DNA of 57,836 nt from an uncultured Oscillospiraceae bacterium (GTDB taxonomy: Bacteria; Bacillota; Clostridia; Oscillospirales; Oscillospiraceae). This document shows positions 1 to 57,836 of this stretch, in pieces. Under the pieces are notes generated by a model. It did not search any database. It was not told the origin of the DNA and saw only the letters and a program-made list of their open reading frames with translations. Made by a program: the position numbers and the translations under genes. The stretch covers positions 1 to 57,836 of the forward strand of contig CALXFT010000004.1 in the NCBI GenBank assembly GCA_944387635.1, read 5' to 3'. Each line of letters opens with the position of its first letter. Position 1 is the stretch's first letter.

Positions 1-86
1 TTCTTTCTTCTCTGGGTGGACAGGGCGATGGGGAAGCAGTCGCGGGACACGGCAATGATGCCAAGCTTAATTTCCGGGATATTCAT
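1..86 (-). CDS. L-fucose/L-arabinose isomerase-family protein, N-terminal part only
   Basis: Only the first 28 codons are in the window; the gene continues off the left edge. The minus-strand ATG (84-86) follows a good ribosome site (AAGGAGTG). The readable start is MNIPEIKLGIIAVSRDCFPI, which resembles the opening beta strand of sugar isomerases related to L-fucose and L-arabinose isomerase (COG2407 type, KLGI..VSRDCFP). It lies downstream of xylulokinase on the same strand, with a 194-base gap, so a shared pentose or deoxy-sugar pathway is likely. The family call rests on a short stretch and is tentative. Confidence 0.5.
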   Translation of the reverse strand, partial: MNIPEIKLGIIAVSRDCFPIALSTQRRK

Positions 87-280
87 GATCCTTTACACTC
101 CTTATTAAAATATATTCATTTAATATCGCATTTCTTTTAAATCCGTCCGTATATCGGTTTCCCGCGCCTTTGACCCGAAGGCGAATCCGCCCCGGAGCCG
201 CCGGTGTCTTCTCAGGAAATTATAGTATAAGAACGGAACAATGTCAATCTACGCTCATTTTAACCAGTTGGGGACTTTGC

Positions 281-1756
281 TCAGAGCAATTGGGAGAACA
301 GGGTCTTGCAGGCAGGATAGATCTTGCGGAACTGCTGGTATCTGGCTTCATATTTCGCGGTCAGCTCCGGGTCCGGCTCCACAACGGAGGCCACCTCCAC
401 CAGATCGTCCACCGCCGACTGGACATCGGCATAGCGTCCGCAGCCCACCATAGCCAGCATGGCGCCGCCGTAGCCGGGGCCTTGCTCGGTCTTCACCAGC
501 TCCAGAGGGATGCCCAGAACATTGGCAAAGATGGTCCGCCACAGCGCGGACTTGCTGCCGCCGCCGCAGAACTTGGTGCTGTTGATGGCCAGGCCCAGAG
601 ACTTGGCCACTTCGAAGGAGTCCCGGATGGCGAAGGCCACGCCCTCCAGCACCGCCTGGACCAGGTCCGCGCGGGAAGTGTCCATGGTCATGCCGATGAA
701 GGTGCCGCGGGCATTGGTGTCGTTGATGGGGCTGCGCTCACCCATGAGGTACGGCAGGAAGTACACATGGTTCTGGCCCAGCTTGTCCGCCGTAATGGGC
801 TGCTGCTCGGCGGCATAGTCCGTGGTTTTCAGAATATCCTCACACAGCCACTTGTTGCAGGAGGCGGCGGAGAGCATGCAGCCCATGAGATGCCAGCCGC
901 CGTCCGCGTGGGCAAAGGCGTGCAGAGCGTTGTTGGGATCTACGCCAAAGGACTTGGAGCTGATGAAAATGGTGCCGGAGGTACCCAGGCTGATGTTGCA
1001 GCCGCCCTGCCCCACCACGCCGGTACCCACCGCCGCGGCAGCGTTGTCGCCGGCGCCGGCCACCACCCGGGTGGTTTCGGGAATTCCCAGGGCCGCCGCC
1101 ATTTCCGGCAGCACCGTGCCGATGACCTGGTAGCTCTCGAAGAGCTGGGGCATCTGGGACGCTTCCACACCGCAGATCTCCATCATCTCCTTGCTCCAGC
1201 ACTTGTTTTCCACATCCAGCAGCAGCATGCCGGATGCGTCGGAGTAGTCGCAGCTGTGCACGCCAGTGAGGCAATAGTTGATGTAGTCCTTGGGCAGCAT
1301 GATCTTGCGGATCTTCGCAAAATTCTCCGGCTCATTGTCCCGCATCCACAGAAGCTTGGGGGCCGTGAATCCGGCAAAGGCAATGTTGGCGGTGTACGCG
1401 CTGAGTTTTTCCTTGCCGATCACATCGTTCAGATAGTCCACCTGATTGACGGTTCTGCCGTCGTTCCAAAGAATGGCCGGACGGATCACCTGATCGTTCT
1501 CGTCCAGCACCACCAGGCCGTGCATCTGGCCGCCGCAGCCGATGCCCGCCACCCGAGAGCCGTCGAAGCCCTTCAGCAGCTCCGGAATACCCTCGATCAC
1601 CGCCTGCTTCCAGTCCTCCGGGTTCTGCTGGCTCCAGCCCGGCTTGGGGAACTCCAGGGGATAGTCCTTGGTGACGGTGCCGCAAATCTGCCCGGCCTCG
1701 TCCACCAGCAGCAGTTTGACAGAGGATGTTCCCAAATCAACGCCAATGTAGTACAT
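281..1756 (-). CDS. xylB: Xylulokinase (FGGY family)
   Basis: A 491-residue FGGY-family sugar kinase, predicted to phosphorylate D-xylulose to xylulose 5-phosphate with ATP in the cytoplasm. It opens MYYIGVDLGTSSVKLLLVD, the phosphate-1 ATP motif of this fold. GCGGQMHGLVVLD near residue 80 carries the QMHG typical of xylulokinases, and GAGDNAAAAVGTG and FCGGGSKSALWRTI are the C-terminal nucleotide-binding motifs. Length fits the family. An in-frame start lies 23 codons upstream, but ATG 1756 has the ribosome site (AAAAGGAGC) and begins the conserved fold. A close relative such as another ketopentose kinase is possible. The upstream promoter carries TTTAGT repeats, so repression by the divergent LacI protein is likely. 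Confidence 0.9.
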   Translation of the reverse strand: MYYIGVDLGTSSVKLLLVDEAGQICGTVTKDYPLEFPKPGWSQQNPEDWKQAVIEGIPELLKGFDGSRVAGIGCGGQMHGLVVLDENDQVIRPAILWNDGRTVNQVDYLNDVIGKEKLSAYTANIAFAGFTAPKLLWMRDNEPENFAKIRKIMLPKDYINYCLTGVHSCDYSDASGMLLLDVENKCWSKEMMEICGVEASQMPQLFESYQVIGTVLPEMAAALGIPETTRVVAGAGDNAAAAVGTGVVGQGGCNISLGTSGTIFISSKSFGVDPNNALHAFAHADGGWHLMGCMLSAASCNKWLCEDILKTTDYAAEQQPITADKLGQNHVYFLPYLMGERSPINDTNARGTFIGMTMDTSRADLVQAVLEGVAFAIRDSFEVAKSLGLAINSTKFCGGGSKSALWRTIFANVLGIPLELVKTEQGPGYGGAMLAMVGCGRYADVQSAVDDLVEVASVVEPDPELTAKYEARYQQFRKIYPACKTLFSQLL

Positions 1757-1826
1757 AGCATGCTCCTTTTCTGCGCCGGCCCCGAAGGCCCGGCACGGGT
1801 ATTTTTTCTTTGGTCTCTTTAGCATT

Positions 1827-1855
1827 AGTTTAGTAATAATTTAGTTTTTTGTCAA
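1827..1855 (-). promoter_or_regulatory. Promoter of the xylB operon with overlapping TTTAGT repeats
   Basis: On the minus strand, TTGACA (1850-1855), 17 bases, then TAAACT (1827-1832). The spacer and -10 contain repeated TTTAGT units on the plus strand (1829-1846), so a bound repressor would cover the whole RNA polymerase site. The 194-base gap 87-280 downstream of xylB shows no gene and no clear terminator. Confidence 0.65.
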
Positions 1856-1969
1856 CACCTTTTTGCGAAACACCGCTATTTTCAGCAGATTGACGCATTT
1901 TGCTATGGGAAATTTGGCCATAATTCCAGTTTCCATCGGACTTCCTCCACCCTTTCCTTCTAAATTTAA

Positions 1970-1983
1970 CTAAATTAATTTAG
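1970..1983. promoter_or_regulatory. Perfect palindrome, probable regulator operator
   Basis: CTAAATTAATTTAG is a perfect 14-base palindrome, preceded by another TAAATTTAA unit (1961-1969). The same TTTAG half-site recurs in the xylB promoter. It lies between the divergent xylB and lacI-type promoters, so autoregulation or looping by the LacI-family protein is plausible. Most LacI operators have a central CG, which this one lacks. Confidence 0.5.
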
Positions 1984-2051
1984 TCCTCAATTCCCCTGCC
2001 GCCTAAAATCTCCTTCCGGCCCGGAAAATCAGGTTTTTTCCACCGCCGCAG

Positions 2052-2080
2052 TTGATTTTCCCCTAAAATTACGCTATACT
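2052..2080 (+). promoter_or_regulatory. Promoter of the LacI-family regulator
   Basis: TTGATT (2052-2057), 17 bases, TATACT (2075-2080). Transcription would start near 2087, leaving a leader of about 100 bases before the ATG at 2189. Confidence 0.65.
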
Positions 2081-2188
2081 ATAAAAATAACATGTTTGGG
2101 ATCCATCGTCGGATCTTCCGCACGGGACTGAACCGGTCAGTTAAGTTCCCCGGACCTTGTCCGCATCTTTTGATTCAGGAGGGATTCT

Positions 2189-3244
2189 ATGGCAGGCGTC
2201 ACAGCCAGAGACATTGCCGCAAAGCTCGGACTGTCCCCTTCCGCCGTATCTCTGGCCTTAAACGGGAAGCCCGGCGTCAGCGAGGCCACCCGCAGTCTGG
2301 TCCTGGAGACCGCCGCCCAAATGGGGTACCCCCGGCTGGACCCCGCCACCCTGCCCGTTCTGAGCCGGATCATCTGCTTTGTCCGCTACGCGGGCAAGAC
2401 CATGCAGATTGCGGAGCACACCTCCTTTGCCTCCTTTGTGCTCCAGGGCATCGAAGCCCGGGCCACAGAACTGGGCTACAGCACCCAGGTCCGCTATCTC
2501 AACGCCGGGGACATCTACAATCCCAAGGCCCTGGAGTTTATCCGCAAGGCCGACGGCGTGATCTTCTTGGGTACAGACATCACCCTGGCCCAGCTTCCGG
2601 AGATTCAGCAGCTGTTCGACGCCCTGGGCCACGTGCCCGTGGTGGTGGTAGACAGCTCTCTGCTGGCCGACCGGGCCGACTGCGTGGTCAACGACAGCTT
2701 CGGCGGCGGACGCACGGCGGCGGAATATCTGATCCGGTCCGGCCACCGGCGGATCGGCTACATCCGTTCCAAGCAGCGCATTCCCAATTTCCAGGAGCGG
2801 GAGCAGGGGGTCCTGGCCGCCCTGGCCCATGCCGGCATCTCTCTGTCCGCCGTAATCGACGTGGACGTATCCTCCGAGGGGGCCTTCCAGGACTTCGACG
2901 CCTGGATCAAGCAGGACCCCCCTCTGCCGGAGGCCCTGTTCGCGGAAAACGACATTCTGGCCGCCGCGGCCATCCGGGTGCTGAAGAAGCACGGCTGCCG
3001 GATCCCCGAGGACATCTCGATCATCGGATTTGACGACATCCCCATGTGCGAAATGCTGGACCCGCCCTTGACCACCATCCACGCCTATAAGGAGGACATG
3101 GGCATTGTGGCCGCTGAGCATCTGCACCGGCGAATCCAGCGCGGCGAGGTTCCCCATCAGTCCCCCTCCATCGGCCTGCTGAAGACCGCGGTGTCCATGC
3201 GCCTGGTACCCCGGTTCAGCGTCCGGAAAAATCCGGCAGAGTAG
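2189..3244 (+). CDS. LacI/GalR-family transcriptional regulator
   Basis: A 351-residue regulator of normal LacI length. Residues 4-50 form the helix-turn-helix and hinge region (VTARDIAAKLGLSPSAVSLA). The rest is a periplasmic-binding-protein-like sensor domain, including the DDIPMCEMLDPPLTTIH segment typical of the family near residues 290-305. AGGAGG precedes ATG 2189, and the upstream in-frame extension in another frame is not coding. It is divergent from xylulokinase, so it most likely represses that operon and is released by a pentose-related effector. The effector cannot be read from sequence. Confidence 0.9.
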   Translation: MAGVTARDIAAKLGLSPSAVSLALNGKPGVSEATRSLVLETAAQMGYPRLDPATLPVLSRIICFVRYAGKTMQIAEHTSFASFVLQGIEARATELGYSTQVRYLNAGDIYNPKALEFIRKADGVIFLGTDITLAQLPEIQQLFDALGHVPVVVVDSSLLADRADCVVNDSFGGGRTAAEYLIRSGHRRIGYIRSKQRIPNFQEREQGVLAALAHAGISLSAVIDVDVSSEGAFQDFDAWIKQDPPLPEALFAENDILAAAAIRVLKKHGCRIPEDISIIGFDDIPMCEMLDPPLTTIHAYKEDMGIVAAEHLHRRIQRGEVPHQSPSIGLLKTAVSMRLVPRFSVRKNPAE

Positions 3245-3311
3245 TCAAAAGAGGCTGTCATGGGGATATACATTTGAAAATCAAATCATGCTGAGGGATA
3301 AAATCCAGGGA

Positions 3312-3357
3312 GCCTTCGATTCAGCCGGCAGGAGCGGATGCCGGTTGAATCCGAGGC
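3312..3357 (+). terminator. Long imperfect hairpin after the LacI gene
   Basis: Arms of 19 bases (3312-3330 and 3339-3357) pair with three mismatches around an 8-base loop. The U-tract afterwards is weak. It may end the regulator transcript. The rest of the 317-base gap 3245-3561 holds only the promoter-like element at 3500. Confidence 0.4.
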
Positions 3358-3499
3358 TTCCTGATTTTCTCTCCCCACACGCCGCCGCTTCTTGGCGGTC
3401 CCCTCGTACTCCGGTGAATTTCTTGCTCCGCCGCCAGAGATTCCCATTGACAAATTCCCTTAAGATTTTACGAATCCCCTATGCAAATCTGAAATTTTA

Positions 3500-3508
3500 T
3501 GTTATAGT
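3500..3508 (+). promoter_or_regulatory. Extended -10 element before the envelope cluster
   Basis: TGTTATAGT is an extended -10 (TGnTATAGT) in a locally AT-rich stretch. A TTGACA at 3448-3453 is too far away to pair with it. Confidence 0.4.
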
Positions 3509-3561
3509 ATTACGGAATGTAATCTGACATTTTATGCACAAAATGCTAAAGAGGCGACGCT

Positions 3562-4674
3562 ATGACTGATTTATCACACATTTCCGTAGTGCTTCCGTCC
3601 CTGGACCCGGACGAGAAGCTGACCGCCGTAATCGACGGACTTCTGGAATATGGGTTTACCGATATCATCCTTGTCAACGATGGCAGCAAGCCGGAAAACC
3701 TGCACTACTTCCAGGACGCCGAACGGCTGCACCCCCAGATCCATCTTCTGCACCACCCTGTCAACAAAGGCAAAGGCGCGGCCCTGAAGACCGCCTTCCG
3801 CTGGTTCCTGGCCAATCGGCCCCAGGGCTTCGGCGTTGTCACCGTAGACGGCGACAACCAGCATCACCCGGCGGACACCCTGGCCTGCTGCGAGCACATG
3901 CTCAAAACCAATCACTGTGTCCTGGGCTGCCGGGACTTCACATTGGACCATGTGCCTCCCCGAAGCAGATTCGGCAACCAGACCACCTCCATGGTATTCA
4001 AGGTCTTCTGCGGCATGACCATCTCCGACACCCAGACCGGCCTGCGGGCTCTGACCCGGGACGCCGTCCAGGTCCTGGTGGACGTGGCCGGGGAGCGGTT
4101 TGAATACGAGACCAACATGCTCCTGGCTTTCAAGACCAAGGGCATCCCCTTCGACGAGGTAAAAATCCGCACGGTGTACATTGAGGAAAACAAGAGCTCC
4201 CACTTCCGGGTGATCCACGACTCCTGGCGGATCTATAAGCTGATCCTGGCCCACTTCTTCCGCTACACCGCCAGCTCCCTGATCAGCGCCCTGGTGGACA
4301 CGGGCATGTACTCTCTGCTGAGTTGGTCACTCAGGGGCTTGCTCTCGGGATTTTCCCTCACAGCAGCCGCCGGAGTCGGCGCCCGAGTCGTCTCCTCCCT
4401 GCTGAATTTCTTTATGAACAAGCAGCTGGTGTTCCAAACCAATGTCAGCGTCGGCCGGGCCATGGTCCGCTACTACTGTCTGGCCCTGCCCCAGATGGGC
4501 GCCCAGGTGCTGCTGACCCAGGGACTGTACACCCTGCTGGGGATTGGCGACAGCGCCGGTCTGCTGCGCACGGTGCTGTACGCCCTGGTCATGACCGTAC
4601 TGTATTTCCTGAGCTATATGATCCAACAGCGCTGGGTCTTCGCAGCGCAAAATTCCAAGTCAAGTAAGAGGTAG
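3562..4674 (+). CDS. GT2 glycosyltransferase fused to a GtrA membrane domain
   Basis: 370 residues with two parts. Residues 1-225 are a DPM1/DPG-synthase-like family 2 glycosyltransferase (ISVVLPSLDPDEKL, IILVNDGSKPENL, catalytic-site VTVDGDNQHHPAD, DTQTGLRAL). Residues 235-365 are a hydrophobic GtrA/DPMS-type domain with about four membrane segments. Such fusions usually move a sugar from a nucleotide donor to polyprenyl phosphate and help deliver it across the membrane. ATG 3562 follows GAGGCG and a downstream start would cut the first beta strand. The next gene starts 6 bases on, so it leads a four-gene envelope operon. Confidence 0.85.
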   Translation: MTDLSHISVVLPSLDPDEKLTAVIDGLLEYGFTDIILVNDGSKPENLHYFQDAERLHPQIHLLHHPVNKGKGAALKTAFRWFLANRPQGFGVVTVDGDNQHHPADTLACCEHMLKTNHCVLGCRDFTLDHVPPRSRFGNQTTSMVFKVFCGMTISDTQTGLRALTRDAVQVLVDVAGERFEYETNMLLAFKTKGIPFDEVKIRTVYIEENKSSHFRVIHDSWRIYKLILAHFFRYTASSLISALVDTGMYSLLSWSLRGLLSGFSLTAAAGVGARVVSSLLNFFMNKQLVFQTNVSVGRAMVRYYCLALPQMGAQVLLTQGLYTLLGIGDSAGLLRTVLYALVMTVLYFLSYMIQQRWVFAAQNSKSSKR

Positions 4675-4680
4675 AGCATT

Positions 4681-5832
4681 ATGAGCAGACAAACTACGCA
4701 AACCCCCACCCCGGCGCCTAAGGAAGCCCTTGCCAAGAAGCAGAAAAAGAAGGGCAGCGGCCTGCTGGGCCGGATCATCCGCCGGTTCTTCCTGCTGCTG
4801 TTTACCGTGATCGCATTGGCGGTCGCGGCTCTCTATCTGGTGATGAACCTGGTTTTCAACGGCCCCTCCACGGCCGCCCGGGACGTGCTTACCATGACCC
4901 TGATCGAAGCCAGCGCCACCAAATGGGTCCCCGCCCTGTTCATCGGCGAGGAGACCGTGGACGAGATCCGCGCCGGTGTCAATGTGGAGATGACTTCCGA
5001 CACCACCGACACCTCCCTGGTCGTGGTCCAGAAGGACGCCGCCCTCACCTCCGATACCGACGAATGGGCCAACTACCCCGACGGCATCCGCATCGAGCAG
5101 ATCGCCGGCGACACCTACACCGCCCATGTGATGATCGTGCGCAATCCCGAGCAGGTCTACATGGCCACCTCCACGGATAAGTTCTCCATATCGATCCCCG
5201 GCAAGCGGATCAACCAGGCCATTGAAGACGAGGGGGCCATCGCCGCTGTCAACGCCGGAGCCTTCAACGACGACGGAACCGCCAACTCCTATGTGGGCAG
5301 CACCCCTCTGGGCCTGGTCATGTCCCAGGGAGAATGCGTCTGGACCTCCGGCAAACAGGTTGGCCTGGAGGGATTCGCCGGCTTCAACGACCAGAACGTT
5401 CTGGTTGTCTCCAAGACCAACCTGTCCCAGTCCGAGGCGGAAGAGCTGAACATCCGGGACGGCTGCTGCTTCGGTCCCGCTCTGCTGATCAACGGCGAGC
5501 AGAACATGGAAGCCTACAACGACAACTCCGGCTACAACCCCCGCACCGCCATCGGCCAGCGTGCCGACGGCGCGGTGATCTTCGTCTGCATTGACGGCCG
5601 TCAGCCCGGCTCCCTGGGCGGCACCTACGCCGACATCATCAACATCATGGTCGAATACGAAGCTGTCAACGCCTGCAACATGGACGGCGGCTCCTCCTCT
5701 GTCATGATGTACCGGGATACCTACGGAAAATTCGGCGAAGCCGGTCAGGTCCAGATGATTAACAACTACTCTCTGCTCCAGTCCGAGCCCCGGCGCATGC
5801 CGAACTTCTGGATGGTACGGCCTGCGGAATAA
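4681..5832 (+). CDS. Phosphodiester glycosidase family (NAGPA domain) membrane protein
   Basis: 383 residues. A lysine-rich cytoplasmic start is followed by one membrane segment at about 38-60 (FFLLLFTVIALAVAALYLVM). The rest lies outside and carries an NAGPA/DUF2233-type domain: NAGAFNDDG, TPLGLVMSQGE, GPALLINGEQN, NPRTAIGQRADG, and the hallmark CNMDGGSSSVMMY near the end. The family cleaves or remodels sugar-1-phosphate phosphodiesters, such as uncovering mannose 6-phosphate in animals and cell-wall glycans in bacteria. Sitting 6 bases behind a polyprenyl-phosphate glycosyltransferase suggests a surface-glycan substrate, which is inference. Confidence 0.85.
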   Translation: MSRQTTQTPTPAPKEALAKKQKKKGSGLLGRIIRRFFLLLFTVIALAVAALYLVMNLVFNGPSTAARDVLTMTLIEASATKWVPALFIGEETVDEIRAGVNVEMTSDTTDTSLVVVQKDAALTSDTDEWANYPDGIRIEQIAGDTYTAHVMIVRNPEQVYMATSTDKFSISIPGKRINQAIEDEGAIAAVNAGAFNDDGTANSYVGSTPLGLVMSQGECVWTSGKQVGLEGFAGFNDQNVLVVSKTNLSQSEAEELNIRDGCCFGPALLINGEQNMEAYNDNSGYNPRTAIGQRADGAVIFVCIDGRQPGSLGGTYADIINIMVEYEAVNACNMDGGSSSVMMYRDTYGKFGEAGQVQMINNYSLLQSEPRRMPNFWMVRPAE

Positions 5833-5846
5833 GGGGGAGGTAACTT

Positions 5847-7640
5847 ATGTACAAAGGTAAATTCGATCAAAAGAGCAAGCAGGAAACGGCCAACGTTCAG
5901 GACCTGCTGACCCAGCGGCAGCAGGCTGCCGAGAAGGAAGCCGCCGAAGCCCGTGCCGCCGCCAGAAAGGCAGCCGCCGCTGGCAAATCCCCTTCCGCGG
6001 CAAAGATCCCCGCATCCGGCAAGACCCCTTCCTCCGCTAAGGCTCCCGCGTCCGGCAAGGCCCCTTCCACCGCTAAGGCTCCCGCGTCCGGCAAGGCCCC
6101 TTCCACCGCCAAAGCTCCCGCGTCCGGCAAAACCGCCGCGCAGCCCAAGGCCGTGGCCTATTCCGAGCCCCCCAGGCGCGGCCCCCGCCTGGGCGGCGTG
6201 ATCTTCTACACACTGTATTTCCTGTTCATCCTGATCTTCTTCCTGGCCACCTACATCGGCCTGCAGTGGCTCAACGGATGGCTGGTGGATTACCAGGCCG
6301 CCCAGCCCACGGCGAAGGCGGAGCAGGTCTTCACCCAGCTGTTCTCCGATCCCCAGTGGGGGGACCTCTACGACGCCTCCGGCGTGCAGGACTCCGCCTA
6401 TGAAGGCAAGGAGGAGTTCGTGGCCTACATGGAGGGCCACGTAGATCCCTCTCAGCTGACCTATCTGGAGACCTCCGCCGGACTGTCCGGCGACCGGAAG
6501 TACCGGGTCATGATGGGCAGCGAAGTGGTCGCCACCTTCACCCTGGTGGACCAGAACAAGGTGGACACCAGCTCTCTGGAAGATCTGGGCGAGATTCCCG
6601 ACTGGCAGCTGGGCGCCGTGGAGGTCTTCTTCGAGCGTGAGAACAGCTACCGGATCGTCAACCTGGACGGCCACACCGCCATGGTCAACGGCGTGGCTCT
6701 GGACGATTCTCATATCATCCAGATCGCCACCACCAAGGCTGAAGAGTACCTGCCCGAGGGTACCACCGGCGTAAGTATGTGTACCCAGGAGATCACCGGC
6801 CTGTTCACCACGCCGGAGGTCACCATTTTTGACGCCGACGGCAAGCAGATGGAAGTCACCTATGACGAGGCCACCCACACCTTTACGGAAAAGACCGAAA
6901 GCAACACCATCACCGCCGAGGAAAACGACGTCATCGTCAACGCCGCCAAGACCTACTGCCTGTGGATGATTAAAGAAGTCACCGACCGGGGCCAGATCGC
7001 CAAGTACTTTGACCCCTCCAGCGACGCCTACTCCAATATCGTCAAGACCACAGAGCTGTGGATGCAGAGTCACGGCGGCTATGTCTTCAACGACGTCAGC
7101 GTCACGGACTACACCCGCTACACCGACGACATCTTCTCCGCCCGAATCTCCATGACACTCAGCGTCACCCGGACCAACGGCACGGTGAAGGATTACCCCT
7201 ATGCACAGTCCCTGTTCTTCCACAAGACCGACAGCGGCAGCTGGCTGTGCTTTAAGGCCACCAACGCCGACGTGACCCAGCCTGTGGGCAAGGTCCGCCT
7301 GACCTTCATGCAGGGCGATACCCAGCTGTACAGCAACTTCTTCTACACCGACGCCGAAGAGATCGTGACGCCTGTGATCTCTCCCGTCCCCGAAGGCAAG
7401 GTCTTCAGCGGCTGGGTCCAGCGGACCACCGATGAGAACGGCCAGACGGTCCTGCAGCTGGTGTTCCAGCCCGACGAGACCGGCACCGTAAAGATCCCGG
7501 AAGGCACCACCCTGGAGCCCATGACCCTGTACGCCCTGTTCGAGGACGCGGCCTCCGGCGAGGCCACCACTGAAGCCACCACCGAAGCCGCCGAAACCAC
7601 CGGCGAGACCACACCCCTGACTACGGAAGGAGGCGCTTAA
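5847..7640 (+). CDS. Membrane-anchored surface protein with Lys/Ala/Pro repeats, function unknown
   Basis: 597 residues that I cannot assign to a family as a whole. Residues 1-100 are charged, then Ala/Pro/Lys-rich with a 12-residue repeat of the AKAPASGKAPST type. One membrane segment follows at about 112-135 (VIFYTLYFLFILIFFLATYI), so the repeats are cytoplasmic and about 450 residues are outside. The C-terminal region (FSGWVQRTTDENG to TLYALFEDA) resembles a bacterial repeat of the InlB-B type, and the tail is Thr-rich. AGGAGGT-type ribosome site GGGGGAGG precedes ATG 5847. The next gene's ATG directly follows its stop codon, so translation is probably coupled. Confidence 0.7.
   Translation: MYKGKFDQKSKQETANVQDLLTQRQQAAEKEAAEARAAARKAAAAGKSPSAAKIPASGKTPSSAKAPASGKAPSTAKAPASGKAPSTAKAPASGKTAAQPKAVAYSEPPRRGPRLGGVIFYTLYFLFILIFFLATYIGLQWLNGWLVDYQAAQPTAKAEQVFTQLFSDPQWGDLYDASGVQDSAYEGKEEFVAYMEGHVDPSQLTYLETSAGLSGDRKYRVMMGSEVVATFTLVDQNKVDTSSLEDLGEIPDWQLGAVEVFFERENSYRIVNLDGHTAMVNGVALDDSHIIQIATTKAEEYLPEGTTGVSMCTQEITGLFTTPEVTIFDADGKQMEVTYDEATHTFTEKTESNTITAEENDVIVNAAKTYCLWMIKEVTDRGQIAKYFDPSSDAYSNIVKTTELWMQSHGGYVFNDVSVTDYTRYTDDIFSARISMTLSVTRTNGTVKDYPYAQSLFFHKTDSGSWLCFKATNADVTQPVGKVRLTFMQGDTQLYSNFFYTDAEEIVTPVISPVPEGKVFSGWVQRTTDENGQTVLQLVFQPDETGTVKIPEGTTLEPMTLYALFEDAASGEATTEATTEAAETTGETTPLTTEGGA
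6000..6134 (+). repeat. 36-bp in-frame tandem repeat
   Basis: Units at 6000-6035, 6036-6071, 6072-6107 and a partial 6108-6134 encode 12-residue Ala/Pro/Ser/Lys repeats. Units two and three are nearly identical at the DNA level, so copy number may vary between strains. Confidence 0.8.
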
Positions 7641-8231
7641 ATGCAGGCATTTTTTGATCAACTGGCAGTTTCCTTTGACCTTCCCATCCTGGACTGGATT
7701 CAGGCCCATCTGGCAAACGATCTGCTCGATACCATCATGCCCATTATCACCCTCTTCGGTGACGGCGGCGTGTTCTGGATCGCGGTCGCCGTGCTGCTGC
7801 TGTGCTTCCCCAAGACCCGGAAAACGGGCCTGGGCATGGGCTTCGCCCTGCTCATGGGCCTGCTGGTGTGCAACATCACCCTGAAGCCCCTGGTCCAGCG
7901 GACACGGCCCTATGATTTTCAGTTGGAACAGTTCGGTGTGGTCATCCATCTGCTCATCGACGCGGAGTCCTCTCTCTCCTTCCCCTCGGGCCACACCATT
8001 GCCTCCTTCGAGGCGGCCACGGTGCTGCTGAAGAACGACAAGCGCATGGGCATCCCCGCCATGATTCTGGCCGTGCTCATCGCATTCTCCCGTCTGTACC
8101 TGTACGTGCACTACCCCACCGACGTGATCTTCTCCGTCTTCGCCGGCACTCTCTTCGGCTTTCTGGGCAACGCCCTGGCCGGCAGAGTCATGGCCCGGTT
8201 CCCTCAGAAGCGCGGCAAGTTCCAAGCCTGA
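7641..8231 (+). CDS. PAP2-family membrane phosphatase
   Basis: 196 residues with several membrane segments and the three phosphatase signature motifs: K..QRTRPYDF near residue 85, SFPSGHT near 113-119, and SRLYLYVHYPTDV near 150-160. These are the residues of the type 2 phosphatidic acid phosphatase / undecaprenyl-pyrophosphatase fold, acting on lipid phosphates at the outer membrane face. In this operon, behind a polyprenyl-phosphate glycosyltransferase, lipid-carrier recycling is the likely role. The ribosome site AAGGAGG lies inside the end of the preceding gene. The exact lipid cannot be read from sequence. Confidence 0.85.
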   Translation: MQAFFDQLAVSFDLPILDWIQAHLANDLLDTIMPIITLFGDGGVFWIAVAVLLLCFPKTRKTGLGMGFALLMGLLVCNITLKPLVQRTRPYDFQLEQFGVVIHLLIDAESSLSFPSGHTIASFEAATVLLKNDKRMGIPAMILAVLIAFSRLYLYVHYPTDVIFSVFAGTLFGFLGNALAGRVMARFPQKRGKFQA

Positions 8232-8241
8232 CAAACGCGTA

Positions 8242-8270
8242 AAGGCCAGCCGAAATGGCTGGCCTTTTCC
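8242..8270 (+). terminator. Terminator of the envelope cluster
   Basis: AAGGCCAGCC, GAAAT loop, GGCTGGCCTT followed by TTCC, directly behind the PAP2 gene. Confidence 0.85.
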
Positions 8271-8278
8271 ATAACATT

Positions 8279-8311
8279 AAAAAAGATCCGGCGGACGCAG
8301 GTCCGCCGGAT
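8279..8311 (-). terminator. Terminator of the recA/pgsA operon
   Basis: On the minus strand a perfect 11-pair GC-rich stem (8286-8296 with 8301-8311) is followed by a run of six U. It ends the long operon after pgsA. Confidence 0.85.
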
Positions 8312-8324
8312 TTCGCATAGGCGC

Positions 8325-8855
8325 TCAGTTCAGGAAGCACTTCCAGTTCTGAGCAAAGTATTCGATTCCGGAATAGATGGTGGTGGCCACGATGACAAAA
8401 ATCACGATCCAGTTCAGGATTTCAATGCCGGGTACCGCCATCATAACGCACAGTCCCACCATGGTGCTGGCGGTCTTGACCTTTCCGCTCCAGCCCGCGG
8501 CAATGACTACGCCCTTCTGCACCGCCGTCAGCCGCAGGCCGGTGACGGCGAACTCCCGGGTCAGGATAATCATCAGGGCCCATGCAGGAAATACCCCCCA
8601 CTCGCAGAACATGCACATGGCGGCAATGGTCAGCAGCTTGTCCGCCAGGGGGTCCAGGAACTTGCCGAAATCCGTGGTCTGGTTGTAGTGCCGGGCGATG
8701 TAGCCGTCCACAAAGTCCGTCAAGCTGGCCGCGATAAAGATCCCCAGGGATATGTACATCCACAGGCCGCTTCGGCCTCCGGACAGATACATGGTGATCA
8801 GAAACGCCGGGATCATAGCCACCCGGACCAAGGTGATTTTTGTTGCGGTTGTCAT
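8325..8855 (-). CDS. pgsA: CDP-diacylglycerol-glycerol-3-phosphate 3-phosphatidyltransferase
   Basis: A 176-residue integral membrane enzyme that makes phosphatidylglycerol phosphate from CDP-diacylglycerol and glycerol 3-phosphate. The CDP-alcohol phosphotransferase motif DGx2ARx8Gx3Dx3D is complete (VDGYIARHYNQTTDFGKFLD with the last Asp in DPLAD). ATG 8855 was chosen because GGAGGGAGC lies just upstream and the fold begins at MTTATKITLVRVAMIP; the longer frame runs inside rimO. Its ATG overlaps the rimO stop as ATGA. It is the last gene of the operon, and rimO-pgsA linkage is common in Firmicutes. Confidence 0.92.
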   Translation of the reverse strand: MTTATKITLVRVAMIPAFLITMYLSGGRSGLWMYISLGIFIAASLTDFVDGYIARHYNQTTDFGKFLDPLADKLLTIAAMCMFCEWGVFPAWALMIILTREFAVTGLRLTAVQKGVVIAAGWSGKVKTASTMVGLCVMMAVPGIEILNWIVIFVIVATTIYSGIEYFAQNWKCFLN

Positions 8856-10186
8856 TGCGCTCCCTCCAGAATATAGCCGGTCAGGTCCCCGTCCAGGGCG
8901 CCGTCGATCCGGACCATGACAAAATCTCCCTCTCTGGGCGGCTCCTCGGAAGCCAGCCACACTCGGCCGTCAATGTCGGGGGAGTCGGCATAGGTTCTGC
9001 CGAAGAACTGCCCCTGCTCCTCATCGTAGCCGTCTACCAGGACCTCCACTTCCCTTCCGATCATGGAGGCGTTGTATGCATCCATGATGTCCGACTGGAT
9101 GGTCTCGATGATCTGGGCCCGTCTCTGGGCCGTCTCGTTGTCCACGAATTCCATTTCCGCAGCGGGGGTCCCTTCCTCGGGAGAGAAGGGGAAGGCGCCT
9201 ACCCGCTCCATCCGCTGCTGCCGCAGGAAATCGCACAGCTCCTGGAACTCCTCCTCCCCTTCCCCGGGCAGTCCGGTGATCAGGCTGGTGCGGATCACCA
9301 GGCCGGGAATCCGGCTTCTGAGCTTGTCCAGCAGCGACCGAAGGAAGTCTCCGTCGCCCCGGCGGTTCATCAGGGCCAGGATCTTGCTGTTGCAGTGCTG
9401 AATGGGGATGTCCAGGTACTTGACGATCTTGGGCTCGTCGGCCATGACCTGGATGAGCTCGTCGTCAATCTCGTCGGGATAAACGTAGTGGACCCGAATC
9501 CAGCGGAGCCCTTCGATCTGGCACAGCCGGCGCAGCAGCTCCGGCAGCAGCCGTTTATGACCGGGCAGGTCCGTACCGTAGCGGCTGGTGTCCTGGGCCA
9601 CCACGATCAGCTCCCGGACGCCGTTGGCTGCCAGAAGCCGGGCCTCGTAGAGCACATCGTCCATCTGACGGCTGCGGTACCTGCCCCGCAGGTAGGGGAT
9701 GACGCAGTAGGCGCAGCGGTTGTCGCAGCCCTCGGCAATCTTCAGGAAGGCGTAGTGCTCCGGCGTCGTCAGAATCCGCCCTGTTTCCTCCTCCGGCGCG
9801 TCAATGGAGCCGAAGTCGGAAACCGGCCGGTCCCGCAGCAGGGCCTCAATGGCGGGGACCACCTGAGGGAAGCTTCCCGTACCCAGAATCCCGTCCACCT
9901 CCGGCATCTCCTTCAGGATCTCCCCCTGGTAACGCTGGGACAGGCATCCGGTGACCAGGATCTTGCCCACCAGGCCCTGAGCCTTCAGGGCGGCGGTCTG
10001 CAAGATGGCGTCGATGGCCTCGGACTTTGCCGAGTCGATGAATCCGCAGGTGTTGATGACCACCACGTCGCTGCCCACGACGTCCCCACGGACCGTGTGA
10101 CCGGCCTCCTGGACCCGGTGCATCATCCGCTCACAGTCCACCTGGTTCTTTGCGCATCCCAGGGAAATAAAACCAATATTTGCCAT
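8852..10186 (-). CDS. rimO: Ribosomal protein S12 methylthiotransferase
   Basis: A 444-residue radical SAM enzyme that adds a methylthio group to an aspartate of ribosomal protein S12. The N-terminal UPF0004 domain carries SLGCAKNQVDCE and NTCGFIDSAK, whose cysteines bind the second cluster. The radical SAM loop is CDNRCAYCVIP (CxxxCxxC) near residue 150. A TRAM domain ends the protein (EVLVDGYDEEQGQFFGRTYADSPDIDG). Those features separate RimO from MiaB. It starts 5 bases after recX ends and overlaps pgsA by 4 bases. Confidence 0.95.
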   Translation of the reverse strand: MANIGFISLGCAKNQVDCERMMHRVQEAGHTVRGDVVGSDVVVINTCGFIDSAKSEAIDAILQTAALKAQGLVGKILVTGCLSQRYQGEILKEMPEVDGILGTGSFPQVVPAIEALLRDRPVSDFGSIDAPEEETGRILTTPEHYAFLKIAEGCDNRCAYCVIPYLRGRYRSRQMDDVLYEARLLAANGVRELIVVAQDTSRYGTDLPGHKRLLPELLRRLCQIEGLRWIRVHYVYPDEIDDELIQVMADEPKIVKYLDIPIQHCNSKILALMNRRGDGDFLRSLLDKLRSRIPGLVIRTSLITGLPGEGEEEFQELCDFLRQQRMERVGAFPFSPEEGTPAAEMEFVDNETAQRRAQIIETIQSDIMDAYNASMIGREVEVLVDGYDEEQGQFFGRTYADSPDIDGRVWLASEEPPREGDFVMVRIDGALDGDLTGYILEGAQ

Positions 10187-10191
10187 AATTC

Positions 10192-10807
10192 TTATTCCTC
10201 AAAATAGTCTTCTGTGTCAAAGGAGAGGGCGTTCAGCACCCGGCGGATCTGGCCGTAGCTGTGCCCCCGGCGGATCAAGGCGTCCACCGCCCGCCGCATC
10301 TGCTTCTCGTCGGCGTCGGCGTCCAGCCGGGCGCGCAGAAAATCCGCGATCCGCTCCTCCTGGTCCGGATAGTCCGCCAGGGCCTCCTCCCAGAGTTCCT
10401 TGGGGATCCGCTTTTCATAGAGGGCCTGCCTGGCTCTTGCCGGGCCGTAGCCCTTGGCGACGCAGGCGCTGACCACCTGACGGGCCGTATTCCGGTCGTC
10501 CACCAGGTTCAGTTCCTCCATCCAGCGCACGGCCTCTTTGGCCTGGTCCGGGTCCTCTCCCTTTCGGATCAGCCGGTCCTCCAGGTCCCGCCGGGACACA
10601 TTGGAGGCCGAGACAATCCGCACCGCCCGCATTTTCGCGGACATGCTGCCCGCCGCGGTCAGCAGCCTGCCGTATTCTTCCTCGGACAGCTCCTTCCCGG
10701 CGTAGAGGCCGAAGTCCTCCAGGGTCTGCCGGTACAGGCCCAGGCGGCTGCCGTCGTCAAAGCTGACCCAGTACCGGCCGGCCCGGTCCGGGGCGGTTTT
10801 CAGGGCT

Positions 10808-10818
<11 letters not shown>
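10192..10818 (-). CDS. recX: Regulatory protein RecX
   Basis: 208 residues, mostly charged three-helix repeats as in RecX, which binds RecA filaments and limits their activity. Typical segments are [47 protein letters not shown] and the final repeat [17 protein letters not shown]. The start codon lies inside the end of recA (11-base overlap), so translation is coupled, as is common for recA-recX pairs. Confidence 0.9.
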
Positions 10819-11914
<1,096 letters not shown>

Positions 11915-11915
11915 A

Positions 11916-12791
11916 TCAATCATCCTTCCTGCCGTACCTGGCAAGCACGGCGCGTTCTCTTTCGTTAAAGTCCCGGCTCCGTTCCAGAACGGTATACCCG
12001 TTCTCCTCCAGGATCTGGCAGACCCGGTCCCCCTGGCCCATGCCGAACTCGAAGCACAAATATCCTCCCGGTTTCAGAGCCGCGCGGTAGCCGCGGGCAA
12101 TGGCCCGGTAGAAGTCCAGGCCGTCTTCCCCGCCGTACAGGGCCATGTGGGGTTCAAAGTTCTTTACGCTGTCGGGCAGCTGCATCATCTCCTCTGCCGT
12201 CACATAGGGCGGATTGGAGACGATCATATCAAACTGGCCCAGGAACGGCGCAGGCGGCTCCAAGGCGTTGACCTGGACGCAGCGCACCCGTCCTCCCAGC
12301 TTATTCAGAGATGTATTTTCCTTGGCCACGGTCAGAGCGGCTTTGCTCAGATCCGCCAGGGTCACCCTGGCGTCCTTGACCCGGCTGGCCACGGCCAGAC
12401 CGATGCAGCCGCAGCCGCAGCACAGGTCCAGAATTCTGGGGTCCTGCTGAAGAAACAGGCCCTGGCGGATGGCAAGTTCCGCCACGGCGCAGGTGTCGTC
12501 CCTGGGGATCAGCACGTCGGGGGTGACGCGCAGGGGCAGGCCGTAGAATTCCCACCGGCCCAGCACATAGGCCAGGGGCTCTCCCTTCAGCAGCCGGGCC
12601 AGGGCGGCCTCCACCGCCTCCACCGCCTCCTCCGAGGCGTACAGCTCCCGGCGGGCCAGAATGGCCTCCTGGGTCTTGCCGGTGAAGTGGCAGACCAGCT
12701 GCCGGGCGATCTGTCCCGCGGACTGGACGTCCTCCACCGCCAGCAGAGCCCGGCGGGTGTCCAGATAAAGCTCACCGTACTGTTTTACCAT
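11916..12791 (-). CDS. prmC: Peptide chain release factor N5-glutamine methyltransferase
   Basis: A 291-residue SAM-dependent enzyme that methylates the GGQ glutamine of release factors. It has the N-terminal helical domain, the SAM-binding motif [16 protein letters not shown], and the diagnostic catalytic NPPY ([13 protein letters not shown]) near residue 190. [16 protein letters not shown] is the family's substrate-contact region. It overlaps the upstream DUF1385 gene by 7 bases. prmC next to DUF1385 is a standard clostridial pairing, though there it is usually followed by prfA, which is absent here. Confidence 0.93.
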
Positions 12792-13783
12792 CTGTCCGCG
12801 CCCTCCTGGCTGGGGAGCACGGCCTTGACGGCGGCAATGCCGACCTCGATCATGGAGTCGTCGGGCTCATTGGTGGTGAAGTTCTGCATCCACATGCCGG
12901 GGGCCGTGAGAATCCGGGTAAAGCCGTTGTCATGGCGGCCGGCCCAGCGGTTGATCTCATAGGTAATGCCCACCACCAGAGGCAGGAGCAGCAGCTTGAA
13001 CACGATCATGATCACCCGGTATCCAAAGCTGCCCCGCATGGCCGCCAGGCCCGGGAACAGCTCCAGCAGGGCCGAAGAGGCCACGGAGAACACCAGGATG
13101 GAGATCACCATGACCACCAGCAGGAAGCTGGTGCCGCAGCGGGGATGGAGGCGGGTCTGGCTGCGGACGTTTTCCACGGTCAGCTCCAGGCCCGCTTCAT
13201 AGCAGCGGATGGTCTTGTGCTCTGCCCCGTGGTAGGAAAACACCCGCCGCATCTCCTTCATACGGGAGACCAGGATCATATAGACGAAAAAAATGACCAT
13301 CCGGATGACGCCTTCGATCAGGTTCAGCAGGAAGTTGTTGGTGATCCACCGGTCAAAGAATCCGCTGATGACCATGGGCAGCAGGAAGAACAGCACCACG
13401 GACAGGCCCAGGCCCATGGCCACGGCAATGCCCAGTATGGCCTGCTGAAACTTCTCGTTGCCCAGCTTCTCCTCCAGCCACAGGTCAAGCTTGGAAGGTT
13501 CCTCCTGCATCTCCTCCGGAGCCAGGTCCGCCGAATGGAGCAGGGCCTTGACGCCCACCACATTGGAATCAAAGAAGTTGAAGATCCCCCGGATAAAGGG
13601 CCAGGTCTTCACAGATCCGGGGGGATTGATCTTTCTCGGATGGGTCTCAACGCTCAGGCCCTCCTTGGTCCGGACCACCACAGCGTCGGTCTCCGGGCCT
13701 CGCATCATAATGCCCTCGATCAGCGCCTGACCGCCGATCATGGTCTTGAATTTCTCACCGGTTTGGGTTTGCTTGTTGTTCAT
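12785..13783 (-). CDS. DUF1385 (YqhQ-like) membrane protein
   Basis: 332 residues opening with the family hallmark TMIGGQALIEGIMMRGPE, followed by hydrophobic segments from about residue 115 and the conserved FSYHGAEHKTIRCYEAG and RLHPRCGTSFLLVVM. The family is universal in Firmicutes and usually sits next to prmC, but its biochemical role is not established. ATG 13783 is preceded by GGAGAG; the 13-codon upstream extension overlaps the kinase gene's end and lacks conservation. Confidence 0.9.
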   Translation of the reverse strand: MNNKQTQTGEKFKTMIGGQALIEGIMMRGPETDAVVVRTKEGLSVETHPRKINPPGSVKTWPFIRGIFNFFDSNVVGVKALLHSADLAPEEMQEEPSKLDLWLEEKLGNEKFQQAILGIAVAMGLGLSVVLFFLLPMVISGFFDRWITNNFLLNLIEGVIRMVIFFVYMILVSRMKEMRRVFSYHGAEHKTIRCYEAGLELTVENVRSQTRLHPRCGTSFLLVVMVISILVFSVASSALLELFPGLAAMRGSFGYRVIMIVFKLLLLPLVVGITYEINRWAGRHDNGFTRILTAPGMWMQNFTTNEPDDSMIEVGIAAVKAVLPSQEGADRW

Positions 13784-13800
13784 AGGTATCGGGTCTCTCC

Positions 13801-15225
13801 TTAATTGGCGGCAGGCAGGCAAACCGTCACCAGGGTGCCGCCTCCCGGAGCATTCTCCAGGGTCAGGGTCCCGCCGTGCATCTGTACGATCTCGTCACAG
13901 ACTGCCAGGCCGATACCGGACCCTCTGGCCTTGGAGCTGCCCTTATAGAATTTCTTTTTGACCAGGGGGATCTCGTCCTCCGGGATGCCGGGGCCGTAGT
14001 CCCGGATTCGGACCACCACGGTGCCGTCCTCATAGTGCATGGAAGCATCGATCCGCTTCCCCTCCCCGCCGTGCTTGGCGGCGTTGTCCAGAATGTTCAA
14101 AAACACCTGGCGCAGACGCTTGGCGTCGCAGGGAATCTCCGGGATATCCTCGTCGTTGTCCTCATAGTTCAGCCGGATACCATCCTGGGCCAGCCTGCTG
14201 CCGTACATATACACCGTGTCCTCAAATTCCGAGCGGATATCCGTGGGTTCTACGGACAGGGTCATTCGGCCGTCCTGAATCCGGGTGAAGTCCAGCAGCT
14301 CCATGACCATCTCCGTCAGCCGTTTGGCCTCGCTGGAGATGATCTTCAGGCCCTGCCGGGTCCCGGCGTCCAGATCCTCGCCGGCCAGCAGGGTCTCGCT
14401 CCAGCCGTTGATCACCGTCAGGGGGGTGCGCAGCTCGTGGGACAGCTGGGAAATAAACTCCGACTGCATCTTCTCGTTCTGGGCGATCTTGTTGGACATC
14501 TCGTTGATGGTGTCCGCCAATTCTCCGATCTCATCCCGGTAGGGCGTCTGGATCTGTACGCCGTAGCTGCCGTTGGCAATGCGCTTGGCCGTCTCCGTAA
14601 TCTGGGCCACGGGGTTCATGATGCTCCGCAGGTAGTAGCTGCTGGTAAACATCACCGCCACCAGGACCATGAGCAGGACCAGGGCGCTGATCATGGCCAC
14701 AAGCAGGATCTGCCCGTCCACCAGCCGGGTGGAGGTCACGTAGCGAAGCACGCCGATGACCTCGCCGTTGCTGTAGATCATGGGGCTGGATACCGCCATG
14801 ATCCGCTCGCCGGTGTTGGGATCCCGGCCCACATAGGTCCGGCTGTCCCGGGTGCTGACGGCCTCCTGGATCTCCGGGGTGTCGGGGGACTGCCCCGCCC
14901 ACTGACCGAAGGAGGAGGCAACCAGGTCTCCCTGGCTGTTGATGAACTGAAGCTCCAGAGCGTCCTTGTCCACAAAGGTCTGGGCATAGGTGATGCAGGA
15001 CTGGTAGAACTCATTGTAGGTCTGGTCCACGTAGTTGGCAAAGAAGTCCGTGGTGGTCCTGGCCCGGTTTTTCAGGTCCGATTCCATTGCGGAGTAATAA
15101 TACGCGGCAAAGGCCGCCGTCACCGCCATGACGAAGACCAGTCCCAGGGCGAAGACCACGCTGACGGTGTTCAGCAGCCACCGCTTCCGCAGTCCGCCCA
15201 TGTTGAACCTGGATTGGATCTTCAT
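13801..15225 (-). CDS. Sensor histidine kinase with extracellular sensor and HAMP
   Basis: 474 residues. Membrane segment 1 is at about 20-42, an extracellular sensor of about 130 residues follows (Cache-like, with SSPMIYSNGEVIGVLRYVTS), then membrane segment 2 at about 175-197 and a HAMP domain. The H-box is SHELRTPLTVINGW, the N-box ILDNAAKHGG, and G-boxes DYGPGIPEDE and GSGIGLAVCDEIVQMHGG are present. ATG 15225 lies 5 bases after the response-regulator stop. No strong ribosome site is visible, and a GTG six codons upstream is an alternative. Its signal is unknown. Confidence 0.88.
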   Translation of the reverse strand: MKIQSRFNMGGLRKRWLLNTVSVVFALGLVFVMAVTAAFAAYYYSAMESDLKNRARTTTDFFANYVDQTYNEFYQSCITYAQTFVDKDALELQFINSQGDLVASSFGQWAGQSPDTPEIQEAVSTRDSRTYVGRDPNTGERIMAVSSPMIYSNGEVIGVLRYVTSTRLVDGQILLVAMISALVLLMVLVAVMFTSSYYLRSIMNPVAQITETAKRIANGSYGVQIQTPYRDEIGELADTINEMSNKIAQNEKMQSEFISQLSHELRTPLTVINGWSETLLAGEDLDAGTRQGLKIISSEAKRLTEMVMELLDFTRIQDGRMTLSVEPTDIRSEFEDTVYMYGSRLAQDGIRLNYEDNDEDIPEIPCDAKRLRQVFLNILDNAAKHGGEGKRIDASMHYEDGTVVVRIRDYGPGIPEDEIPLVKKKFYKGSSKARGSGIGLAVCDEIVQMHGGTLTLENAPGGGTLVTVCLPAAN

Positions 15226-15230
15226 GGGTC

Positions 15231-15920
15231 TTATGCGCCCCACTTATACCCCAGACCCCATACCGTGGTGATATAGGTGGGATTTGCCGTGTCGTCCTCG
15301 ATCTTGATGCGAAGGCGCCGGATGTTCACATCCACCACCTTCAGCTCCCCCTCGTAGTCCCGGCCCCAGACGGCGGAGAGAATGTCCTCCCGGGACAGGG
15401 CACGGCCGGGGTTCTGCATGAACAGCTTCAGAATGGCGTACTCCACCTGGGTAAGGCGGATTCGGTTCCCGTTTTTCTCCAGGGTGTGGTTGCGGGTGTT
15501 CATAACGAAGGGACCCTGGGTCAACAGCTCGGAAACGGTGTTGCTGTCGCCGCCGATGCGGCGGTACAGGGCGTCGATCCGGGCGGTCAGCTCCGCCGGA
15601 GAGAAGGGCTTGGTCACATAGTCGTCGGCGCCGGTCATCAGGCCGGTGACCTTGTCCATCTCCTGGGTCCGGGCCGTGAGCATAATGATGCCCATCTGCT
15701 TGTTGGTGGCCCGGATGCGGCGGCATACCTCAAAGCCGTCCATGTCCCCCGGGACCATGATGTCCAGAATGGCCACGCCGATGTCCGGATTGGCGGCAAT
15801 GGCGTCCAGAGCCTCCTGACCGTCTCCGGCCTCAATGGCGTCGTATCCGGCCCGCTGCAGGTTGATGACCACAAAGCTGCGGATGTTCAATTCGTCTTCC
15901 ATAATCAGAACTTTTTTCAT
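15231..15920 (-). CDS. OmpR/PhoB-family response regulator
   Basis: 229 residues. The receiver domain has the acidic pair MEDE, the phospho-acceptor Asp in AILDIMVPG, and the conserved Lys in YVTKPFSPAEL. A winged-helix DNA-binding domain follows (LTQVEYAILKLFMQNPGRAL, VDVNIRRLRIKIED, TVWGLGYKW). It is the partner of the histidine kinase directly downstream. Its own upstream partner gene is a lipoprotein, suggesting envelope or nutrient sensing, which is inference. Confidence 0.93.
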   Translation of the reverse strand: MKKVLIMEDELNIRSFVVINLQRAGYDAIEAGDGQEALDAIAANPDIGVAILDIMVPGDMDGFEVCRRIRATNKQMGIIMLTARTQEMDKVTGLMTGADDYVTKPFSPAELTARIDALYRRIGGDSNTVSELLTQGPFVMNTRNHTLEKNGNRIRLTQVEYAILKLFMQNPGRALSREDILSAVWGRDYEGELKVVDVNIRRLRIKIEDDTANPTYITTVWGLGYKWGA

Positions 15921-15930
15921 AACGTTTCCC

Positions 15931-17256
15931 TCAACTCTCTCCGGTCCGCCAATCCTGCCGGATCAGGCGGAAGCTGTCCGTCAATTCTTCCTCAGTCAGC
16001 CCATACGCTGCCGCGTCAGGCTCCAGTTTGGCCGCGTAGGCGACGCCCTCGGCCCGGTACAGGGCGAAACGGCCCTGCTGCACCGCGTCCTCATCCCGGC
16101 TGCTGCCGGTGAAGACGTAAATGGTAAAGAGGGGTTCCGCCTCCAGGTATTCATGGTCCCACACGTAAAAGGTGTATGTATTCCCGCCCTGGGCCACGGA
16201 GACCCGGTTGGACCAGGTCTGGCGAAGCTGGACGTACCAGCCGCCCAGGTAATTGTGGAAGGTGTGAAGCTTTTCCGTTTTATTTCCCAAAGCGTCTACG
16301 GAGAACCACCGCAGCAGGTAGCTGGGCTCCTCCTCCTGGCCGCCGGACACCTGCTTCATGGGGATCATGGCGGGAAGCTCCATGATGCCGTCCTCGTCAA
16401 TGTCTTCGGCGTACACATAGAAGTTGCCCAAGGTCTCAATGGTGGTCTCGGAGCCGCAGAAAAAGGCAATATTGGTAAACCGGCCCTCCGCAATGGCGAA
16501 GATGTCCGTGACGATGGAGTCCTCCTCCGTTGTGCTGGCCACATACACCGCCGGCGCGCCGCCTTGCAGCTTTCCGGGCATGATCCGCCGGATCCGGGAG
16601 GGGCTGACGGACAGTTCCGTCTCCACGGAGCGGGTGATCTGTCCGCCGCTGACACTGTAGAGCACCGCCGTTCCCCGGCCGGACTCCGCCTCGCCGGGCC
16701 GGAACACCATGACCTCGCTGCGGCCGTCACTGTCCAGATCGCTGGTTAAGAATTTGGAGTAGCCCACCACCAGCAGCTGCTCGGCGCTGCCGCCGGAGAA
16801 GGTGTACACGGATACGCTGCGCAGGACCTGGTCGCTGACCTGCCTGCCCACCACCAGCTCACAGCCGGGTTTCTCGTCAAAGTTGATATACTCCACCTGC
16901 TCAAAGGCCGAGCCGTTGCTCTCAATCACATCCGTCAGGGTGCAGGCGCCGTCGGAGCCTTGGGAGAAGATCAGGATCTGCAAGGGCTTCTCCAGGTCCC
17001 CAGCCGCAAACACCAGGTACTCGTCCACCCCGTCCCCGTCCAAGTCCGCCATCTGCACCGGCTGCTGGTTGTCGCCGGAAATGGGCGCGCTGTAGTCCAG
17101 GCCGATCATAGCCGAATCAATGGCAGATTCCAGCTGGCTGTATTCCTCCGACCGTCGTGGTACGGCGTACAACTCCTCCACCGACAGCATGGCGCAGCCG
17201 CTTAAGAGCAATGCCGCCGCTGCCGGCAATGCCAGGAGGATATTTCTTCCTTTCAC
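15931..17256 (-). CDS. Lipoprotein with VCBS/FG-GAP-like calcium-type repeats
   Basis: 441 residues. MKGRNILLALPAAAALLLSGC is a lipoprotein signal with lipobox LSGC. DLDGDGVDEYLVF, DLDSDGRSEVMVF and DIDEDGIMELPA are Asp-rich loops like those of VCBS/integrin-type propeller blades, which often bind calcium. GTG 17256 is preceded by AAAGGAG at good spacing; a TTG six codons upstream lacks one. It heads an operon with a two-component system 10 bases away, so it may be an accessory sensor. The function is otherwise unknown. Confidence 0.75.
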   Translation of the reverse strand: MKGRNILLALPAAAALLLSGCAMLSVEELYAVPRRSEEYSQLESAIDSAMIGLDYSAPISGDNQQPVQMADLDGDGVDEYLVFAAGDLEKPLQILIFSQGSDGACTLTDVIESNGSAFEQVEYINFDEKPGCELVVGRQVSDQVLRSVSVYTFSGGSAEQLLVVGYSKFLTSDLDSDGRSEVMVFRPGEAESGRGTAVLYSVSGGQITRSVETELSVSPSRIRRIMPGKLQGGAPAVYVASTTEEDSIVTDIFAIAEGRFTNIAFFCGSETTIETLGNFYVYAEDIDEDGIMELPAMIPMKQVSGGQEEEPSYLLRWFSVDALGNKTEKLHTFHNYLGGWYVQLRQTWSNRVSVAQGGNTYTFYVWDHEYLEAEPLFTIYVFTGSSRDEDAVQQGRFALYRAEGVAYAAKLEPDAAAYGLTEEELTDSFRLIRQDWRTGES

Positions 17257-17295
17257 GGCATCAACTCCTTTCAATCGAATAGGATACCAACGGAT

Positions 17296-17304
17296 ATTAT
17301 ATCA
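17296..17304 (-). promoter_or_regulatory. Extended -10 promoter of the lipoprotein-TCS-recA-pgsA operon
   Basis: On the minus strand TGATATAAT, an extended -10 with a perfect TATAAT, lies 40 bases before the GTG start. The -35 is poor. It separates this operon from dnaE upstream. Confidence 0.55.
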
Positions 17305-17325
17305 TAATGCCCCAAAAAAGGAAAG

Positions 17326-20300
17326 CTATTTTACAACAACATTTGCCTCGCCCAGGACATTTTTCAGCTCCCGGAGCATGCTGTCCATCAGGACGCAGCG
17401 GGTACCCCGGCGGCGCTTGGTATCGGCGAAATAGAGCACCACGCTGCCCTCTCCGGGGAACATGTTCAGGATCGCCCGGACCTTGGGGAACAGCTTCCCC
17501 TCCTCGCTTGGCAGGCGCAGATACAGCGTTCCCTTCACGGGAGCGGCGGACCGGGCCGGAGCCCGATTGTCCGGATCTCCCGCGGCGTAGTCGGAAATGG
17601 GCCTGGCCCGGTTGACCACGATCTGAGGGTCCTTGTCCTCCCGCCGGGAAAGCCGCCCGGTGACCACCACAGGGCTGTTCTCCCGCAGGTATCCGCCGTA
17701 CTGGCTGAGCACGTTGGAAAACGCCAGCATCTCAATGGACGCCGTATCGTCCTCCACGGTGACATAGGCCATCATGGAATTGCTGCGGGTTGTCTTCATT
17801 TTCACACTCTGCACGATGCCGGCCACGCAGACGGTCTGCTCGTCCCGGAAGCCCCCCTCCTCGTCCATGAGCTGGGCAATGTGGACCACTTGGGTTCCCT
17901 TCAGGAAGGGACGGTAGTCGTCCATGGGGTGGCCGGACAGGTAGATGCCCGTGGTCTCCTTCTCCATGGAGAGCAGAGCGGCCTTGTCCAGCTCCTTCTT
18001 CGCGGGGATGGGAATGGAGCCCGCCCCGTCGCCGTCACCGTCAAGCATGGCAAACAGCCCCATCTGGCCCTCCAGATTCTTCTTTCGGGACTGGGCCACG
18101 CTGTCCATCATCTTGTCATACACCGACAGCAGGGCGCTGCGGGTATTGCCGAAGCAGTCTGCCGCGCCGCATTTGATGAAGTTCTCCACAGCCCGCTTGT
18201 TCAGTTCTCCCTCGTCCATGCGCTGGATGAAGTCCTCCAGGGAACAGAAGGGGCCGCCCTCCTTACGCTTGCGCACCATGGCGCGGATCAGGCCCCGGCC
18301 CACATTTTTCACCGCCCCCAGGCCGAAGCGGATGGCGTCGCCCTCCACGGTGAAGTTGTCCTCGGAGTGGTTCAGATCCGGCGGCAGCACGGCGATGCCC
18401 ATCTCCTTGCACTCGGCAATGTAGCCGGAAATCTTCTCCGCGGAATCCAGCACCGAGGTCATGAGGGCGGCCATGTACTGCCGGGGATGGTGGCATTTCA
18501 GGTAAGCCGTCTGATAGGCCACCACGGCATAGCACACGGCGTGGGCCTTGTTGAAGGCGTAGTTGGCGAAGTCCACAATTTCGTCGTAAATGGACTGGGC
18601 CACCTGCTCCGGAATCCCGTGGCCCACACAGCCGCAGATATTCTGCTCCGGGTCGCCGTATACGAAGACCTTCCGCTCCGCCTCGATGACCTTCATTTTC
18701 TTCTTGGAAATTGCCCGGCGAATGTTGTCCGCCTGACCCATGGTGTAGCCACCCAGGGAGCGGAAAATCTCAATGACCTGCTCCTGATATACGATGCAGC
18801 CGTAGGTGACCTTCAGAATCGGCTCCAGCATGGGCGTTTTATAAGTGACCTTTTTGGGGTCCAGCTTGTTGGCGATGAAGGTGGGGATGGAGTCCATGGG
18901 GCCGGGCCGGTACAGGGCTACAATGGCCGTGATGTCCTCAATGGAGCCGGCCTTCATGCTGACGCACACGCCGGTCATGCCGCTGGACTCCAGCTGAAAC
19001 ACGCCCTGGGTCTTGCCCTGGGTCAGCATGTCAAAGGTGTCCTTGTCATCGTCCGGAATCCGGTCAATGGAAAACTCCGGCTCCAGCAGCCGGATCTGGC
19101 GCTCCGCGTCGGCGATCACCGTCAGGTTCCGCAGGCCCAGGAAGTCCATCTTCAGCAAACCCAGCTCCTCGATGGTGGTCATGGTGTACTGGGTGACAAT
19201 GGTGTCGTCGTTGCGGGACAGGGGTACATAGGTGTAGACCGGCTTGGCGGTGATGACCACGCCGGCGGCGTGGGTGGAGGCGTTCCGGGGCATGCCCTCC
19301 AGGCTCCGGGCCGTGTCGATGAGCTTCTTCACCTTGGGGTCCCCGTCATACATCTCCTTGAGCCTGGGACTGACCCGCAGGGCCTCCTCCAGGGTGATGT
19401 GGGGCGTGGAGGGGACCTGCTTGGCCACCACGTCGGTCTCGGCGTAGGTGAAGTTCAAGGCCCGGCCCACATCCCGGATGGCGCCCCGGGCGGCCATGGT
19501 GCCGAAGGTGGCGATCTGGGCCACATGGTCGGCGCCGTACTTGTCCATGACGTAGGCGATCACCTCGCCCCGGCGCTCCTGACAGAAGTCCGTATCAAAG
19601 TCGGGCATGCTGACCCGCTCCGGATTCAGGAACCGCTCGAAGATCAGGCTGTATTTCATGGGGTCCACTTCCGTGATGTGCAGGCAGTAGGCGGCAATGG
19701 AGGCCGCGCCGGAGCCGCGCCCCGGTCCCACGGGAATCCCCTGCTCCTTGGCATAGCGGATAAAATCCCAGACGATCAAGTAGTAGTTGACATAACCCAT
19801 CCGGCTGATGACGCCGATCTCGTATTCCAGCCGCTCCAGATAGCTCTGGGGCGGGTCGGCGTACCGTTCCCGGAATCCTTCCATGCAAAGCCGGCGGAAG
19901 TAGGCTTCGCTGGTGTACCCCTCGGGTACCGGGAAGACGGGCAGATGGTATTCGTGAAAGGTAAACTCCAGATTGCACCGGCGGGCAATGTCCGCCGTAT
20001 TGGCAAAGGCCTCCGGACAGTTGGGGAACAGCCGGCGCAGCTCCTCCTCGCTCTTGAGGTAGAACTCCTGGGTCTGGAATTTCATCCGGTTTTCGTCATC
20101 CACGGTCTTGCCGGTCTGGACGCACAGCAGCACATCCTGGATGTCCGCGTCCTCCCGGCGCAGATAGTGGGCGTCGTTGGTGACCACCAGGGGTAGCCCC
20201 GTCTCCCGGGCCAGGCGCAGAAGGCCCTGGTTCACCGGCCGCTGCTCCGCGATGCCGTGGTCCTGCAATTCCAGATAGAAGTGGTCCGGTCCAAAGATCC

Positions 20301-20787
20301 GGGCCAGATTCAGGGCGTAGTCCTTGGCCCCGCTGTAGTCCTCGCTCAGCAGATACTGGCTGACGCCGCCGGCCAGGCAGGCGGACAGGGCGATCAGGCC
20401 CTGGTGGTGCCGCTCCAGGAGAGCCAGGTCCACCCTGGGTTTTCCGTAGAAGCCGTGGATGTGGGCCTCGGAGACCAGCAGACAGAGATTTTCATAGCCG
20501 GTCCGATTCTCGCACAGCAGTACCAGGTGATAGGCCTCGTTGTCAATGCCGTGGATCCGGTCGGCCATGCCCCGGCGGGCCACGTACACTTCGCATCCGA
20601 TGATGGGCTTGACCCCGGCGGCCTTGGCGGCTTTATAAAAATCAATGCATCCGTACATGACGCCGTGGTCGGTAATGGCAATGGCATCCTGGCCCAGCTC
20701 CTTCACCCGGTCCATCATGGCGTCAATGCGGCAGGCGCCGTCCAGGAGGCTGTATTCGCTGTGAACATGTAAGTGGACAAAACTCAT
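17326..20787 (-). CDS. dnaE: DNA polymerase III subunit alpha (DnaE type)
   Basis: 1153 residues, the normal DnaE1/DnaE3 size. The N-terminal PHP domain opens FVHLHVHSEYSLLDGACRID. The catalytic palm motif PDFDTDF lies near residue 395, in the block GRGSGAASIAAYCLHIT...RVSMPDFDTDF. A helix-hairpin-helix region with the FANYAFNKAHAVCYAVVAYQ block and a C-terminal OB fold (VTVEDDTASIEMLAFSNVL) complete it. There is no 3'-5' exonuclease domain, so it is not PolC. Start and stop: ATG overlaps the whiA stop by 4 bases, a usual whiA-dnaE arrangement. Confidence 0.95.
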   Translation of the reverse strand: MSFVHLHVHSEYSLLDGACRIDAMMDRVKELGQDAIAITDHGVMYGCIDFYKAAKAAGVKPIIGCEVYVARRGMADRIHGIDNEAYHLVLLCENRTGYENLCLLVSEAHIHGFYGKPRVDLALLERHHQGLIALSACLAGGVSQYLLSEDYSGAKDYALNLARIFGPDHFYLELQDHGIAEQRPVNQGLLRLARETGLPLVVTNDAHYLRREDADIQDVLLCVQTGKTVDDENRMKFQTQEFYLKSEEELRRLFPNCPEAFANTADIARRCNLEFTFHEYHLPVFPVPEGYTSEAYFRRLCMEGFRERYADPPQSYLERLEYEIGVISRMGYVNYYLIVWDFIRYAKEQGIPVGPGRGSGAASIAAYCLHITEVDPMKYSLIFERFLNPERVSMPDFDTDFCQERRGEVIAYVMDKYGADHVAQIATFGTMAARGAIRDVGRALNFTYAETDVVAKQVPSTPHITLEEALRVSPRLKEMYDGDPKVKKLIDTARSLEGMPRNASTHAAGVVITAKPVYTYVPLSRNDDTIVTQYTMTTIEELGLLKMDFLGLRNLTVIADAERQIRLLEPEFSIDRIPDDDKDTFDMLTQGKTQGVFQLESSGMTGVCVSMKAGSIEDITAIVALYRPGPMDSIPTFIANKLDPKKVTYKTPMLEPILKVTYGCIVYQEQVIEIFRSLGGYTMGQADNIRRAISKKKMKVIEAERKVFVYGDPEQNICGCVGHGIPEQVAQSIYDEIVDFANYAFNKAHAVCYAVVAYQTAYLKCHHPRQYMAALMTSVLDSAEKISGYIAECKEMGIAVLPPDLNHSEDNFTVEGDAIRFGLGAVKNVGRGLIRAMVRKRKEGGPFCSLEDFIQRMDEGELNKRAVENFIKCGAADCFGNTRSALLSVYDKMMDSVAQSRKKNLEGQMGLFAMLDGDGDGAGSIPIPAKKELDKAALLSMEKETTGIYLSGHPMDDYRPFLKGTQVVHIAQLMDEEGGFRDEQTVCVAGIVQSVKMKTTRSNSMMAYVTVEDDTASIEMLAFSNVLSQYGGYLRENSPVVVTGRLSRREDKDPQIVVNRARPISDYAAGDPDNRAPARSAAPVKGTLYLRLPSEEGKLFPKVRAILNMFPGEGSVVLYFADTKRRRGTRCVLMDSMLRELKNVLGEANVVVK

Positions 20788-21728
20788 TTTTCACACTCCT
20801 TTGCCAGCTGGGTCAGCTTTTTCATCCGGTTGTTCATGGCAGGCTTGGTAATGGGCGGGTCCATCATCCCGGCCAGCTCCGACAATGACGCGGCGGGATT
20901 CTCCTCTCTGGCCTTGGCCGCCTCCCGCAGTTTTCCAGGCAGGCTCTCCAGGACCCCCGCTTCCCGCAGGCAGCGGATAGCCCCCAGCTGCTCCTGGGCC
21001 GCCTCCACCACCTTGGAGATGTTGGCGTCGTCGCAGTTGCAGCGGCGGTTGACCTTGTTGTTCAGCTCCTTTTCCAGCCGGGCCTCCATGATCCCCATGG
21101 CGGCCACAGGGGCTCCCAGGTAGGTCAGAAAGTCCGAAATCTGGTCGCTCTGCTTCAGGTACAGCACCTGGCTGCCGCCCCGGCCCGCGGTCTTGGGCGC
21201 GAAGCCCATGGCCTCCCGCAGAAGGGCGTCGGTCTCCCGGGCCACGCTCCGATGGGTGGTAGTCAGCTCCATGTGGTAGCCCTTGGCCGGGTCGGTGACG
21301 CTGCCTCCGGCCAGGAAAGCCCCACGGAAGAATGCCTCCCGGCATCGCTCCTCCTCCACCACCGGCAGATTCACATGGAGGGCCAGGGTCCCCCGGGCGT
21401 CGAAGCCGAAGGCCTCCAGGATTCTGCGCAGCTTTTCCCGTTCCCGGATCTGGAAGACCTGCTTCCCCGCCGCCGCAGGCTCCGGGACGGCGTCAAAGCT
21501 CAGGTCAAAGGCCCGTCGGAAGAGCTTGGGCAGGATAGCGGAAAACTCCCGGCTTTCCGTAATGATTTTAATGCCCTCGTTGTGGAAGCTGTTGCAGTAG
21601 AGCAAAATTCCGAAGCACTCGGCCAGGGCGCAGCCGGACTTCTGGGGGATCTCCCGGCAGATCTCGGCCTTTGCCGAGGCGGAGAAGGAGGGTGTTCCGG
21701 CCCGGGCCGTCTCTTTCTGCTTTACCAT
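20784..21728 (-). CDS. whiA: DNA-binding protein WhiA
   Basis: 314 residues. An N-terminal LAGLIDADG-homing-endonuclease-like domain (FFRGAFLAGGSVTDPAKGYH is the family's hallmark) is joined to a C-terminal helix-turn-helix (ASLSELAGMMDPPITKPAMN). WhiA affects division and chromosome segregation in Firmicutes and sporulation in actinobacteria. It overlaps murB by 7 bases and dnaE by 4. In most Firmicutes rapZ and yvcK lie between murB and whiA; here both are missing from the locus. Confidence 0.93.
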   Translation of the reverse strand: MVKQKETARAGTPSFSASAKAEICREIPQKSGCALAECFGILLYCNSFHNEGIKIITESREFSAILPKLFRRAFDLSFDAVPEPAAAGKQVFQIREREKLRRILEAFGFDARGTLALHVNLPVVEEERCREAFFRGAFLAGGSVTDPAKGYHMELTTTHRSVARETDALLREAMGFAPKTAGRGGSQVLYLKQSDQISDFLTYLGAPVAAMGIMEARLEKELNNKVNRRCNCDDANISKVVEAAQEQLGAIRCLREAGVLESLPGKLREAAKAREENPAASLSELAGMMDPPITKPAMNNRMKKLTQLAKECEK

Positions 21729-22633
21729 ATGCGGATCTCCGGCTCCAGGCGAATGCCCGTGCGCGCCATGACCTGGTCCGACACCGCCGTCAGCAGCTGC
21801 CGGAAATCGGCGGCCGTGGCCCCGCCCAGATTCACGGCAAAGCCTGTGTGCTTTTCGGAAATGGCCGCGTTCCCGATCCGGAATCCCCGCAGCCCGGCGT
21901 CCTCGATCAAGGCGGAGGCATAGCCGCCCGCGGGCCGCTTGAAGGCCGAGCCGGCGGAGGGCAGGTCCAGGGGCTGGGAGGCGGAGCGTTTGGCAATGAG
22001 CTCGCGCATCCTGGCCTTGATTTGCTCCGTGGGCGCCGGGGTCAGCCGGAAGTCGGCGCTGATCACAATGCCTCCCTCCTCTTCCAGGCGGCTGTGCCGG
22101 TAGGAGAATCCCATCTCCTCCCGGGACAGGCGGCGGAGGGTTCCGGCCATGTCCATGACCTCCACCTGCTCCACCACCGTGCCGATCTCCCCGCCGTAGG
22201 CGCCCGCGTTCATGTACACGCCGCCGCCGACGGTGCCCGGAATGCCATGGGCAAACTCCAGACCGCTGAGGCCCAGGTTGGCTGCGAACACCGCCCCCCG
22301 GCTCATGGTCACGCCGGCCATGAGCCGAATCCGGTTCCCGCCCAGTTCCTCCATGCCGTCCAGGCAGTCCTTCAGGCAGATCACCAGACCCGGCATCCCC
22401 TCATCGGGAGCCAGCACATTGGTTCCCGCTCCCAGAATAGCACATTTACAGTCCAATAAAACGGATACATTTAAAAGCCTTCCCAATTCCTCTCTGGTTT
22501 TGGGAAAGGCCATAACCTCCGCTCCCCCGCCCACGCGCAGGGAGGTGTGAGATGCCATGCTCTCCCGGAACCGCAGCTCCAGGTCCGGTAAAAGTGCGGA
22601 AATTTTCCGCTGGAATTCAGTCAATTCAGTCAT
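21722..22633 (-). CDS. murB: UDP-N-acetylenolpyruvoylglucosamine reductase
   Basis: A 303-residue FAD enzyme that reduces UDP-GlcNAc-enolpyruvate to UDP-MurNAc in cytoplasmic peptidoglycan synthesis. FAD-site motifs are SHTSLRVGGGAEVM, VLAPDEGMPG and GIPGTVGGGVYMNAGAYGGE; the proton-donor Ser lies in SAGSAFKRP. It opens the operon murB-whiA-dnaE, with a ribosome site CGGAGGC and its own promoter at 22662-22690. Confidence 0.95.
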   Translation of the reverse strand: MTELTEFQRKISALLPDLELRFRESMASHTSLRVGGGAEVMAFPKTREELGRLLNVSVLLDCKCAILGAGTNVLAPDEGMPGLVICLKDCLDGMEELGGNRIRLMAGVTMSRGAVFAANLGLSGLEFAHGIPGTVGGGVYMNAGAYGGEIGTVVEQVEVMDMAGTLRRLSREEMGFSYRHSRLEEEGGIVISADFRLTPAPTEQIKARMRELIAKRSASQPLDLPSAGSAFKRPAGGYASALIEDAGLRGFRIGNAAISEKHTGFAVNLGGATAADFRQLLTAVSDQVMARTGIRLEPEIRIW

Positions 22634-22661
22634 AAACGCCTCCGGGTGTATACTTCAGAAT

Positions 22662-22690
22662 AGTATAGCATATTCCCATGGATTATGCAA
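22662..22690 (-). promoter_or_regulatory. Promoter of murB-whiA-dnaE
   Basis: Minus strand TTGCAT (22685-22690), 17 bases, TATACT (22662-22667). Confidence 0.65.
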
Positions 22691-22720
22691 TTATTCCCGT
22701 CCGGAAATTTGCGCTTACGG

Positions 22721-22750
22721 AAAACGCCCCGCTGCGCAGCAGCGGGGCGT
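22721..22750 (-). terminator. Terminator of the LCP gene
   Basis: On the minus strand ACGCCCCGCT and AGCGGGGCGT pair around a short loop, followed by TTTT. It lies 11 bases after the LCP stop codon. Confidence 0.8.
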
Positions 22751-22760
22751 GGGTATGGCG

Positions 22761-23918
22761 TTATTCCAAAGTACCCTCGGTCAGGGCGGTGAAGTAGCGG
22801 CGGTTGTTGCCCTCATCAAACAGAAGGACGCTGGACTGGGTGCCGAACAGGTCGATCAGCTCGCCCCAGTAGGAGCCCTCCTTGGGGCAGGTGCCGGTCT
22901 CGATGGTCAGCTCCGGCAGCAGGGGCAGGACCTCCCACAGGCAGGTGAGGATCTCGCCGTTGGTCATGTTGTGGGTAATCAGGGGCAGGGCCTCGTCCGC
23001 CAGTTCCATCAGGTCCGTGAGGCTCTGCTGGGACAGCTTGTCCAAAATGGCGCTGATCAGTTTCCGCTGACGTTCCGTGCGCTTGATGTCGCTGTCGCTG
23101 TCGCCCGCGGCCTTGCGCATACGGGCGTAGGACAGGGCGCCCATGCCGTCCAGCTTCTCCAGGCCCGGCTCCACGTCGTAGTAGACCCAGAAGTCGTCGT
23201 TGTTCAGGTATTCGGCTTCCGCCTCGGTCAGCTCGATCTCCACGCCGCCCATCAGGTCGATGAGCTTGATAAAGCCGTCGAAGTCCACTTCGATGTTGTG
23301 GTCCACCTCAATGCCGAAGTTCTCCAGCAGGCACTGGTTCATCATCTCCATGGAACCGGCCGCGCCTGCCCAGGTGTAGCCCAGGTGATAGGCCACGTTG
23401 ATCCGGTTTTTGCCGCAGGTGTGCTTCGTTCCGGAGGGATCCACATAGTCCGGCAGCTTCAGATAAGTATCGCGCAGGAAGGAGGTCAGGGTCAGGGTCT
23501 TGGTGTTCTTGTTGATGGTAGCCAGGATCATAGTGTCCGCCAGCCGGGAATTCTCGGAGCTCTCACCGGCCCGGGCGGACTGGCCCACCACCAGGATATT
23601 CAGTATGTCCTTGCCGGAAGGCTCGTAGGGCAGGGTCGTGGGGACCGTGGTGGCCTCCGTGGTCTCCGCGGTGGTCTCTATGGTCGTGGGTTCCGTCTGC
23701 TCCGTGGCCGGAACCGTGGTGGGCTCCGAGGTGCCGCCCTGATTCAACTGGGGGTCCTGGGGCTTGTACAGCATGCCGCCCACCAGCGCGCCCACCACCA
23801 GAACCAGCACCGCCAGGATGACAACCAGCACGGTCATCTTGCCGCTCCGGGGCTGCCTGCCGCCGTGTTCGGAATGGTTGTTATGATTATTTTTCGCGTA
23901 ACGTCCGCCCTTACTCAT
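22761..23918 (-). CDS. LytR-CpsA-Psr (LCP) family cell-wall glycopolymer transferase
   Basis: 385 residues. A basic start (MSKGGRYAKNN) leads to one membrane segment at about 28-50, a Thr/Glu-rich linker (TTIETTAETTEATTVPTT), then an LCP domain: SRLADTMILATINKNTKTL, TSFLRDTYLKLPDYV, GKNRINVAYHLG, LIDLMGGVEIEL, LSYARMRK and KRTERQRKLI carry the conserved Arg/Asp residues. LCP enzymes move glycopolymers from a lipid carrier to peptidoglycan outside the membrane. AGGAGGT precedes ATG 23918. The neighbour downstream of its start shares the same N-terminal motif. Confidence 0.9.
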   Translation of the reverse strand: MSKGGRYAKNNHNNHSEHGGRQPRSGKMTVLVVILAVLVLVVGALVGGMLYKPQDPQLNQGGTSEPTTVPATEQTEPTTIETTAETTEATTVPTTLPYEPSGKDILNILVVGQSARAGESSENSRLADTMILATINKNTKTLTLTSFLRDTYLKLPDYVDPSGTKHTCGKNRINVAYHLGYTWAGAAGSMEMMNQCLLENFGIEVDHNIEVDFDGFIKLIDLMGGVEIELTEAEAEYLNNDDFWVYYDVEPGLEKLDGMGALSYARMRKAAGDSDSDIKRTERQRKLISAILDKLSQQSLTDLMELADEALPLITHNMTNGEILTCLWEVLPLLPELTIETGTCPKEGSYWGELIDLFGTQSSVLLFDEGNNRRYFTALTEGTLE

Positions 23919-24011
23919 GGAATACCTCCTGATATACAGTAGTCAAACACAAGCATTGTATCATTTTGTTATCAAAAATACAAGAGGTTTTTCAGTTATT
24001 TACAACTTTCT

Positions 24012-24052
24012 TAAAAAATCAGCAGCAGTTGTGACAACCGCTGCTGATTTTT
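24012..24052 (-). terminator. Terminator of the small membrane-protein gene
   Basis: On the minus strand AAAAATCAGCAGC and GCTGCTGATTTTTT pair, with a second inner stem GTTGT/ACAAC, and end in a U-run. The stem lies 9 bases past the stop codon at 24061. On the plus strand it would also work, though no gene points into it from that side. Confidence 0.8.
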
Positions 24053-24060
24053 GTAACCAT

Positions 24061-24348
24061 TTATTCCTGAGCGCCGGTTTCCTGGGATTCGGCAGGCGCC
24101 TGAGTCTGCGGGGCTTCGGTCTGCTCCTGGTCAAGGGCGTCGGGATTGAAGGTCGCCGCGTCCATGATATCCTCCACGGAAGAGCCCTTGTCCTCGTATT
24201 CGGCCCGGGTGGTCTTGTTGAGCATGTGATTGACAAAATAGGCCAATCCGCCAACGATCAGGGCCAGCACCAGAAACACCGACAGGGCGATCTTCACGCC
24301 CCTCCCCTTTTTTTCCTTCTTCTTCAGATAACGTCCGCCTTTGGCCAT
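24061..24348 (-). CDS. Small single-span membrane protein resembling an LCP N-terminus
   Basis: 95 residues: basic start MAKGGRYLKKKEKKG, one membrane segment at about 20-40, then an acidic, Gln/Thr/Ala-rich tail ending SQETGAQE. The start matches the neighbouring LCP protein (MSKGGRYAKNN), but there is no catalytic domain. It could be a truncated paralogue or a partner sharing a localisation signal. AAGGAGG precedes the ATG, and it has its own terminator, which argues for a live gene. The promoter, if any, must lie in or next to the repeat that ends 35 bases upstream. Confidence 0.6.
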   Translation of the reverse strand: MAKGGRYLKKKEKKGRGVKIALSVFLVLALIVGGLAYFVNHMLNKTTRAEYEDKGSSVEDIMDAATFNPDALDQEQTEAPQTQAPAESQETGAQE

Positions 24349-24383
24349 TGCTTACCTCCTTGCTCCTTGGGGAATTATCATTA

Positions 24384-24827
24384 ATGCTTATCGACTTAAA
24401 CAGCAGAAATTGCAGATATCCGTTGCCTCCATGCAGACTTCCGTCTGGGCAGCTGTCAGGATGCTTACGCTTCACGCGGTCACCGCACCCATTTGGCGCT
24501 TAAGGCAATACCGGCACGAAACGAAGGGCGCGCCGGGAGGGGTCCAGGGGAGGGCGGCTTTGAGATATCAACTCAGCGCCTCCCCTGGCCGCGTTCTTTG
24601 CTGGCATTTCTGTGCGGGACAAGAAAGGAAGGCCCCCGGCAGGGGTCGGGGAGCACTTGCCCCTGTCTCAGCACTTCACCAGAACGCAATGCCCATACCT
24701 CTCAGTCAAAAATCAAAGATTTTTGCCAGCTCTCCTGGAAGGAGAGCCAAGGGCCTGGCTGTAGACAAAGCACTATGCATAAGGCTGACGCTTTCCGAAA
24801 TGTTTTGCTGTGTTAAATCGATAAGCA
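24384..24827. repeat. Dispersed structured repeat, copy 1 (complete, 444 bp)
   Basis: Bounded by near-perfect 16-base terminal inverted repeats, ATGCTTATCGACTTAA (24384-24399) and TTAAATCGATAAGCAT (24812-24827). Inside are a GC-rich hairpin (24544-24553 with 24579-24588) and a CAAAAATC-AAA-GATTTTTG hairpin (24707-24725). Copies recur at 39525, 43113 and the right window edge. Short open frames here exist only because of low stop density. It fills most of the 569-base gap between the small membrane protein and the ferredoxin gene. Confidence 0.8.
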
Positions 24828-24917
24828 TTTTACCATTTCCATTACGGACCCTCGCACACAGCCGGAAAGTCCCTTGTCCCGGAAGAAGCCGCCGTGAAGG
24901 CTGTCCCCCGTTCCGGG

Positions 24918-25304
24918 TTACTTCTCGACGATCTCCAGCAGCTCCATGGGGCAGGCCTTGACGCAGATGCCGCAGGCGATGCACTTGGAAGCGGGGTTTT
25001 CGGGCTTGAGGACCATGGCCTTCATGGGGCAGGCCTCCACGCACTTGCCGCAGCCGACGCACTTCTTCTTGTTGATCATGTACACACCGGTCTTGGGGTT
25101 CTGGGTGATGGCCTCGTGTTCGCAGCTGCGCATGCACTTGCCGCACTGGATGCAGACCTGAGGCTTGGCGCCGGTGCCCTTGGGAAGGATCTTGATGCAG
25201 GACAGGTCCTCGTCAAACTCCTTGTAGAAGGCTTCGGAGCAGGCGGCTACGCATTGCAGGCAGGCCATGCATTCCACGTTTTTCTTAACGGCGAGCTTCT
25301 TCAT
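24918..25304 (-). CDS. Ferredoxin-like protein with four [4Fe-4S] motifs
   Basis: 128 residues with four Cys-rich motifs in two ferredoxin folds: CMACLQCVAAC, CIQCGKCMRSC, CVGCGKCVEACP and CIACGICVKACP, 16 cysteines in all. That pattern fits an electron-transfer subunit of the HycB/CooF/AOR-associated type, able to hold four cubane clusters. No oxidoreductase gene is adjacent, so the partner is unknown. ATG 25304 has AAAAGGAG upstream and a separate promoter. Confidence 0.88.
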   Translation of the reverse strand: MKKLAVKKNVECMACLQCVAACSEAFYKEFDEDLSCIKILPKGTGAKPQVCIQCGKCMRSCEHEAITQNPKTGVYMINKKKCVGCGKCVEACPMKAMVLKPENPASKCIACGICVKACPMELLEIVEK

Positions 25305-25341
25305 ATGAGAACACTCCTTTTATTTTGTTTTATTCGCCGTT

Positions 25342-25370
25342 ATTATACATGCTTTCAGCAAAAAAAGCAA
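25342..25370 (-). promoter_or_regulatory. Promoter of the ferredoxin gene
   Basis: Minus strand TTGCTT (25365-25370), 17 bases, TATAAT (25342-25347). Confidence 0.65.
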
Positions 25371-25513
25371 CAGAAGAAACCGGCGCGGAACAGAATTTGC
25401 CGCGAAAAGAGGAACCGGTCCGCATAGTCCGCAGGGGACCGGAAAATTCGGAATAAACCCCGCTTTCCCGGAAATAATACTTTTGAAGCAAGAAGCTTTT
25501 GGAGGTAATCAAA

Positions 25514-25786
25514 ATGAAAACGTATGGCACTCTCGCCCTGGTTCTGGTCCTTACCGCGGCGCTGCTCACCGGCTGCGGCTGCACCAATCAGGACATGTAC
25601 GAAACCACCCTGGCACCCACCACCCATTCGACCTGGGAGACCACGGAAGCCACCACCCATATGACCACCGCCCCCACAACCCACAGCACCACCGCCGACA
25701 CCCGGGAGACCGTGGACAACGGGAACGGCCCTCTGGAGGACACCACCCATACCACCACGCCCACCGAAACCACCAGCGCCCGATAA
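25514..25786 (+). CDS. Small Thr-rich lipoprotein
   Basis: 90 residues. MKTYGTLALVLVLTAALLTGC is a lipoprotein signal with lipobox LTGC. The mature part is about one third threonine, with repeated TTH and TTxxTT units and scattered Glu/His (TWETTEATTHMTTAPTTHST). It probably forms an extended, perhaps glycosylated, surface stalk with no catalytic domain. GGAGG precedes ATG 25514; an upstream in-frame ATG lies before that site. I do not recognise a family. Confidence 0.7.
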   Translation: MKTYGTLALVLVLTAALLTGCGCTNQDMYETTLAPTTHSTWETTEATTHMTTAPTTHSTTADTRETVDNGNGPLEDTTHTTTPTETTSAR

Positions 25787-26102
25787 CCGTCCGGGATCCC
25801 CGGACGTACATACCCTCCGGTCCGGCGCCAGGCTGCCGGCCTTCCCGGCAAGGATCGGCCCCGCCTCCCGGAGCAGGCTCCGGCACGGAGGGATTTTTCG
25901 ATTTTTCCGTAAGTTGTCAGCAAACATGCCGCCGTATATTCCGGTCCGTAAAGTTGCTTATTTACAGTATATCACAGCTTTTCCTTCTGAAAAGTGGAAT
26001 TTTGCGGGATTTGACGATTTTTCCGGGGCATACTAATCCCAAGCACCGGAACCGGGCCTTTGCGGTAGCCGGTTCCGGGATGTGACAAAAGGAGGGAGAT
26101 CC
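25787..26102. other. 316-base gap with hairpins, no gene seen
   Basis: Just after the stop codon a perfect CGTCCGGG/CCCGGACG hairpin (25788-25805) may end the lipoprotein transcript, and a second stem GGAACCGG/CCGGTTCC lies at about 26047-26076 before the next gene. Neither has a U-run. No coding frame is convincing in between. Confidence 0.4.
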
Positions 26103-26288
26103 ATGAGTGTCAAAGGATGGGCCGTCACCGCCGGAATCGGCATGGCCGCGGGGGCCGTGGCCGTATTGATGATGCCCCGAAACAACCCAACCCGCCGTCT
26201 GGCCGCCAAGGCCGCCAACAAGATGGAGGACGTGGCCTGGAAAGTCTCGGACGCCGTCTCCGACAAGATCGACAATCTGGACATGTAA
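26103..26288 (+). CDS. Small hydrophobic YtxH-like protein
   Basis: 61 residues. MSVKGWAVTAGIGMAAGAVA begins with a short hydrophobic, Gly/Ala-rich segment; the rest is amphipathic helix (RRLAAKAANKMEDVAWKVSD) ending in acidic residues. This layout resembles small YtxH-type proteins of Firmicutes, whose role is poorly known. GGAGGG precedes ATG 26103. A GTG/ATG seven codons upstream has no better site. Confidence 0.6.
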   Translation: MSVKGWAVTAGIGMAAGAVAVLMMPRNNPTRRLAAKAANKMEDVAWKVSDAVSDKIDNLDM

Positions 26289-26294
26289 CAGAAA

Positions 26295-26431
26295 GGGCTG
26301 TCTCAAAATGCAAATTTTGAAAAACAGCCCAACAAATCGCAATAAAAACCGGCTGGACTACCTTGGTTTTGGTAATCCAGCCGAACTTATTTTATATGCG
26401 TTTTCTTGAAAAAGCGATTTTGAGACAGCCC
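26295..26431. mobile_element. MITE-like element with 15-bp terminal inverted repeats
   Basis: GGGCTGTCTCAAAAT (26295-26309) is repeated inverted and perfectly at 26417-26431. The ends resemble those of IS1182-type insertion sequences (GGGCTGTCTC...). The 137-base interior has no gene, but holds two hairpins (26295-26330 and 26350-26383). It sits between two genes' 3' ends, so it may also act as a terminator. No transposase is in the window. Confidence 0.55.
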
Positions 26432-26439
26432 CTAATCAT

Positions 26440-28731
26440 TCATGTGATGTCCAGCTTCACATTGTCCTCCTCCACCCGGATTCGGATGGCGGAGATGGGA
26501 TTTTCAAAGCTGTCGATGATGGCCTCGGAGATCGGGTCCTCCAGCTCCCGCTGGATGGTCCTGCGCAGGTTCCGGGCGCCGTAGGCCAGGGAGTAGGCCT
26601 TCTTCACCAGCAGCTCCCGCAGGTCCTCGTCCCAGGTCAGGGTCAGGCCCCGCTCCGCCAGACTGCTCTTGAGCTCGCCCAGCATGATGTCCGCAATGCC
26701 CTTGAAGTTCTCCTCGCTCAGATGGTTGAAGACGATGATCTCATCCACCCGGTTGAGGAACTCCGGCCGCAGGAATTCCCGCAGGGCCTGCATAGACTTC
26801 TCCCTGGTCATGTCGTTCTGGGTCCGTCCGAAGCCCAGGCCCCCCACCCGGCCCTCGGAACCGGCGTTGGAGGTCATGACGATGACCGTGTTTTCAAAGT
26901 TCACCACCCGGCCCTGGGCGTCGGTGATCCGGCCGTCGTCGAGCACCTGAAGCAGCACGTTCAGCACGTCGGGATGGGCCTTCTCAATCTCGTCGAAGAG
27001 GATGACGCTGTAGGGGCGGCGGCGGACCTTTTCCGTCAGCTGTCCGGCCTCGTCATAGCCCACATAGCCCGGAGGGGAGCCAATGAGCTTGGAAACCGTG
27101 TGCTTTTCCATATATTCCGACATGTCCAGCCGGATCAGGCTGTCCACGCTGTCAAACAGATCGGAAGAAAGCTGCTTGACCAGCTCGGTCTTGCCCACGC
27201 CGGTGGGACCCACAAAAATGAAGGACACCGGACGCTTCTTGGGGCTGATGCCCACCCGGCTGCGGCGAATGGCCCGGGACACGGCGTCCACCGCTTCGTC
27301 CTGGCCCACGATGTGTTCCTTCAGCCGCTGGGACAGGCCCTTGATCTGCTCGTATTCCTGGGCCTTGATCTTGGAAGCGGGGATCTTGGTCCACAGCTCA
27401 ATGATCCGGGCCAGGTTCTCCATGGTCACCCGGGGCTTGGGCAGCTGCTCCAGCGCCTCGATCCGGGAGGCCAGCTGCATGAGCTTGCTGCGGATCTTGG
27501 CCAGCCGCTCATAGTCCTGATTCTCTGTGTCCTCGGTCAGCATCCGCAGCTCCAGCTCGTAGTCGTCCCGCTCCTTTTTCAGCTGGGCCAGCTCGGCCAT
27601 CTCCTTGGACTGGAGGTTGACATCGGAGCAGGCTTCGTCCAGCAGGTCAATGGCCTTATCCGGCAGATACCGGTCGGTAATGTACCGCTCGGACAGGACC
27701 ACGCACTGATGGGCAATCTCCGGGGAGATCTCCACGCCGTGGAAGCTCTCATAGGTCTTGGCGATGCCCTGCATGATCTGACTGGCCTCGGCAATGGTGG
27801 GCTCCGCCACGGACACCGGCTGGAACCGCCGCTCCAGAGCCGCGTCCTTCTCGATGTACTTACGGTATTCGGTAAAGGTGGTGGCGCCGATGACCTGGAT
27901 CTCGCCCCGGGACAGGGCGGGCTTGAGGATGTTGGCGGCGTTCATGGAGCCTTCCGCGTCGCCGGCCCCCACCAGGTTGTGGACCTCGTCGATGACCAGG
28001 ATGATATTGCCGCACTCCTTGACCTCGGCAATGAGGCTCTTCATCCGGCTCTCAAACTGGCCCCGGAACTGGGTTCCCGCCACCAGAGCGGTCAGGTCCA
28101 GCAGGAAGACCTCCTTATCCCACAGCTTATAGGGAACCTGTCGGGCCACGATCCGCTGGGCCAAGCCCTCGGCGATGGCAGTCTTGCCCACGCCGGGCTC
28201 ACCGATGAGGCAGGGGTTGTTCTTCTGCCGGCGGTTCAGGATCTGGATCACCCGCTCGGTCTCCATATCCCGACCGATGACCCGGTCCAGCTTGCCTTCC
28301 CTGGCGCGGCCGGTCAGGTCCAGGCAGTAGGTATCCAGAAACTTATGCTTTTTATTCTTCTTTTTGGTCTTTTCATTTTCCGGCTGCTCCTCTTTCCGGG
28401 GCTGCCGGGGCTGCTGGTCGGGCAGATTGCCGGAGCTTCCCAGCAGTTGGTTCAGCAGAGGGAAGGTTGCGGTCTGGCTGTCGATCTCGTCGTCATCGTG
28501 CTTCTCGCTGTCGTCTCTCTGACCGAACATGCTGCTCATCTCATCGCTGAGCAGGTCCAGGTCCTCTTCGGAAATGCCCATCTGGTTCACCACCTGGTCG
28601 ATCTGGGGTACGCCCAGACCACGGGCGCATTTGAGGCAGTAGCCCTCATTCAGAGCGATCCCGTTTTCCACCTTGGTGATGAAGACCACCGCGATGTTCT
28701 TCTTGCATTTTACGCACATTTTAGGCTGCAT
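26440..28731 (-). CDS. clpE: ClpE-like AAA+ protease ATPase subunit with N-terminal zinc finger
   Basis: 763 residues. The N-terminus has Cys6/Cys9 and Cys32/Cys35 (CVKC...CLKC), the zinc finger of ClpE, then a low-complexity charged linker instead of the full Clp N-domain. AAA module 1 has GEPGVGKTA and [12 protein letters not shown]; a short coiled middle domain follows at about 385-440; module 2 has GPTGVGKTE and LFDEIEKAH. The GLGFG loop near residue 660 is where ClpP would bind. ATG 28731 has AAGGAG. No CtsR box is visible upstream, so heat control may differ from Bacillus. Confidence 0.9.
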
Positions 28732-28773
28732 ACATTCGACTCCTTCTTACAAGGATAGGTTCCTTTGATGTGG

Positions 28774-28782
28774 AGTATAACA
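28774..28782 (-). promoter_or_regulatory. Extended -10 promoter of clpE
   Basis: Minus strand TGTTATACT, an extended -10, lies 43 bases before the start codon; the -35 is weak. It lies in the gap between truA and clpE. Confidence 0.5.
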
Positions 28783-28818
28783 CATGGCAAAGAAAAAAGG
28801 GAAAACAAATTTTGAACA

Positions 28819-29598
28819 TTACTCCGACCAGTCGCTTCCGCATTCAAACCGGGCCAGCCCATCGTCGTACCACAGGTGGGTCATGTACAGCCCGCCTGCC
28901 GGCACCGTGGGTCCTGCCGCCGTGCGGTTGCCGGCGTCCAAAATGGCGACGATGTCCTCCGGAGCGATCTTGCCCTCGGCGGCGTAGACCACGGTGCCGG
29001 CCATGGCCCGGGCCATGTTGTACAGGAAGCCGTTGGCGCAGACCTTCAGCCGGATCACCTCCGCGTGCCGTTCCACCTGATAATAGTATACGGTCCGGAC
29101 GGTGGATTTGACATCGGTACCCACACTTCGCACAGCGGCAAAGTCGTGGGTCCCCACGAACTGGTCGGCGGCCCGCTGCATGACGGTTTCGTCCAGATGC
29201 CTGGGATAGAACCAGGCTCGGTTGACATAAAACGGATTCTTCAGCCGGGAATTGTAGATCTGGTAGGTGTACTCCTTTTTCCGGCAGGAACCGATGGCGT
29301 TGAAATCGTCGTGGACCTCAAAGGCCTTGGTCACCACGATGTCGCAGGGCAGATGGGTGTTCAAGGCATAGGGAAGCCGCTCCACGGGAATGGTGGAGCT
29401 GGTTCGGAAATTGGCCACATAGCACCGGGCGTGGACGCCGGCGTCAGTCCGGCCGCAGCCGGTCATATGCACCGGGTGGCCCACCACCATGGCGGCGGCC
29501 TTTTCCATGGTTTCGGCAACGGTTGGCAGGTTCTTCTGAACCTGCCAACCGTGATAAGCCGTACCGAGATAGGTCAGCTGCAAAGCAATATTGCGCAT
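28819..29598 (-). CDS. truA: tRNA pseudouridine synthase A
   Basis: 259 residues. TruA makes pseudouridine at tRNA positions 38-40. The catalytic Asp is in GCGRTDAGVHA near residue 53, and the family's GTHDFAAVRS and FLYNMARAMAGTVV blocks are present. It follows ecfT by 15 bases. The order ecfA1-ecfA2-ecfT-truA is the standard Firmicutes arrangement, usually downstream of ribosomal-protein genes, which are elsewhere here. Confidence 0.95.
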   Translation of the reverse strand: MRNIALQLTYLGTAYHGWQVQKNLPTVAETMEKAAAMVVGHPVHMTGCGRTDAGVHARCYVANFRTSSTIPVERLPYALNTHLPCDIVVTKAFEVHDDFNAIGSCRKKEYTYQIYNSRLKNPFYVNRAWFYPRHLDETVMQRAADQFVGTHDFAAVRSVGTDVKSTVRTVYYYQVERHAEVIRLKVCANGFLYNMARAMAGTVVYAAEGKIAPEDIVAILDAGNRTAAGPTVPAGGLYMTHLWYDDGLARFECGSDWSE

Positions 29599-29613
29599 AC
29601 TCCTCCTTTGCCC

Positions 29614-30420
29614 TCACAGGCCGAACTGCCCCAGGAGCAGGACTGCCGCTGCCAGGACCGCGCCGCTGCCGAAGGCAACCATGTCCCCCCGGCGGTAGTG
29701 CAGCTGCTTCATCTTCGTTCTGCCTCCGCCGCCTTGGTAGCAGCGGCACTCCATAGCCGTGGCCAGCTCGTCGGCCCGGCGGAAGGCGCTGATAAACAGA
29801 GGCACCAGAATGGGGATCAGGGCCTTGGCCCGCTCCATCAGAGAGCCGGTTTCAAAATCGGCGCCTCTGGCCTTCTGGGCGGACATGATCTTATCCGTCT
29901 CCTCGATCAGGGTGGGAATGAACCGCAGGGCGATGCACATCATCATGGTCAGTTCATGGACCGGCACCCCGATCTTCTTCAAAGGACCCAGCAGGGATTC
30001 CAGCCCGTCGGTCAGGGAGATGGGAGAGGTGGTGTAGGTCAGCAGGAAGCTGCAGCTGATCAGCATCAGAATCCGGGCCATCATCATCAAGGCCCGGTTG
30101 ATGCCGCCGGTGGTAATGGTGACGATCCACACATCCAGCAGCACCGTCCCCTCCTGCGTAAAGAACAGATTCAGAATGGCCGTGAAGGCCAGGATCATCA
30201 CCAGGGGCTTCATGCCCTTGATAAACGCCTTGGGGGCAATGGTGGAGATCCGAATGGCACAGGCCAGGAACGCAAGCATGAGGCCGTAGGACACCCATCC
30301 GCCGGCCATAAACAGCGTCACGATGTACACGATGACCATAAGGATCTTGGTCCGGGGGTCCAGCCGGTGAATAAAGGAATTTCCCGGGAAATACTGGCCC
30401 AGGGTAATGTCTTTAAGCAT
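29614..30420 (-). CDS. ecfT: Energy-coupling factor transporter transmembrane protein EcfT
   Basis: 268 residues with about five membrane segments. It is the shared scaffold of a group II ECF vitamin transporter. The opening GQYFPGNSFIHRLDPRTKIL is typical. The two coupling motifs are KARGADFETG and, near the C-terminus, AMECRCYQGG, where ARG is expected for the second; the Ala to Glu-Cys and Gly to Cys change is notable. It overlaps ecfA2 by 8 bases. No S component is in the window; in group II these are encoded elsewhere. Confidence 0.92.
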   Translation of the reverse strand: MLKDITLGQYFPGNSFIHRLDPRTKILMVIVYIVTLFMAGGWVSYGLMLAFLACAIRISTIAPKAFIKGMKPLVMILAFTAILNLFFTQEGTVLLDVWIVTITTGGINRALMMMARILMLISCSFLLTYTTSPISLTDGLESLLGPLKKIGVPVHELTMMMCIALRFIPTLIEETDKIMSAQKARGADFETGSLMERAKALIPILVPLFISAFRRADELATAMECRCYQGGGGRTKMKQLHYRRGDMVAFGSGAVLAAAVLLLGQFGL

Positions 30421-31276
30421 GGCCTGCCCCTCCCTTCCTTGCGGTCAGGACCTGGGCGGCCTGCTCTACCGTGTAGACGTTAGGCACATCCAGGCCCAGC
30501 TTGCGCAGATGCAGGAACACCTGGGTCACCTGGGGGATGCTCAGGCCCATGTCCACCAGTTCCTGGGCCCGGGCGAAAACCCGCTGGGGCGTGTCGTCCA
30601 TGACCAGCCGGGAGCCGTTGAGCACCAGCAGCCGGTCGGTCAGCCGGGCCACGTCGTCCATGGAGTGGGATACCATCATAATGGTGGCGTTCTTGGCCTT
30701 CCGGTAGTCCTGGATATTGCCCAGAATTCCGGCCCGGCCCACCGGGTCCAGTCCCGCCGTGGGCTCGTCCAGAATCAGCACCTCCGGCTCCATGGCGATG
30801 ACGCCGGCAATTGCCACCCGCCGCTTCTGTCCGCCGGACAGGTCGAAGGGAGACGCCTCCAGCTGCTCTTCCGTCAGGCCCACAAAGCTGGCGGCCTCCC
30901 GGACCCGGCGGTCCACATCCTCCTTGCACAGCCCCATGTTCTTCGGGCCGAAGGCGATGTCCTGGTAGACCGTCTCTTCAAAGAGCTGGTACTCCGGGTA
31001 CTGGAACACCAGTCCCACCCGGAACCGGGCCTGCCGGGTCAGCTTCTTGTCCGACCAGATGTCCTGACCGTCCAGGAGCACCGTACCGGAGGTGGGCTTC
31101 AGCAGGCCGTTGAGCTGCTGCATCAGGGTGGATTTTCCCGAGCCCGTATGTCCGATAATGCCGATGAACTCCCCGCTGCGCACCTGGAAGGAGACCTTGT
31201 CCAGAGCCCTGTGCTCAAAGGGGGTCCCCGCGCTGTAGATATAGCTTAAATCCTTTACTTCAAGAATCGGTTTCAA
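30413..31276 (-). CDS. ecfA2: Energy-coupling factor ATPase EcfA2
   Basis: 287 residues, ABC ATPase. Walker A GHTGSGKST, Q-loop region FQYPEYQLFEET typical of EcfA, signature LSGGQKRRVAIAG, Walker B VLILDEPTAGLD and H-loop VSHSMDD. It powers vitamin uptake with EcfA1 and EcfT. It starts 19 bases after ecfA1 ends. Confidence 0.93.
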   Translation of the reverse strand: MKPILEVKDLSYIYSAGTPFEHRALDKVSFQVRSGEFIGIIGHTGSGKSTLMQQLNGLLKPTSGTVLLDGQDIWSDKKLTRQARFRVGLVFQYPEYQLFEETVYQDIAFGPKNMGLCKEDVDRRVREAASFVGLTEEQLEASPFDLSGGQKRRVAIAGVIAMEPEVLILDEPTAGLDPVGRAGILGNIQDYRKAKNATIMMVSHSMDDVARLTDRLLVLNGSRLVMDDTPQRVFARAQELVDMGLSIPQVTQVFLHLRKLGLDVPNVYTVEQAAQVLTARKGGAGHA

Positions 31277-31295
31277 TCAAATTCCTCCTGGCGGG

Positions 31296-32159
31296 TCAGG
31301 CCTTTACCGCCTCGTAAAGTGCCTGCGCGCATTCTTGGGGGTCCAGTGTGTCCAGGGGCAGAGAAAAGCCCAGCTTGTTCAGCTCCCAGCACAGCTCCAC
31401 CGGTTCCGGGGCTGCCAGTCCGATCCGGTGCAGCAGCTCCACCTGGGCGAAGACCTCCTTGGGCGTGCCGTCGGCGGCCACCCTGCCCTTGTCCAGGACC
31501 ACCACCCGCTGAGCCTTGGCGGCCTCGTCCATATGGTGGGTGATGAGCACCACGGTGATCCCCTTCTCCCGGTTCAGCCGTCCGACGGTCTCCAGGACCT
31601 CCCGGCGGCCTTTGGGGTCCAGCATGGCCGTAGGCTCGTCCAGGACCACGCACTTGGGCTCCATGGCCAACACCCCGGCAATGGCAATGCGCTGCTTCTG
31701 TCCGCCGGACAGAAGGTGGGGCGCGTGCTCCCGGTATTCATACATGCCCACCTGCTTCAGGGCCTGGTCCACCCGGCGGCGGATCTCCGGACTGGAGACG
31801 CCCAGGTTTTCCGGTCCGAAGGCCACGTCCTCCTCCACCACATTGGCAACGATCTGGTTGTCCGGGTTCTGGAAAACCATGCCCACATTCCGCCGGACGT
31901 TCATGACCCGCTCCTCGTTGGCCGTGTCGATGCCGCAGACCCAGATTTTGCCGCCGCTGGGCAGCAGAATGGCGTTGAAATGCTTGGCCAGGGTGGATTT
32001 CCCGCAGCCGTTGGTACCCAGGACGGCCACAAAGCTGCCCTCCCGGATCGTCAGGTTCATATCCTCAAACACCGTTACACCGGGGCCGTCCTCCAGTCCC
32101 GGGTACGTGTATGCCAGATGTTCCGCGCGAATCAGTTCCTCCAAATCCGATCCCTCCAT
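31296..32159 (-). CDS. ecfA1: Energy-coupling factor ATPase EcfA1
   Basis: 287 residues. Walker A GTNGCGKST, the EcfA motif FQNPDNQIVANVVEEDVAFG, signature LSGGQKQRIAIAG, Walker B CVVLDEPTAMLD, H-loop ITHHMDEA. ATG 32159 overlaps the upstream stop codon as TGATG, suggesting coupled translation. A GTG four codons upstream and a TTG at about 32144 preceded by GGAGGG are alternatives, so the N-terminus is uncertain. Confidence 0.9.
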   Translation of the reverse strand: MEGSDLEELIRAEHLAYTYPGLEDGPGVTVFEDMNLTIREGSFVAVLGTNGCGKSTLAKHFNAILLPSGGKIWVCGIDTANEERVMNVRRNVGMVFQNPDNQIVANVVEEDVAFGPENLGVSSPEIRRRVDQALKQVGMYEYREHAPHLLSGGQKQRIAIAGVLAMEPKCVVLDEPTAMLDPKGRREVLETVGRLNREKGITVVLITHHMDEAAKAQRVVVLDKGRVAADGTPKEVFAQVELLHRIGLAAPEPVELCWELNKLGFSLPLDTLDPQECAQALYEAVKA

Positions 32160-33025
32160 CAGGGCGTCCACCGGCCTGTGGCGCCGCAGGGCAGCATGAG
32201 CCCCGTGGATCTGACCTTCAGCCCCAGCTCCGCCGCCTCAGTGCCGCCGCCGAACTTCCGGGCAAACACCGCGTCGGAGGCATAGGCCACGGCGGAGGGC
32301 GCGAGACCGGTGGTATACGAATTGATAATGACGAACAGCGGGTCGTCAGACAGGACCTTCACCACTTCCTCCAGGAAGGGATAGAAGCTGGTCTCCATCT
32401 TCCAGATCTCGCCGCCAGGCCCCCGGCCGTAGCTGGGCGGGTCCATGATGATGCCGTCATAACGGCGGCCCCGGCGGATCTCCCGCTGGATAAACTTGGC
32501 GCAGTCGTCCACCATCCAGTGGATGGGCGCCTGGCCCAGGCCGGAGGCCTGGGCGTTTTCCTTGGCCCAGGCCACCATGCCCTTGGAGGCGTCCACATGG
32601 AACACCTCCGCGCCGCCGGCGGCGGCTGCCAGGGTGGCGCCGCCGGAGTAGGCGAACAGATTCAGCACCCGCACAGGCCGGCCCGCGCCGGACACCTTCT
32701 GGCGGATGAAATCCCAGTTCACCGCCTGCTCCGGGAACACGCCGGTGTGCTTGAAATTCATGGGTTTTACATGAAAGGTCAGGTAGTCCTTGTAGCGGAT
32801 CTGCCAGCGCTCGGGGAGCTGGTTCTCCGTCCACCGGCCGCCGCCGGTGCTGGAGCGCAGATACCGGGCGTCCCACCGCTTCCACTCCGGGGCCGTGCGG
32901 GGGGTGTTCCAGATCACCTGGGGGTCCGGCCGCACCAGGGTGTACTTCCCCCATCGCTCCAGCCGTTCTCCGTCCGTGGCGTCCAGAACCTCATACTCTT
33001 TCCATCCATCGGAAATCCAACGCAT
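32159..33025 (-). CDS. Class I SAM-dependent rRNA methyltransferase (RlmI/RlmK-like)
   Basis: 288 residues. SAM-binding motif LNLFAYSGGATLAAAAGGAEV, acidic loop HVDASKGMVAWAKENA, and catalytic-type DPPSYGRGPGGEIWK near residue 190. This matches the family of 23S rRNA cytosine/guanine methyltransferases related to RlmI, without its PUA domain. The exact target base cannot be read. ATG follows AGAGGAGAG. It precedes ecfA1 in the same operon, 50 bases after the PBP gene. Confidence 0.85.
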   Translation of the reverse strand: MRWISDGWKEYEVLDATDGERLERWGKYTLVRPDPQVIWNTPRTAPEWKRWDARYLRSSTGGGRWTENQLPERWQIRYKDYLTFHVKPMNFKHTGVFPEQAVNWDFIRQKVSGAGRPVRVLNLFAYSGGATLAAAAGGAEVFHVDASKGMVAWAKENAQASGLGQAPIHWMVDDCAKFIQREIRRGRRYDGIIMDPPSYGRGPGGEIWKMETSFYPFLEEVVKVLSDDPLFVIINSYTTGLAPSAVAYASDAVFARKFGGGTEAAELGLKVRSTGLMLPCGATGRWTP

Positions 33026-33075
33026 TGGCTCTCTCCTCTTTCTATAAATCCATCGACGCGGGGCATTCCGTCTCC

Positions 33076-35805
33076 TCAGCCCCAGCCCTCGCCATCATCA
33101 GGCAGAATCTCGATGAAATCGTCGAACTCGCCGTCCTCAGGGAATATGGGCTCCGGCTCTTCCTCGGGAATGGTGAATTCGTCGTGGTAGGTGCAGACCA
33201 CATAGGGCGCATCCATGCCGTGGTTGGCGTTCCCGCTGAAGCCGTACCAGTTGCCGTCCAGATAGTAGACGTAGTTGTCCAGAAGGTAGGTCTCGCTCAG
33301 GCCCACATTGGCGGCGGCGCGGATCTCCTCCACCTCTTCCGCCGTCAGCCTCACCAGAGACCGGGTCTCAATCTGGGCGTCGGGGTCCATGTGGCAGTAG
33401 TCCGTGGCCACGCCGCCGCCGGTGACGCAGTACTCCACCTGGACATGCTTGTCGCAGGTGCCGCTGGGCTCGTCGCCGTTGTACACATTGACATAGACCA
33501 CCCGGTTATTGCCCCGGATATCGTTGCTGCACGCCGCCGTGGCGTTCATGCCGGAGTCCAGGCACACGGCTACGCTGTGGAAGGCCCCGCCGTCGTACAG
33601 GCCCTCAGCCGGCAGGTCCTCGTGGATGGGCTGCATAACCTTGCGCCACAGCTGGGCCGCCGGGTTGGTACCCAGGCTGATTCTCTCCGGCTGGTCATAT
33701 CCCACCCAGACCGCCGCGGTGTAATGGCTGGTATATCCGCAGAACCACCGGTCCCGGTTGTCGGACGTGGTGCCGGTCTTGCCGGCGATATACTGCCCGT
33801 TGAAGATCGCGGCGCCGCCGGTGCCGTTGTTGGCCGCGTTGTACAGGCAGTAGTTGATATAGTTGACGGCCTTCTCTCCCAGGATCTGCTGGGAATCCTG
33901 GGTGTTGTCCACCACCAGCTCACCGTTGCTGTTGTAGACCTTGGTGTACAGCCGGGGTTCCCGGTAGACGCCGTCGTTGGCAAAGGTGGCATAGGCAGCG
34001 GACATCTCCCGCACCGTGGCGCCCACGGTCAGCGCGCCCAGGGCCAAAGGCGCCTGGCCCACGTCGGTCAGCGTTCTGCCGGATTCCGTGGGGTAGTTCT
34101 CCACCAGGTGGCTCAGGCCGAAGTTGTACTTGGCAAAGCCGTAGGCATAGTCGTAGCCGATGGCGTCCAGGGTCCGCACGGAGATGGTGTTGACCGAGGA
34201 GACGATGCCCTGGTAGACTGTCCGGGCGTACTGATACGTCCGGTTGTCGTTCTTGGGCCAGTTGCCCCCGTCATAGGTCACCGGCAGGTCCTTGAACACC
34301 GTGGCCGGAGTCACATTGCCGGATTCGAAGGCCGGCGCGTAGACGGAAATGGGCTTCTGAGAGGAGCCGGTCTGCAAAGTGGCCTGGGTAGCCCGGCTGT
34401 AGCCCAAGAAGGTGGTCTTCTCGCCCACGCCGCCGGACAGGGCCACCACGTCGCCGGTCCGGTTGTCGATGACCACAATGGCGGACTGGAGCTGCTGGGC
34501 GCTGTTGGTCTTGGGGATGTTGTCCAGGTTCTCATAGACCTCGTCCACCTGTCTCTGAACGCTCATGTCCAGAGGCGTGTAGATGTGATAGCCGCCCTTC
34601 TGGATTCGCTCCAGATACAGCGACCTGTCCGCCTCGTCCAGCTGATCCCAGACCTTTCCGTCCTGTTCGGCCAGGTAGGCGGCAAAGTCCATAATCACAG
34701 CGTCCACATACCAGGAGTAGATGTGCTGAGAGGCGCTGGTGGCCACGGAGGTAACGCTGCCGCAGATGGGGCAGTAAAAGGTATTCCCTTCGCCCTGGAA
34801 ATTGCTCCGGGTCCCCTCATAGCCGCAGGCTTCGTTCTCACAGACGGTCCAGCGGTCTTCGTCCTCGATGCCCTCCTTGAAGACCATCTCCTGGCTCACA
34901 GCTTCCTCATACTCCTCCTGGGTCAGATAGCCCTGGTCCAGCATCTCGCTGAGCACGTTGAGCTGGCGGTACCGGTTCCGGCCCGCGCCGTCGCGCTCCT
35001 CTCCTTTATAGGTAAAGACGTTGTCGGAGTAGGGATTGAACAGAGAGGGGTTGTTGGTAATGCTGATCAGACTGGCGCACTCGGCCACGGTCAGGCTCTG
35101 GAGCTCCTTGCCGAAGTACTCCGCCGCCGCGCTCTTGACGCCGTAGCAGCCTCTGCCCAGGTAGATCCGGTTCAGATACTGCTCCATAATGACGTCCTTG
35201 TCGTACTCCCGCTCGCAGGCCTGTGCCCGGAAGATCTCCATGACCTTCCGCTGAACGGTGACGCTCTTCTCACCGGTGGCGTTTTTCACCAGCTGCTGGG
35301 TGATGGTGGAGCCGCCAAACTGGTCGTCTCCGCCGAAGAACATGTTCAGACAGGCCTTCACCGTGGTGATCCAGTCCACGCCCTGATGCTCGTAAAACCG
35401 CTTGTCCTCAATGGCCACCACAGCGTTGATCATGGCCTGGGGGATCTCATCCAGGGTGGCCCACTGCCGGTCGGTGGTGGTGTAGATCTGCTGAAGCTGC
35501 TGGATGTTTCCGTTTTCATCCACATAATAAATAAAGGAAGTCTCCTCCAGCACCTGATCGGCCAGGGACCAGGACTCCGCTTCCGACAGAATGTCGTTTT
35601 GTAAATAGTCGCCCAGGGCGCCGATGAACACCGTTCCGCAGATCAAAATAATCAGCAGAGCTGTAGCCGCCGCGCCGACGGCGATCTTCAAAACGGAAAA
35701 AACCAGGGAAACCTCCGCATAGGCGATCTTCAGCAGCCAGTGGGGGTTCCACTCCTGCCGGGTTTTCCTGTTTCTCCTTCTCTTTTTCTTTTCTTCGTCT
35801 GCCAT
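33076..35805 (-). CDS. Class A penicillin-binding protein (PBP1a-like) with extracellular Cys4 insertion
   Basis: 909 residues. A basic N-terminus and membrane segment at about 38-60 are followed by a GT51 glycosyltransferase (catalytic Glu in EDKRFYEHQG near 135; GGSTITQQLVKN) and a transpeptidase (SSQK near 484, SVN near 545, KTG near 677). Between them, at about 322-350, is a C-x4-C-x17-C-x2-C stretch (TVCENEACGYEG...YCPICG) that looks like a zinc ribbon, in a region expected outside the membrane. Normal PBPs have a linker here. GGAGG precedes ATG 35805. The leader is about 185 bases long. Confidence 0.92.
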   Translation of the reverse strand: MADEEKKKRRRNRKTRQEWNPHWLLKIAYAEVSLVFSVLKIAVGAAATALLIILICGTVFIGALGDYLQNDILSEAESWSLADQVLEETSFIYYVDENGNIQQLQQIYTTTDRQWATLDEIPQAMINAVVAIEDKRFYEHQGVDWITTVKACLNMFFGGDDQFGGSTITQQLVKNATGEKSVTVQRKVMEIFRAQACEREYDKDVIMEQYLNRIYLGRGCYGVKSAAAEYFGKELQSLTVAECASLISITNNPSLFNPYSDNVFTYKGEERDGAGRNRYRQLNVLSEMLDQGYLTQEEYEEAVSQEMVFKEGIEDEDRWTVCENEACGYEGTRSNFQGEGNTFYCPICGSVTSVATSASQHIYSWYVDAVIMDFAAYLAEQDGKVWDQLDEADRSLYLERIQKGGYHIYTPLDMSVQRQVDEVYENLDNIPKTNSAQQLQSAIVVIDNRTGDVVALSGGVGEKTTFLGYSRATQATLQTGSSQKPISVYAPAFESGNVTPATVFKDLPVTYDGGNWPKNDNRTYQYARTVYQGIVSSVNTISVRTLDAIGYDYAYGFAKYNFGLSHLVENYPTESGRTLTDVGQAPLALGALTVGATVREMSAAYATFANDGVYREPRLYTKVYNSNGELVVDNTQDSQQILGEKAVNYINYCLYNAANNGTGGAAIFNGQYIAGKTGTTSDNRDRWFCGYTSHYTAAVWVGYDQPERISLGTNPAAQLWRKVMQPIHEDLPAEGLYDGGAFHSVAVCLDSGMNATAACSNDIRGNNRVVYVNVYNGDEPSGTCDKHVQVEYCVTGGGVATDYCHMDPDAQIETRSLVRLTAEEVEEIRAAANVGLSETYLLDNYVYYLDGNWYGFSGNANHGMDAPYVVCTYHDEFTIPEEEPEPIFPEDGEFDDFIEILPDDGEGWG

Positions 35806-35996
35806 AGGGTACCTCCAAAGTGATCAGCCGCTCCGTGGGGCCTTTGGTCTGAAGCCGCGCGGGGGATTCCATAAAAGAAGGGGCGTTCCGCCGCGTACCG
35901 GAGGCCGGTCAAGTCCAGGGATAGGGCGGACCCGGGCCTTTGCGCGTCCGATTGAAAGCGCGCCCGAGCCCCGAAACGCATAGCAACACGGATATC

Positions 35997-36005
35997 ATTA
36001 TAGCA
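35997..36005 (-). promoter_or_regulatory. Extended -10 promoter of the PBP gene
   Basis: Minus strand TGCTATAAT. Transcription would start near 35990, giving a leader of about 185 bases (35806-35990) with no recognised riboswitch. Confidence 0.5.
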
Positions 36006-36088
36006 TACCCATTCGCAAAACGAAACCCCCAATTTTTTAATAATTCCTGAATTCCGGGAAAAACTAGGGACAAAGGAGGCGGTTTCCC

Positions 36089-36313
36089 ATGAAAATTCCA
36101 CGGATTTTTCCCGTGATCGCGGCCCTGTATGTGGTTCTGGGCTCCTGGAAGGGGTATGTGGCAATCTTTGAAGGCAGGTCCGCCCAGCCAAGGCAGATCT
36201 TCCCCTGCCTTGTGGCCTCTCTGCCCCCGGAGGATCAGCAGGCCCTGGCCCAGGGAATCCGGGTCCGGAACGACCGGGATCTGCGGCAGCTTCTGGAAGA
36301 TTACCTGTCATAG
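36089..36313 (+). CDS. Small protein with N-terminal hydrophobic segment, unknown
   Basis: 74 residues. One hydrophobic segment at about 7-22 (RIFPVIAALYVVLGSW) is either a membrane anchor or a signal peptide, followed by a charged domain (LPPEDQQALAQGIRVRNDRD) that looks folded. AAAGGAGG precedes ATG 36089. I do not recognise the family. It is divergent from the PBP gene. Confidence 0.6.
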   Translation: MKIPRIFPVIAALYVVLGSWKGYVAIFEGRSAQPRQIFPCLVASLPPEDQQALAQGIRVRNDRDLRQLLEDYLS

Positions 36314-36347
36314 AATTATTCCATCGGATTCTGTACAATATTCCCTC

Positions 36348-36376
36348 TTGATTTTGCACGCTTCAGGCTGTAGAAT
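36348..36376 (+). promoter_or_regulatory. Promoter of the DUF1292 gene and downstream RNA
   Basis: TTGATT (36348-36353), 17 bases, TAGAAT (36371-36376). Confidence 0.7.
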
Positions 36377-36411
36377 AGAGCCATGAGCTGATAGATCGGG
36401 GGCCGGCGCTT

Positions 36412-36690
36412 ATGGATCAATACGGTTCGGATTACTTGACCATATCCGACGAGAACGGTGTGGAATACGAGCTGGAGGTTCTGAATACACTGGAATATAA
36501 CGGCAGCGTCTATCTGGCGGTGATTCCGGCAGCGGAAGATCCGGAGGCAGAGCAGTGGGATGTGAGCATCCTAAAGTCCGTGGAAGAGGCCGGCGGCGAG
36601 TCTGTCCTTCTGGCCATTGACGACCCTCAGGAGCTTCAGGATGTCTATGGGCGCATGATGGAATCGCTCTATGAAGAGGCCGGAGAGTAA
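36412..36690 (+). CDS. DUF1292 family protein
   Basis: 92 residues, acidic, with the DUF1292/YrzB pattern: ITISDENG-like start (LTISDENGVEYELEVLNT), YLAVIPAAEDPEAE and the C-terminal LQDVYGRMMESLYEEA. Members are common in Firmicutes next to ruvX and other housekeeping genes; their function is unknown. The gene has a good promoter. It is followed by the structured RNA with no visible promoter between them. Confidence 0.85.
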   Translation: MDQYGSDYLTISDENGVEYELEVLNTLEYNGSVYLAVIPAAEDPEAEQWDVSILKSVEEAGGESVLLAIDDPQELQDVYGRMMESLYEEAGE

Positions 36691-36699
36691 GACCGGGCA

Positions 36700-36941
36700 G
36701 CGGATCCGTTTCCTGCTTGGTGCGTGGGCGTGTCCTTTTGGACCCACATTTTTTAATTGGGACGTTAGACTTCTGTTCCTGTTTGCAGACCTCCCGCCCT
36801 GGCTTGAGACCGTGGGTGGACGTTGGGAGCAGTGATGGTTCAGAGCGGCATCCCACCTGCCTTTTCGTGCAGGTCATAATTGGATGCGTCACGGCTAAAG
36901 CGGGTGCATGGGGAGCTTCGGCTCCCCATGTTTTTTATTTT
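36700..36941 (+). ncRNA. Structured RNA, candidate 6S RNA (ssrS)
   Basis: A 240-base non-coding stretch that folds into a long irregular hairpin: TGGGA...TTCTG...CTCCC on the 5' side pairs with GGGAG...CAGAG...TCCCA on the 3' side, capped by GCCCTGG/CCGTGGGT around CTTGAGA. Each arm also carries its own small hairpin (GTGGG..GTCC/GGACCCAC at about 36728-36751 and ACCTGC/GCAGGT at about 36856-36875), as firmicute 6S RNA does around its central bubble. It ends at a strong terminator. No separate promoter is visible, so it may be processed from the DUF1292 transcript. The RNA nature is well supported; the 6S name is tentative. Confidence 0.5.
36907..36941 (+). terminator. Terminator of the DUF1292/RNA transcript
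   Basis: CATGGGGAGC-TTCG-GCTCCCCATG, a perfect 10-pair stem with a tetraloop, followed by TTTTTTATTTT. Confidence 0.9.
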
Positions 36942-37007
36942 CCGCCCCCAAATGGAGCGCAAAATGTTAAATTTTTCTCTTTTTCTATCATTTTGACGTT
37001 TTTCCCC

Positions 37008-37036
37008 TTGCATGTAAGAAAAGAATCGTTTATAAT
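37008..37036 (+). promoter_or_regulatory. Promoter of the parvulin foldase gene
   Basis: TTGCAT (37008-37013), 17 bases, TATAAT (37031-37036), a near-ideal match. Confidence 0.75.
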
Positions 37037-37102
37037 ACTTTGGTCCATGCGCGCCCCGGAGCCGCCGGACACCACAAGGACTAATTGAGAGGATATGATC
37101 GC

Positions 37103-38740
37103 ATGAGTGCATCCAACAAGAAAAAGCTTCGCAAGGAGCAGGAGTCTGCCAAGCTCACCGAGAAGCAGCTGTCTGCCCAGAAGGAAGCCAAAAAGACCAA
37201 GCTCTACACCGCCGCTTTCGTCATCGTCATGGTGGCGATTCTGGCAGTGGCCATCGTCGTGGGCGTTTTCCACACCATCACCAACAGCGGCATCCGCGAG
37301 AAGAACACCGTCGCTCTGACCGTTGGAGATCATGAGATCAGCAACGCCGAGCTGAATTACTTCTACATGGACGCTGTCAACAACTTCTACTCCAGCTACG
37401 GCAGCTATGCCTCCATGTTCGGCCTGGACACCACCAAGCCCCTGAACGAGCAGGTGGTGGACGAGACCACCGGCAAGACCTGGGCCGACGACTTCCTGGA
37501 TTCCGCCAAGGAAAGCGTCAAGGCCGTCTACGCCATGGCCGACGCCGCCGAGGCCGCGGGCTTCTCCCTGACAGAGGAGCAGCTTCAGAACATCGAATCC
37601 AACGTGTCCATGCTGGAGATCTACGCCACCAGCTACGGCTATTCCAGCACCAACAGCTACCTGAAGGCCATCTACGGCAACGGCGCCTCTGAGGAGAGCT
37701 ACCTGGAGTACTGCCGCCTGACCTCCCTGGCCGACGCCTACTACACCGAGTACACCGAATCCCTGACCTACACCGACGAGGATCTGCGGGCCAAGGAGGC
37801 GGAAAACTTTGACGCCTACTCTTCCTACACCTATAACACCTACTACCTGGCCGCGTCCCGGTTCCTGGAGGGCGGCACCACCGACAGCGAGGGCAACACC
37901 ACCTACTCCGACGAGGAGACCGCCGCTTCCGTGACCGCCGCCGAGGAGGCCGCCAATTCCCTGGCCGAGGGCGAATACGCCTCCGCGGAAGACTTTGACG
38001 CCGCCATCGCCGCTTTGGCCGTCAACGCCGACAGCTCCGCCTCCAGCACCGTCTACACAGACACCGCCTACGGCTCCGTCAGCAGCGTCTATCAGGAGTG
38101 GCTCACCGACAGCAGCCGGAAGGAAGGCGACATCGCCTGCTTCGAGAATTCCACCACCTCCACCAACGAGGACGGCACCGAAACCACCACCGTCAGCGGC
38201 TACTATGTGGTCTACTACATCGGTTCCGACGACAACCAGTTCCCCCTGGCCAACGTGCGCCACATTCTGGTGTCCTATGAGGGCGGCACCACCGACGAAA
38301 ACGGCAACACCACCTACTCCGATGAGGAGAAGGCCGCCGCCAAGACCGCCGCTGAGGACCTGCTGGAGCAGTGGAAGTCCGGCGACGCCACCGAGGACAG
38401 CTTCGCCGCCCTGGCCAATGAGCACTCCGACGACGGCGACGGCACCACCGGCGGCCTGTACGAGAACGTCTACCCCGGACAGATGGTGACCAACTTCAAC
38501 GACTGGTGCTTCGACGCCAGCCGCGCCCCGGGCGACACCGGCGTGGTGGAGACCGAGTACGGCTACCACGTGATGTACTACGTGGGCGACAGCGACTACA
38601 CCTACCGGGACTACCAGATCGAGAACGACCTGCGCAATGCCGACGCCGAAGCCTGGTACAACGAGACCGTGGACGCCATGACCGTGACGGAGGGCGACCT
38701 GCGCTACATCACCATGGATCTGGTCCTGAGCAACGGCTGA
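37103..38740 (+). CDS. Membrane-anchored peptidyl-prolyl isomerase (PpiC/parvulin type)
   Basis: 545 residues. A Lys-rich start leads to one membrane segment at about 37-58 (AFVIVMVAILAVAIVVGVF); the outside part has SurA-like helices and, at about 380-490, a parvulin domain (NVRHILVSYEGG, FAALANEHSDD, GGLYENVYPGQMV, TEYGYHVMYYVG). It likely helps fold exported proteins, like PrsA but not as a lipoprotein. Two Gly/Thr-rich linkers share the repeat TTYSDEE. ATG 37103 follows GAGAGGA. The segment SSASSTVY is serine-rich. Confidence 0.85.
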   Translation: MSASNKKKLRKEQESAKLTEKQLSAQKEAKKTKLYTAAFVIVMVAILAVAIVVGVFHTITNSGIREKNTVALTVGDHEISNAELNYFYMDAVNNFYSSYGSYASMFGLDTTKPLNEQVVDETTGKTWADDFLDSAKESVKAVYAMADAAEAAGFSLTEEQLQNIESNVSMLEIYATSYGYSSTNSYLKAIYGNGASEESYLEYCRLTSLADAYYTEYTESLTYTDEDLRAKEAENFDAYSSYTYNTYYLAASRFLEGGTTDSEGNTTYSDEETAASVTAAEEAANSLAEGEYASAEDFDAAIAALAVNADSSASSTVYTDTAYGSVSSVYQEWLTDSSRKEGDIACFENSTTSTNEDGTETTTVSGYYVVYYIGSDDNQFPLANVRHILVSYEGGTTDENGNTTYSDEEKAAAKTAAEDLLEQWKSGDATEDSFAALANEHSDDGDGTTGGLYENVYPGQMVTNFNDWCFDASRAPGDTGVVETEYGYHVMYYVGDSDYTYRDYQIENDLRNADAEAWYNETVDAMTVTEGDLRYITMDLVLSNG

Positions 38741-38752
38741 TCCGAATAAATT

Positions 38753-38791
38753 CACCTCCCATGGACAAACTTCCATGGGAGGTGTTTTCTT
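38753..38791 (+). terminator. Terminator of the parvulin gene, overlapping the next ribosome site
   Basis: CACCTCCCATGGA (38753-38765) and TCCATGGGAGGTG (38772-38784) form a perfect 13-pair stem, followed by TTTTCTT. The 3' arm contains GGGAGGTG, the only plausible ribosome site for the next gene. Confidence 0.8.
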
Positions 38792-39149
38792 GCTAAAAAA
38801 TAGTTGGACCGGCTTTGCCCTGGCCGGCGGCTGCGCCGGGGCTGTCACCGGGATCTTCGGCGCGGGGGGCGGCATGGTGCTGGTCCCGCTCCTGACCCTG
38901 CTGACCGGCACGGAGGAGGACGCCCTGTTCCCCACCTCCGTCTCCATGATCGGCCCCATCTGCCTGACCACGGCGGTCTGCACCGCCCTGACCGGGGGCC
39001 TGGCTTGGAGGGAAGCCCTTCCCTACATGCTGGGCAGCGGCGCGGGCGGCGCCCTGGCCGGAAAATGGGGCAGCCGAATCCCGGTCAAATGGCTGCACCG
39101 GACCCTGGGCCTTCTGATCCTGTGGGGCGGCGTCCGGTATCTATGCTAG
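38790..39149 (+). CDS. TauE/SafE (TSUP) family transporter, half-size, first half
   Basis: 119 residues from TTG 38790, or 124 from an ATG at 38775. TTG is preferred because GGGAGGTG sits 5 bases upstream. The protein is four-segment hydrophobic with the family's FGAGGGMVLVPLLTLLTGT motif. TSUP proteins export sulfite, sulfonates or similar anions; a full protein has two such halves. Its stop codon overlaps the second half by 7 bases (ATGCTAG), so the two chains probably pair into one transporter. Confidence 0.75.
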   Translation: MLKNSWTGFALAGGCAGAVTGIFGAGGGMVLVPLLTLLTGTEEDALFPTSVSMIGPICLTTAVCTALTGGLAWREALPYMLGSGAGGALAGKWGSRIPVKWLHRTLGLLILWGGVRYLC

Positions 39150-39517
39150 ACAGCTTCCCCGCGGCCGCGGGGGTGGGGCTGGTCCTGGGCTTTCTCTCCG
39201 GTCTGGGAATCGGCGGCGGAAGCCTGCTGATCCTGTGGCTGACTCTGGTTTTGGGCATGGACACGGCCGCTGCCCGGGGGATCAACCTGCTCTTCTTCCT
39301 CCCCGCCGCCGGCGCCGCCTGCCTGTTCCATCAGGGCCGGGGGAAGGCGCGCCTGGGTTCCGCGGCGCCGGGCATTGCCGCCGGGTGCATTGCCGCCGCC
39401 TTCTTCTCCCAGGTCTGTCAGGGCATGGAAACGGATCTGCTGCGGCGGCTCTTTGGGGGACTGCTGCTGATCACCGGCCTGCGGGAGCTGTTTTTCGCCG
39501 GGAAGAAGCGGCCTTAA
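39143..39517 (+). CDS. TauE/SafE (TSUP) family transporter, half-size, second half
   Basis: 124 residues, hydrophobic, with the paired half-motif SGLGIGGGSLLILWLTLV and AARGINLLFFLPAAGAA typical of TSUP proteins. ATG 39143 lies inside the first half's end, so coupled translation is likely. Alternatively the two open frames are one gene split by a frameshift, but their matching length and separate motif starts argue for two subunits. A long frame in a third phase covers this stretch by chance. Confidence 0.75.
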   Translation: MLDSFPAAAGVGLVLGFLSGLGIGGGSLLILWLTLVLGMDTAAARGINLLFFLPAAGAACLFHQGRGKARLGSAAPGIAAGCIAAAFFSQVCQGMETDLLRRLFGGLLLITGLRELFFAGKKRP

Positions 39518-39524
39518 AGATTTT

Positions 39525-39995
39525 ATGCTCATCGACTTTCAACAGAAGAAATTGCAGATATCCGTTGCTTCTATGCAGACTTCCGTCTGGGCATCTGCCA
39601 GGATGCTTGCGCTTCACACGCTCACCCCGCCGATTTGGCGCTTAAGGCAATACCGGCACGAAACGAGAAGCGCGCCGGGAGGGGTCCAGGGGAGGGCGTC
39701 AGCGCCTCCCCTGACCGCGTTCTTTGCTGGCATTTCTGTGCGGAACAAGAAAGGAAGGCCCCCGGCAGGGGTCGGGGAGCACTTGCCGCTGTCTCAGCAC
39801 TTCACTTAGAACGCACTGCCTAAACCGCTCAGTCAAAAATCAAAGATTTTTGCCAAGAAAGCTGCGGCGAATCCGGTCGCGGCTCTGACTGCCCGCTTAC
39901 GCTGTCATTCACTCCCGCGACTGCGCTTCGCTTACCCCAAAGGGAGAGCCAAGGGCCTGGCTGTGATCGAACCACTACACATAAGGCTGACGCTT
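39525..39995. repeat. Dispersed structured repeat, copy 2
   Basis: Left end ATGCTCATCGACTT (39525-39538) matches copy 1's inverted repeat with one change. The right inverted repeat is absent; homology stops 9 bases before the ruvX stop codon. Internal hairpins CAGGGGAGG/CCTCCCCTG (39687-39695 and 39705-39713) and CAAAAATC/GATTTTTG are kept. An extra stretch near 39870-39950 is missing from copy 1. It lies in the gap between two converging genes. Confidence 0.75.
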
Positions 39996-40003
39996 GAGGT
40001 CCC

Positions 40004-40423
40004 TCAGACTTTGCGGCCGCGATAAGCCAGGTATCCCTCCAGGATCAGTGTGGCCGCCACGGCGTCTACGGTGTTTTTGCGCTTCTTTCCGTGGTAATTG
40101 TGCTGGGAGAGGATGTTGTGGGCCTCCACGGTGGTCCGGCGCTCATCCCACATCTCCACAGGCAGCCCCGAGGCTTCCTCCAGCTGCCGGGCAAATTCCC
40201 GGCACTGCTGGGCCTTGGGTCCTTCGGTGCCGTCCATATTCTTCGGAAGTCCCACCACAATCTGTCCCACTTCGTTCTCCCGGATCAGGCGCAAAATATC
40301 CTGAAGGGCCTTCTCCCGGTTCCGGCTGGGGACCACCACCGCCGAGCCTGCCAGGGTGCAGGTCAGATCGGATATGGCAACGCCGGTCCTGGCGTCGCCG
40401 CAGTCGATTCCCATAATACGCAT
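40004..40423 (-). CDS. ruvX: Holliday junction resolvase-like RuvX (YqgF)
   Basis: 139 residues, RNase H-like fold: MRIMGIDCGDARTGVAISD, GLPKNMDGTEGPKAQQCREF and the C-terminal metal site KKRKNTVDAVAATLILEGYL. It is proposed to process pre-16S rRNA; E. coli evidence supports that role. ATG 40423 has GAAGGAG at good spacing; the 25-codon upstream extension has no match to the fold. Confidence 0.93.
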   Translation of the reverse strand: MRIMGIDCGDARTGVAISDLTCTLAGSAVVVPSRNREKALQDILRLIRENEVGQIVVGLPKNMDGTEGPKAQQCREFARQLEEASGLPVEMWDERRTTVEAHNILSQHNYHGKKRKNTVDAVAATLILEGYLAYRGRKV

Positions 40424-40526
40424 CTCGTACACTCCTTCGATCCATTCCCCGGCCTTCCGGCAGAGGAACGTTGGATTTTCCCCTCTATCATACACCAAAT
40501 TGCCCCAAAAAGAAAGAAAAAAATGA

Positions 40527-40555
40527 TTGACTTTAAAGCCCGCCTGTGGTAGAAT
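40527..40555 (+). promoter_or_regulatory. Promoter of the rpmG-secE-nusG-rplKA operon
   Basis: TTGACT (40527-40532), 17 bases, TAGAAT (40550-40555). The leader of about 127 bases before rpmG has no recognised element. Confidence 0.7.
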
Positions 40556-40688
40556 GTTTCTACCTGTGAAAAAGGGCTTTTTTTCTGCGCTTTTTTCAGC
40601 TCCGGAGCGGAAATTGTAGTTGTCCGCTGCCTAAATTTTTCTAGCCGGGGTGATACAGGGAGGCAATTATTTTAAGGAGGTGCCGTTA

Positions 40689-40838
40689 ATGCGCGTCAAA
40701 GTCACTTTGAGATGCTCTGAGTGCAAGCAGAGAAACTACAACACCATGAAGAACAAGAAGAACGACCCCGACCGTCTCGAAATGAAGAAGTACTGCAGAT
40801 TCTGCAAGAAGCACACCGTTCACAACGAGACCAAGTAA
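40689..40838 (+). CDS. rpmG: 50S ribosomal protein L33
   Basis: 49 residues: [18 protein letters not shown], ending [17 protein letters not shown]. The four Cys (CSEC...CRFC) mark the zinc-binding C+ form. AAGGAGG precedes ATG 40689. It sits upstream of secE as in most Firmicutes. Confidence 0.95.
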
Positions 40839-40855
40839 GGAGGCTTTCTCGAATC

Positions 40856-41086
40856 ATGGCTGAAGTCAAGAAGGAAAACTGGTTCAAAAGAACCTGGGGC
40901 CGCGTCAAGAAGTACTTTCGCGATCTGCGGAGCGAGCTGAAGAAGGTCGTCTGGCCCACTTCCCAACAGGTTCTGAAGAACACCGCCATCGTTGTCGGCT
41001 GTGTTCTGGTGCTGGGCGTGTTCATCTGGCTGTTCGACTTCGTCGCCCAGTTCGGCATCGACGCTCTCATCAGCGTCTTCCACTAA
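40856..41086 (+). CDS. secE: Protein translocase subunit SecE
   Basis: 76 residues with one membrane segment at about 45-65 and the conserved cytoplasmic helix FRDLRSELKKVVWPTSQQ, which clamps SecY. It follows rpmG by 17 bases. Confidence 0.93.
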   Translation: MAEVKKENWFKRTWGRVKKYFRDLRSELKKVVWPTSQQVLKNTAIVVGCVLVLGVFIWLFDFVAQFGIDALISVFH

Positions 41087-41097
41087 GGTACACCGGC

Positions 41098-41628
41098 ATG
41101 GCTGAAACTGCGAAATGGTATGTTGTGCATACCTATTCCGGGTATGAAAACACCGTCAAGGCCACCATTGAAAAGACTGTGGAATCCCGCCAGCTCCACG
41201 ATCAGATCCTGGCCGTCTCCATTCCCCTGGAGACCGTTACGGAGATTACCGAGTCCGGCGCCAGCAAGACCTATGACCGGAAGGTATACCCCGGTTACGT
41301 CCTGGTGAAGATGGTCTACAGCGATGACACCTGGCATGTGATCCGGAATATCCGGGGAGTCACCGGCTTTGTTGGTACTTCCAGCAACGATCCCACGCCC
41401 CTGACGGACGAAGAAGTTTACGCCATGGGTGTGGAGAAGAAGGAGATCATCGTCAATTATACCGTAGGCGACACCGTCCGCATTCTGGACGGCCCTCTGA
41501 GCTCCTTCACCGGCACTGTAGAAAGTGTCGACGTGGATCAGAACATGGTCAGCGTGATCGTGTCCATGTTCGGCCGCGAGACCTCCGTCGAGTTCGAGCT
41601 CGATCAGGTGGAGGTCGTATCCCCGTAA
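41098..41628 (+). CDS. nusG: Transcription termination/antitermination protein NusG
   Basis: 176 residues: NGN domain (WYVVHTYSGYENTVKATIEK, YPGYVLVKMVYSDDTWHVIRN, GVTGFVG) and C-terminal KOW domain (VGDTVRILDGPLSSFTGTVE). It binds RNA polymerase and helps processivity and pausing. Confidence 0.96.
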   Translation: MAETAKWYVVHTYSGYENTVKATIEKTVESRQLHDQILAVSIPLETVTEITESGASKTYDRKVYPGYVLVKMVYSDDTWHVIRNIRGVTGFVGTSSNDPTPLTDEEVYAMGVEKKEIIVNYTVGDTVRILDGPLSSFTGTVESVDVDQNMVSVIVSMFGRETSVEFELDQVEVVSP

Positions 41629-41658
41629 ACGCACCGGGTCGTTTTGTTCGACCGGAAC

Positions 41659-41710
41659 GTGGGAGGGGCGTATGCCCCGCAAAACATGCGTCAAGCCGCA
41701 TACTCACCAC
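41659..41710 (+). promoter_or_regulatory. rplK leader with GTGGGAGG...CCAC pattern, probable L1 binding site
   Basis: GTGGGAGG (41659-41666) pairs with a downstream CACCAC end (41705-41710), enclosing GGGGCGTATGCCCC and GCGTCAAGCCGC hairpins. The same GTGGGAGG...CCGCAT...CCAC pattern recurs before rplA. L1 represses its own operon in other bacteria through such a site; use here is inferred. Confidence 0.5.
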
Positions 41711-41733
41711 ATTTTATTCAGGAGGTGCTTATT

Positions 41734-42159
41734 ATGGCACAGAAAGTCACTGGCATTATCAAACTGCAGATCAACGCCGCGAAGGCAACCGCCTCTCCCC
41801 CTGTTGGCCCTGCTCTGGGTCAGCACGGCGTGAACATCGCGGCCTTTATTAAGGAGTTCAACGCCCGCACCAAGGACATGGAAGGCTACAAGATCCCTGT
41901 AGTCATCACCGTCTATGCGGACCGCAGCTTCACCTTTATCACCAAAACTCCTCCGACCCCCATGCTGATCATGAAGGCCATCGGTCTGGAGAAGGGCTCC
42001 GGCGTTCCCAACAAGACCAAGGTCGGAACCATCACCAAGGCCCAGATCTCCGAAATCGCCAAGACCAAGATGCCTGACCTGAACTGCCCCACTCTGGAGG
42101 CTGCTGAGCGTCAGGTGGCCGGTACCTGCCGTTCCATGGGCGTTACCATCGCCGATTGA
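41734..42159 (+). CDS. rplK: 50S ribosomal protein L11
   Basis: 141 residues: [43 protein letters not shown] and [17 protein letters not shown] are textbook L11. GGAGGTG precedes ATG 41734; the frame upstream is not part of the protein. Confidence 0.97.
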
Positions 42160-42193
42160 TATTTGCTGAACCGGGCGCAATAGGCCCGGATAT

Positions 42194-42219
42194 GTGGGAG
42201 GATCATTCCGCATTACCAC
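42194..42219 (+). promoter_or_regulatory. rplA leader with second GTGGGAGG...CCAC motif
   Basis: GTGGGAGG (42194-42201) and CCGCATTACCAC (42208-42219), a compact version of the rplK leader motif. A CCGGGC/GCCCGG hairpin (42171-42189) lies just before it. Confidence 0.5.
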
Positions 42220-42238
42220 GATAAGGAGGAAATTTAAA

Positions 42239-42931
42239 TTGTTTAGAGGCAAAAAGTATCAGCAGAGCGCCAAGATGATCGACCGCTCTGTTCAGTATGA
42301 CCCCACTGAAGCCCTGGATCTGGTGGTCAAGGGCGCTTCCGCCAAGTTCGACGAGACCGTCGAGCTGCACATCAAGCTGGGCGTTGACTCCCGTCACGCT
42401 GACCAGCAGGTCCGCGGCGCCGTGGTCCTGCCCAACGGCACCGGCAAGACCCGCCGGGTCCTGGTGTTCGCCAAGGACGCCAAGGTGGACGAGGCCAAGG
42501 CTGCCGGCGCCGACTATGTCGGCGGCATGGACCTGGTAGAGAAGATCACCAAGGAGAACTGGTTCGAGTTCGACGTGGTCGTGGCTTCCCCCGACATGAT
42601 GGGCATTGTCGGCCGTCTGGGTAAGGTTCTGGGTCCCAAGGGCCTGATGCCCTCCCCCAAGGCCGGCACCGTGACCCCCAATGTGGGCGCCGCCGTCAAG
42701 GAGATCAAGGCCGGTAAGGTCGAGTACCGTCTGGACAAGACCAACATCATCCACTGCCCCATCGGCAAGGTGTCCTTCGGCACCGAAAAGCTGGCTGAGA
42801 ACATGGACACCCTGGTCCGTGCCGTTGTCAAGGCCAAGCCCGCCGCCGCCAAGGGTCAGTATATCCGCTCCTGCACCGTGGCCTCCACCATGGGCCCCGG
42901 CGTGAAGGTCTCCACCGCCAAGTACCTGTAA
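42239..42931 (+). CDS. rplA: 50S ribosomal protein L1
   Basis: 230 residues from TTG 42239: [20 protein letters not shown] matches the usual L1 N-terminus, and AAGGAGG is 7 bases upstream. [43 protein letters not shown] are diagnostic. The ATG/GTG further upstream in frame lies in the leader motif and is rejected. The usual rplJ-rplL do not follow; the operon ends here. Confidence 0.95.
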
Positions 42932-42950
42932 GTTTCATAAATGGCTGACC

Positions 42951-42999
42951 GCGCCGCCTTATCAGGATTCGCAAGGAAACCTGTGAGGCGGCGCCTCTT
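42951..42999 (+). terminator. First terminator after rplA
   Basis: GCGCCGCCT (42951-42959) and AGGCGGCGC (42986-42994) pair, with an inner CAGG/CCTG stem, followed by a C and then CTCTTTTTC. Confidence 0.75.
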
Positions 43000-43021
43000 T
43001 TTCTGAAATCCTGCCGCACAG

Positions 43022-43060
43022 CCAGCCCCGGTTCCGAAGAAGAGCCGGGGCTGGTTTTTT
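43022..43060 (+). terminator. Second terminator after rplA
   Basis: CCAGCCCCGG (43022-43031) pairs with CCGGGGCTGG (43045-43054), followed by TTTTTT. Confidence 0.85.
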
Positions 43061-43112
43061 CATTCACATCGCTTGACGCAGCAAGATGATATCCAGGTCG
43101 GTTTTCAAAGCC

Positions 43113-43516
43113 AATATCCGTTCCTTCTATGCAGACTTCCGTTTGAGCACCTGCCAGGATGCTTGCGCTTCACAAGAGCACCGCACCAATTTGGCACTTA
43201 GAGCAATACCTGTACCAAACGAAATGCGCGCCAGGAGGGGTCCGGGGAGGGCGGCTTTGAGAGCGGGAGCTATCAACTCAGCGCCTCCCCGGTCGGCTTC
43301 TTTGCCTTCTTTCTTGCCGAAACAAGAAAGAAGGTCCCCCGGAAGGGGTCAGGGAGCACTACCGCTATCTCAGCACTCTACAAAAACGTACTACCCAAGC
43401 CTCTCAGTCAAAAATCATAAATTGTTGCCAAGAAAGCCGCGACTGTACTTCGCTTACTCCAAGAGGCGAGCCAAGGCGGTCCGCAGGGCCGCAGGCTGAG
43501 TCAAGTCGATAAGCAT
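43113..43516. repeat. Dispersed structured repeat, copy 3
   Basis: Diverged copy. The right inverted repeat TCAAGTCGATAAGCAT (43501-43516) is kept; the left end is degraded, with homology beginning near 43113. The GC hairpin is CCGGGGAGG (43242-43250) with CCTCCCCGG (43284-43292): one base pair shorter than in copy 1, with both arms changed together. It lies between the rplA terminators and a gene of the other strand. Confidence 0.7.
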
Positions 43517-43538
43517 GTTTTGTAATTTCAGCGCGCCT

Positions 43539-44099
43539 TCATGGAGAACCCGGCGTTTGCGCGGGGTTTTCCTTCTTCCCGAAGGCATTCAGGAACTCCC
43601 CGGTCTTCGACCAGTATTTGCTGCCCCAGTTTTCAAAGTTCCACTGGTCCATGTAGGCATTGCACTCATAGTCGATGTAGTAGAGAATGCCGTCATGGGG
43701 AATGAAGTTCGTCGGGTAGTAGTCGATATTCAAGCCCGCCGCGTAGAGGGTCCGGCACATGGCTTTGATCTGTTCCAGACAGTCCGCGCTCAGCCGGTCC
43801 TCCATGACCAGCACATCCACCGTGTCCCCGTCGATATAGGCCTTCAGCAGACGCTCATGCTCCCGGTCCACCGCCAGCAGCTCCGGCATGGGGATCCCCA
43901 GCCGGGAAAGCCGCGCATAGTCCCGCAGCTCTGAGCCCAGCTTGTCCCCAAAGGTGTAGTATTCGCAGGGCTCGTGGTGGATCTGCTTGAGAACATATCG
44001 GTTTTCCCCGTCGCTGACCAGCCAGGAGCAGCCCCCCTTGCCTTTGCCCAGGAGCCTCAGCGCTTCGTAGGCTTTCCCGTTTACGGTTATCACTTCCAT
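43539..44099 (-). CDS. Small protein-kinase-like (RIO/APH-type) protein
   Basis: 186 residues. GKGKGGCSWLV (18-28) looks like a glycine-rich loop, Lys38 in YVLKQI fits the ATP Lys, LNIDYYPTNF near 122-131 fits the catalytic loop, and LYYIDYECN fits the metal-binding DxE/DFG position. This is a minimal kinase-like fold; substrate unknown, and activity unproven. ATG 44099 overlaps the amylase stop by 10 bases; the frame remains open further upstream but there it is only the antisense-phase shadow of the amylase gene. Co-regulation with the amylase suggests sugar metabolism. Confidence 0.65.
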   Translation of the reverse strand: MEVITVNGKAYEALRLLGKGKGGCSWLVSDGENRYVLKQIHHEPCEYYTFGDKLGSELRDYARLSRLGIPMPELLAVDREHERLLKAYIDGDTVDVLVMEDRLSADCLEQIKAMCRTLYAAGLNIDYYPTNFIPHDGILYYIDYECNAYMDQWNFENWGSKYWSKTGEFLNAFGKKENPAQTPGSP

Positions 44100-45856
44100 G
44101 ACGCCGCCTCCAATAAGATCACCGCGCTGCCGCCGGGCAGGAGAAGGCCCTGGGCCTCCTGGCGTGAAAAGAGGCGCTTTCCCTCCGGCAGCGATACCGG
44201 GGAATCCCCCGCGTTCAGGCACACGGCGATCCGGGTGTCCTCCCCCTCCACATACCGGTCGACGCGGACATACCGGGGCCGCTGAGGAACGTGTTTCCAC
44301 GCCATGCACCCCCGGCGAAGCTGGGGATATTGCCTGCGCAGGCCGATCAGCCGGGAAACCGCCTGCCGCTGGGCTCTGCCTTCCTCCGTTTCCACCTGGT
44401 CCCACGGCATGGGCCGCCGGTTGCGGGGGTCGTCGCCGCCGGCCAGCGCAATCTCCGTGCCGTAATACAGGCACGCCGAGCCAGGCATTGTCAGCAGAAA
44501 CACCAGCTGCTGATAGAAAATGTCTTTGCTCCCGCAGCGGGTCAAGGCCCGCATTGTATCGTGGGTATCCAAAAAGTGGAACAGCACATCCCCAACCTGT
44601 CTCGGATACATGGTATAAATCCGGTTCATGGCATACATCAGTTCCCGGGAGGACTGACCGTCCAGGTAGAAGTTGTGCAGGCTTTCCAGGAATGGGTAAT
44701 TCATAACCGAATCGTATTCGTCGCCCTGAAGCCACTGGGCGCTGTCATGCCAGATCTCCCCCAGAAGAAAGATCTCCGGATTGATGGCTTTCAGTCCGCC
44801 ATGGAGCCGCTTTAAGAATTGGTGGGAGACCTCGTTTCCCACGTCAAAGCGGATGCCGTCAATTTGCCAGTCCCGCACCCAGTGGGCGCATCGCCGGAAA
44901 AAGTACTCCGCCACCTCCCGGTTGTTGGTGTTCAGCTTCGGCATCTGCGGAACAAAGGCGAAGCTGTAAAACCGGCCGTCCTCCGTATTGCTCTTGGTCT
45001 CCGGCAGAGGCCACTGCTTTACGAAAAACCAGTCCCAGAAGGGCGAATCCGGCCCCTTTTCCAGCACATCCAGCCATGGGCCGAACCGGACGCCGCAGTG
45101 GTTGAACACGGCGTCCAGCATGACCCGGATTCCCAGGCTGTGGGCCGTCCGCACCAACTGCACCAGCTCTTCCTCGGTACCCAGATCCGGGTCGATCCGG
45201 TCGTAAGAGATGGTATCGTATTTGTGATTGGAATCCGACAAAAAAACAGGGGTCAGATAAATGCCATTGATCCCCAGATCCCGAAGATAGGGCAGTTTCT
45301 CCTGAATGCCCCGCAAATCGCCGCCGTAAAAGTCCCCGTGGGTCATATCCTCCCACGCGTTCCATGGTTTCAGCGGGAACCGCCGTGGCCCTTCGTCCCC
45401 TTTGCGGAACCGGTCGGGCATGATCTGATACCATACCGTATCCCCTGCCCACGCCGGCGGCCGGATCACGTCTGCCGGATTCAGCCAGGGGAATTTGAAG
45501 TACTGCCGCAGACGGCCGGGTTTGTCCGCCTGTTCCCTGGTGTAGAACCCATCCTCAAACAGCAGCATGGTCTCCTCACGGGCCTGGATGCAGAAGTAAT
45601 ACTGCTCCCGCTTGAATTTCGGGCGCAGGCGGATGGACCAGAGGAAATTGTGGGCCAGCTCCCACCGGAGCGTCATGGCCTCCGGACGGCCCTCCCAGGG
45701 CCGATACCCCATGCAGCCCCCGGCGTAGGGATCTTCATGGATCAGGAAGACCGCCGTAACGTCTTTTCCCGTCCGCAGATTGACAACAATCTCATTTTCA
45801 TCCAGCGCGTAGCAGCCGGTATAGCCACAACGGTGCGCGATGGCGCTCAATTCCAT
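44090..45856 (-). CDS. Neopullulanase/cyclomaltodextrinase-like GH13 alpha-glucanase
   Basis: 588 residues. The N-terminal CBM34-like beta domain occupies about 1-130; the (beta/alpha)8 barrel has DAVFNHCG, catalytic Asp in DGIRFDVGNE, catalytic Glu in LLGEIWHD and Asp in LDTHDT, followed by a C-terminal beta domain. No signal peptide is seen, so it is cytoplasmic, acting on short maltodextrins taken up by the cell. ATG 45856 follows AAGGAGG. It is divergent from an AraC regulator, with overlapping promoters. Confidence 0.9.
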   Translation of the reverse strand: MELSAIAHRCGYTGCYALDENEIVVNLRTGKDVTAVFLIHEDPYAGGCMGYRPWEGRPEAMTLRWELAHNFLWSIRLRPKFKREQYYFCIQAREETMLLFEDGFYTREQADKPGRLRQYFKFPWLNPADVIRPPAWAGDTVWYQIMPDRFRKGDEGPRRFPLKPWNAWEDMTHGDFYGGDLRGIQEKLPYLRDLGINGIYLTPVFLSDSNHKYDTISYDRIDPDLGTEEELVQLVRTAHSLGIRVMLDAVFNHCGVRFGPWLDVLEKGPDSPFWDWFFVKQWPLPETKSNTEDGRFYSFAFVPQMPKLNTNNREVAEYFFRRCAHWVRDWQIDGIRFDVGNEVSHQFLKRLHGGLKAINPEIFLLGEIWHDSAQWLQGDEYDSVMNYPFLESLHNFYLDGQSSRELMYAMNRIYTMYPRQVGDVLFHFLDTHDTMRALTRCGSKDIFYQQLVFLLTMPGSACLYYGTEIALAGGDDPRNRRPMPWDQVETEEGRAQRQAVSRLIGLRRQYPQLRRGCMAWKHVPQRPRYVRVDRYVEGEDTRIAVCLNAGDSPVSLPEGKRLFSRQEAQGLLLPGGSAVILLEAASWK

Positions 45857-45873
45857 ATCATCGCCTCCTTCTT

Positions 45874-45902
45874 TTGCATTATACGATTTTCTGTGATATA
45901 AT
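45874..45902 (+). promoter_or_regulatory. Promoter of the AraC-type regulator, overlapping the amylase promoter
   Basis: Plus strand TTGCAT (45874-45879), 17 bases, TATAAT (45897-45902). The amylase -10 (minus strand TATAAT, 45878-45883) lies across this -35, so the two promoters share DNA and probably compete. The 100-base gap 45857-45956 holds nothing else. Confidence 0.7.
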
Positions 45903-45956
45903 TCCAGAAAGAAAACCGGCTTATATTAACACAAACCGATGATAGGAGGAAATCCC

Positions 45957-46877
45957 ATGGGCGGCATTCACGAAAACAAGCTCCACGGACAGGCCACCTT
46001 CCCTTACATGGTCTACCGGGGGAAGCTCCCGGAATACATCCGCTCCTATCCCCTGCACTGGCATGAGGAAATGGAACTGGTCGCAGTCATGCAGGGGCAA
46101 GGGTACGTGATGGTCCAGGCGGAGTGTTACGAGGCCCGGCAAGGGGATATTTTTGTAATCCCGCCGCAAATGCTCCACGGCTTCGCCCAACAGCAGGAGA
46201 TGGAAATGGAATACTATAATATTCTCTTCCGGCTGACCATGCTGGAACGGGAGGGAGAGGAAACCCTGCGGCCCCTCTATGATCCCGGCTTCCCGGTGCC
46301 TGCGGTTCTTCGGCGGGGAACAGAGCTGAACCGGCTATTGTCCGGCCACATCTCCTCCCTGATCGAAAGCCGCAAGCAGAAAGAGGGCCTGAACACCCTG
46401 ATGATCCGTTCCCATCTGCTGGCCATTCTCTACCATCTGCTGTCCTCCGTAGACGCGGAGACAATCCAGGCCCCTAAGATCCGTTACGACAGCCTGAAGC
46501 CCGTTCTGACATACCTGCAGGATCACTACAGCCGAGAGATCACCGTCGGCCGGGCCGCCGCCCTCTGCGGCTATTCCGAAAGCTATTTTATGAAGCTGTT
46601 TCGGGAACTCACCGGCGTCAGTTTTGTCCAATATGTAAAACGCTTTCGTCTGGAACGGGCGCAGGCGCTTCTGCGGGGCGGCTGCCGGGTCACCGAGGCT
46701 GCCGAGCAGACCGGTTTTCACAACCTCTCCTACTTCACTCGGGCGTTCCGGTCCCAATACGGTCAGACCCCGTCCCAATACCGAAGCGCGTTCCTGCTCA
46801 CCGGTCCGGGAAATGACAGTCCGCCGCAGCCCGGGCTTTTTCATGACGCAAAAGCCGAAATACCCCAAACGGAGTGA
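45957..46877 (+). CDS. AraC-family transcriptional regulator with cupin sensor
   Basis: 306 residues. Residues 1-130 have a cupin-like fold (YPLHWHEEMELVAVMQGQGY, EARQGDIFVIPPQMLHGF); residues 195-300 are the two HTH motifs (ITVGRAAALCGYSESYFMKL, VTEAAEQTGFHNLSYFTRAF). ATG 45957 has AGGAGG; the six-codon upstream extension overlaps that site. By position it most likely activates the divergent amylase-kinase operon in response to a sugar. Confidence 0.88.
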   Translation: MGGIHENKLHGQATFPYMVYRGKLPEYIRSYPLHWHEEMELVAVMQGQGYVMVQAECYEARQGDIFVIPPQMLHGFAQQQEMEMEYYNILFRLTMLEREGEETLRPLYDPGFPVPAVLRRGTELNRLLSGHISSLIESRKQKEGLNTLMIRSHLLAILYHLLSSVDAETIQAPKIRYDSLKPVLTYLQDHYSREITVGRAAALCGYSESYFMKLFRELTGVSFVQYVKRFRLERAQALLRGGCRVTEAAEQTGFHNLSYFTRAFRSQYGQTPSQYRSAFLLTGPGNDSPPQPGLFHDAKAEIPQTE

Positions 46878-46981
46878 ACAAGACCATCGCCGCGCCGCCC
46901 TTTTCCTTCCCAATCCGCTTAAGAATCGGAAAAGGTTGCGGTTTTTGCGCCTCTGCGCGGCGAAGAATGTCGCATCCAGGC

Positions 46982-47011
46982 TTGTGCTTCCATAGACCAA
47001 TCGTGTATAAT
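46982..47011 (+). promoter_or_regulatory. Promoter of the Na/Pi cotransporter gene
   Basis: TTGTGC (46982-46987), 18 bases, TATAAT (47006-47011). Upstream, CCTTTTCC and GGAAAAGG (about 46899-46935) form a hairpin that may end the AraC transcript. Confidence 0.6.
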
Positions 47012-47055
47012 AAAGAACATCGCGATCACACAAATCATAATGGAGGTATTTTGCG

Positions 47056-48888
47056 ATGAACCTTTTACCGATGGATATTGCCACCGCCCTGGTGACGCTC
47101 TTCGGCGGCCTTGCGATGTTCCTGTATGGTATTGATCTTATGGGCGACGGCTTGAAAAACAGCTCCGCCGCCACTCTGAAACGGGTCCTGGAGAAGGTCA
47201 CGGGAAATGTGGTCATGGGTGTGCTCACCGGCACCCTGGTCACGGCCATCATCCAGAGCTCCTCGGCCACCATCGTGCTGACCGTGGCCCTGGTCAGCGC
47301 CGGGGTCCTGACCCTGAAGCAGGCGGTATCCATCGCCATGGGCGCCAACATCGGCACCACCGTAACCGCCCAGATCATCCGCCTGGGCGCCATTGACGCC
47401 GGCAGCAACTGGCTGCTGTGGCTCTTTGACACCGACACTCTGGCCCCTGTGGCCCTGGTAATCGGCATCATCCTGGTCATGTTCGTCAAGACCCGCTCCG
47501 CCAAGTCCGTGGGCGATATCTTCATCGGCTTCGGCATCCTGTTCATCGGTCTGAACCTGATGACCAGCGGCGTAGAGCCTCTGATCGGCACCAGCGTCTT
47601 CGAGGCCTTCCTGGGCTGGCTTACCAATCCCATCTTCGGCATTCTGTTCGGCCTTGGTCTGACCATGATCGTGCAGAGCTCCTCCGCCACCGTGGGCATG
47701 CTGCAGACCGTGGCCCAGTCCACAGCCACGGCAGGGGTGGGCTCCACCATCACCTTCGCCATGGCCTACCCTGTGATTATGGGCATCAACCTGGGTACCT
47801 GCGTGACCACCGCCATGGTCTGCTCCATCGGCAATGAGAACAAGGACTCCCGCCGGGTGGGCGTGACGGACATTGCCTGCAACGCCATCGGCGCGGTGCT
47901 GTTCATGGTGGTCATGGGCATCATGCAGGCCAACAACGTCTGGGGCGAGGAATTCTGGCAGCGCAGCGCCGACAGCGGCATCATCGCCAATTTTCAGACC
48001 GCCTTCAACCTGCTCTCCGCCGTGGTTCTGATCCCCTTTACCGATCAGCTGGTAAAGCTGTCCATGTGGGTCATCAAGGACGACGAGGAGGAGCCCTCCC
48101 GCCACCCCGAACTCCACACCCTGGATAAGAAGCTGTACATCTCCCCCGTCATGGCCGTCAGCGAAGCCACCCGGGCCGTGTCCGCCATGGGCGCCATTGC
48201 CAAGGAGAACTTCTCCCGGGGCTGCAAGCAGCTGCTGGACTACAAGGAGTCCGAAGTCCCCCGGATTCAGGAGGACGAGGACGCTCTGGACCAGTTCGCC
48301 GACGCTTCGGACCACTTCCTCATCGGCCTGAGCAAGGTCACGGAGCAGCCCGATGAAGACCGTCAGGTGGATCTGCTGATGCAGTCCGTACCCAACTTCG
48401 AGCGCATCGGCGACTATGCCACCAACCTGGTGGAGCTGGGCCAGCGGCTGAAGGAAGAGGGCTGCGCCTTCTCCGAGGAAGCCCGCAAAGAGCTGCAGCT
48501 CATCTGCTCTGCGGTCAAGGAGATCCTGGATCTGACGGTGGATGCCTTCTCCCGCAACGACAGCGAAGCCGCCAAGGCCATTGAGCCCCTGGAGGAGACC
48601 ATCGACGACATGGTGCTGCTGCTCCGCAACCGCCACACCAAGCGGCTCAAGAGCGGCGTGTGCTCCATCGGCACGGGACTTGTGTTCATTGAGGCTCTGA
48701 CCTACCTGGAGCGCGCCGCCGACCAGTGCTCCTCCATCGCCCTGATGATGATGGCCCGGGACAACGAGGCCATTCTGCAGAACCACCACGACTACCTGCG
48801 GCAGATCCACGCCAGTGAAGACGACGCTTACCTGGCGGAGAAGGACCGCCGCCGCGCCCAATACATCCAGCCGCTAATGGAAAACTGA
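47056..48888 (+). CDS. Na/Pi cotransporter family protein with PhoU-like domain
   Basis: 610 residues. Two inverted membrane repeats each carry the QSSSAT signature (QSSSATIVLTVALVSAG and QSSSATVGMLQTVAQS) of NptA/SLC34-type sodium-phosphate carriers. Residues from about 355 form a soluble PhoU-like helical domain (ADASDHFLIGLSKV, YLERAADQCSSIALMM). It probably moves phosphate with sodium, in which direction is unclear. AGGAGGT-like site GGAGG precedes ATG 47056. Confidence 0.9.
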   Translation: MNLLPMDIATALVTLFGGLAMFLYGIDLMGDGLKNSSAATLKRVLEKVTGNVVMGVLTGTLVTAIIQSSSATIVLTVALVSAGVLTLKQAVSIAMGANIGTTVTAQIIRLGAIDAGSNWLLWLFDTDTLAPVALVIGIILVMFVKTRSAKSVGDIFIGFGILFIGLNLMTSGVEPLIGTSVFEAFLGWLTNPIFGILFGLGLTMIVQSSSATVGMLQTVAQSTATAGVGSTITFAMAYPVIMGINLGTCVTTAMVCSIGNENKDSRRVGVTDIACNAIGAVLFMVVMGIMQANNVWGEEFWQRSADSGIIANFQTAFNLLSAVVLIPFTDQLVKLSMWVIKDDEEEPSRHPELHTLDKKLYISPVMAVSEATRAVSAMGAIAKENFSRGCKQLLDYKESEVPRIQEDEDALDQFADASDHFLIGLSKVTEQPDEDRQVDLLMQSVPNFERIGDYATNLVELGQRLKEEGCAFSEEARKELQLICSAVKEILDLTVDAFSRNDSEAAKAIEPLEETIDDMVLLLRNRHTKRLKSGVCSIGTGLVFIEALTYLERAADQCSSIALMMMARDNEAILQNHHDYLRQIHASEDDAYLAEKDRRRAQYIQPLMEN

Positions 48889-48917
48889 GCGCCATTTTAC
48901 GCCTTGCTTTTCTGAGC

Positions 48918-48955
48918 AAACCGCCCGCGTCTTTTCAGGAAGACCCGGGCGGTTT
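48918..48955 (+). terminator. Hairpin after the Na/Pi cotransporter
   Basis: AAACCGCCCG...GTCTT pairs with AAGAC...GGGCGGTTT around a TTCAGG loop, with one bulge on each side. The U-run is weak. It lies between two converging genes. Confidence 0.6.
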
Positions 48956-48983
48956 CGTATTATTAAGAGAAAAAGCAGCGGGG

Positions 48984-49916
48984 TCACGGCTCCCGTTCTG
49001 CCAGGAACCGCTCTGCCATGTGTGCCGCCACGGCGCCGTCGGACGCGGCGGTGATCACCTGGCGAAGGGGCTTGGTCCGCACATCTCCCACGGCGTAGAC
49101 TCCGGGAACGCTGGTCTGGGTGGTCTCCCCGGCCAGGATATATCCCTGTTCGTCCAGCTCCAGCCGCCCCCGGACCAGCTCCGTGGCGGGCTGCCTGCCC
49201 ACGCTGATGAACAGGCCGTCGCAGGGCTCCACAGCTTCCGCTCCCGTATGAACGTCTTTCACACGGATTCCGGTAAGTCTGCCGTCCTGGAGCAGTTCCG
49301 TGACTACACTGTTCCAGCGCGGCTCCACATTCGGCGCCTGGGCCAGAGCCCCGTGGTAGATCTTCGTGGCCCGCAGGGTGTCCCGGCGGTGGATGAGGAT
49401 CACCTTCTTCGCTATACGGCTCAGAACCAGGGCGTCCGCTGCCGCGGAGTTGCCGCCGCCCACCACCGCCACGGTCTTTCCCCGGTAGGCCATGCCGTCG
49501 CAGGCGGCGCAGTAGGCCACCCCGCGGCCCACAAGGCCTTCCTCTCCCTCCAGACCCAGCGGCCGGGGATTCGCGCCTGTGGCCAGAATCACGGTCCTGG
49601 CGAAAAAGGTCCCTTCGCTGGTCTCCACCACTCTGGGCCAGGCGTTCAGATCCAGGCTTGTTACCTCGGCATAGGCGGTCCCGGCGCCAAACCGTTCCGC
49701 CTGCCGCTGCATCTTCTGCCCCAGCGCAAAGCCGTCGATCCCCGCTTCAAAGCCCGGATAGTTCTCCACCTGCTCCGTCAGGGCCATCTGCCCGCCGGCG
49801 GACAGCTTTTCCAGAACCATGGTCTTCAGGCCCGCTCTGGCGGCGTACAAGGCGGCGGTGTATCCCCCAGGGCCGCCGCCGATGATGACCAGGTCATAGA
49901 TACGGTCCTCTGCCAT
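48984..49916 (-). CDS. trxB: Thioredoxin reductase
   Basis: 310 residues, FAD flavoprotein. FAD site IGGGPGGYTAALYAARAGLKT, redox-active CxxC in YCAACDG (commonly CATC), NADPH motif VGGGNSAAADALVLSRIAKK with HRRD, and C-terminal GVYAVGDVR. It reduces thioredoxin from NADPH or ferredoxin-type donors. It follows trxA by 12 bases. Confidence 0.93.
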   Translation of the reverse strand: MAEDRIYDLVIIGGGPGGYTAALYAARAGLKTMVLEKLSAGGQMALTEQVENYPGFEAGIDGFALGQKMQRQAERFGAGTAYAEVTSLDLNAWPRVVETSEGTFFARTVILATGANPRPLGLEGEEGLVGRGVAYCAACDGMAYRGKTVAVVGGGNSAAADALVLSRIAKKVILIHRRDTLRATKIYHGALAQAPNVEPRWNSVVTELLQDGRLTGIRVKDVHTGAEAVEPCDGLFISVGRQPATELVRGRLELDEQGYILAGETTQTSVPGVYAVGDVRTKPLRQVITAASDGAVAAHMAERFLAEREP

Positions 49917-49928
49917 GATCTTCCCTCC

Positions 49929-50252
49929 TTATCCTTCCAGGTTCCGGCGAAGAAACTGCTCAATGGCCGCCTTGGAGCCCGGCGCCACTACAGAGCCCAG
50001 GACCTTCCCATCCCGGTAGAGCACCAGGGTGGGGATCACGTCGATCCGCTGGCCTTCGGCTAAAGCGGGTTCTTCGTCGATGTTGACCTTGGCCACGGTC
50101 ACGGTATCCGACCAGCTCTGGGCGATCTGCTCGTAGGCCGGTCCGATCCGGCGGCAGTAGCCGCACCATGGAGCCCAGAAGTCCACCAAAACGGTCTTTC
50201 CGCCGCCCACCATCTGTTCAAACTGTTCTTTATTCATGTTCAACGCTGCCAT
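49929..50252 (-). CDS. trxA: Thioredoxin
   Basis: 107 residues. VLVDFWAPWCGYCRRIGP has the active site as WCGYC where WCGPC is usual; the Tyr may change its redox potential or partners. The cis-Pro loop VIPTLVLYRDG is intact. ATG 50252 follows AAAGGAG. It is read with trxB. Confidence 0.93.
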   Translation of the reverse strand: MAALNMNKEQFEQMVGGGKTVLVDFWAPWCGYCRRIGPAYEQIAQSWSDTVTVAKVNIDEEPALAEGQRIDVIPTLVLYRDGKVLGSVVAPGSKAAIEQFLRRNLEG

Positions 50253-50282
50253 ACTGCCAGCTCCTTTCCTTTGTTTGTCCTT

Positions 50283-50288
50283 AGTATA
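50283..50288 (-). promoter_or_regulatory. -10 element of trxAB
   Basis: Minus strand TATACT with a poor -35; transcription would start near 50276. An activator site is expected, and the palindrome at 50310-50324 is centred 41 bases upstream of that start. Confidence 0.5.
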
Positions 50289-50309
50289 CCCAACGGCGGC
50301 CTGTCTTTC

Positions 50310-50324
50310 TGTGATCAGATCACA
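50310..50324. promoter_or_regulatory. Perfect TGTGATC-A-GATCACA palindrome, CRP/FNR-type operator
   Basis: A perfect 15-base palindrome like CRP/FNR-family sites. Its centre is 41 bases before the predicted trxA start and 61 bases before the divergent small RNA's predicted start, the two spacings at which such activators classically work. The regulator is not in the window. Confidence 0.6.
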
Positions 50325-50342
50325 TTTCCGGCAGGGGAAGAT

Positions 50343-50371
50343 TGACTTTCGATCCGCTGCATTTTATAATG
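50343..50371 (+). promoter_or_regulatory. Strong promoter of a small RNA unit
   Basis: TTGACT (50343-50348), 17 bases, TATAAT (50366-50371), one of the best promoters in the window, pointing away from trxA and toward no gene. Confidence 0.75.
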
Positions 50372-50377
50372 GTGACA

Positions 50378-50484
50378 GTTTCATTGCAGACAGGCGGAAA
50401 AATCCGTGACAGAAGTTGCAGCGGCCCTGTGCTCAGCAGCAGATACAAAAATCCCAGCTTGGATAACCAAGTTGGGATTTTTTG
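50378..50484 (+). ncRNA. Candidate small RNA, about 105 nt
   Basis: Bounded by the promoter at 50343-50371 and the strong terminator at 50446-50484, in a gap between two minus-strand genes. The stretch carries no ribosome-site-plus-ORF of note; a GTG frame at 50406 runs into the terminator stem. The 283-base gap 50253-50535 is otherwise explained by this unit. Function unknown. Confidence 0.55.
50446..50484. terminator. Bidirectional terminator
   Basis: CAAAAATCCCAGCTTGG and CCAAGTTGGGATTTTTTG pair with one G-U around ATAA. It can end both the plus-strand small RNA and the minus-strand FmdE operon, whose stop is at 50536. Confidence 0.85.
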
Positions 50485-50535
50485 AACCCTTTCTGTATGG
50501 ACTCCGGGGCCGCCTGCTTTCTCGCCTGAGCGCGG

Positions 50536-51069
50536 CTATACCCGGAAGCGGTCGTAGTCGGCGCAGCAGTCCAGACACAGCTTCTTTCCGCCGGCCAGGC
50601 GAATCCAGTTGGCTCCCGTGGTCTCGCCGCAGCAGTCGCAGACGTAGGAGTCAAAGAGTCTGGCCGTCTCCGGCAGGGAGATGACCGTGGGCTTCACGTC
50701 AAACATCTGTGCCGGCTCGCAGCTCTGATAGTAAGCAAAGGACTCCTGCCGGGTCATGGGGCCGGGATTGGGCTTCAGCACCAGCCGCACGGACTTGCCG
50801 GTCTTCCGGTTGTAGAAGGAGAAGGCCTGCTTGCCCCGCATGTGAAACAGCAGATTCCCCTTTCCCACGGTGCAGCCCAGGATCACCTGAATGGCGTCCA
50901 CCCCGCAGGCGTCGTTTTCACTGACGCAGACCACCTGCTCATCCTGGGAGAAGGACAGCTCCAGCAGCTCCACGGCGTACAGGACCGCCTTATATCCGAT
51001 GGTCAGGCCGCCGCAGACGTGGCCGTGGAAGGCCACGCATTTTTCCCACAATGCCTTGTTCTCATCCAT
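50536..51069 (-). CDS. FmdE-family protein
   Basis: 177 residues. CVAFHGHVCGGLTIGYKAV carries the HGHxC core of the FmdE domain (named for formylmethanofuran dehydrogenase subunit E) with CVSENDACGVDAIQVILGCT as its second half; a Cys4 zinc-ribbon-like tail follows (CDCCGETT...CLDCC). In clostridia such proteins accompany metal/heme-type ABC uptake genes and may hand over a metal. ATG 51069 follows GGAGGAAAG. The preceding ABC genes are broken. Confidence 0.85.
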   Translation of the reverse strand: MDENKALWEKCVAFHGHVCGGLTIGYKAVLYAVELLELSFSQDEQVVCVSENDACGVDAIQVILGCTVGKGNLLFHMRGKQAFSFYNRKTGKSVRLVLKPNPGPMTRQESFAYYQSCEPAQMFDVKPTVISLPETARLFDSYVCDCCGETTGANWIRLAGGKKLCLDCCADYDRFRV

Positions 51070-51083
51070 GTTTCTTTCCTCCC

Positions 51084-51887
51084 TTATTGACTGTCCCAGT
51101 CCATGGTCACAACGGTGGTGGTGATGGTCTCCCGGACCGTCCCATTTTCTGCCAGACCGGCCAGATAACGCATCAGGATATCCGCCTCCTCCGGCGTGAT
51201 CTCCCGGCGCAGCTTTGCCCGCTGGAGCACCCACCGGAATTGCTTTTCCAGAGGCTTTTCCGCGATCCATGTCTCCTTGTGGTAAGCGATGTTGGGTTCC
51301 AGTCCATGCTGCCACAGGTAGGCAAAGGCCCAGGCCACGGTGTTGTCCCGCTCCTGGGGCGCGGGATAAATGCCGATCCGCTCCAGCGCGGCGTTCAGCA
51401 CCGCGTCCCACCGGCGGGTGTTGACCTGGAAAAAGCAGGTCTTTCCCGCGCAGCGGACCATTTTGTCAAAGGTATCGTAGTCGCTGACCGCTGGGGTGTG
51501 GTGGGCAAAGACCACGTCAAAGGCCCCCTCCCAGCCCAGCCGGGCCGGATCGGCCCTGTGCCAGTCCAGGCAGGTGAAGGACACATTGTCCAATCCCATG
51601 GAGGCCGCCCGCTCCGACGCCCCGCGGATCATCTTTTCCGACAGGTCGCATCCAAGGCCCTGCCCGATGTACGGCGCCAGGGCCAGGGTATAGGCACCCG
51701 CGCCGCAGCCAATGTCCAGCACCCGGGCATCCTTGTTAAGGCACCCGCGCCGCAGCATCCGCTGTAAGAATTCGTCCCGCTGCGGATCGGGAAGGGGCCT
51801 TTGGACGTAGTCCTCCGCCGCGTCGTCCCACATTTTCCGATGCACGTCGGCCCGGAAGTCCGATTTCCAGAATTCTCTCAGTTCCAT
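51084..51887 (-). CDS. Class I SAM-dependent methyltransferase
   Basis: 267 residues. ARVLDIGCGAGAYTLALAPY is the SAM motif I, GCDLSEKMIRGASERA motif II, FDVVFAHHTPAVSDYDTF follows. The remainder is a helical C-terminal region of unknown target. It lies between the FmdE gene and the ABC remnant and is often found with FmdE and ABC importers in clostridia. Substrate unknown. Confidence 0.85.
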   Translation of the reverse strand: MELREFWKSDFRADVHRKMWDDAAEDYVQRPLPDPQRDEFLQRMLRRGCLNKDARVLDIGCGAGAYTLALAPYIGQGLGCDLSEKMIRGASERAASMGLDNVSFTCLDWHRADPARLGWEGAFDVVFAHHTPAVSDYDTFDKMVRCAGKTCFFQVNTRRWDAVLNAALERIGIYPAPQERDNTVAWAFAYLWQHGLEPNIAYHKETWIAEKPLEKQFRWVLQRAKLRREITPEEADILMRYLAGLAENGTVRETITTTVVTMDWDSQ

Positions 51888-51890
51888 AGT

Positions 51891-52337
51891 TCAATCCTCC
51901 ACCAGGACCACATGATGGTCCCCCACCCGCGCCACCCGGGCTCGGACCCCGTAGACATCCCAAAACGCCTGTTCGTCCAGGATCTCATGGCCGCCCTCCC
52001 GGTACACCTCGCCCTGACGCAAAAGCAGAAATTTGTCGCAGAACTTCAGGGCCAGGGACAAGTCGTGAATCACCATAACGGCGCTGAGGCCGTCCTGACG
52101 GCACAGCTCCCCCACGATCCGCAGGACCTGATGCTGGTTGCGGATATCCAGGGAGCTGGTGGGCTCGTCCAAAAGCAATATCTTCGGCTGCTGCGCCAGA
52201 GCCCGGGCGATCATCACCTTCTGCCGCTCGCCGCCGGAGAGCTGGTCCAGGAACCGGCCACGCATAGGCTCCAGGCCCAGCCGGTTCATGGCCCGGTGGA
52301 CCATGTCGTGGTCGGCCTGGGTGAAGCCCCATTTCAT
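51891..52337 (-). pseudogene. ABC-transporter ATPase remnant, C-terminal half (FecE-like)
   Basis: 148 residues from ATG 52337. It has the ABC signature LSGGERQKVMIARALAQ, Walker B ILLLDEPTSSLD and H-loop VIHDLSLALKF, but no Walker A: the first half is gone. The upstream frame reads PYMKWGF, matching how such ATPases continue from their missing middle part. The ATG has no ribosome site and overlaps the stop of the substrate-binding fragment, so it is a deletion product rather than a working gene. Confidence 0.8.
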
Positions 52338-52678
52338 GTATGGAAGTTTACATAATTATACAGGCGGCTCATGCCGGCCTTGGTCTCATAGTCCTCCACG
52401 CCAACCATCCGATCCGCCGCGCCTACGTAGCAGCTGTAGCGCAGAGCGCCCACGCCCACACAGACGGCCCGCTCCACGGCGGCGGGGACCTCCACCTCCC
52501 GTCCCATGCCGTCCGCAATGGTTCTGGTCCGGGGCTGCCGGGCTTCCCCGGAGGAAGCTTCGCTCTGCCCAGTCTGTGCCTGCGTGGTCACAGCAGGTGA
52601 TTCCTCCGCGCCGCAGGCCCCAAGGCCCGCGCAAATGACCATGGCCAGCAGAAATCCAAGCGCTTTTTTTCCAATCAT
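52334..52678 (-). pseudogene. Iron/heme/cobalamin-type ABC substrate-binding lipoprotein, N-terminal remnant
   Basis: 114 residues: lipoprotein signal MIGKKALGFLLAMVICAGLGAC, then the family's opening TIADGMGREVEVPAAVERAVCVGVGALRY and MVGVEDYETKAGMSRLYNYV. It ends abruptly where a full protein would run to about 350 residues. The junction with the ATPase lies near 52340-52350. The start keeps a promoter and AAGGAG site, so the fragment may be transcribed, driving the FmdE and methyltransferase genes. Confidence 0.8.
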
Positions 52679-52737
52679 TTCGATTCCATCTCCTTTTTTT
52701 ACCCGCCAAAGCGGCTGATTTTCGTAATTTCCCCATC

Positions 52738-52766
52738 ATTATATGCGTCCTTCCCCCAGGGTACAA
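52738..52766 (-). promoter_or_regulatory. Promoter of the collapsed ABC/FmdE operon
   Basis: Minus strand TTGTAC (52761-52766), 17 bases, TATAAT (52738-52743). It should still drive the methyltransferase and FmdE genes. Confidence 0.6.
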
Positions 52767-52783
52767 GCCCCCCGGGGGGATAA

Positions 52784-52987
52784 AAATCCGCGTTAAATGA
52801 AAAAACGGTTTTCTCCCCGGAGGGGCTGGCTCTGGGCGACAGTCTGGAGAAGATGACCGAGCTCTGCGGCACGGACTACACCCAGGAGGGTACCGGCTGC
52901 ACCTACCGGGGCGAAGGCCAGCTGCTGTGCGTCATTGCCCAGAACGGCACCGTCGCCAGCATCGAATACCGGATGATCACCCAGTGA
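52784..52987 (+). pseudogene. C-terminal remnant of an unknown protein
   Basis: 68 codons open from TAA 52781 with no start: reads LALGDSLEKMTELCGTDYTQ and ends QNGTVASIEYRMITQ. The codon pattern and sense look like the tail of a real protein, perhaps a small exported domain. No start or ribosome site is present, and it begins next to the ABC promoter, so a 5' deletion is likely. I do not recognise the family. Confidence 0.5.
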
Positions 52988-53003
52988 TCCCGGACCAAAG
53001 CAC

Positions 53004-53039
53004 ACAGGGACCGCCTCAACCTCTTGAGACGGTCCCTGT
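53004..53039 (+). terminator. Hairpin after the gene remnant
   Basis: ACAGGGACCG and CGGTCCCTGT pair, with an inner CTCA/TGAG stem. It is probably the terminator of the lost plus-strand gene. Confidence 0.7.
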
Positions 53040-53075
53040 AACATTTTCGAAAGGCACCGCTGTCCGAAGCGGGCC

Positions 53076-53849
53076 TTATACTTCCCAGGCCGCCAGCCGG
53101 GCCAGCATTTCCGGCGTGTCCGCGTCCATCAGCTCCTTCTCCCCCGCCGGGATCAGGCCCACCCGGTCCGGATACCGCCGGATCACCGCTCCGCCGCCTG
53201 CTCCCGGAGGCAGCTGCCGCAGCTGCGCAAAGGTCCAGGCCGGAAACAGCACCGGCGCGCCGGGTTTTCCCTCAAAAGCGGGCCGGAGAATGCGCTGCGG
53301 TTCGTTGACCGCCCCCAGGGCCAAGGCCGCCACGGTCTCCCGGCCCAGCAGAGGCTGGTCCCCGGGGCAGAACAGGCAGCCCTCCACCTGCCCCAGGGCC
53401 TCCAAGCCCAGACGCACGGTGTCGCTGCGCAGGGGCAGGTCGTGCAGGACCGCGGATATCTCCATCCGACGGCACAGCCGGGCCACCTCCGGATGCCTGG
53501 TGACCACCACCCGCTGCCGGAAGATCCCCGCCGTGGCCTCCAGAGCCCAGGCGATCATGGGCCGGCCCCGGAAGGGCGCCATCAGCTTATTGCCCCCGAA
53601 CCGCCGTCCCAGACCCGAAGCCAGGATCACGCAGCCAAGATTCCCATAGGGCCGGTCCAGATCCACCCGGAACCCGTCCTCCCGGCTGTCCCCGCAGGGC
53701 AGGCCCTCCCCGGCCAGGGTCTCCAGCAGAGCGGATACCGCTTCCCCATCGCTTCCCGTCAGGACCAGCCCCGTCTTCCCGCTGCCGCGAAAAGCCCTGG
53801 CAACGCTGTCCGCGCCGGGCCGGTACCAGAGGCCGTTTCCCGCTTCCAC
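53076..53849 (-). CDS. mocA: Molybdenum-cofactor nucleotidyltransferase (MocA/MobA-like) with N-terminal extension
   Basis: 257 residues. From about residue 72 it is an NTP-transferase: CVILASGLGRRFGGNKLMAPFRGRPMI, then FCPGDQPLL. It would add CMP or GMP to molybdopterin for the divergent hydroxylase. Residues 1-70 form an extra domain (GSGKTGLVLTGSDGEAVSAL) absent from ordinary MocA. GTG 53849 was chosen because AAGGGGG sits upstream; the longer frame to 53984 overlaps the hydroxylase promoter and start. The nucleotide it uses is uncertain. Confidence 0.8.
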   Translation of the reverse strand: MEAGNGLWYRPGADSVARAFRGSGKTGLVLTGSDGEAVSALLETLAGEGLPCGDSREDGFRVDLDRPYGNLGCVILASGLGRRFGGNKLMAPFRGRPMIAWALEATAGIFRQRVVVTRHPEVARLCRRMEISAVLHDLPLRSDTVRLGLEALGQVEGCLFCPGDQPLLGRETVAALALGAVNEPQRILRPAFEGKPGAPVLFPAWTFAQLRQLPPGAGGGAVIRRYPDRVGLIPAGEKELMDADTPEMLARLAAWEV

Positions 53850-53897
53850 CGCCCAATTCCCCCTTTTCCGGACCGATTCGTGTAAAATAACAACCAG

Positions 53898-53926
53898 ATT
53901 ATAGCATTTTGACTTTTCAAATGCAA
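53898..53926 (-). promoter_or_regulatory. Promoter of the MocA-like gene
   Basis: Minus strand TTGCAT (53921-53926), 17 bases, TATAAT (53898-53903). Confidence 0.7.
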
Positions 53927-53932
53927 GAAATA

Positions 53933-53941
53933 TGATATAAT
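53933..53941 (+). promoter_or_regulatory. Extended -10 promoter of the molybdenum-hydroxylase operon
   Basis: TGATATAAT (53933-53941) with a perfect -10. The two divergent promoters lie 30 bases apart, so they share upstream DNA and could be controlled together. A TTGACT at 53909 is 21 bases off, too far for a standard -35. Confidence 0.55.
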
Positions 53942-53973
53942 GGTGTAAAAGCAAAATAAAAGGAGAATTTACC

Positions 53974-54774
53974 ATGATGAACATACAGTCCTATGTTCGG
54001 CCCAGGAGTCTGGAGGAGGCCTACGCCCTGAACCAGAACCGGCGCAGCCGGATCATCGGCGGCATGCTGTGGCTGAAAATGGGCAGGGGTACCGTGAGCA
54101 CCGCCATTGACCTGTGTGACCTGGGCCTGAACACCATTGAACAGAGCGAGGACGAATTCTCCATCGGCGCCATGGTCACCCTGCGGCAGCTGGAGCTCCA
54201 CCCGGACCTGAACGCCTATACCCAGGGCGCTCTGGCCCAGTCCGTAAAGGACATTGTGGGCGTCCAGTTCCGCAACCTTGCCACCGCAGGCGGCAGCATC
54301 TGGGGCCGCTTCGGCTTCTCCGACGTGCTGACCCAGTTCCTTGCCATGGACACCTGGGTGGAGCTGTACAAGGGCGGGGTCCTCCCCCTGGAGCAGTTTG
54401 CCAGGCAAAAGCCGGACAGCGACATTCTGGTCCGTCTGATTGTGAAGAAGACCCCAGGCGTCTTCCGCTACCAGTCCATGCGCAACCAGCGCACGGACTT
54501 TCCCGTGCTGACCTGCGCGGTCTCCCGGCTGGACGGGCAATACCGGGCCGTCATCGGCGCCCGGCCCCACCGGGCGGTCATCGTCCGGGATGAAGAAGGG
54601 CTCCTGTCCGGCGGCATTTCGGATTCCAGCGCCCGGGCCTTTGCCGACTACGCGGCCCGGACCGTGGCCACCGGCAGCAACCTGCGCGCCGGCGCCGACT
54701 ACCGCACCCACCTGGTCCGGGTCCTGACCCGCCGGGGCATTCTGGAATTGGGAGGCACTGACCATGGAAATTAA
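53974..54774 (+). CDS. xdhB: Molybdenum hydroxylase FAD-binding subunit
   Basis: 266 residues, CO-dehydrogenase/xanthine-dehydrogenase medium subunit. RIIGGMLWLKMG and RNLATAGGSIWGRFGFSD are the FAD motifs, though the first usually reads AGGTDL. AAAGGAG precedes ATG 53974. It overlaps the iron-sulfur subunit by 11 bases. Substrate unknown. Confidence 0.88.
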   Translation: MMNIQSYVRPRSLEEAYALNQNRRSRIIGGMLWLKMGRGTVSTAIDLCDLGLNTIEQSEDEFSIGAMVTLRQLELHPDLNAYTQGALAQSVKDIVGVQFRNLATAGGSIWGRFGFSDVLTQFLAMDTWVELYKGGVLPLEQFARQKPDSDILVRLIVKKTPGVFRYQSMRNQRTDFPVLTCAVSRLDGQYRAVIGARPHRAVIVRDEEGLLSGGISDSSARAFADYAARTVATGSNLRAGADYRTHLVRVLTRRGILELGGTDHGN

Positions 54775-55219
54775 GCTCAAGCTCAACGGCCGGGCCATCA
54801 CCGGCTATGTCGAAGCGTCCACCCTGCTCATCGACTTTCTCCGGGACCAGGGCTGCCACAGCGTCAAACGGGGCTGCGAAACCGCCAACTGCGGCCTGTG
54901 CACGGTCCTGATGGACGGGACCCCCATCCTCTCCTGCTCCGTGCTGGCCGCCCGGGCGGCGGGCCACAGCATACAGACTCTGGAGGGCCTCCAGGAGGAG
55001 GCGGCGGAGTTTGTGGGCTTCATCGCCGACCAGGGAGCGGACCAGTGCGGCTTCTGCAATCCCGGCTTCGTTATGAACACCATCGCCCTGCTCCGGGAGA
55101 ATCCCGACCCCACCGACGATGAGATCCGGGCGTATCTTGCCGGAAATCTGTGCCGCTGCTCCGGCTATGACGGACAGCTGCGGGGCATCCGCGGCTTCCT
55201 GGACAGCCGGAAGAAATAA
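54764..55219 (+). CDS. xdhC: Molybdenum hydroxylase [2Fe-2S] subunit
   Basis: 151 residues with two [2Fe-2S] domains: CETANCGLCTVLMDG in the ferredoxin domain, and CGFCNPGF with CRCSGY in the helical one. The length and motifs are typical. It passes electrons between molybdenum and FAD. It lies 9 bases before the large subunit. Confidence 0.93.
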   Translation: MEIKLKLNGRAITGYVEASTLLIDFLRDQGCHSVKRGCETANCGLCTVLMDGTPILSCSVLAARAAGHSIQTLEGLQEEAAEFVGFIADQGADQCGFCNPGFVMNTIALLRENPDPTDDEIRAYLAGNLCRCSGYDGQLRGIRGFLDSRKK

Positions 55220-55228
55220 GGAGGCCCC

Positions 55229-57520
55229 ATGGAAAACAGAACCTATAAAGTGGTGGGCAAGCCCTACCGGAAGAAAGACTCCATGCAGCTTCTGCTGGGC
55301 AAGAGCGTGTACACCGACGACCTGGTCCCCAGGAATCACCTGGTGGTCAAGCTCCTGCGCAGCCCCTATCCCAACGCCATCGTCAAGGAAATCCGCACCG
55401 ACGCCGCCAAAAAGGTGCCGGATGTGGTCGCCATCTACACCTGGGAGGACGTACCACAGACCCGGTTCGCCATTGCGGGCCAGACCTTCCCGGAGCCGTC
55501 TCCCTACGACCGGCTGATCATCGACCGCCATGTCCGCTTTGCCGGGGATGTGGTTGCCATCATTGCCGCCGAGACCGAGAAGGCCGCCGAGAAGGCCATG
55601 AAGCTCATCAAAGTGACCTACGACGTGCTGGAACCGGTGCTGGACTTCCGCACCGCCAAGGATAACCCCATTCTCGTCCATCCGGAGCCGGACTGGGAGC
55701 CTCCCTGCCCCGTAGGCGGCGACAATAAGCGCAACCTGGTGGCCAGCGACTCCACGGAACAGGGCGGCGTGGACGCGGTCATGGCCTCCTGCGACATCGT
55801 CCTGGACCGAACCTACCACACCAAGGCCTTCAACCAGGCCACCATGGAGACCTTCCGGACCTATACGGAGCTGGACCGGTACGGGCGGCTCCATGTGATT
55901 TCCTCCACCCAGATCGTCTTCCACTGCCGCCGGATTCTGTCCCGTGCCCTGGGCATTCCCAAGAGCCGGATTCGGGTGGAAAAACCCCGGATCGGCGGCG
56001 GCTTCGGCGCCAAGCAGACCGCGGTGTGCGAGGTCTATCCCGCCTTCGTCACCTGGAAGACCGGCCGCGCCGCCCAGCTGATCTACACCCGGGAGGAATC
56101 CCTGATCGCCGGCTCTCCCCGGCATGAGATGCAGATCCGGGTCCGCCTGGGCGCGGATAAAAACGGTAAGATCCGTGCATTGGATCTTTACACCCTGTCC
56201 AACACCGGCGCCTACGGCGAGCACGGCCCCACCACCGTGGGCCTGTCGGGCCACAAGTCCATCCCCCTGTACACCGGCAGTCTGGAGGCCTTCCGCTTCA
56301 GCTACGACGTGGTCTATACCAACCACCAGTCCGCCGGGGCCTACCGCGGCTACGGCGCGACCCAGGGTATTTTCGCCCTGGAGACCACGGTCAACGAGCT
56401 GGCCGAGCGGCTGGGCATGGACCCCACGGTCCTGCGGGACAGGAACATGGTCAAAGAGGGCATGATTATGCCCGCCTACTACAGCGAGCCCGCCAACGCC
56501 TGCGCCCTGGACCGCTGCATGGAGCACTGCCGCCGGATCTTCCACTGGGACGAAAAGTACCCCGTCCGGGACATGGGCAACGGCAAAGTCCGCGCCGCCG
56601 GTGTGGCCATGGCCATGCAGGGCTCCTGCATCTCCGGTCTGGACGTAGGCTCCGCCGCCCTGACGCTCAGCGACGACGGCACCTACAACCTGGTCATCGG
56701 CGCGGCGGATATGGGCACGGGCTGCGATACCATTCTGGCCCAGATGGTGGCCGAGAACATGGACTGCGGCTATGACGACGTGGCGGTCTTCGGCGCGGAC
56801 ACCGACGTGTCCCCCTACGACTCCGGCTCCTACGCCTCCTCCACCACCTACATCACCGGCATGGCCGTGGAAAAGGCCTGTAACCAGCTCAAAGCCCAGA
56901 TCCGCGCCGTGGCCGCCGGGATGATGGGCTGCGCCCCGGAAGAGGTGGTCTTCGAAGGCTCTCATGTCCGGCGGATCGGCTCCAACCAGACCGTCAGCCT
57001 CAAGGACATCTCCTACAAAGCCCAGCTGTTCAACGACCAGCCCGTGCAGACCACCGCCACCCACACCTCTCCCATCTCGCCCCCGCCCTTTATGGTGGGC
57101 ATGGTGGAGATCGAGCTGGACAAGGAAACCGGCCAGCTCACGGTTCTGGATTATATGGCCGTGGTGGACTGCGGCACTCCCATCAACCCGGCGCTGGCCC
57201 GAATCCAGACCGAGGGCGGCATCGTCCAGGGCATCGGACACACCCTCATGGAGAACGTGACCTACGATGACCGGGGCAAGCCCATGGAGTCCTCCCTCAT
57301 GCAGTACAAGCTGCCCACCCGGCTGGACATGGGCAGGCTGCGGGTGGAGTTTGAGCACAGCTACGAACCCACCGGCCCCTTCGGCGCCAAATCCATCGGC
57401 GAGATTGTCATCAACACCCCGGCGCCTGCCATCGCCCACGCCATCTACCGGGCCACCGGCGTCTGGCACCGGGAGCTTCCCATCACCGCGGAGAAGATCG
57501 TCTTCTCCAAGCCGGAATAA
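55229..57520 (+). CDS. xdhA: Molybdenum hydroxylase catalytic subunit (xanthine dehydrogenase family)
   Basis: 763 residues. Motifs are IGGGFGAKQ, SAGAYRGYGATQG, GAADMGTGCDT for cofactor binding and GAKSIGEIVI with the catalytic Glu near the end. The family hydroxylates purines, nicotinate, aldehydes and related substrates; specificity cannot be read here. In clostridia such enzymes are often selenium-dependent, but I see no SelD/YqeB genes to support that. AAGGAGG precedes ATG 55229. Confidence 0.92.
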   Translation: MENRTYKVVGKPYRKKDSMQLLLGKSVYTDDLVPRNHLVVKLLRSPYPNAIVKEIRTDAAKKVPDVVAIYTWEDVPQTRFAIAGQTFPEPSPYDRLIIDRHVRFAGDVVAIIAAETEKAAEKAMKLIKVTYDVLEPVLDFRTAKDNPILVHPEPDWEPPCPVGGDNKRNLVASDSTEQGGVDAVMASCDIVLDRTYHTKAFNQATMETFRTYTELDRYGRLHVISSTQIVFHCRRILSRALGIPKSRIRVEKPRIGGGFGAKQTAVCEVYPAFVTWKTGRAAQLIYTREESLIAGSPRHEMQIRVRLGADKNGKIRALDLYTLSNTGAYGEHGPTTVGLSGHKSIPLYTGSLEAFRFSYDVVYTNHQSAGAYRGYGATQGIFALETTVNELAERLGMDPTVLRDRNMVKEGMIMPAYYSEPANACALDRCMEHCRRIFHWDEKYPVRDMGNGKVRAAGVAMAMQGSCISGLDVGSAALTLSDDGTYNLVIGAADMGTGCDTILAQMVAENMDCGYDDVAVFGADTDVSPYDSGSYASSTTYITGMAVEKACNQLKAQIRAVAAGMMGCAPEEVVFEGSHVRRIGSNQTVSLKDISYKAQLFNDQPVQTTATHTSPISPPPFMVGMVEIELDKETGQLTVLDYMAVVDCGTPINPALARIQTEGGIVQGIGHTLMENVTYDDRGKPMESSLMQYKLPTRLDMGRLRVEFEHSYEPTGPFGAKSIGEIVINTPAPAIAHAIYRATGVWHRELPITAEKIVFSKPE

Positions 57521-57529
57521 ACATCCATC

Positions 57530-57560
57530 CGCGCCCCGAAGGCAGTACCTTTGGGGCGCG
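57530..57560 (+). terminator. Hairpin after the hydroxylase operon
   Basis: GCGCCCC-GAAGG and CCTTT-GGGGCGC pair. The U-run is poor. Confidence 0.6.
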
Positions 57561-57588
57561 TGGCTATGTCATACGGATCTTCCATGAT

Positions 57589-57619
57589 AAACTTCCATTC
57601 TTCGGAATGAAAGTTTTTT
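57589..57619 (+). terminator. Terminator of the hydroxylase operon
   Basis: AAACTTCCATTC and GAATGAAAGTTTT pair around TTCG with one mismatch, followed by TTTTTT. Confidence 0.75.
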
Positions 57620-57659
57620 ATGAAAGATCAAAAGGAGGCATGGTTTCCTGGTTTTTCCA

Positions 57660-57836
57660 AAAGTGAAGCGCAGTCACCGCAGCTTTCTTGGCAAAAATCT
57701 TCGATTTTTGACTGAGAGGTTTGGGCATTGCGTTTTAAGTGAAGTGCTGAGACAGCGGTAAGTGCTCCCCGACCCCTGCCGGGGGCCTTCCTTTCTTGTC
57801 CCGCACAGAAATGCCAGCAAAGAACGCGGCCAGGGG
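57660..57836. repeat. Dispersed structured repeat, copy 4 (reverse orientation, cut by the window edge)
   Basis: The stretch up to the edge is the reverse complement of copies 1-3, beginning in the part downstream of CAAAAATC/GATTTTTG and running into the GC-rich CCGACCCC block. The hairpin CAAAAATC-TTC-GATTTTTG keeps its stem, with a changed loop. The other half lies outside the window. Confidence 0.75.

Follow-up and report, generated by a model that had tools for sequence, protein, structure and literature searches.

The window analysed here is a stretch of 57,836 nucleotides from the genome of an uncultured Oscillospiraceae bacterium, and it contains four copies of a dispersed repeat, all of which lie at the positions given in a preliminary description of the stretch. 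Copy 1 (24384–24828, forward strand) is a complete MITE of 445 bp. Its two inverted ends, ATGCTTATCGACTTAA and TTAAATCGATAAGCAT, agree at 15 of 16 bases, as expected from the near-perfect 16-base inverted ends reported earlier. The left flank ATTATCATTA (24374–24383) is identical at 7 of 10 positions to the right flank TTTACCATTT (24829–24838), and the two represent an aged target duplication. Copy 2 (39525 to ∼39995, forward strand) has retained the left end but not the right; copy 3 (43113–43516, forward strand) has retained the right end (43503–43516) but not the left; and copy 4 (57836 down to ∼57689, reverse strand) is cut by the end of the contig. All four carry a structured module, of which the 5′ arm of one stem, P2, is ruined in copies 1, 2 and 4. 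Copy 3 has the sole intact pseudoknot module of the window.

The intact module is encoded on the forward strand. An upstream stem (43242–43292), read from the sequence, pairs CCGGGGAGG (43242–43250) with CCTCCCCGG (43284–43292), and is followed by the 5′ strand of a pseudoknot, TCGGC (43293–43297), which is complementary to GCCGA (43316–43320). The linker TTCTTT (43298–43303) is predicted, from a rule obtained with other stems, to be a third strand on AAGAAA (43324–43329) of stem P2. P2 itself (43305–43334) consists of CCTTCTTTCTTG (43305–43316), a loop and CAAGAAAGAAGG (43323–43334), and model R1 matches the module at 43291–43334 with an E value of 7.1e-15. The CCGGGGAGG/CCTCCCCGG stem is the copy 3 version of a GC-rich stem that had been said to differ between copies 1 and 3, and both versions are indeed present; copies 1 and 2 have CCAGGGGAGG/CCTCCCCTGG, with one change in the right arm of copy 2. 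A second hairpin, CAAAAATC..GATTTTTG, had been described as keeping its stem while the loop differs. This is correct for copies 1, 2 and 4, the loop being different in copy 4, and incorrect for copy 3, where the hairpin is broken. The CTCAGTC-hairpin-GCCAGC part of copy 1 (24698–24760) is a separate repeat with varying stems, and is common in genomes of the genus without the MITE end (loci L013–L017, L020–L026, L028 and L029).

At the genome level (G000; 2.36 Mb, 106 contigs, 90% complete), a count with copy 1, which the preliminary description had proposed, gave at least 58 blastn matches (40 of 150 first-look candidates were scored). The 14-base end is found 74 times with at most one mismatch, against one match for a reversed-pattern control. 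The window repeats are real and are members of a large family. Of 61 genomes of the genus, 13 have a 15-base form of the end (at most one mismatch), and just three of them, G000 (48 matches), G007 (23) and G013 (27), have it in abundance. The first bases of contigs C8, C26, C39, C51, C66, C82 and C87, as well as the window end at 57836, lie inside a copy. As assembly contigs often end inside copies, the copy number is probably undercounted.

Twenty-eight two-ended elements, 91 to 620 bp in length, were paired in 459 kb of fetched sequence that is biased towards copies. The elements are mosaic and display a left part, a central hairpin module and two kinds of right part. Some copies (L032, L053) have an extra insert of ∼176 bp exactly in the central hairpin loop, and this insert has its own inverted arms (GGGGAAGCTTTGCCCC..), a palindrome within a palindrome. 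A second, smaller palindromic repeat, TGATACTGATTCTCTTTTAAAATC..GATTTTAATTAGAGAATCAT, is found at L108:7803, L095:2429, L044:2469, L036:2472 and 20 other sites, making 24 sites in the MITE-biased 459 kb against none for a reversed control; MITE ends often adjoin it, as though MITEs inserted there by preference. With respect to genes, the copies had been described as lying mostly just downstream. A crude open reading frame caller placed 26 two-ended copies between two genes, which are convergent for 11 copies, tandem for 11 and divergent for 4, so that the copies are flanked by 33 gene 3′ ends and 19 5′ ends; only a weak 3′ bias remains of the original statement.

Target duplications, which had been suggested as a check on mobility, are readily found. 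In 13 of the 28 two-ended elements the two flanks share at least 7 of their 10 bases; the shuffled mean is 1.5, and 13 was never reached in 2000 shuffles. In the sister species G013, the MITEs at L145 and L148 have perfect 10-bp direct repeats, and the same species has an insertion sequence of 987 bp (L149) with MITE-type ends, a perfect 10-bp repeat and an open reading frame of 295 amino acids. This reading frame scores 73.3 bits against PF12762 (DDE_Tnp_IS1595; cut-off 27), 47.2 bits against PF12760 (the N-terminal zinc ribbon; cut-off 25.4) and 174.2 bits against NF033547 (the IS1595 equivalog model; cut-off 75), and by these domain matches is an IS1595-family transposase. The full-length relative with a transposase, which had been raised earlier as a possible ordinary source of the family, thus exists. 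Matches to the L149 transposase are present in 10 of the 61 genus genomes. In the window's genome, at 90% completeness, no match was confirmed, in agreement with the earlier remark that the copies come with no transposase.

Five relatives of the insertion sequence have two ends and both flanks. L149, L161, L163 and L173 have perfect 10-bp repeats; L160, whose transposase is 86% identical (the nearest after G013) and whose ends are as in L149, has no target repeat. Compared with the MITE end, those of L161, L163 and L173 show two to four differences. In the available portions of two accounts of the IS1595 family, target repeats are usually 8 bp (PMC8101967; PMC12561309). Assigning an outer T..A to the element would shorten the 10-bp repeats to 8 bp, but L149 and L072 are not consistent with such an assignment. 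The elements described here share with IS1595 insertion sequences and MITEs, as presented in those portions, the zinc ribbon, the DDE_Tnp_IS1595 domain, short inverted ends and AT-rich target repeats (PMC8101967; PMC12561309). They differ in the direct repeats, apparently of 10 bp, and in that the MITEs carry a foreign structured module.

Since an element of a sister species has both matching ends and a transposase, the window repeats are taken to be MITEs of an IS1595-type element. These non-autonomous elements would depend for their movement on a transposase acting in trans, which recognises RTGCTTATCGACTTNANNCAGC-type ends and duplicates ∼10 bp of AT-rich target, the enzyme being present in the sister species and not found in the window's genome. 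A MITE family moved in trans was one of two proposals in the preliminary description, and with the matching ends, the target repeats and the transposase element at hand we regard it as very highly probable. The MITE ends also presumably resemble those of IS4/IS231 elements, but an origin from these was rejected. There are 29 PF01609 matches in the 61 genus genomes, none of them in the window's genome, and the 29 loci are without paired ends of the MITE type; of 22 loci checked for flanking inverted repeats, four (L113–L116) have ends of the CAATGTCA..AACTTAAG type.

The central module has a wider distribution than the MITEs. It recurs with other flanks in G022, G025 and G035 in addition to the MITEs of G000, G007 and G013. 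A scan of named genomes with the pattern TTCTTTG-N4-CTTTCTTG-N4..9-CAAGAAAG yielded at least 119 stretches, in Pseudomonadota, Bacillota, Bacteroidota, Nitrospira, Campylobacterota and candidate phyla, where by our own estimate fewer than one chance match is expected for the 23 fixed bases at uniform composition. Cultured carriers of the module include Roseateles saccharophilus DSM 654, Anaerotruncus massiliensis AT3 and Zoogloea dura. The pattern fixes the inner stem, and most sequences were found with it; invariance of the inner stem is therefore uninformative. Of 299 Bacillota genomes surveyed with model R1, 10 have matches at E 0.001; the genome of the window is one of these, and G152 (17 matches) and G255 (13) are multi-copy genomes; some weak R1 matches in Bacillota are not the module. 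A palindrome in G118 that matches the model has no linker and was set aside as a false friend. No Rfam 15 family reaches its gathering score over the module in the window or in sets of seven and eight loci, and only a tRNA passed. Rfam Clostridiales-2 matches below its threshold at L308:4124–4196, with 26.3 bits (E 0.055) where 58.6 are required, and this match stops 64 bases upstream of a module.

Stem P2 covaries; a covariation check had been proposed in the preliminary description. In 26 chosen copies, three of them ruined, 4 of 12 pairs show two-sided changes, which amount to 24 cells where shuffles give 7.3. In 88 aligned sequences such changes are found at 7 of 12 pairs, and 99.2% of P2 cells are paired. 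The count of further pair types in P2 is not above that of shuffles in either the 26 copies or the 88 sequences. Among the matches listed, the outer four pairs are complete in 98 of 105 distinct instances, with 25 different 5′ words. In 79 of the same 105, the loop with its closing G can form at least four contiguous Watson–Crick pairs with the eight bases that precede the linker (mean 17.0 and maximum 28 in 1000 for shuffled loops), and the other 26 have no such run of four. Only 58.8% of pseudoknot cells in the 88 sequences are paired in one fixed register, because the register shifts. As the loop pairs upstream of the linker, the arrangement is that of an H-type pseudoknot.

The linker TTCTTT and the purine strand AAGAAA match in parallel orientation, as expected for a Hoogsteen third strand (T.A-T, C+.G-C). 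If the linker is such a strand, other purine words should need other linkers, and this is what is found. Nine combinations of purine word and linker are seen: AAAAA/TTTTT, AGAAA/TCTTT, GAAAA/CTTTT, AAAGAA/TTTCTT, AGGAAA/TCCTTT, AAGAAAA/TTCTTTT, GGAAAAA/CCTTTTT, AAAGAAAA/TTTCTTTT and GGAAAAAA/CCTTTTTT. Of 31 non-canonical stems in the fetched loci, 23 are accompanied by exactly the linker predicted, on one strand only and never on both, whereas shuffled flanks satisfy the rule in 5.1 cases on average and in at most 12 in 2000 shuffles. The 23 stems represent seven purine words, several being related copies; purine words that obey the rule number at least seven and come from two phyla. Of the eight misses, three are copies of the unrelated G118 palindrome and two are alternative parses of stems included before; a further two stems (L357, L285) miss by one base, and the last is a decayed copy (L276). 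In viral contigs, matched linker/stem combinations gave 18, 0 and 2 matches and four mismatched combinations gave 0 each. One of the two poly-T matches has a poor outer stem and is probably due to chance, and for AAAGAA the viral test was without power, with 0 matched and 0 mismatched.

The substitutions modestly favour RNA. In the outer part of P2, changes on the linker strand give 17 G.U against 7 A.C oppositions, and the inner arms show two single changes, each of which gives G.U. We propose that the core, in all likelihood in the form of RNA, adopts an H-type pseudoknot made up of P2 and the pairing of its loop upstream of the linker, with the linker lying in the major groove of P2 to form a U.A-U/C+.G-C triple helix. 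Stem, pseudoknot strand and linker change together, and this fold, with the linker as third strand, is in our judgement highly probable.

In the window's genome, most modules have nevertheless lost this structure. The 5′ arm of P2 is ruined in 12 of the 17 modules listed, copies 1, 2 and 4 included, and five, among them copy 3, are intact. Most modules here are accordingly relics. The earlier suggestion that paired changes between copies reflect structure under selection is unsupported for most copies of this genome, as the ruined modules have multiplied as well. The commonest subtype has one P2 arm ruined and yet was amplified, and the carrier thus spreads without the fold.

In other genomes the module frequently has a partner, and its core makes up the outer portion of a noncoding unit in which two arms stand back to back. 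Among the matches listed, 156 module matches fall in 119 loci. Of the neighbouring pairs less than 3 kb apart, 30 are divergent, 5 convergent and 1 tandem; 28 of the 30 divergent pairs are spaced by 222–847 bp, and 79 of the 119 loci have a single match. The repeated unit of Thioalkalivibrio measures ∼760 bp, and each of four genomes has 35 to 71 blastn matches to it, several per copy. At a shared intergenic site the unit is present in three strains, and the fourth (G383) has other repeats there (GTAGGATGTGATGAGCG.., L349 ∼2783–3332); no clean empty site of the two-arm unit with a target duplication was found. No plasmid match to the Thioalkalivibrio unit was found. A second domain, TGTYTGAGC..GCGAGTT with a variable closing helix, lies upstream of 35 of 111 modules and downstream of none, with 1 for the reverse-complement control. 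In 31 of 33 distinct cases its outer helix is at least 5 bp long, against 10.8 cases on shuffling and never more than 18 in 1000 shuffles. The TGAG and CGAG strands may form tandem G.A pairs beside a bulge, that is, a kink-turn-like domain. An autonomous gene between divergent arms was considered and rejected, since six open reading frames scanned there include no transposase, nor was any other candidate for the moving enzyme found among them. The reading frame between the divergent arms of L208 is without a Pfam match. At L294:5007–7675 a TIR-domain protein is encoded between two divergent modules 2.6 kb apart, either as cargo or by chance.

Parts of this arrangement are familiar. The triple-helix pseudoknot fold is known from the SAM-V and preQ1 classes of riboswitches, but these, in the accounts available, are single regulatory sites before genes, whereas the module is dispersed, is often paired and has a third strand that changes with the stem. 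REP/BIME sequences moved by RAYTs are likewise dispersed, intergenic, structured repeats with inverted doublets, but as listed in the available part of PMC2817692 REPs are GTAG hairpins of 20–35 nt. The module arm is longer and has a pseudoknot, and by inspection against that part it lacks the short hairpin with a GTAG foot. STAXI is also a repeated pseudoknot near DNA-handling genes, but in the available text its repeats are tandem and listed for Enterobacteriales (PMC2864571), and it is absent from the Rfam scans of the window and of module loci. Type III toxin–antitoxin RNAs have tandem pseudoknots; only 1 of the 36 neighbour pairs below 3 kb, among the matches listed, is tandem. MITEs and the triple-helix pseudoknot fold are thus both known, and a dispersed unit with that core is not described in the accessible parts of the literature searched, mostly open papers (including PMC4627078, PMC8632094 and PMC6429828), which does not prove it undescribed. 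The module's apparent newness is relative to Rfam 15 and this literature, in which a 'Transposase-resistance' motif from several phyla has no Rfam number in the table of PMC2864571 as available.

With its many copies, patchy occurrence, variation between strains and symmetry, the two-arm unit can be read as a selfish mobile element, noncoding, whose folded arms would be recognised by an enzyme supplied in trans. We consider this function about evenly balanced. The module could instead serve the host as RNA, for instance as a 3′ stabiliser that blocks exonucleases, and spread because it is useful downstream of genes; a structured RNA acting in 3′ regions was the other proposal of the preliminary description. 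The strongly covarying module, for which the evidence is from other genomes, sustains the structural part of that proposal, and the excess of G.U over A.C in the outer P2 and the mechanical stability that a triple helix confers on pseudoknots (PMC5696562, in the part available) are in its favour. The 3′ bias beside the MITEs (33 against 19) points the same way but is slight. Back-to-back arms are ill-suited to a one-way 3′ element, the range is patchy (the 10 of 299 Bacillota genomes, some of them false), no constant neighbour gene was noticed on informal inspection of the loci looked at, and the subtype amplified in the window's genome has lost the fold. A host function of this type therefore seems somewhat unlikely.

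Alternatively, the fold might be real but operate in single-stranded DNA, as a hairpin recognised by a REP-type transposase. T.A-T triplexes also form in DNA. The back-to-back pairs recall REP doublets, proposed as compound mobile units in the available part of PMC2817692, but the hairpins listed there are unlike the module, and the 17 to 7 excess of G.U together with the kink-turn-like domain points modestly to RNA; we judge action as DNA to be unlikely. That the covariation is a by-product of copying from palindrome to palindrome, with no selected fold, is very improbable. Nesting and mosaicism are plain to see in the window elements, where one palindrome encloses another, but the pseudoknot strand and the linker lie outside the palindrome and yet follow it on one strand only, and palindrome copying does not produce a parallel mirror match. 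Taken as a whole, an IS1595-type MITE carrier with a captured arm of a selfish structured element is the explanation we prefer, and we hold it to be moderately probable. A still broader proposal, of a hitherto undescribed class of mobile structured RNA over several phyla, a noncoding unit with back-to-back arms, a kink-turn-like domain in some lineages, a co-evolving triple-helix pseudoknot and an enzyme that reads the fold, one arm of which was captured by IS1595 MITEs, is more tentative.

Repeats of this sort are easily dismissed as junk. Covariation of base triples seen from sequence alone is unusual, and the linker rule equips a dispersed noncoding repeat with a three-dimensional model that is precise and can be tested. 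The two-arm unit raises the question of what moves such a repeat. For the window's genus, the MITEs would have captured one arm of this unit, which is decaying in most window copies, and they present a case of a MITE that carries the folded core of another element.
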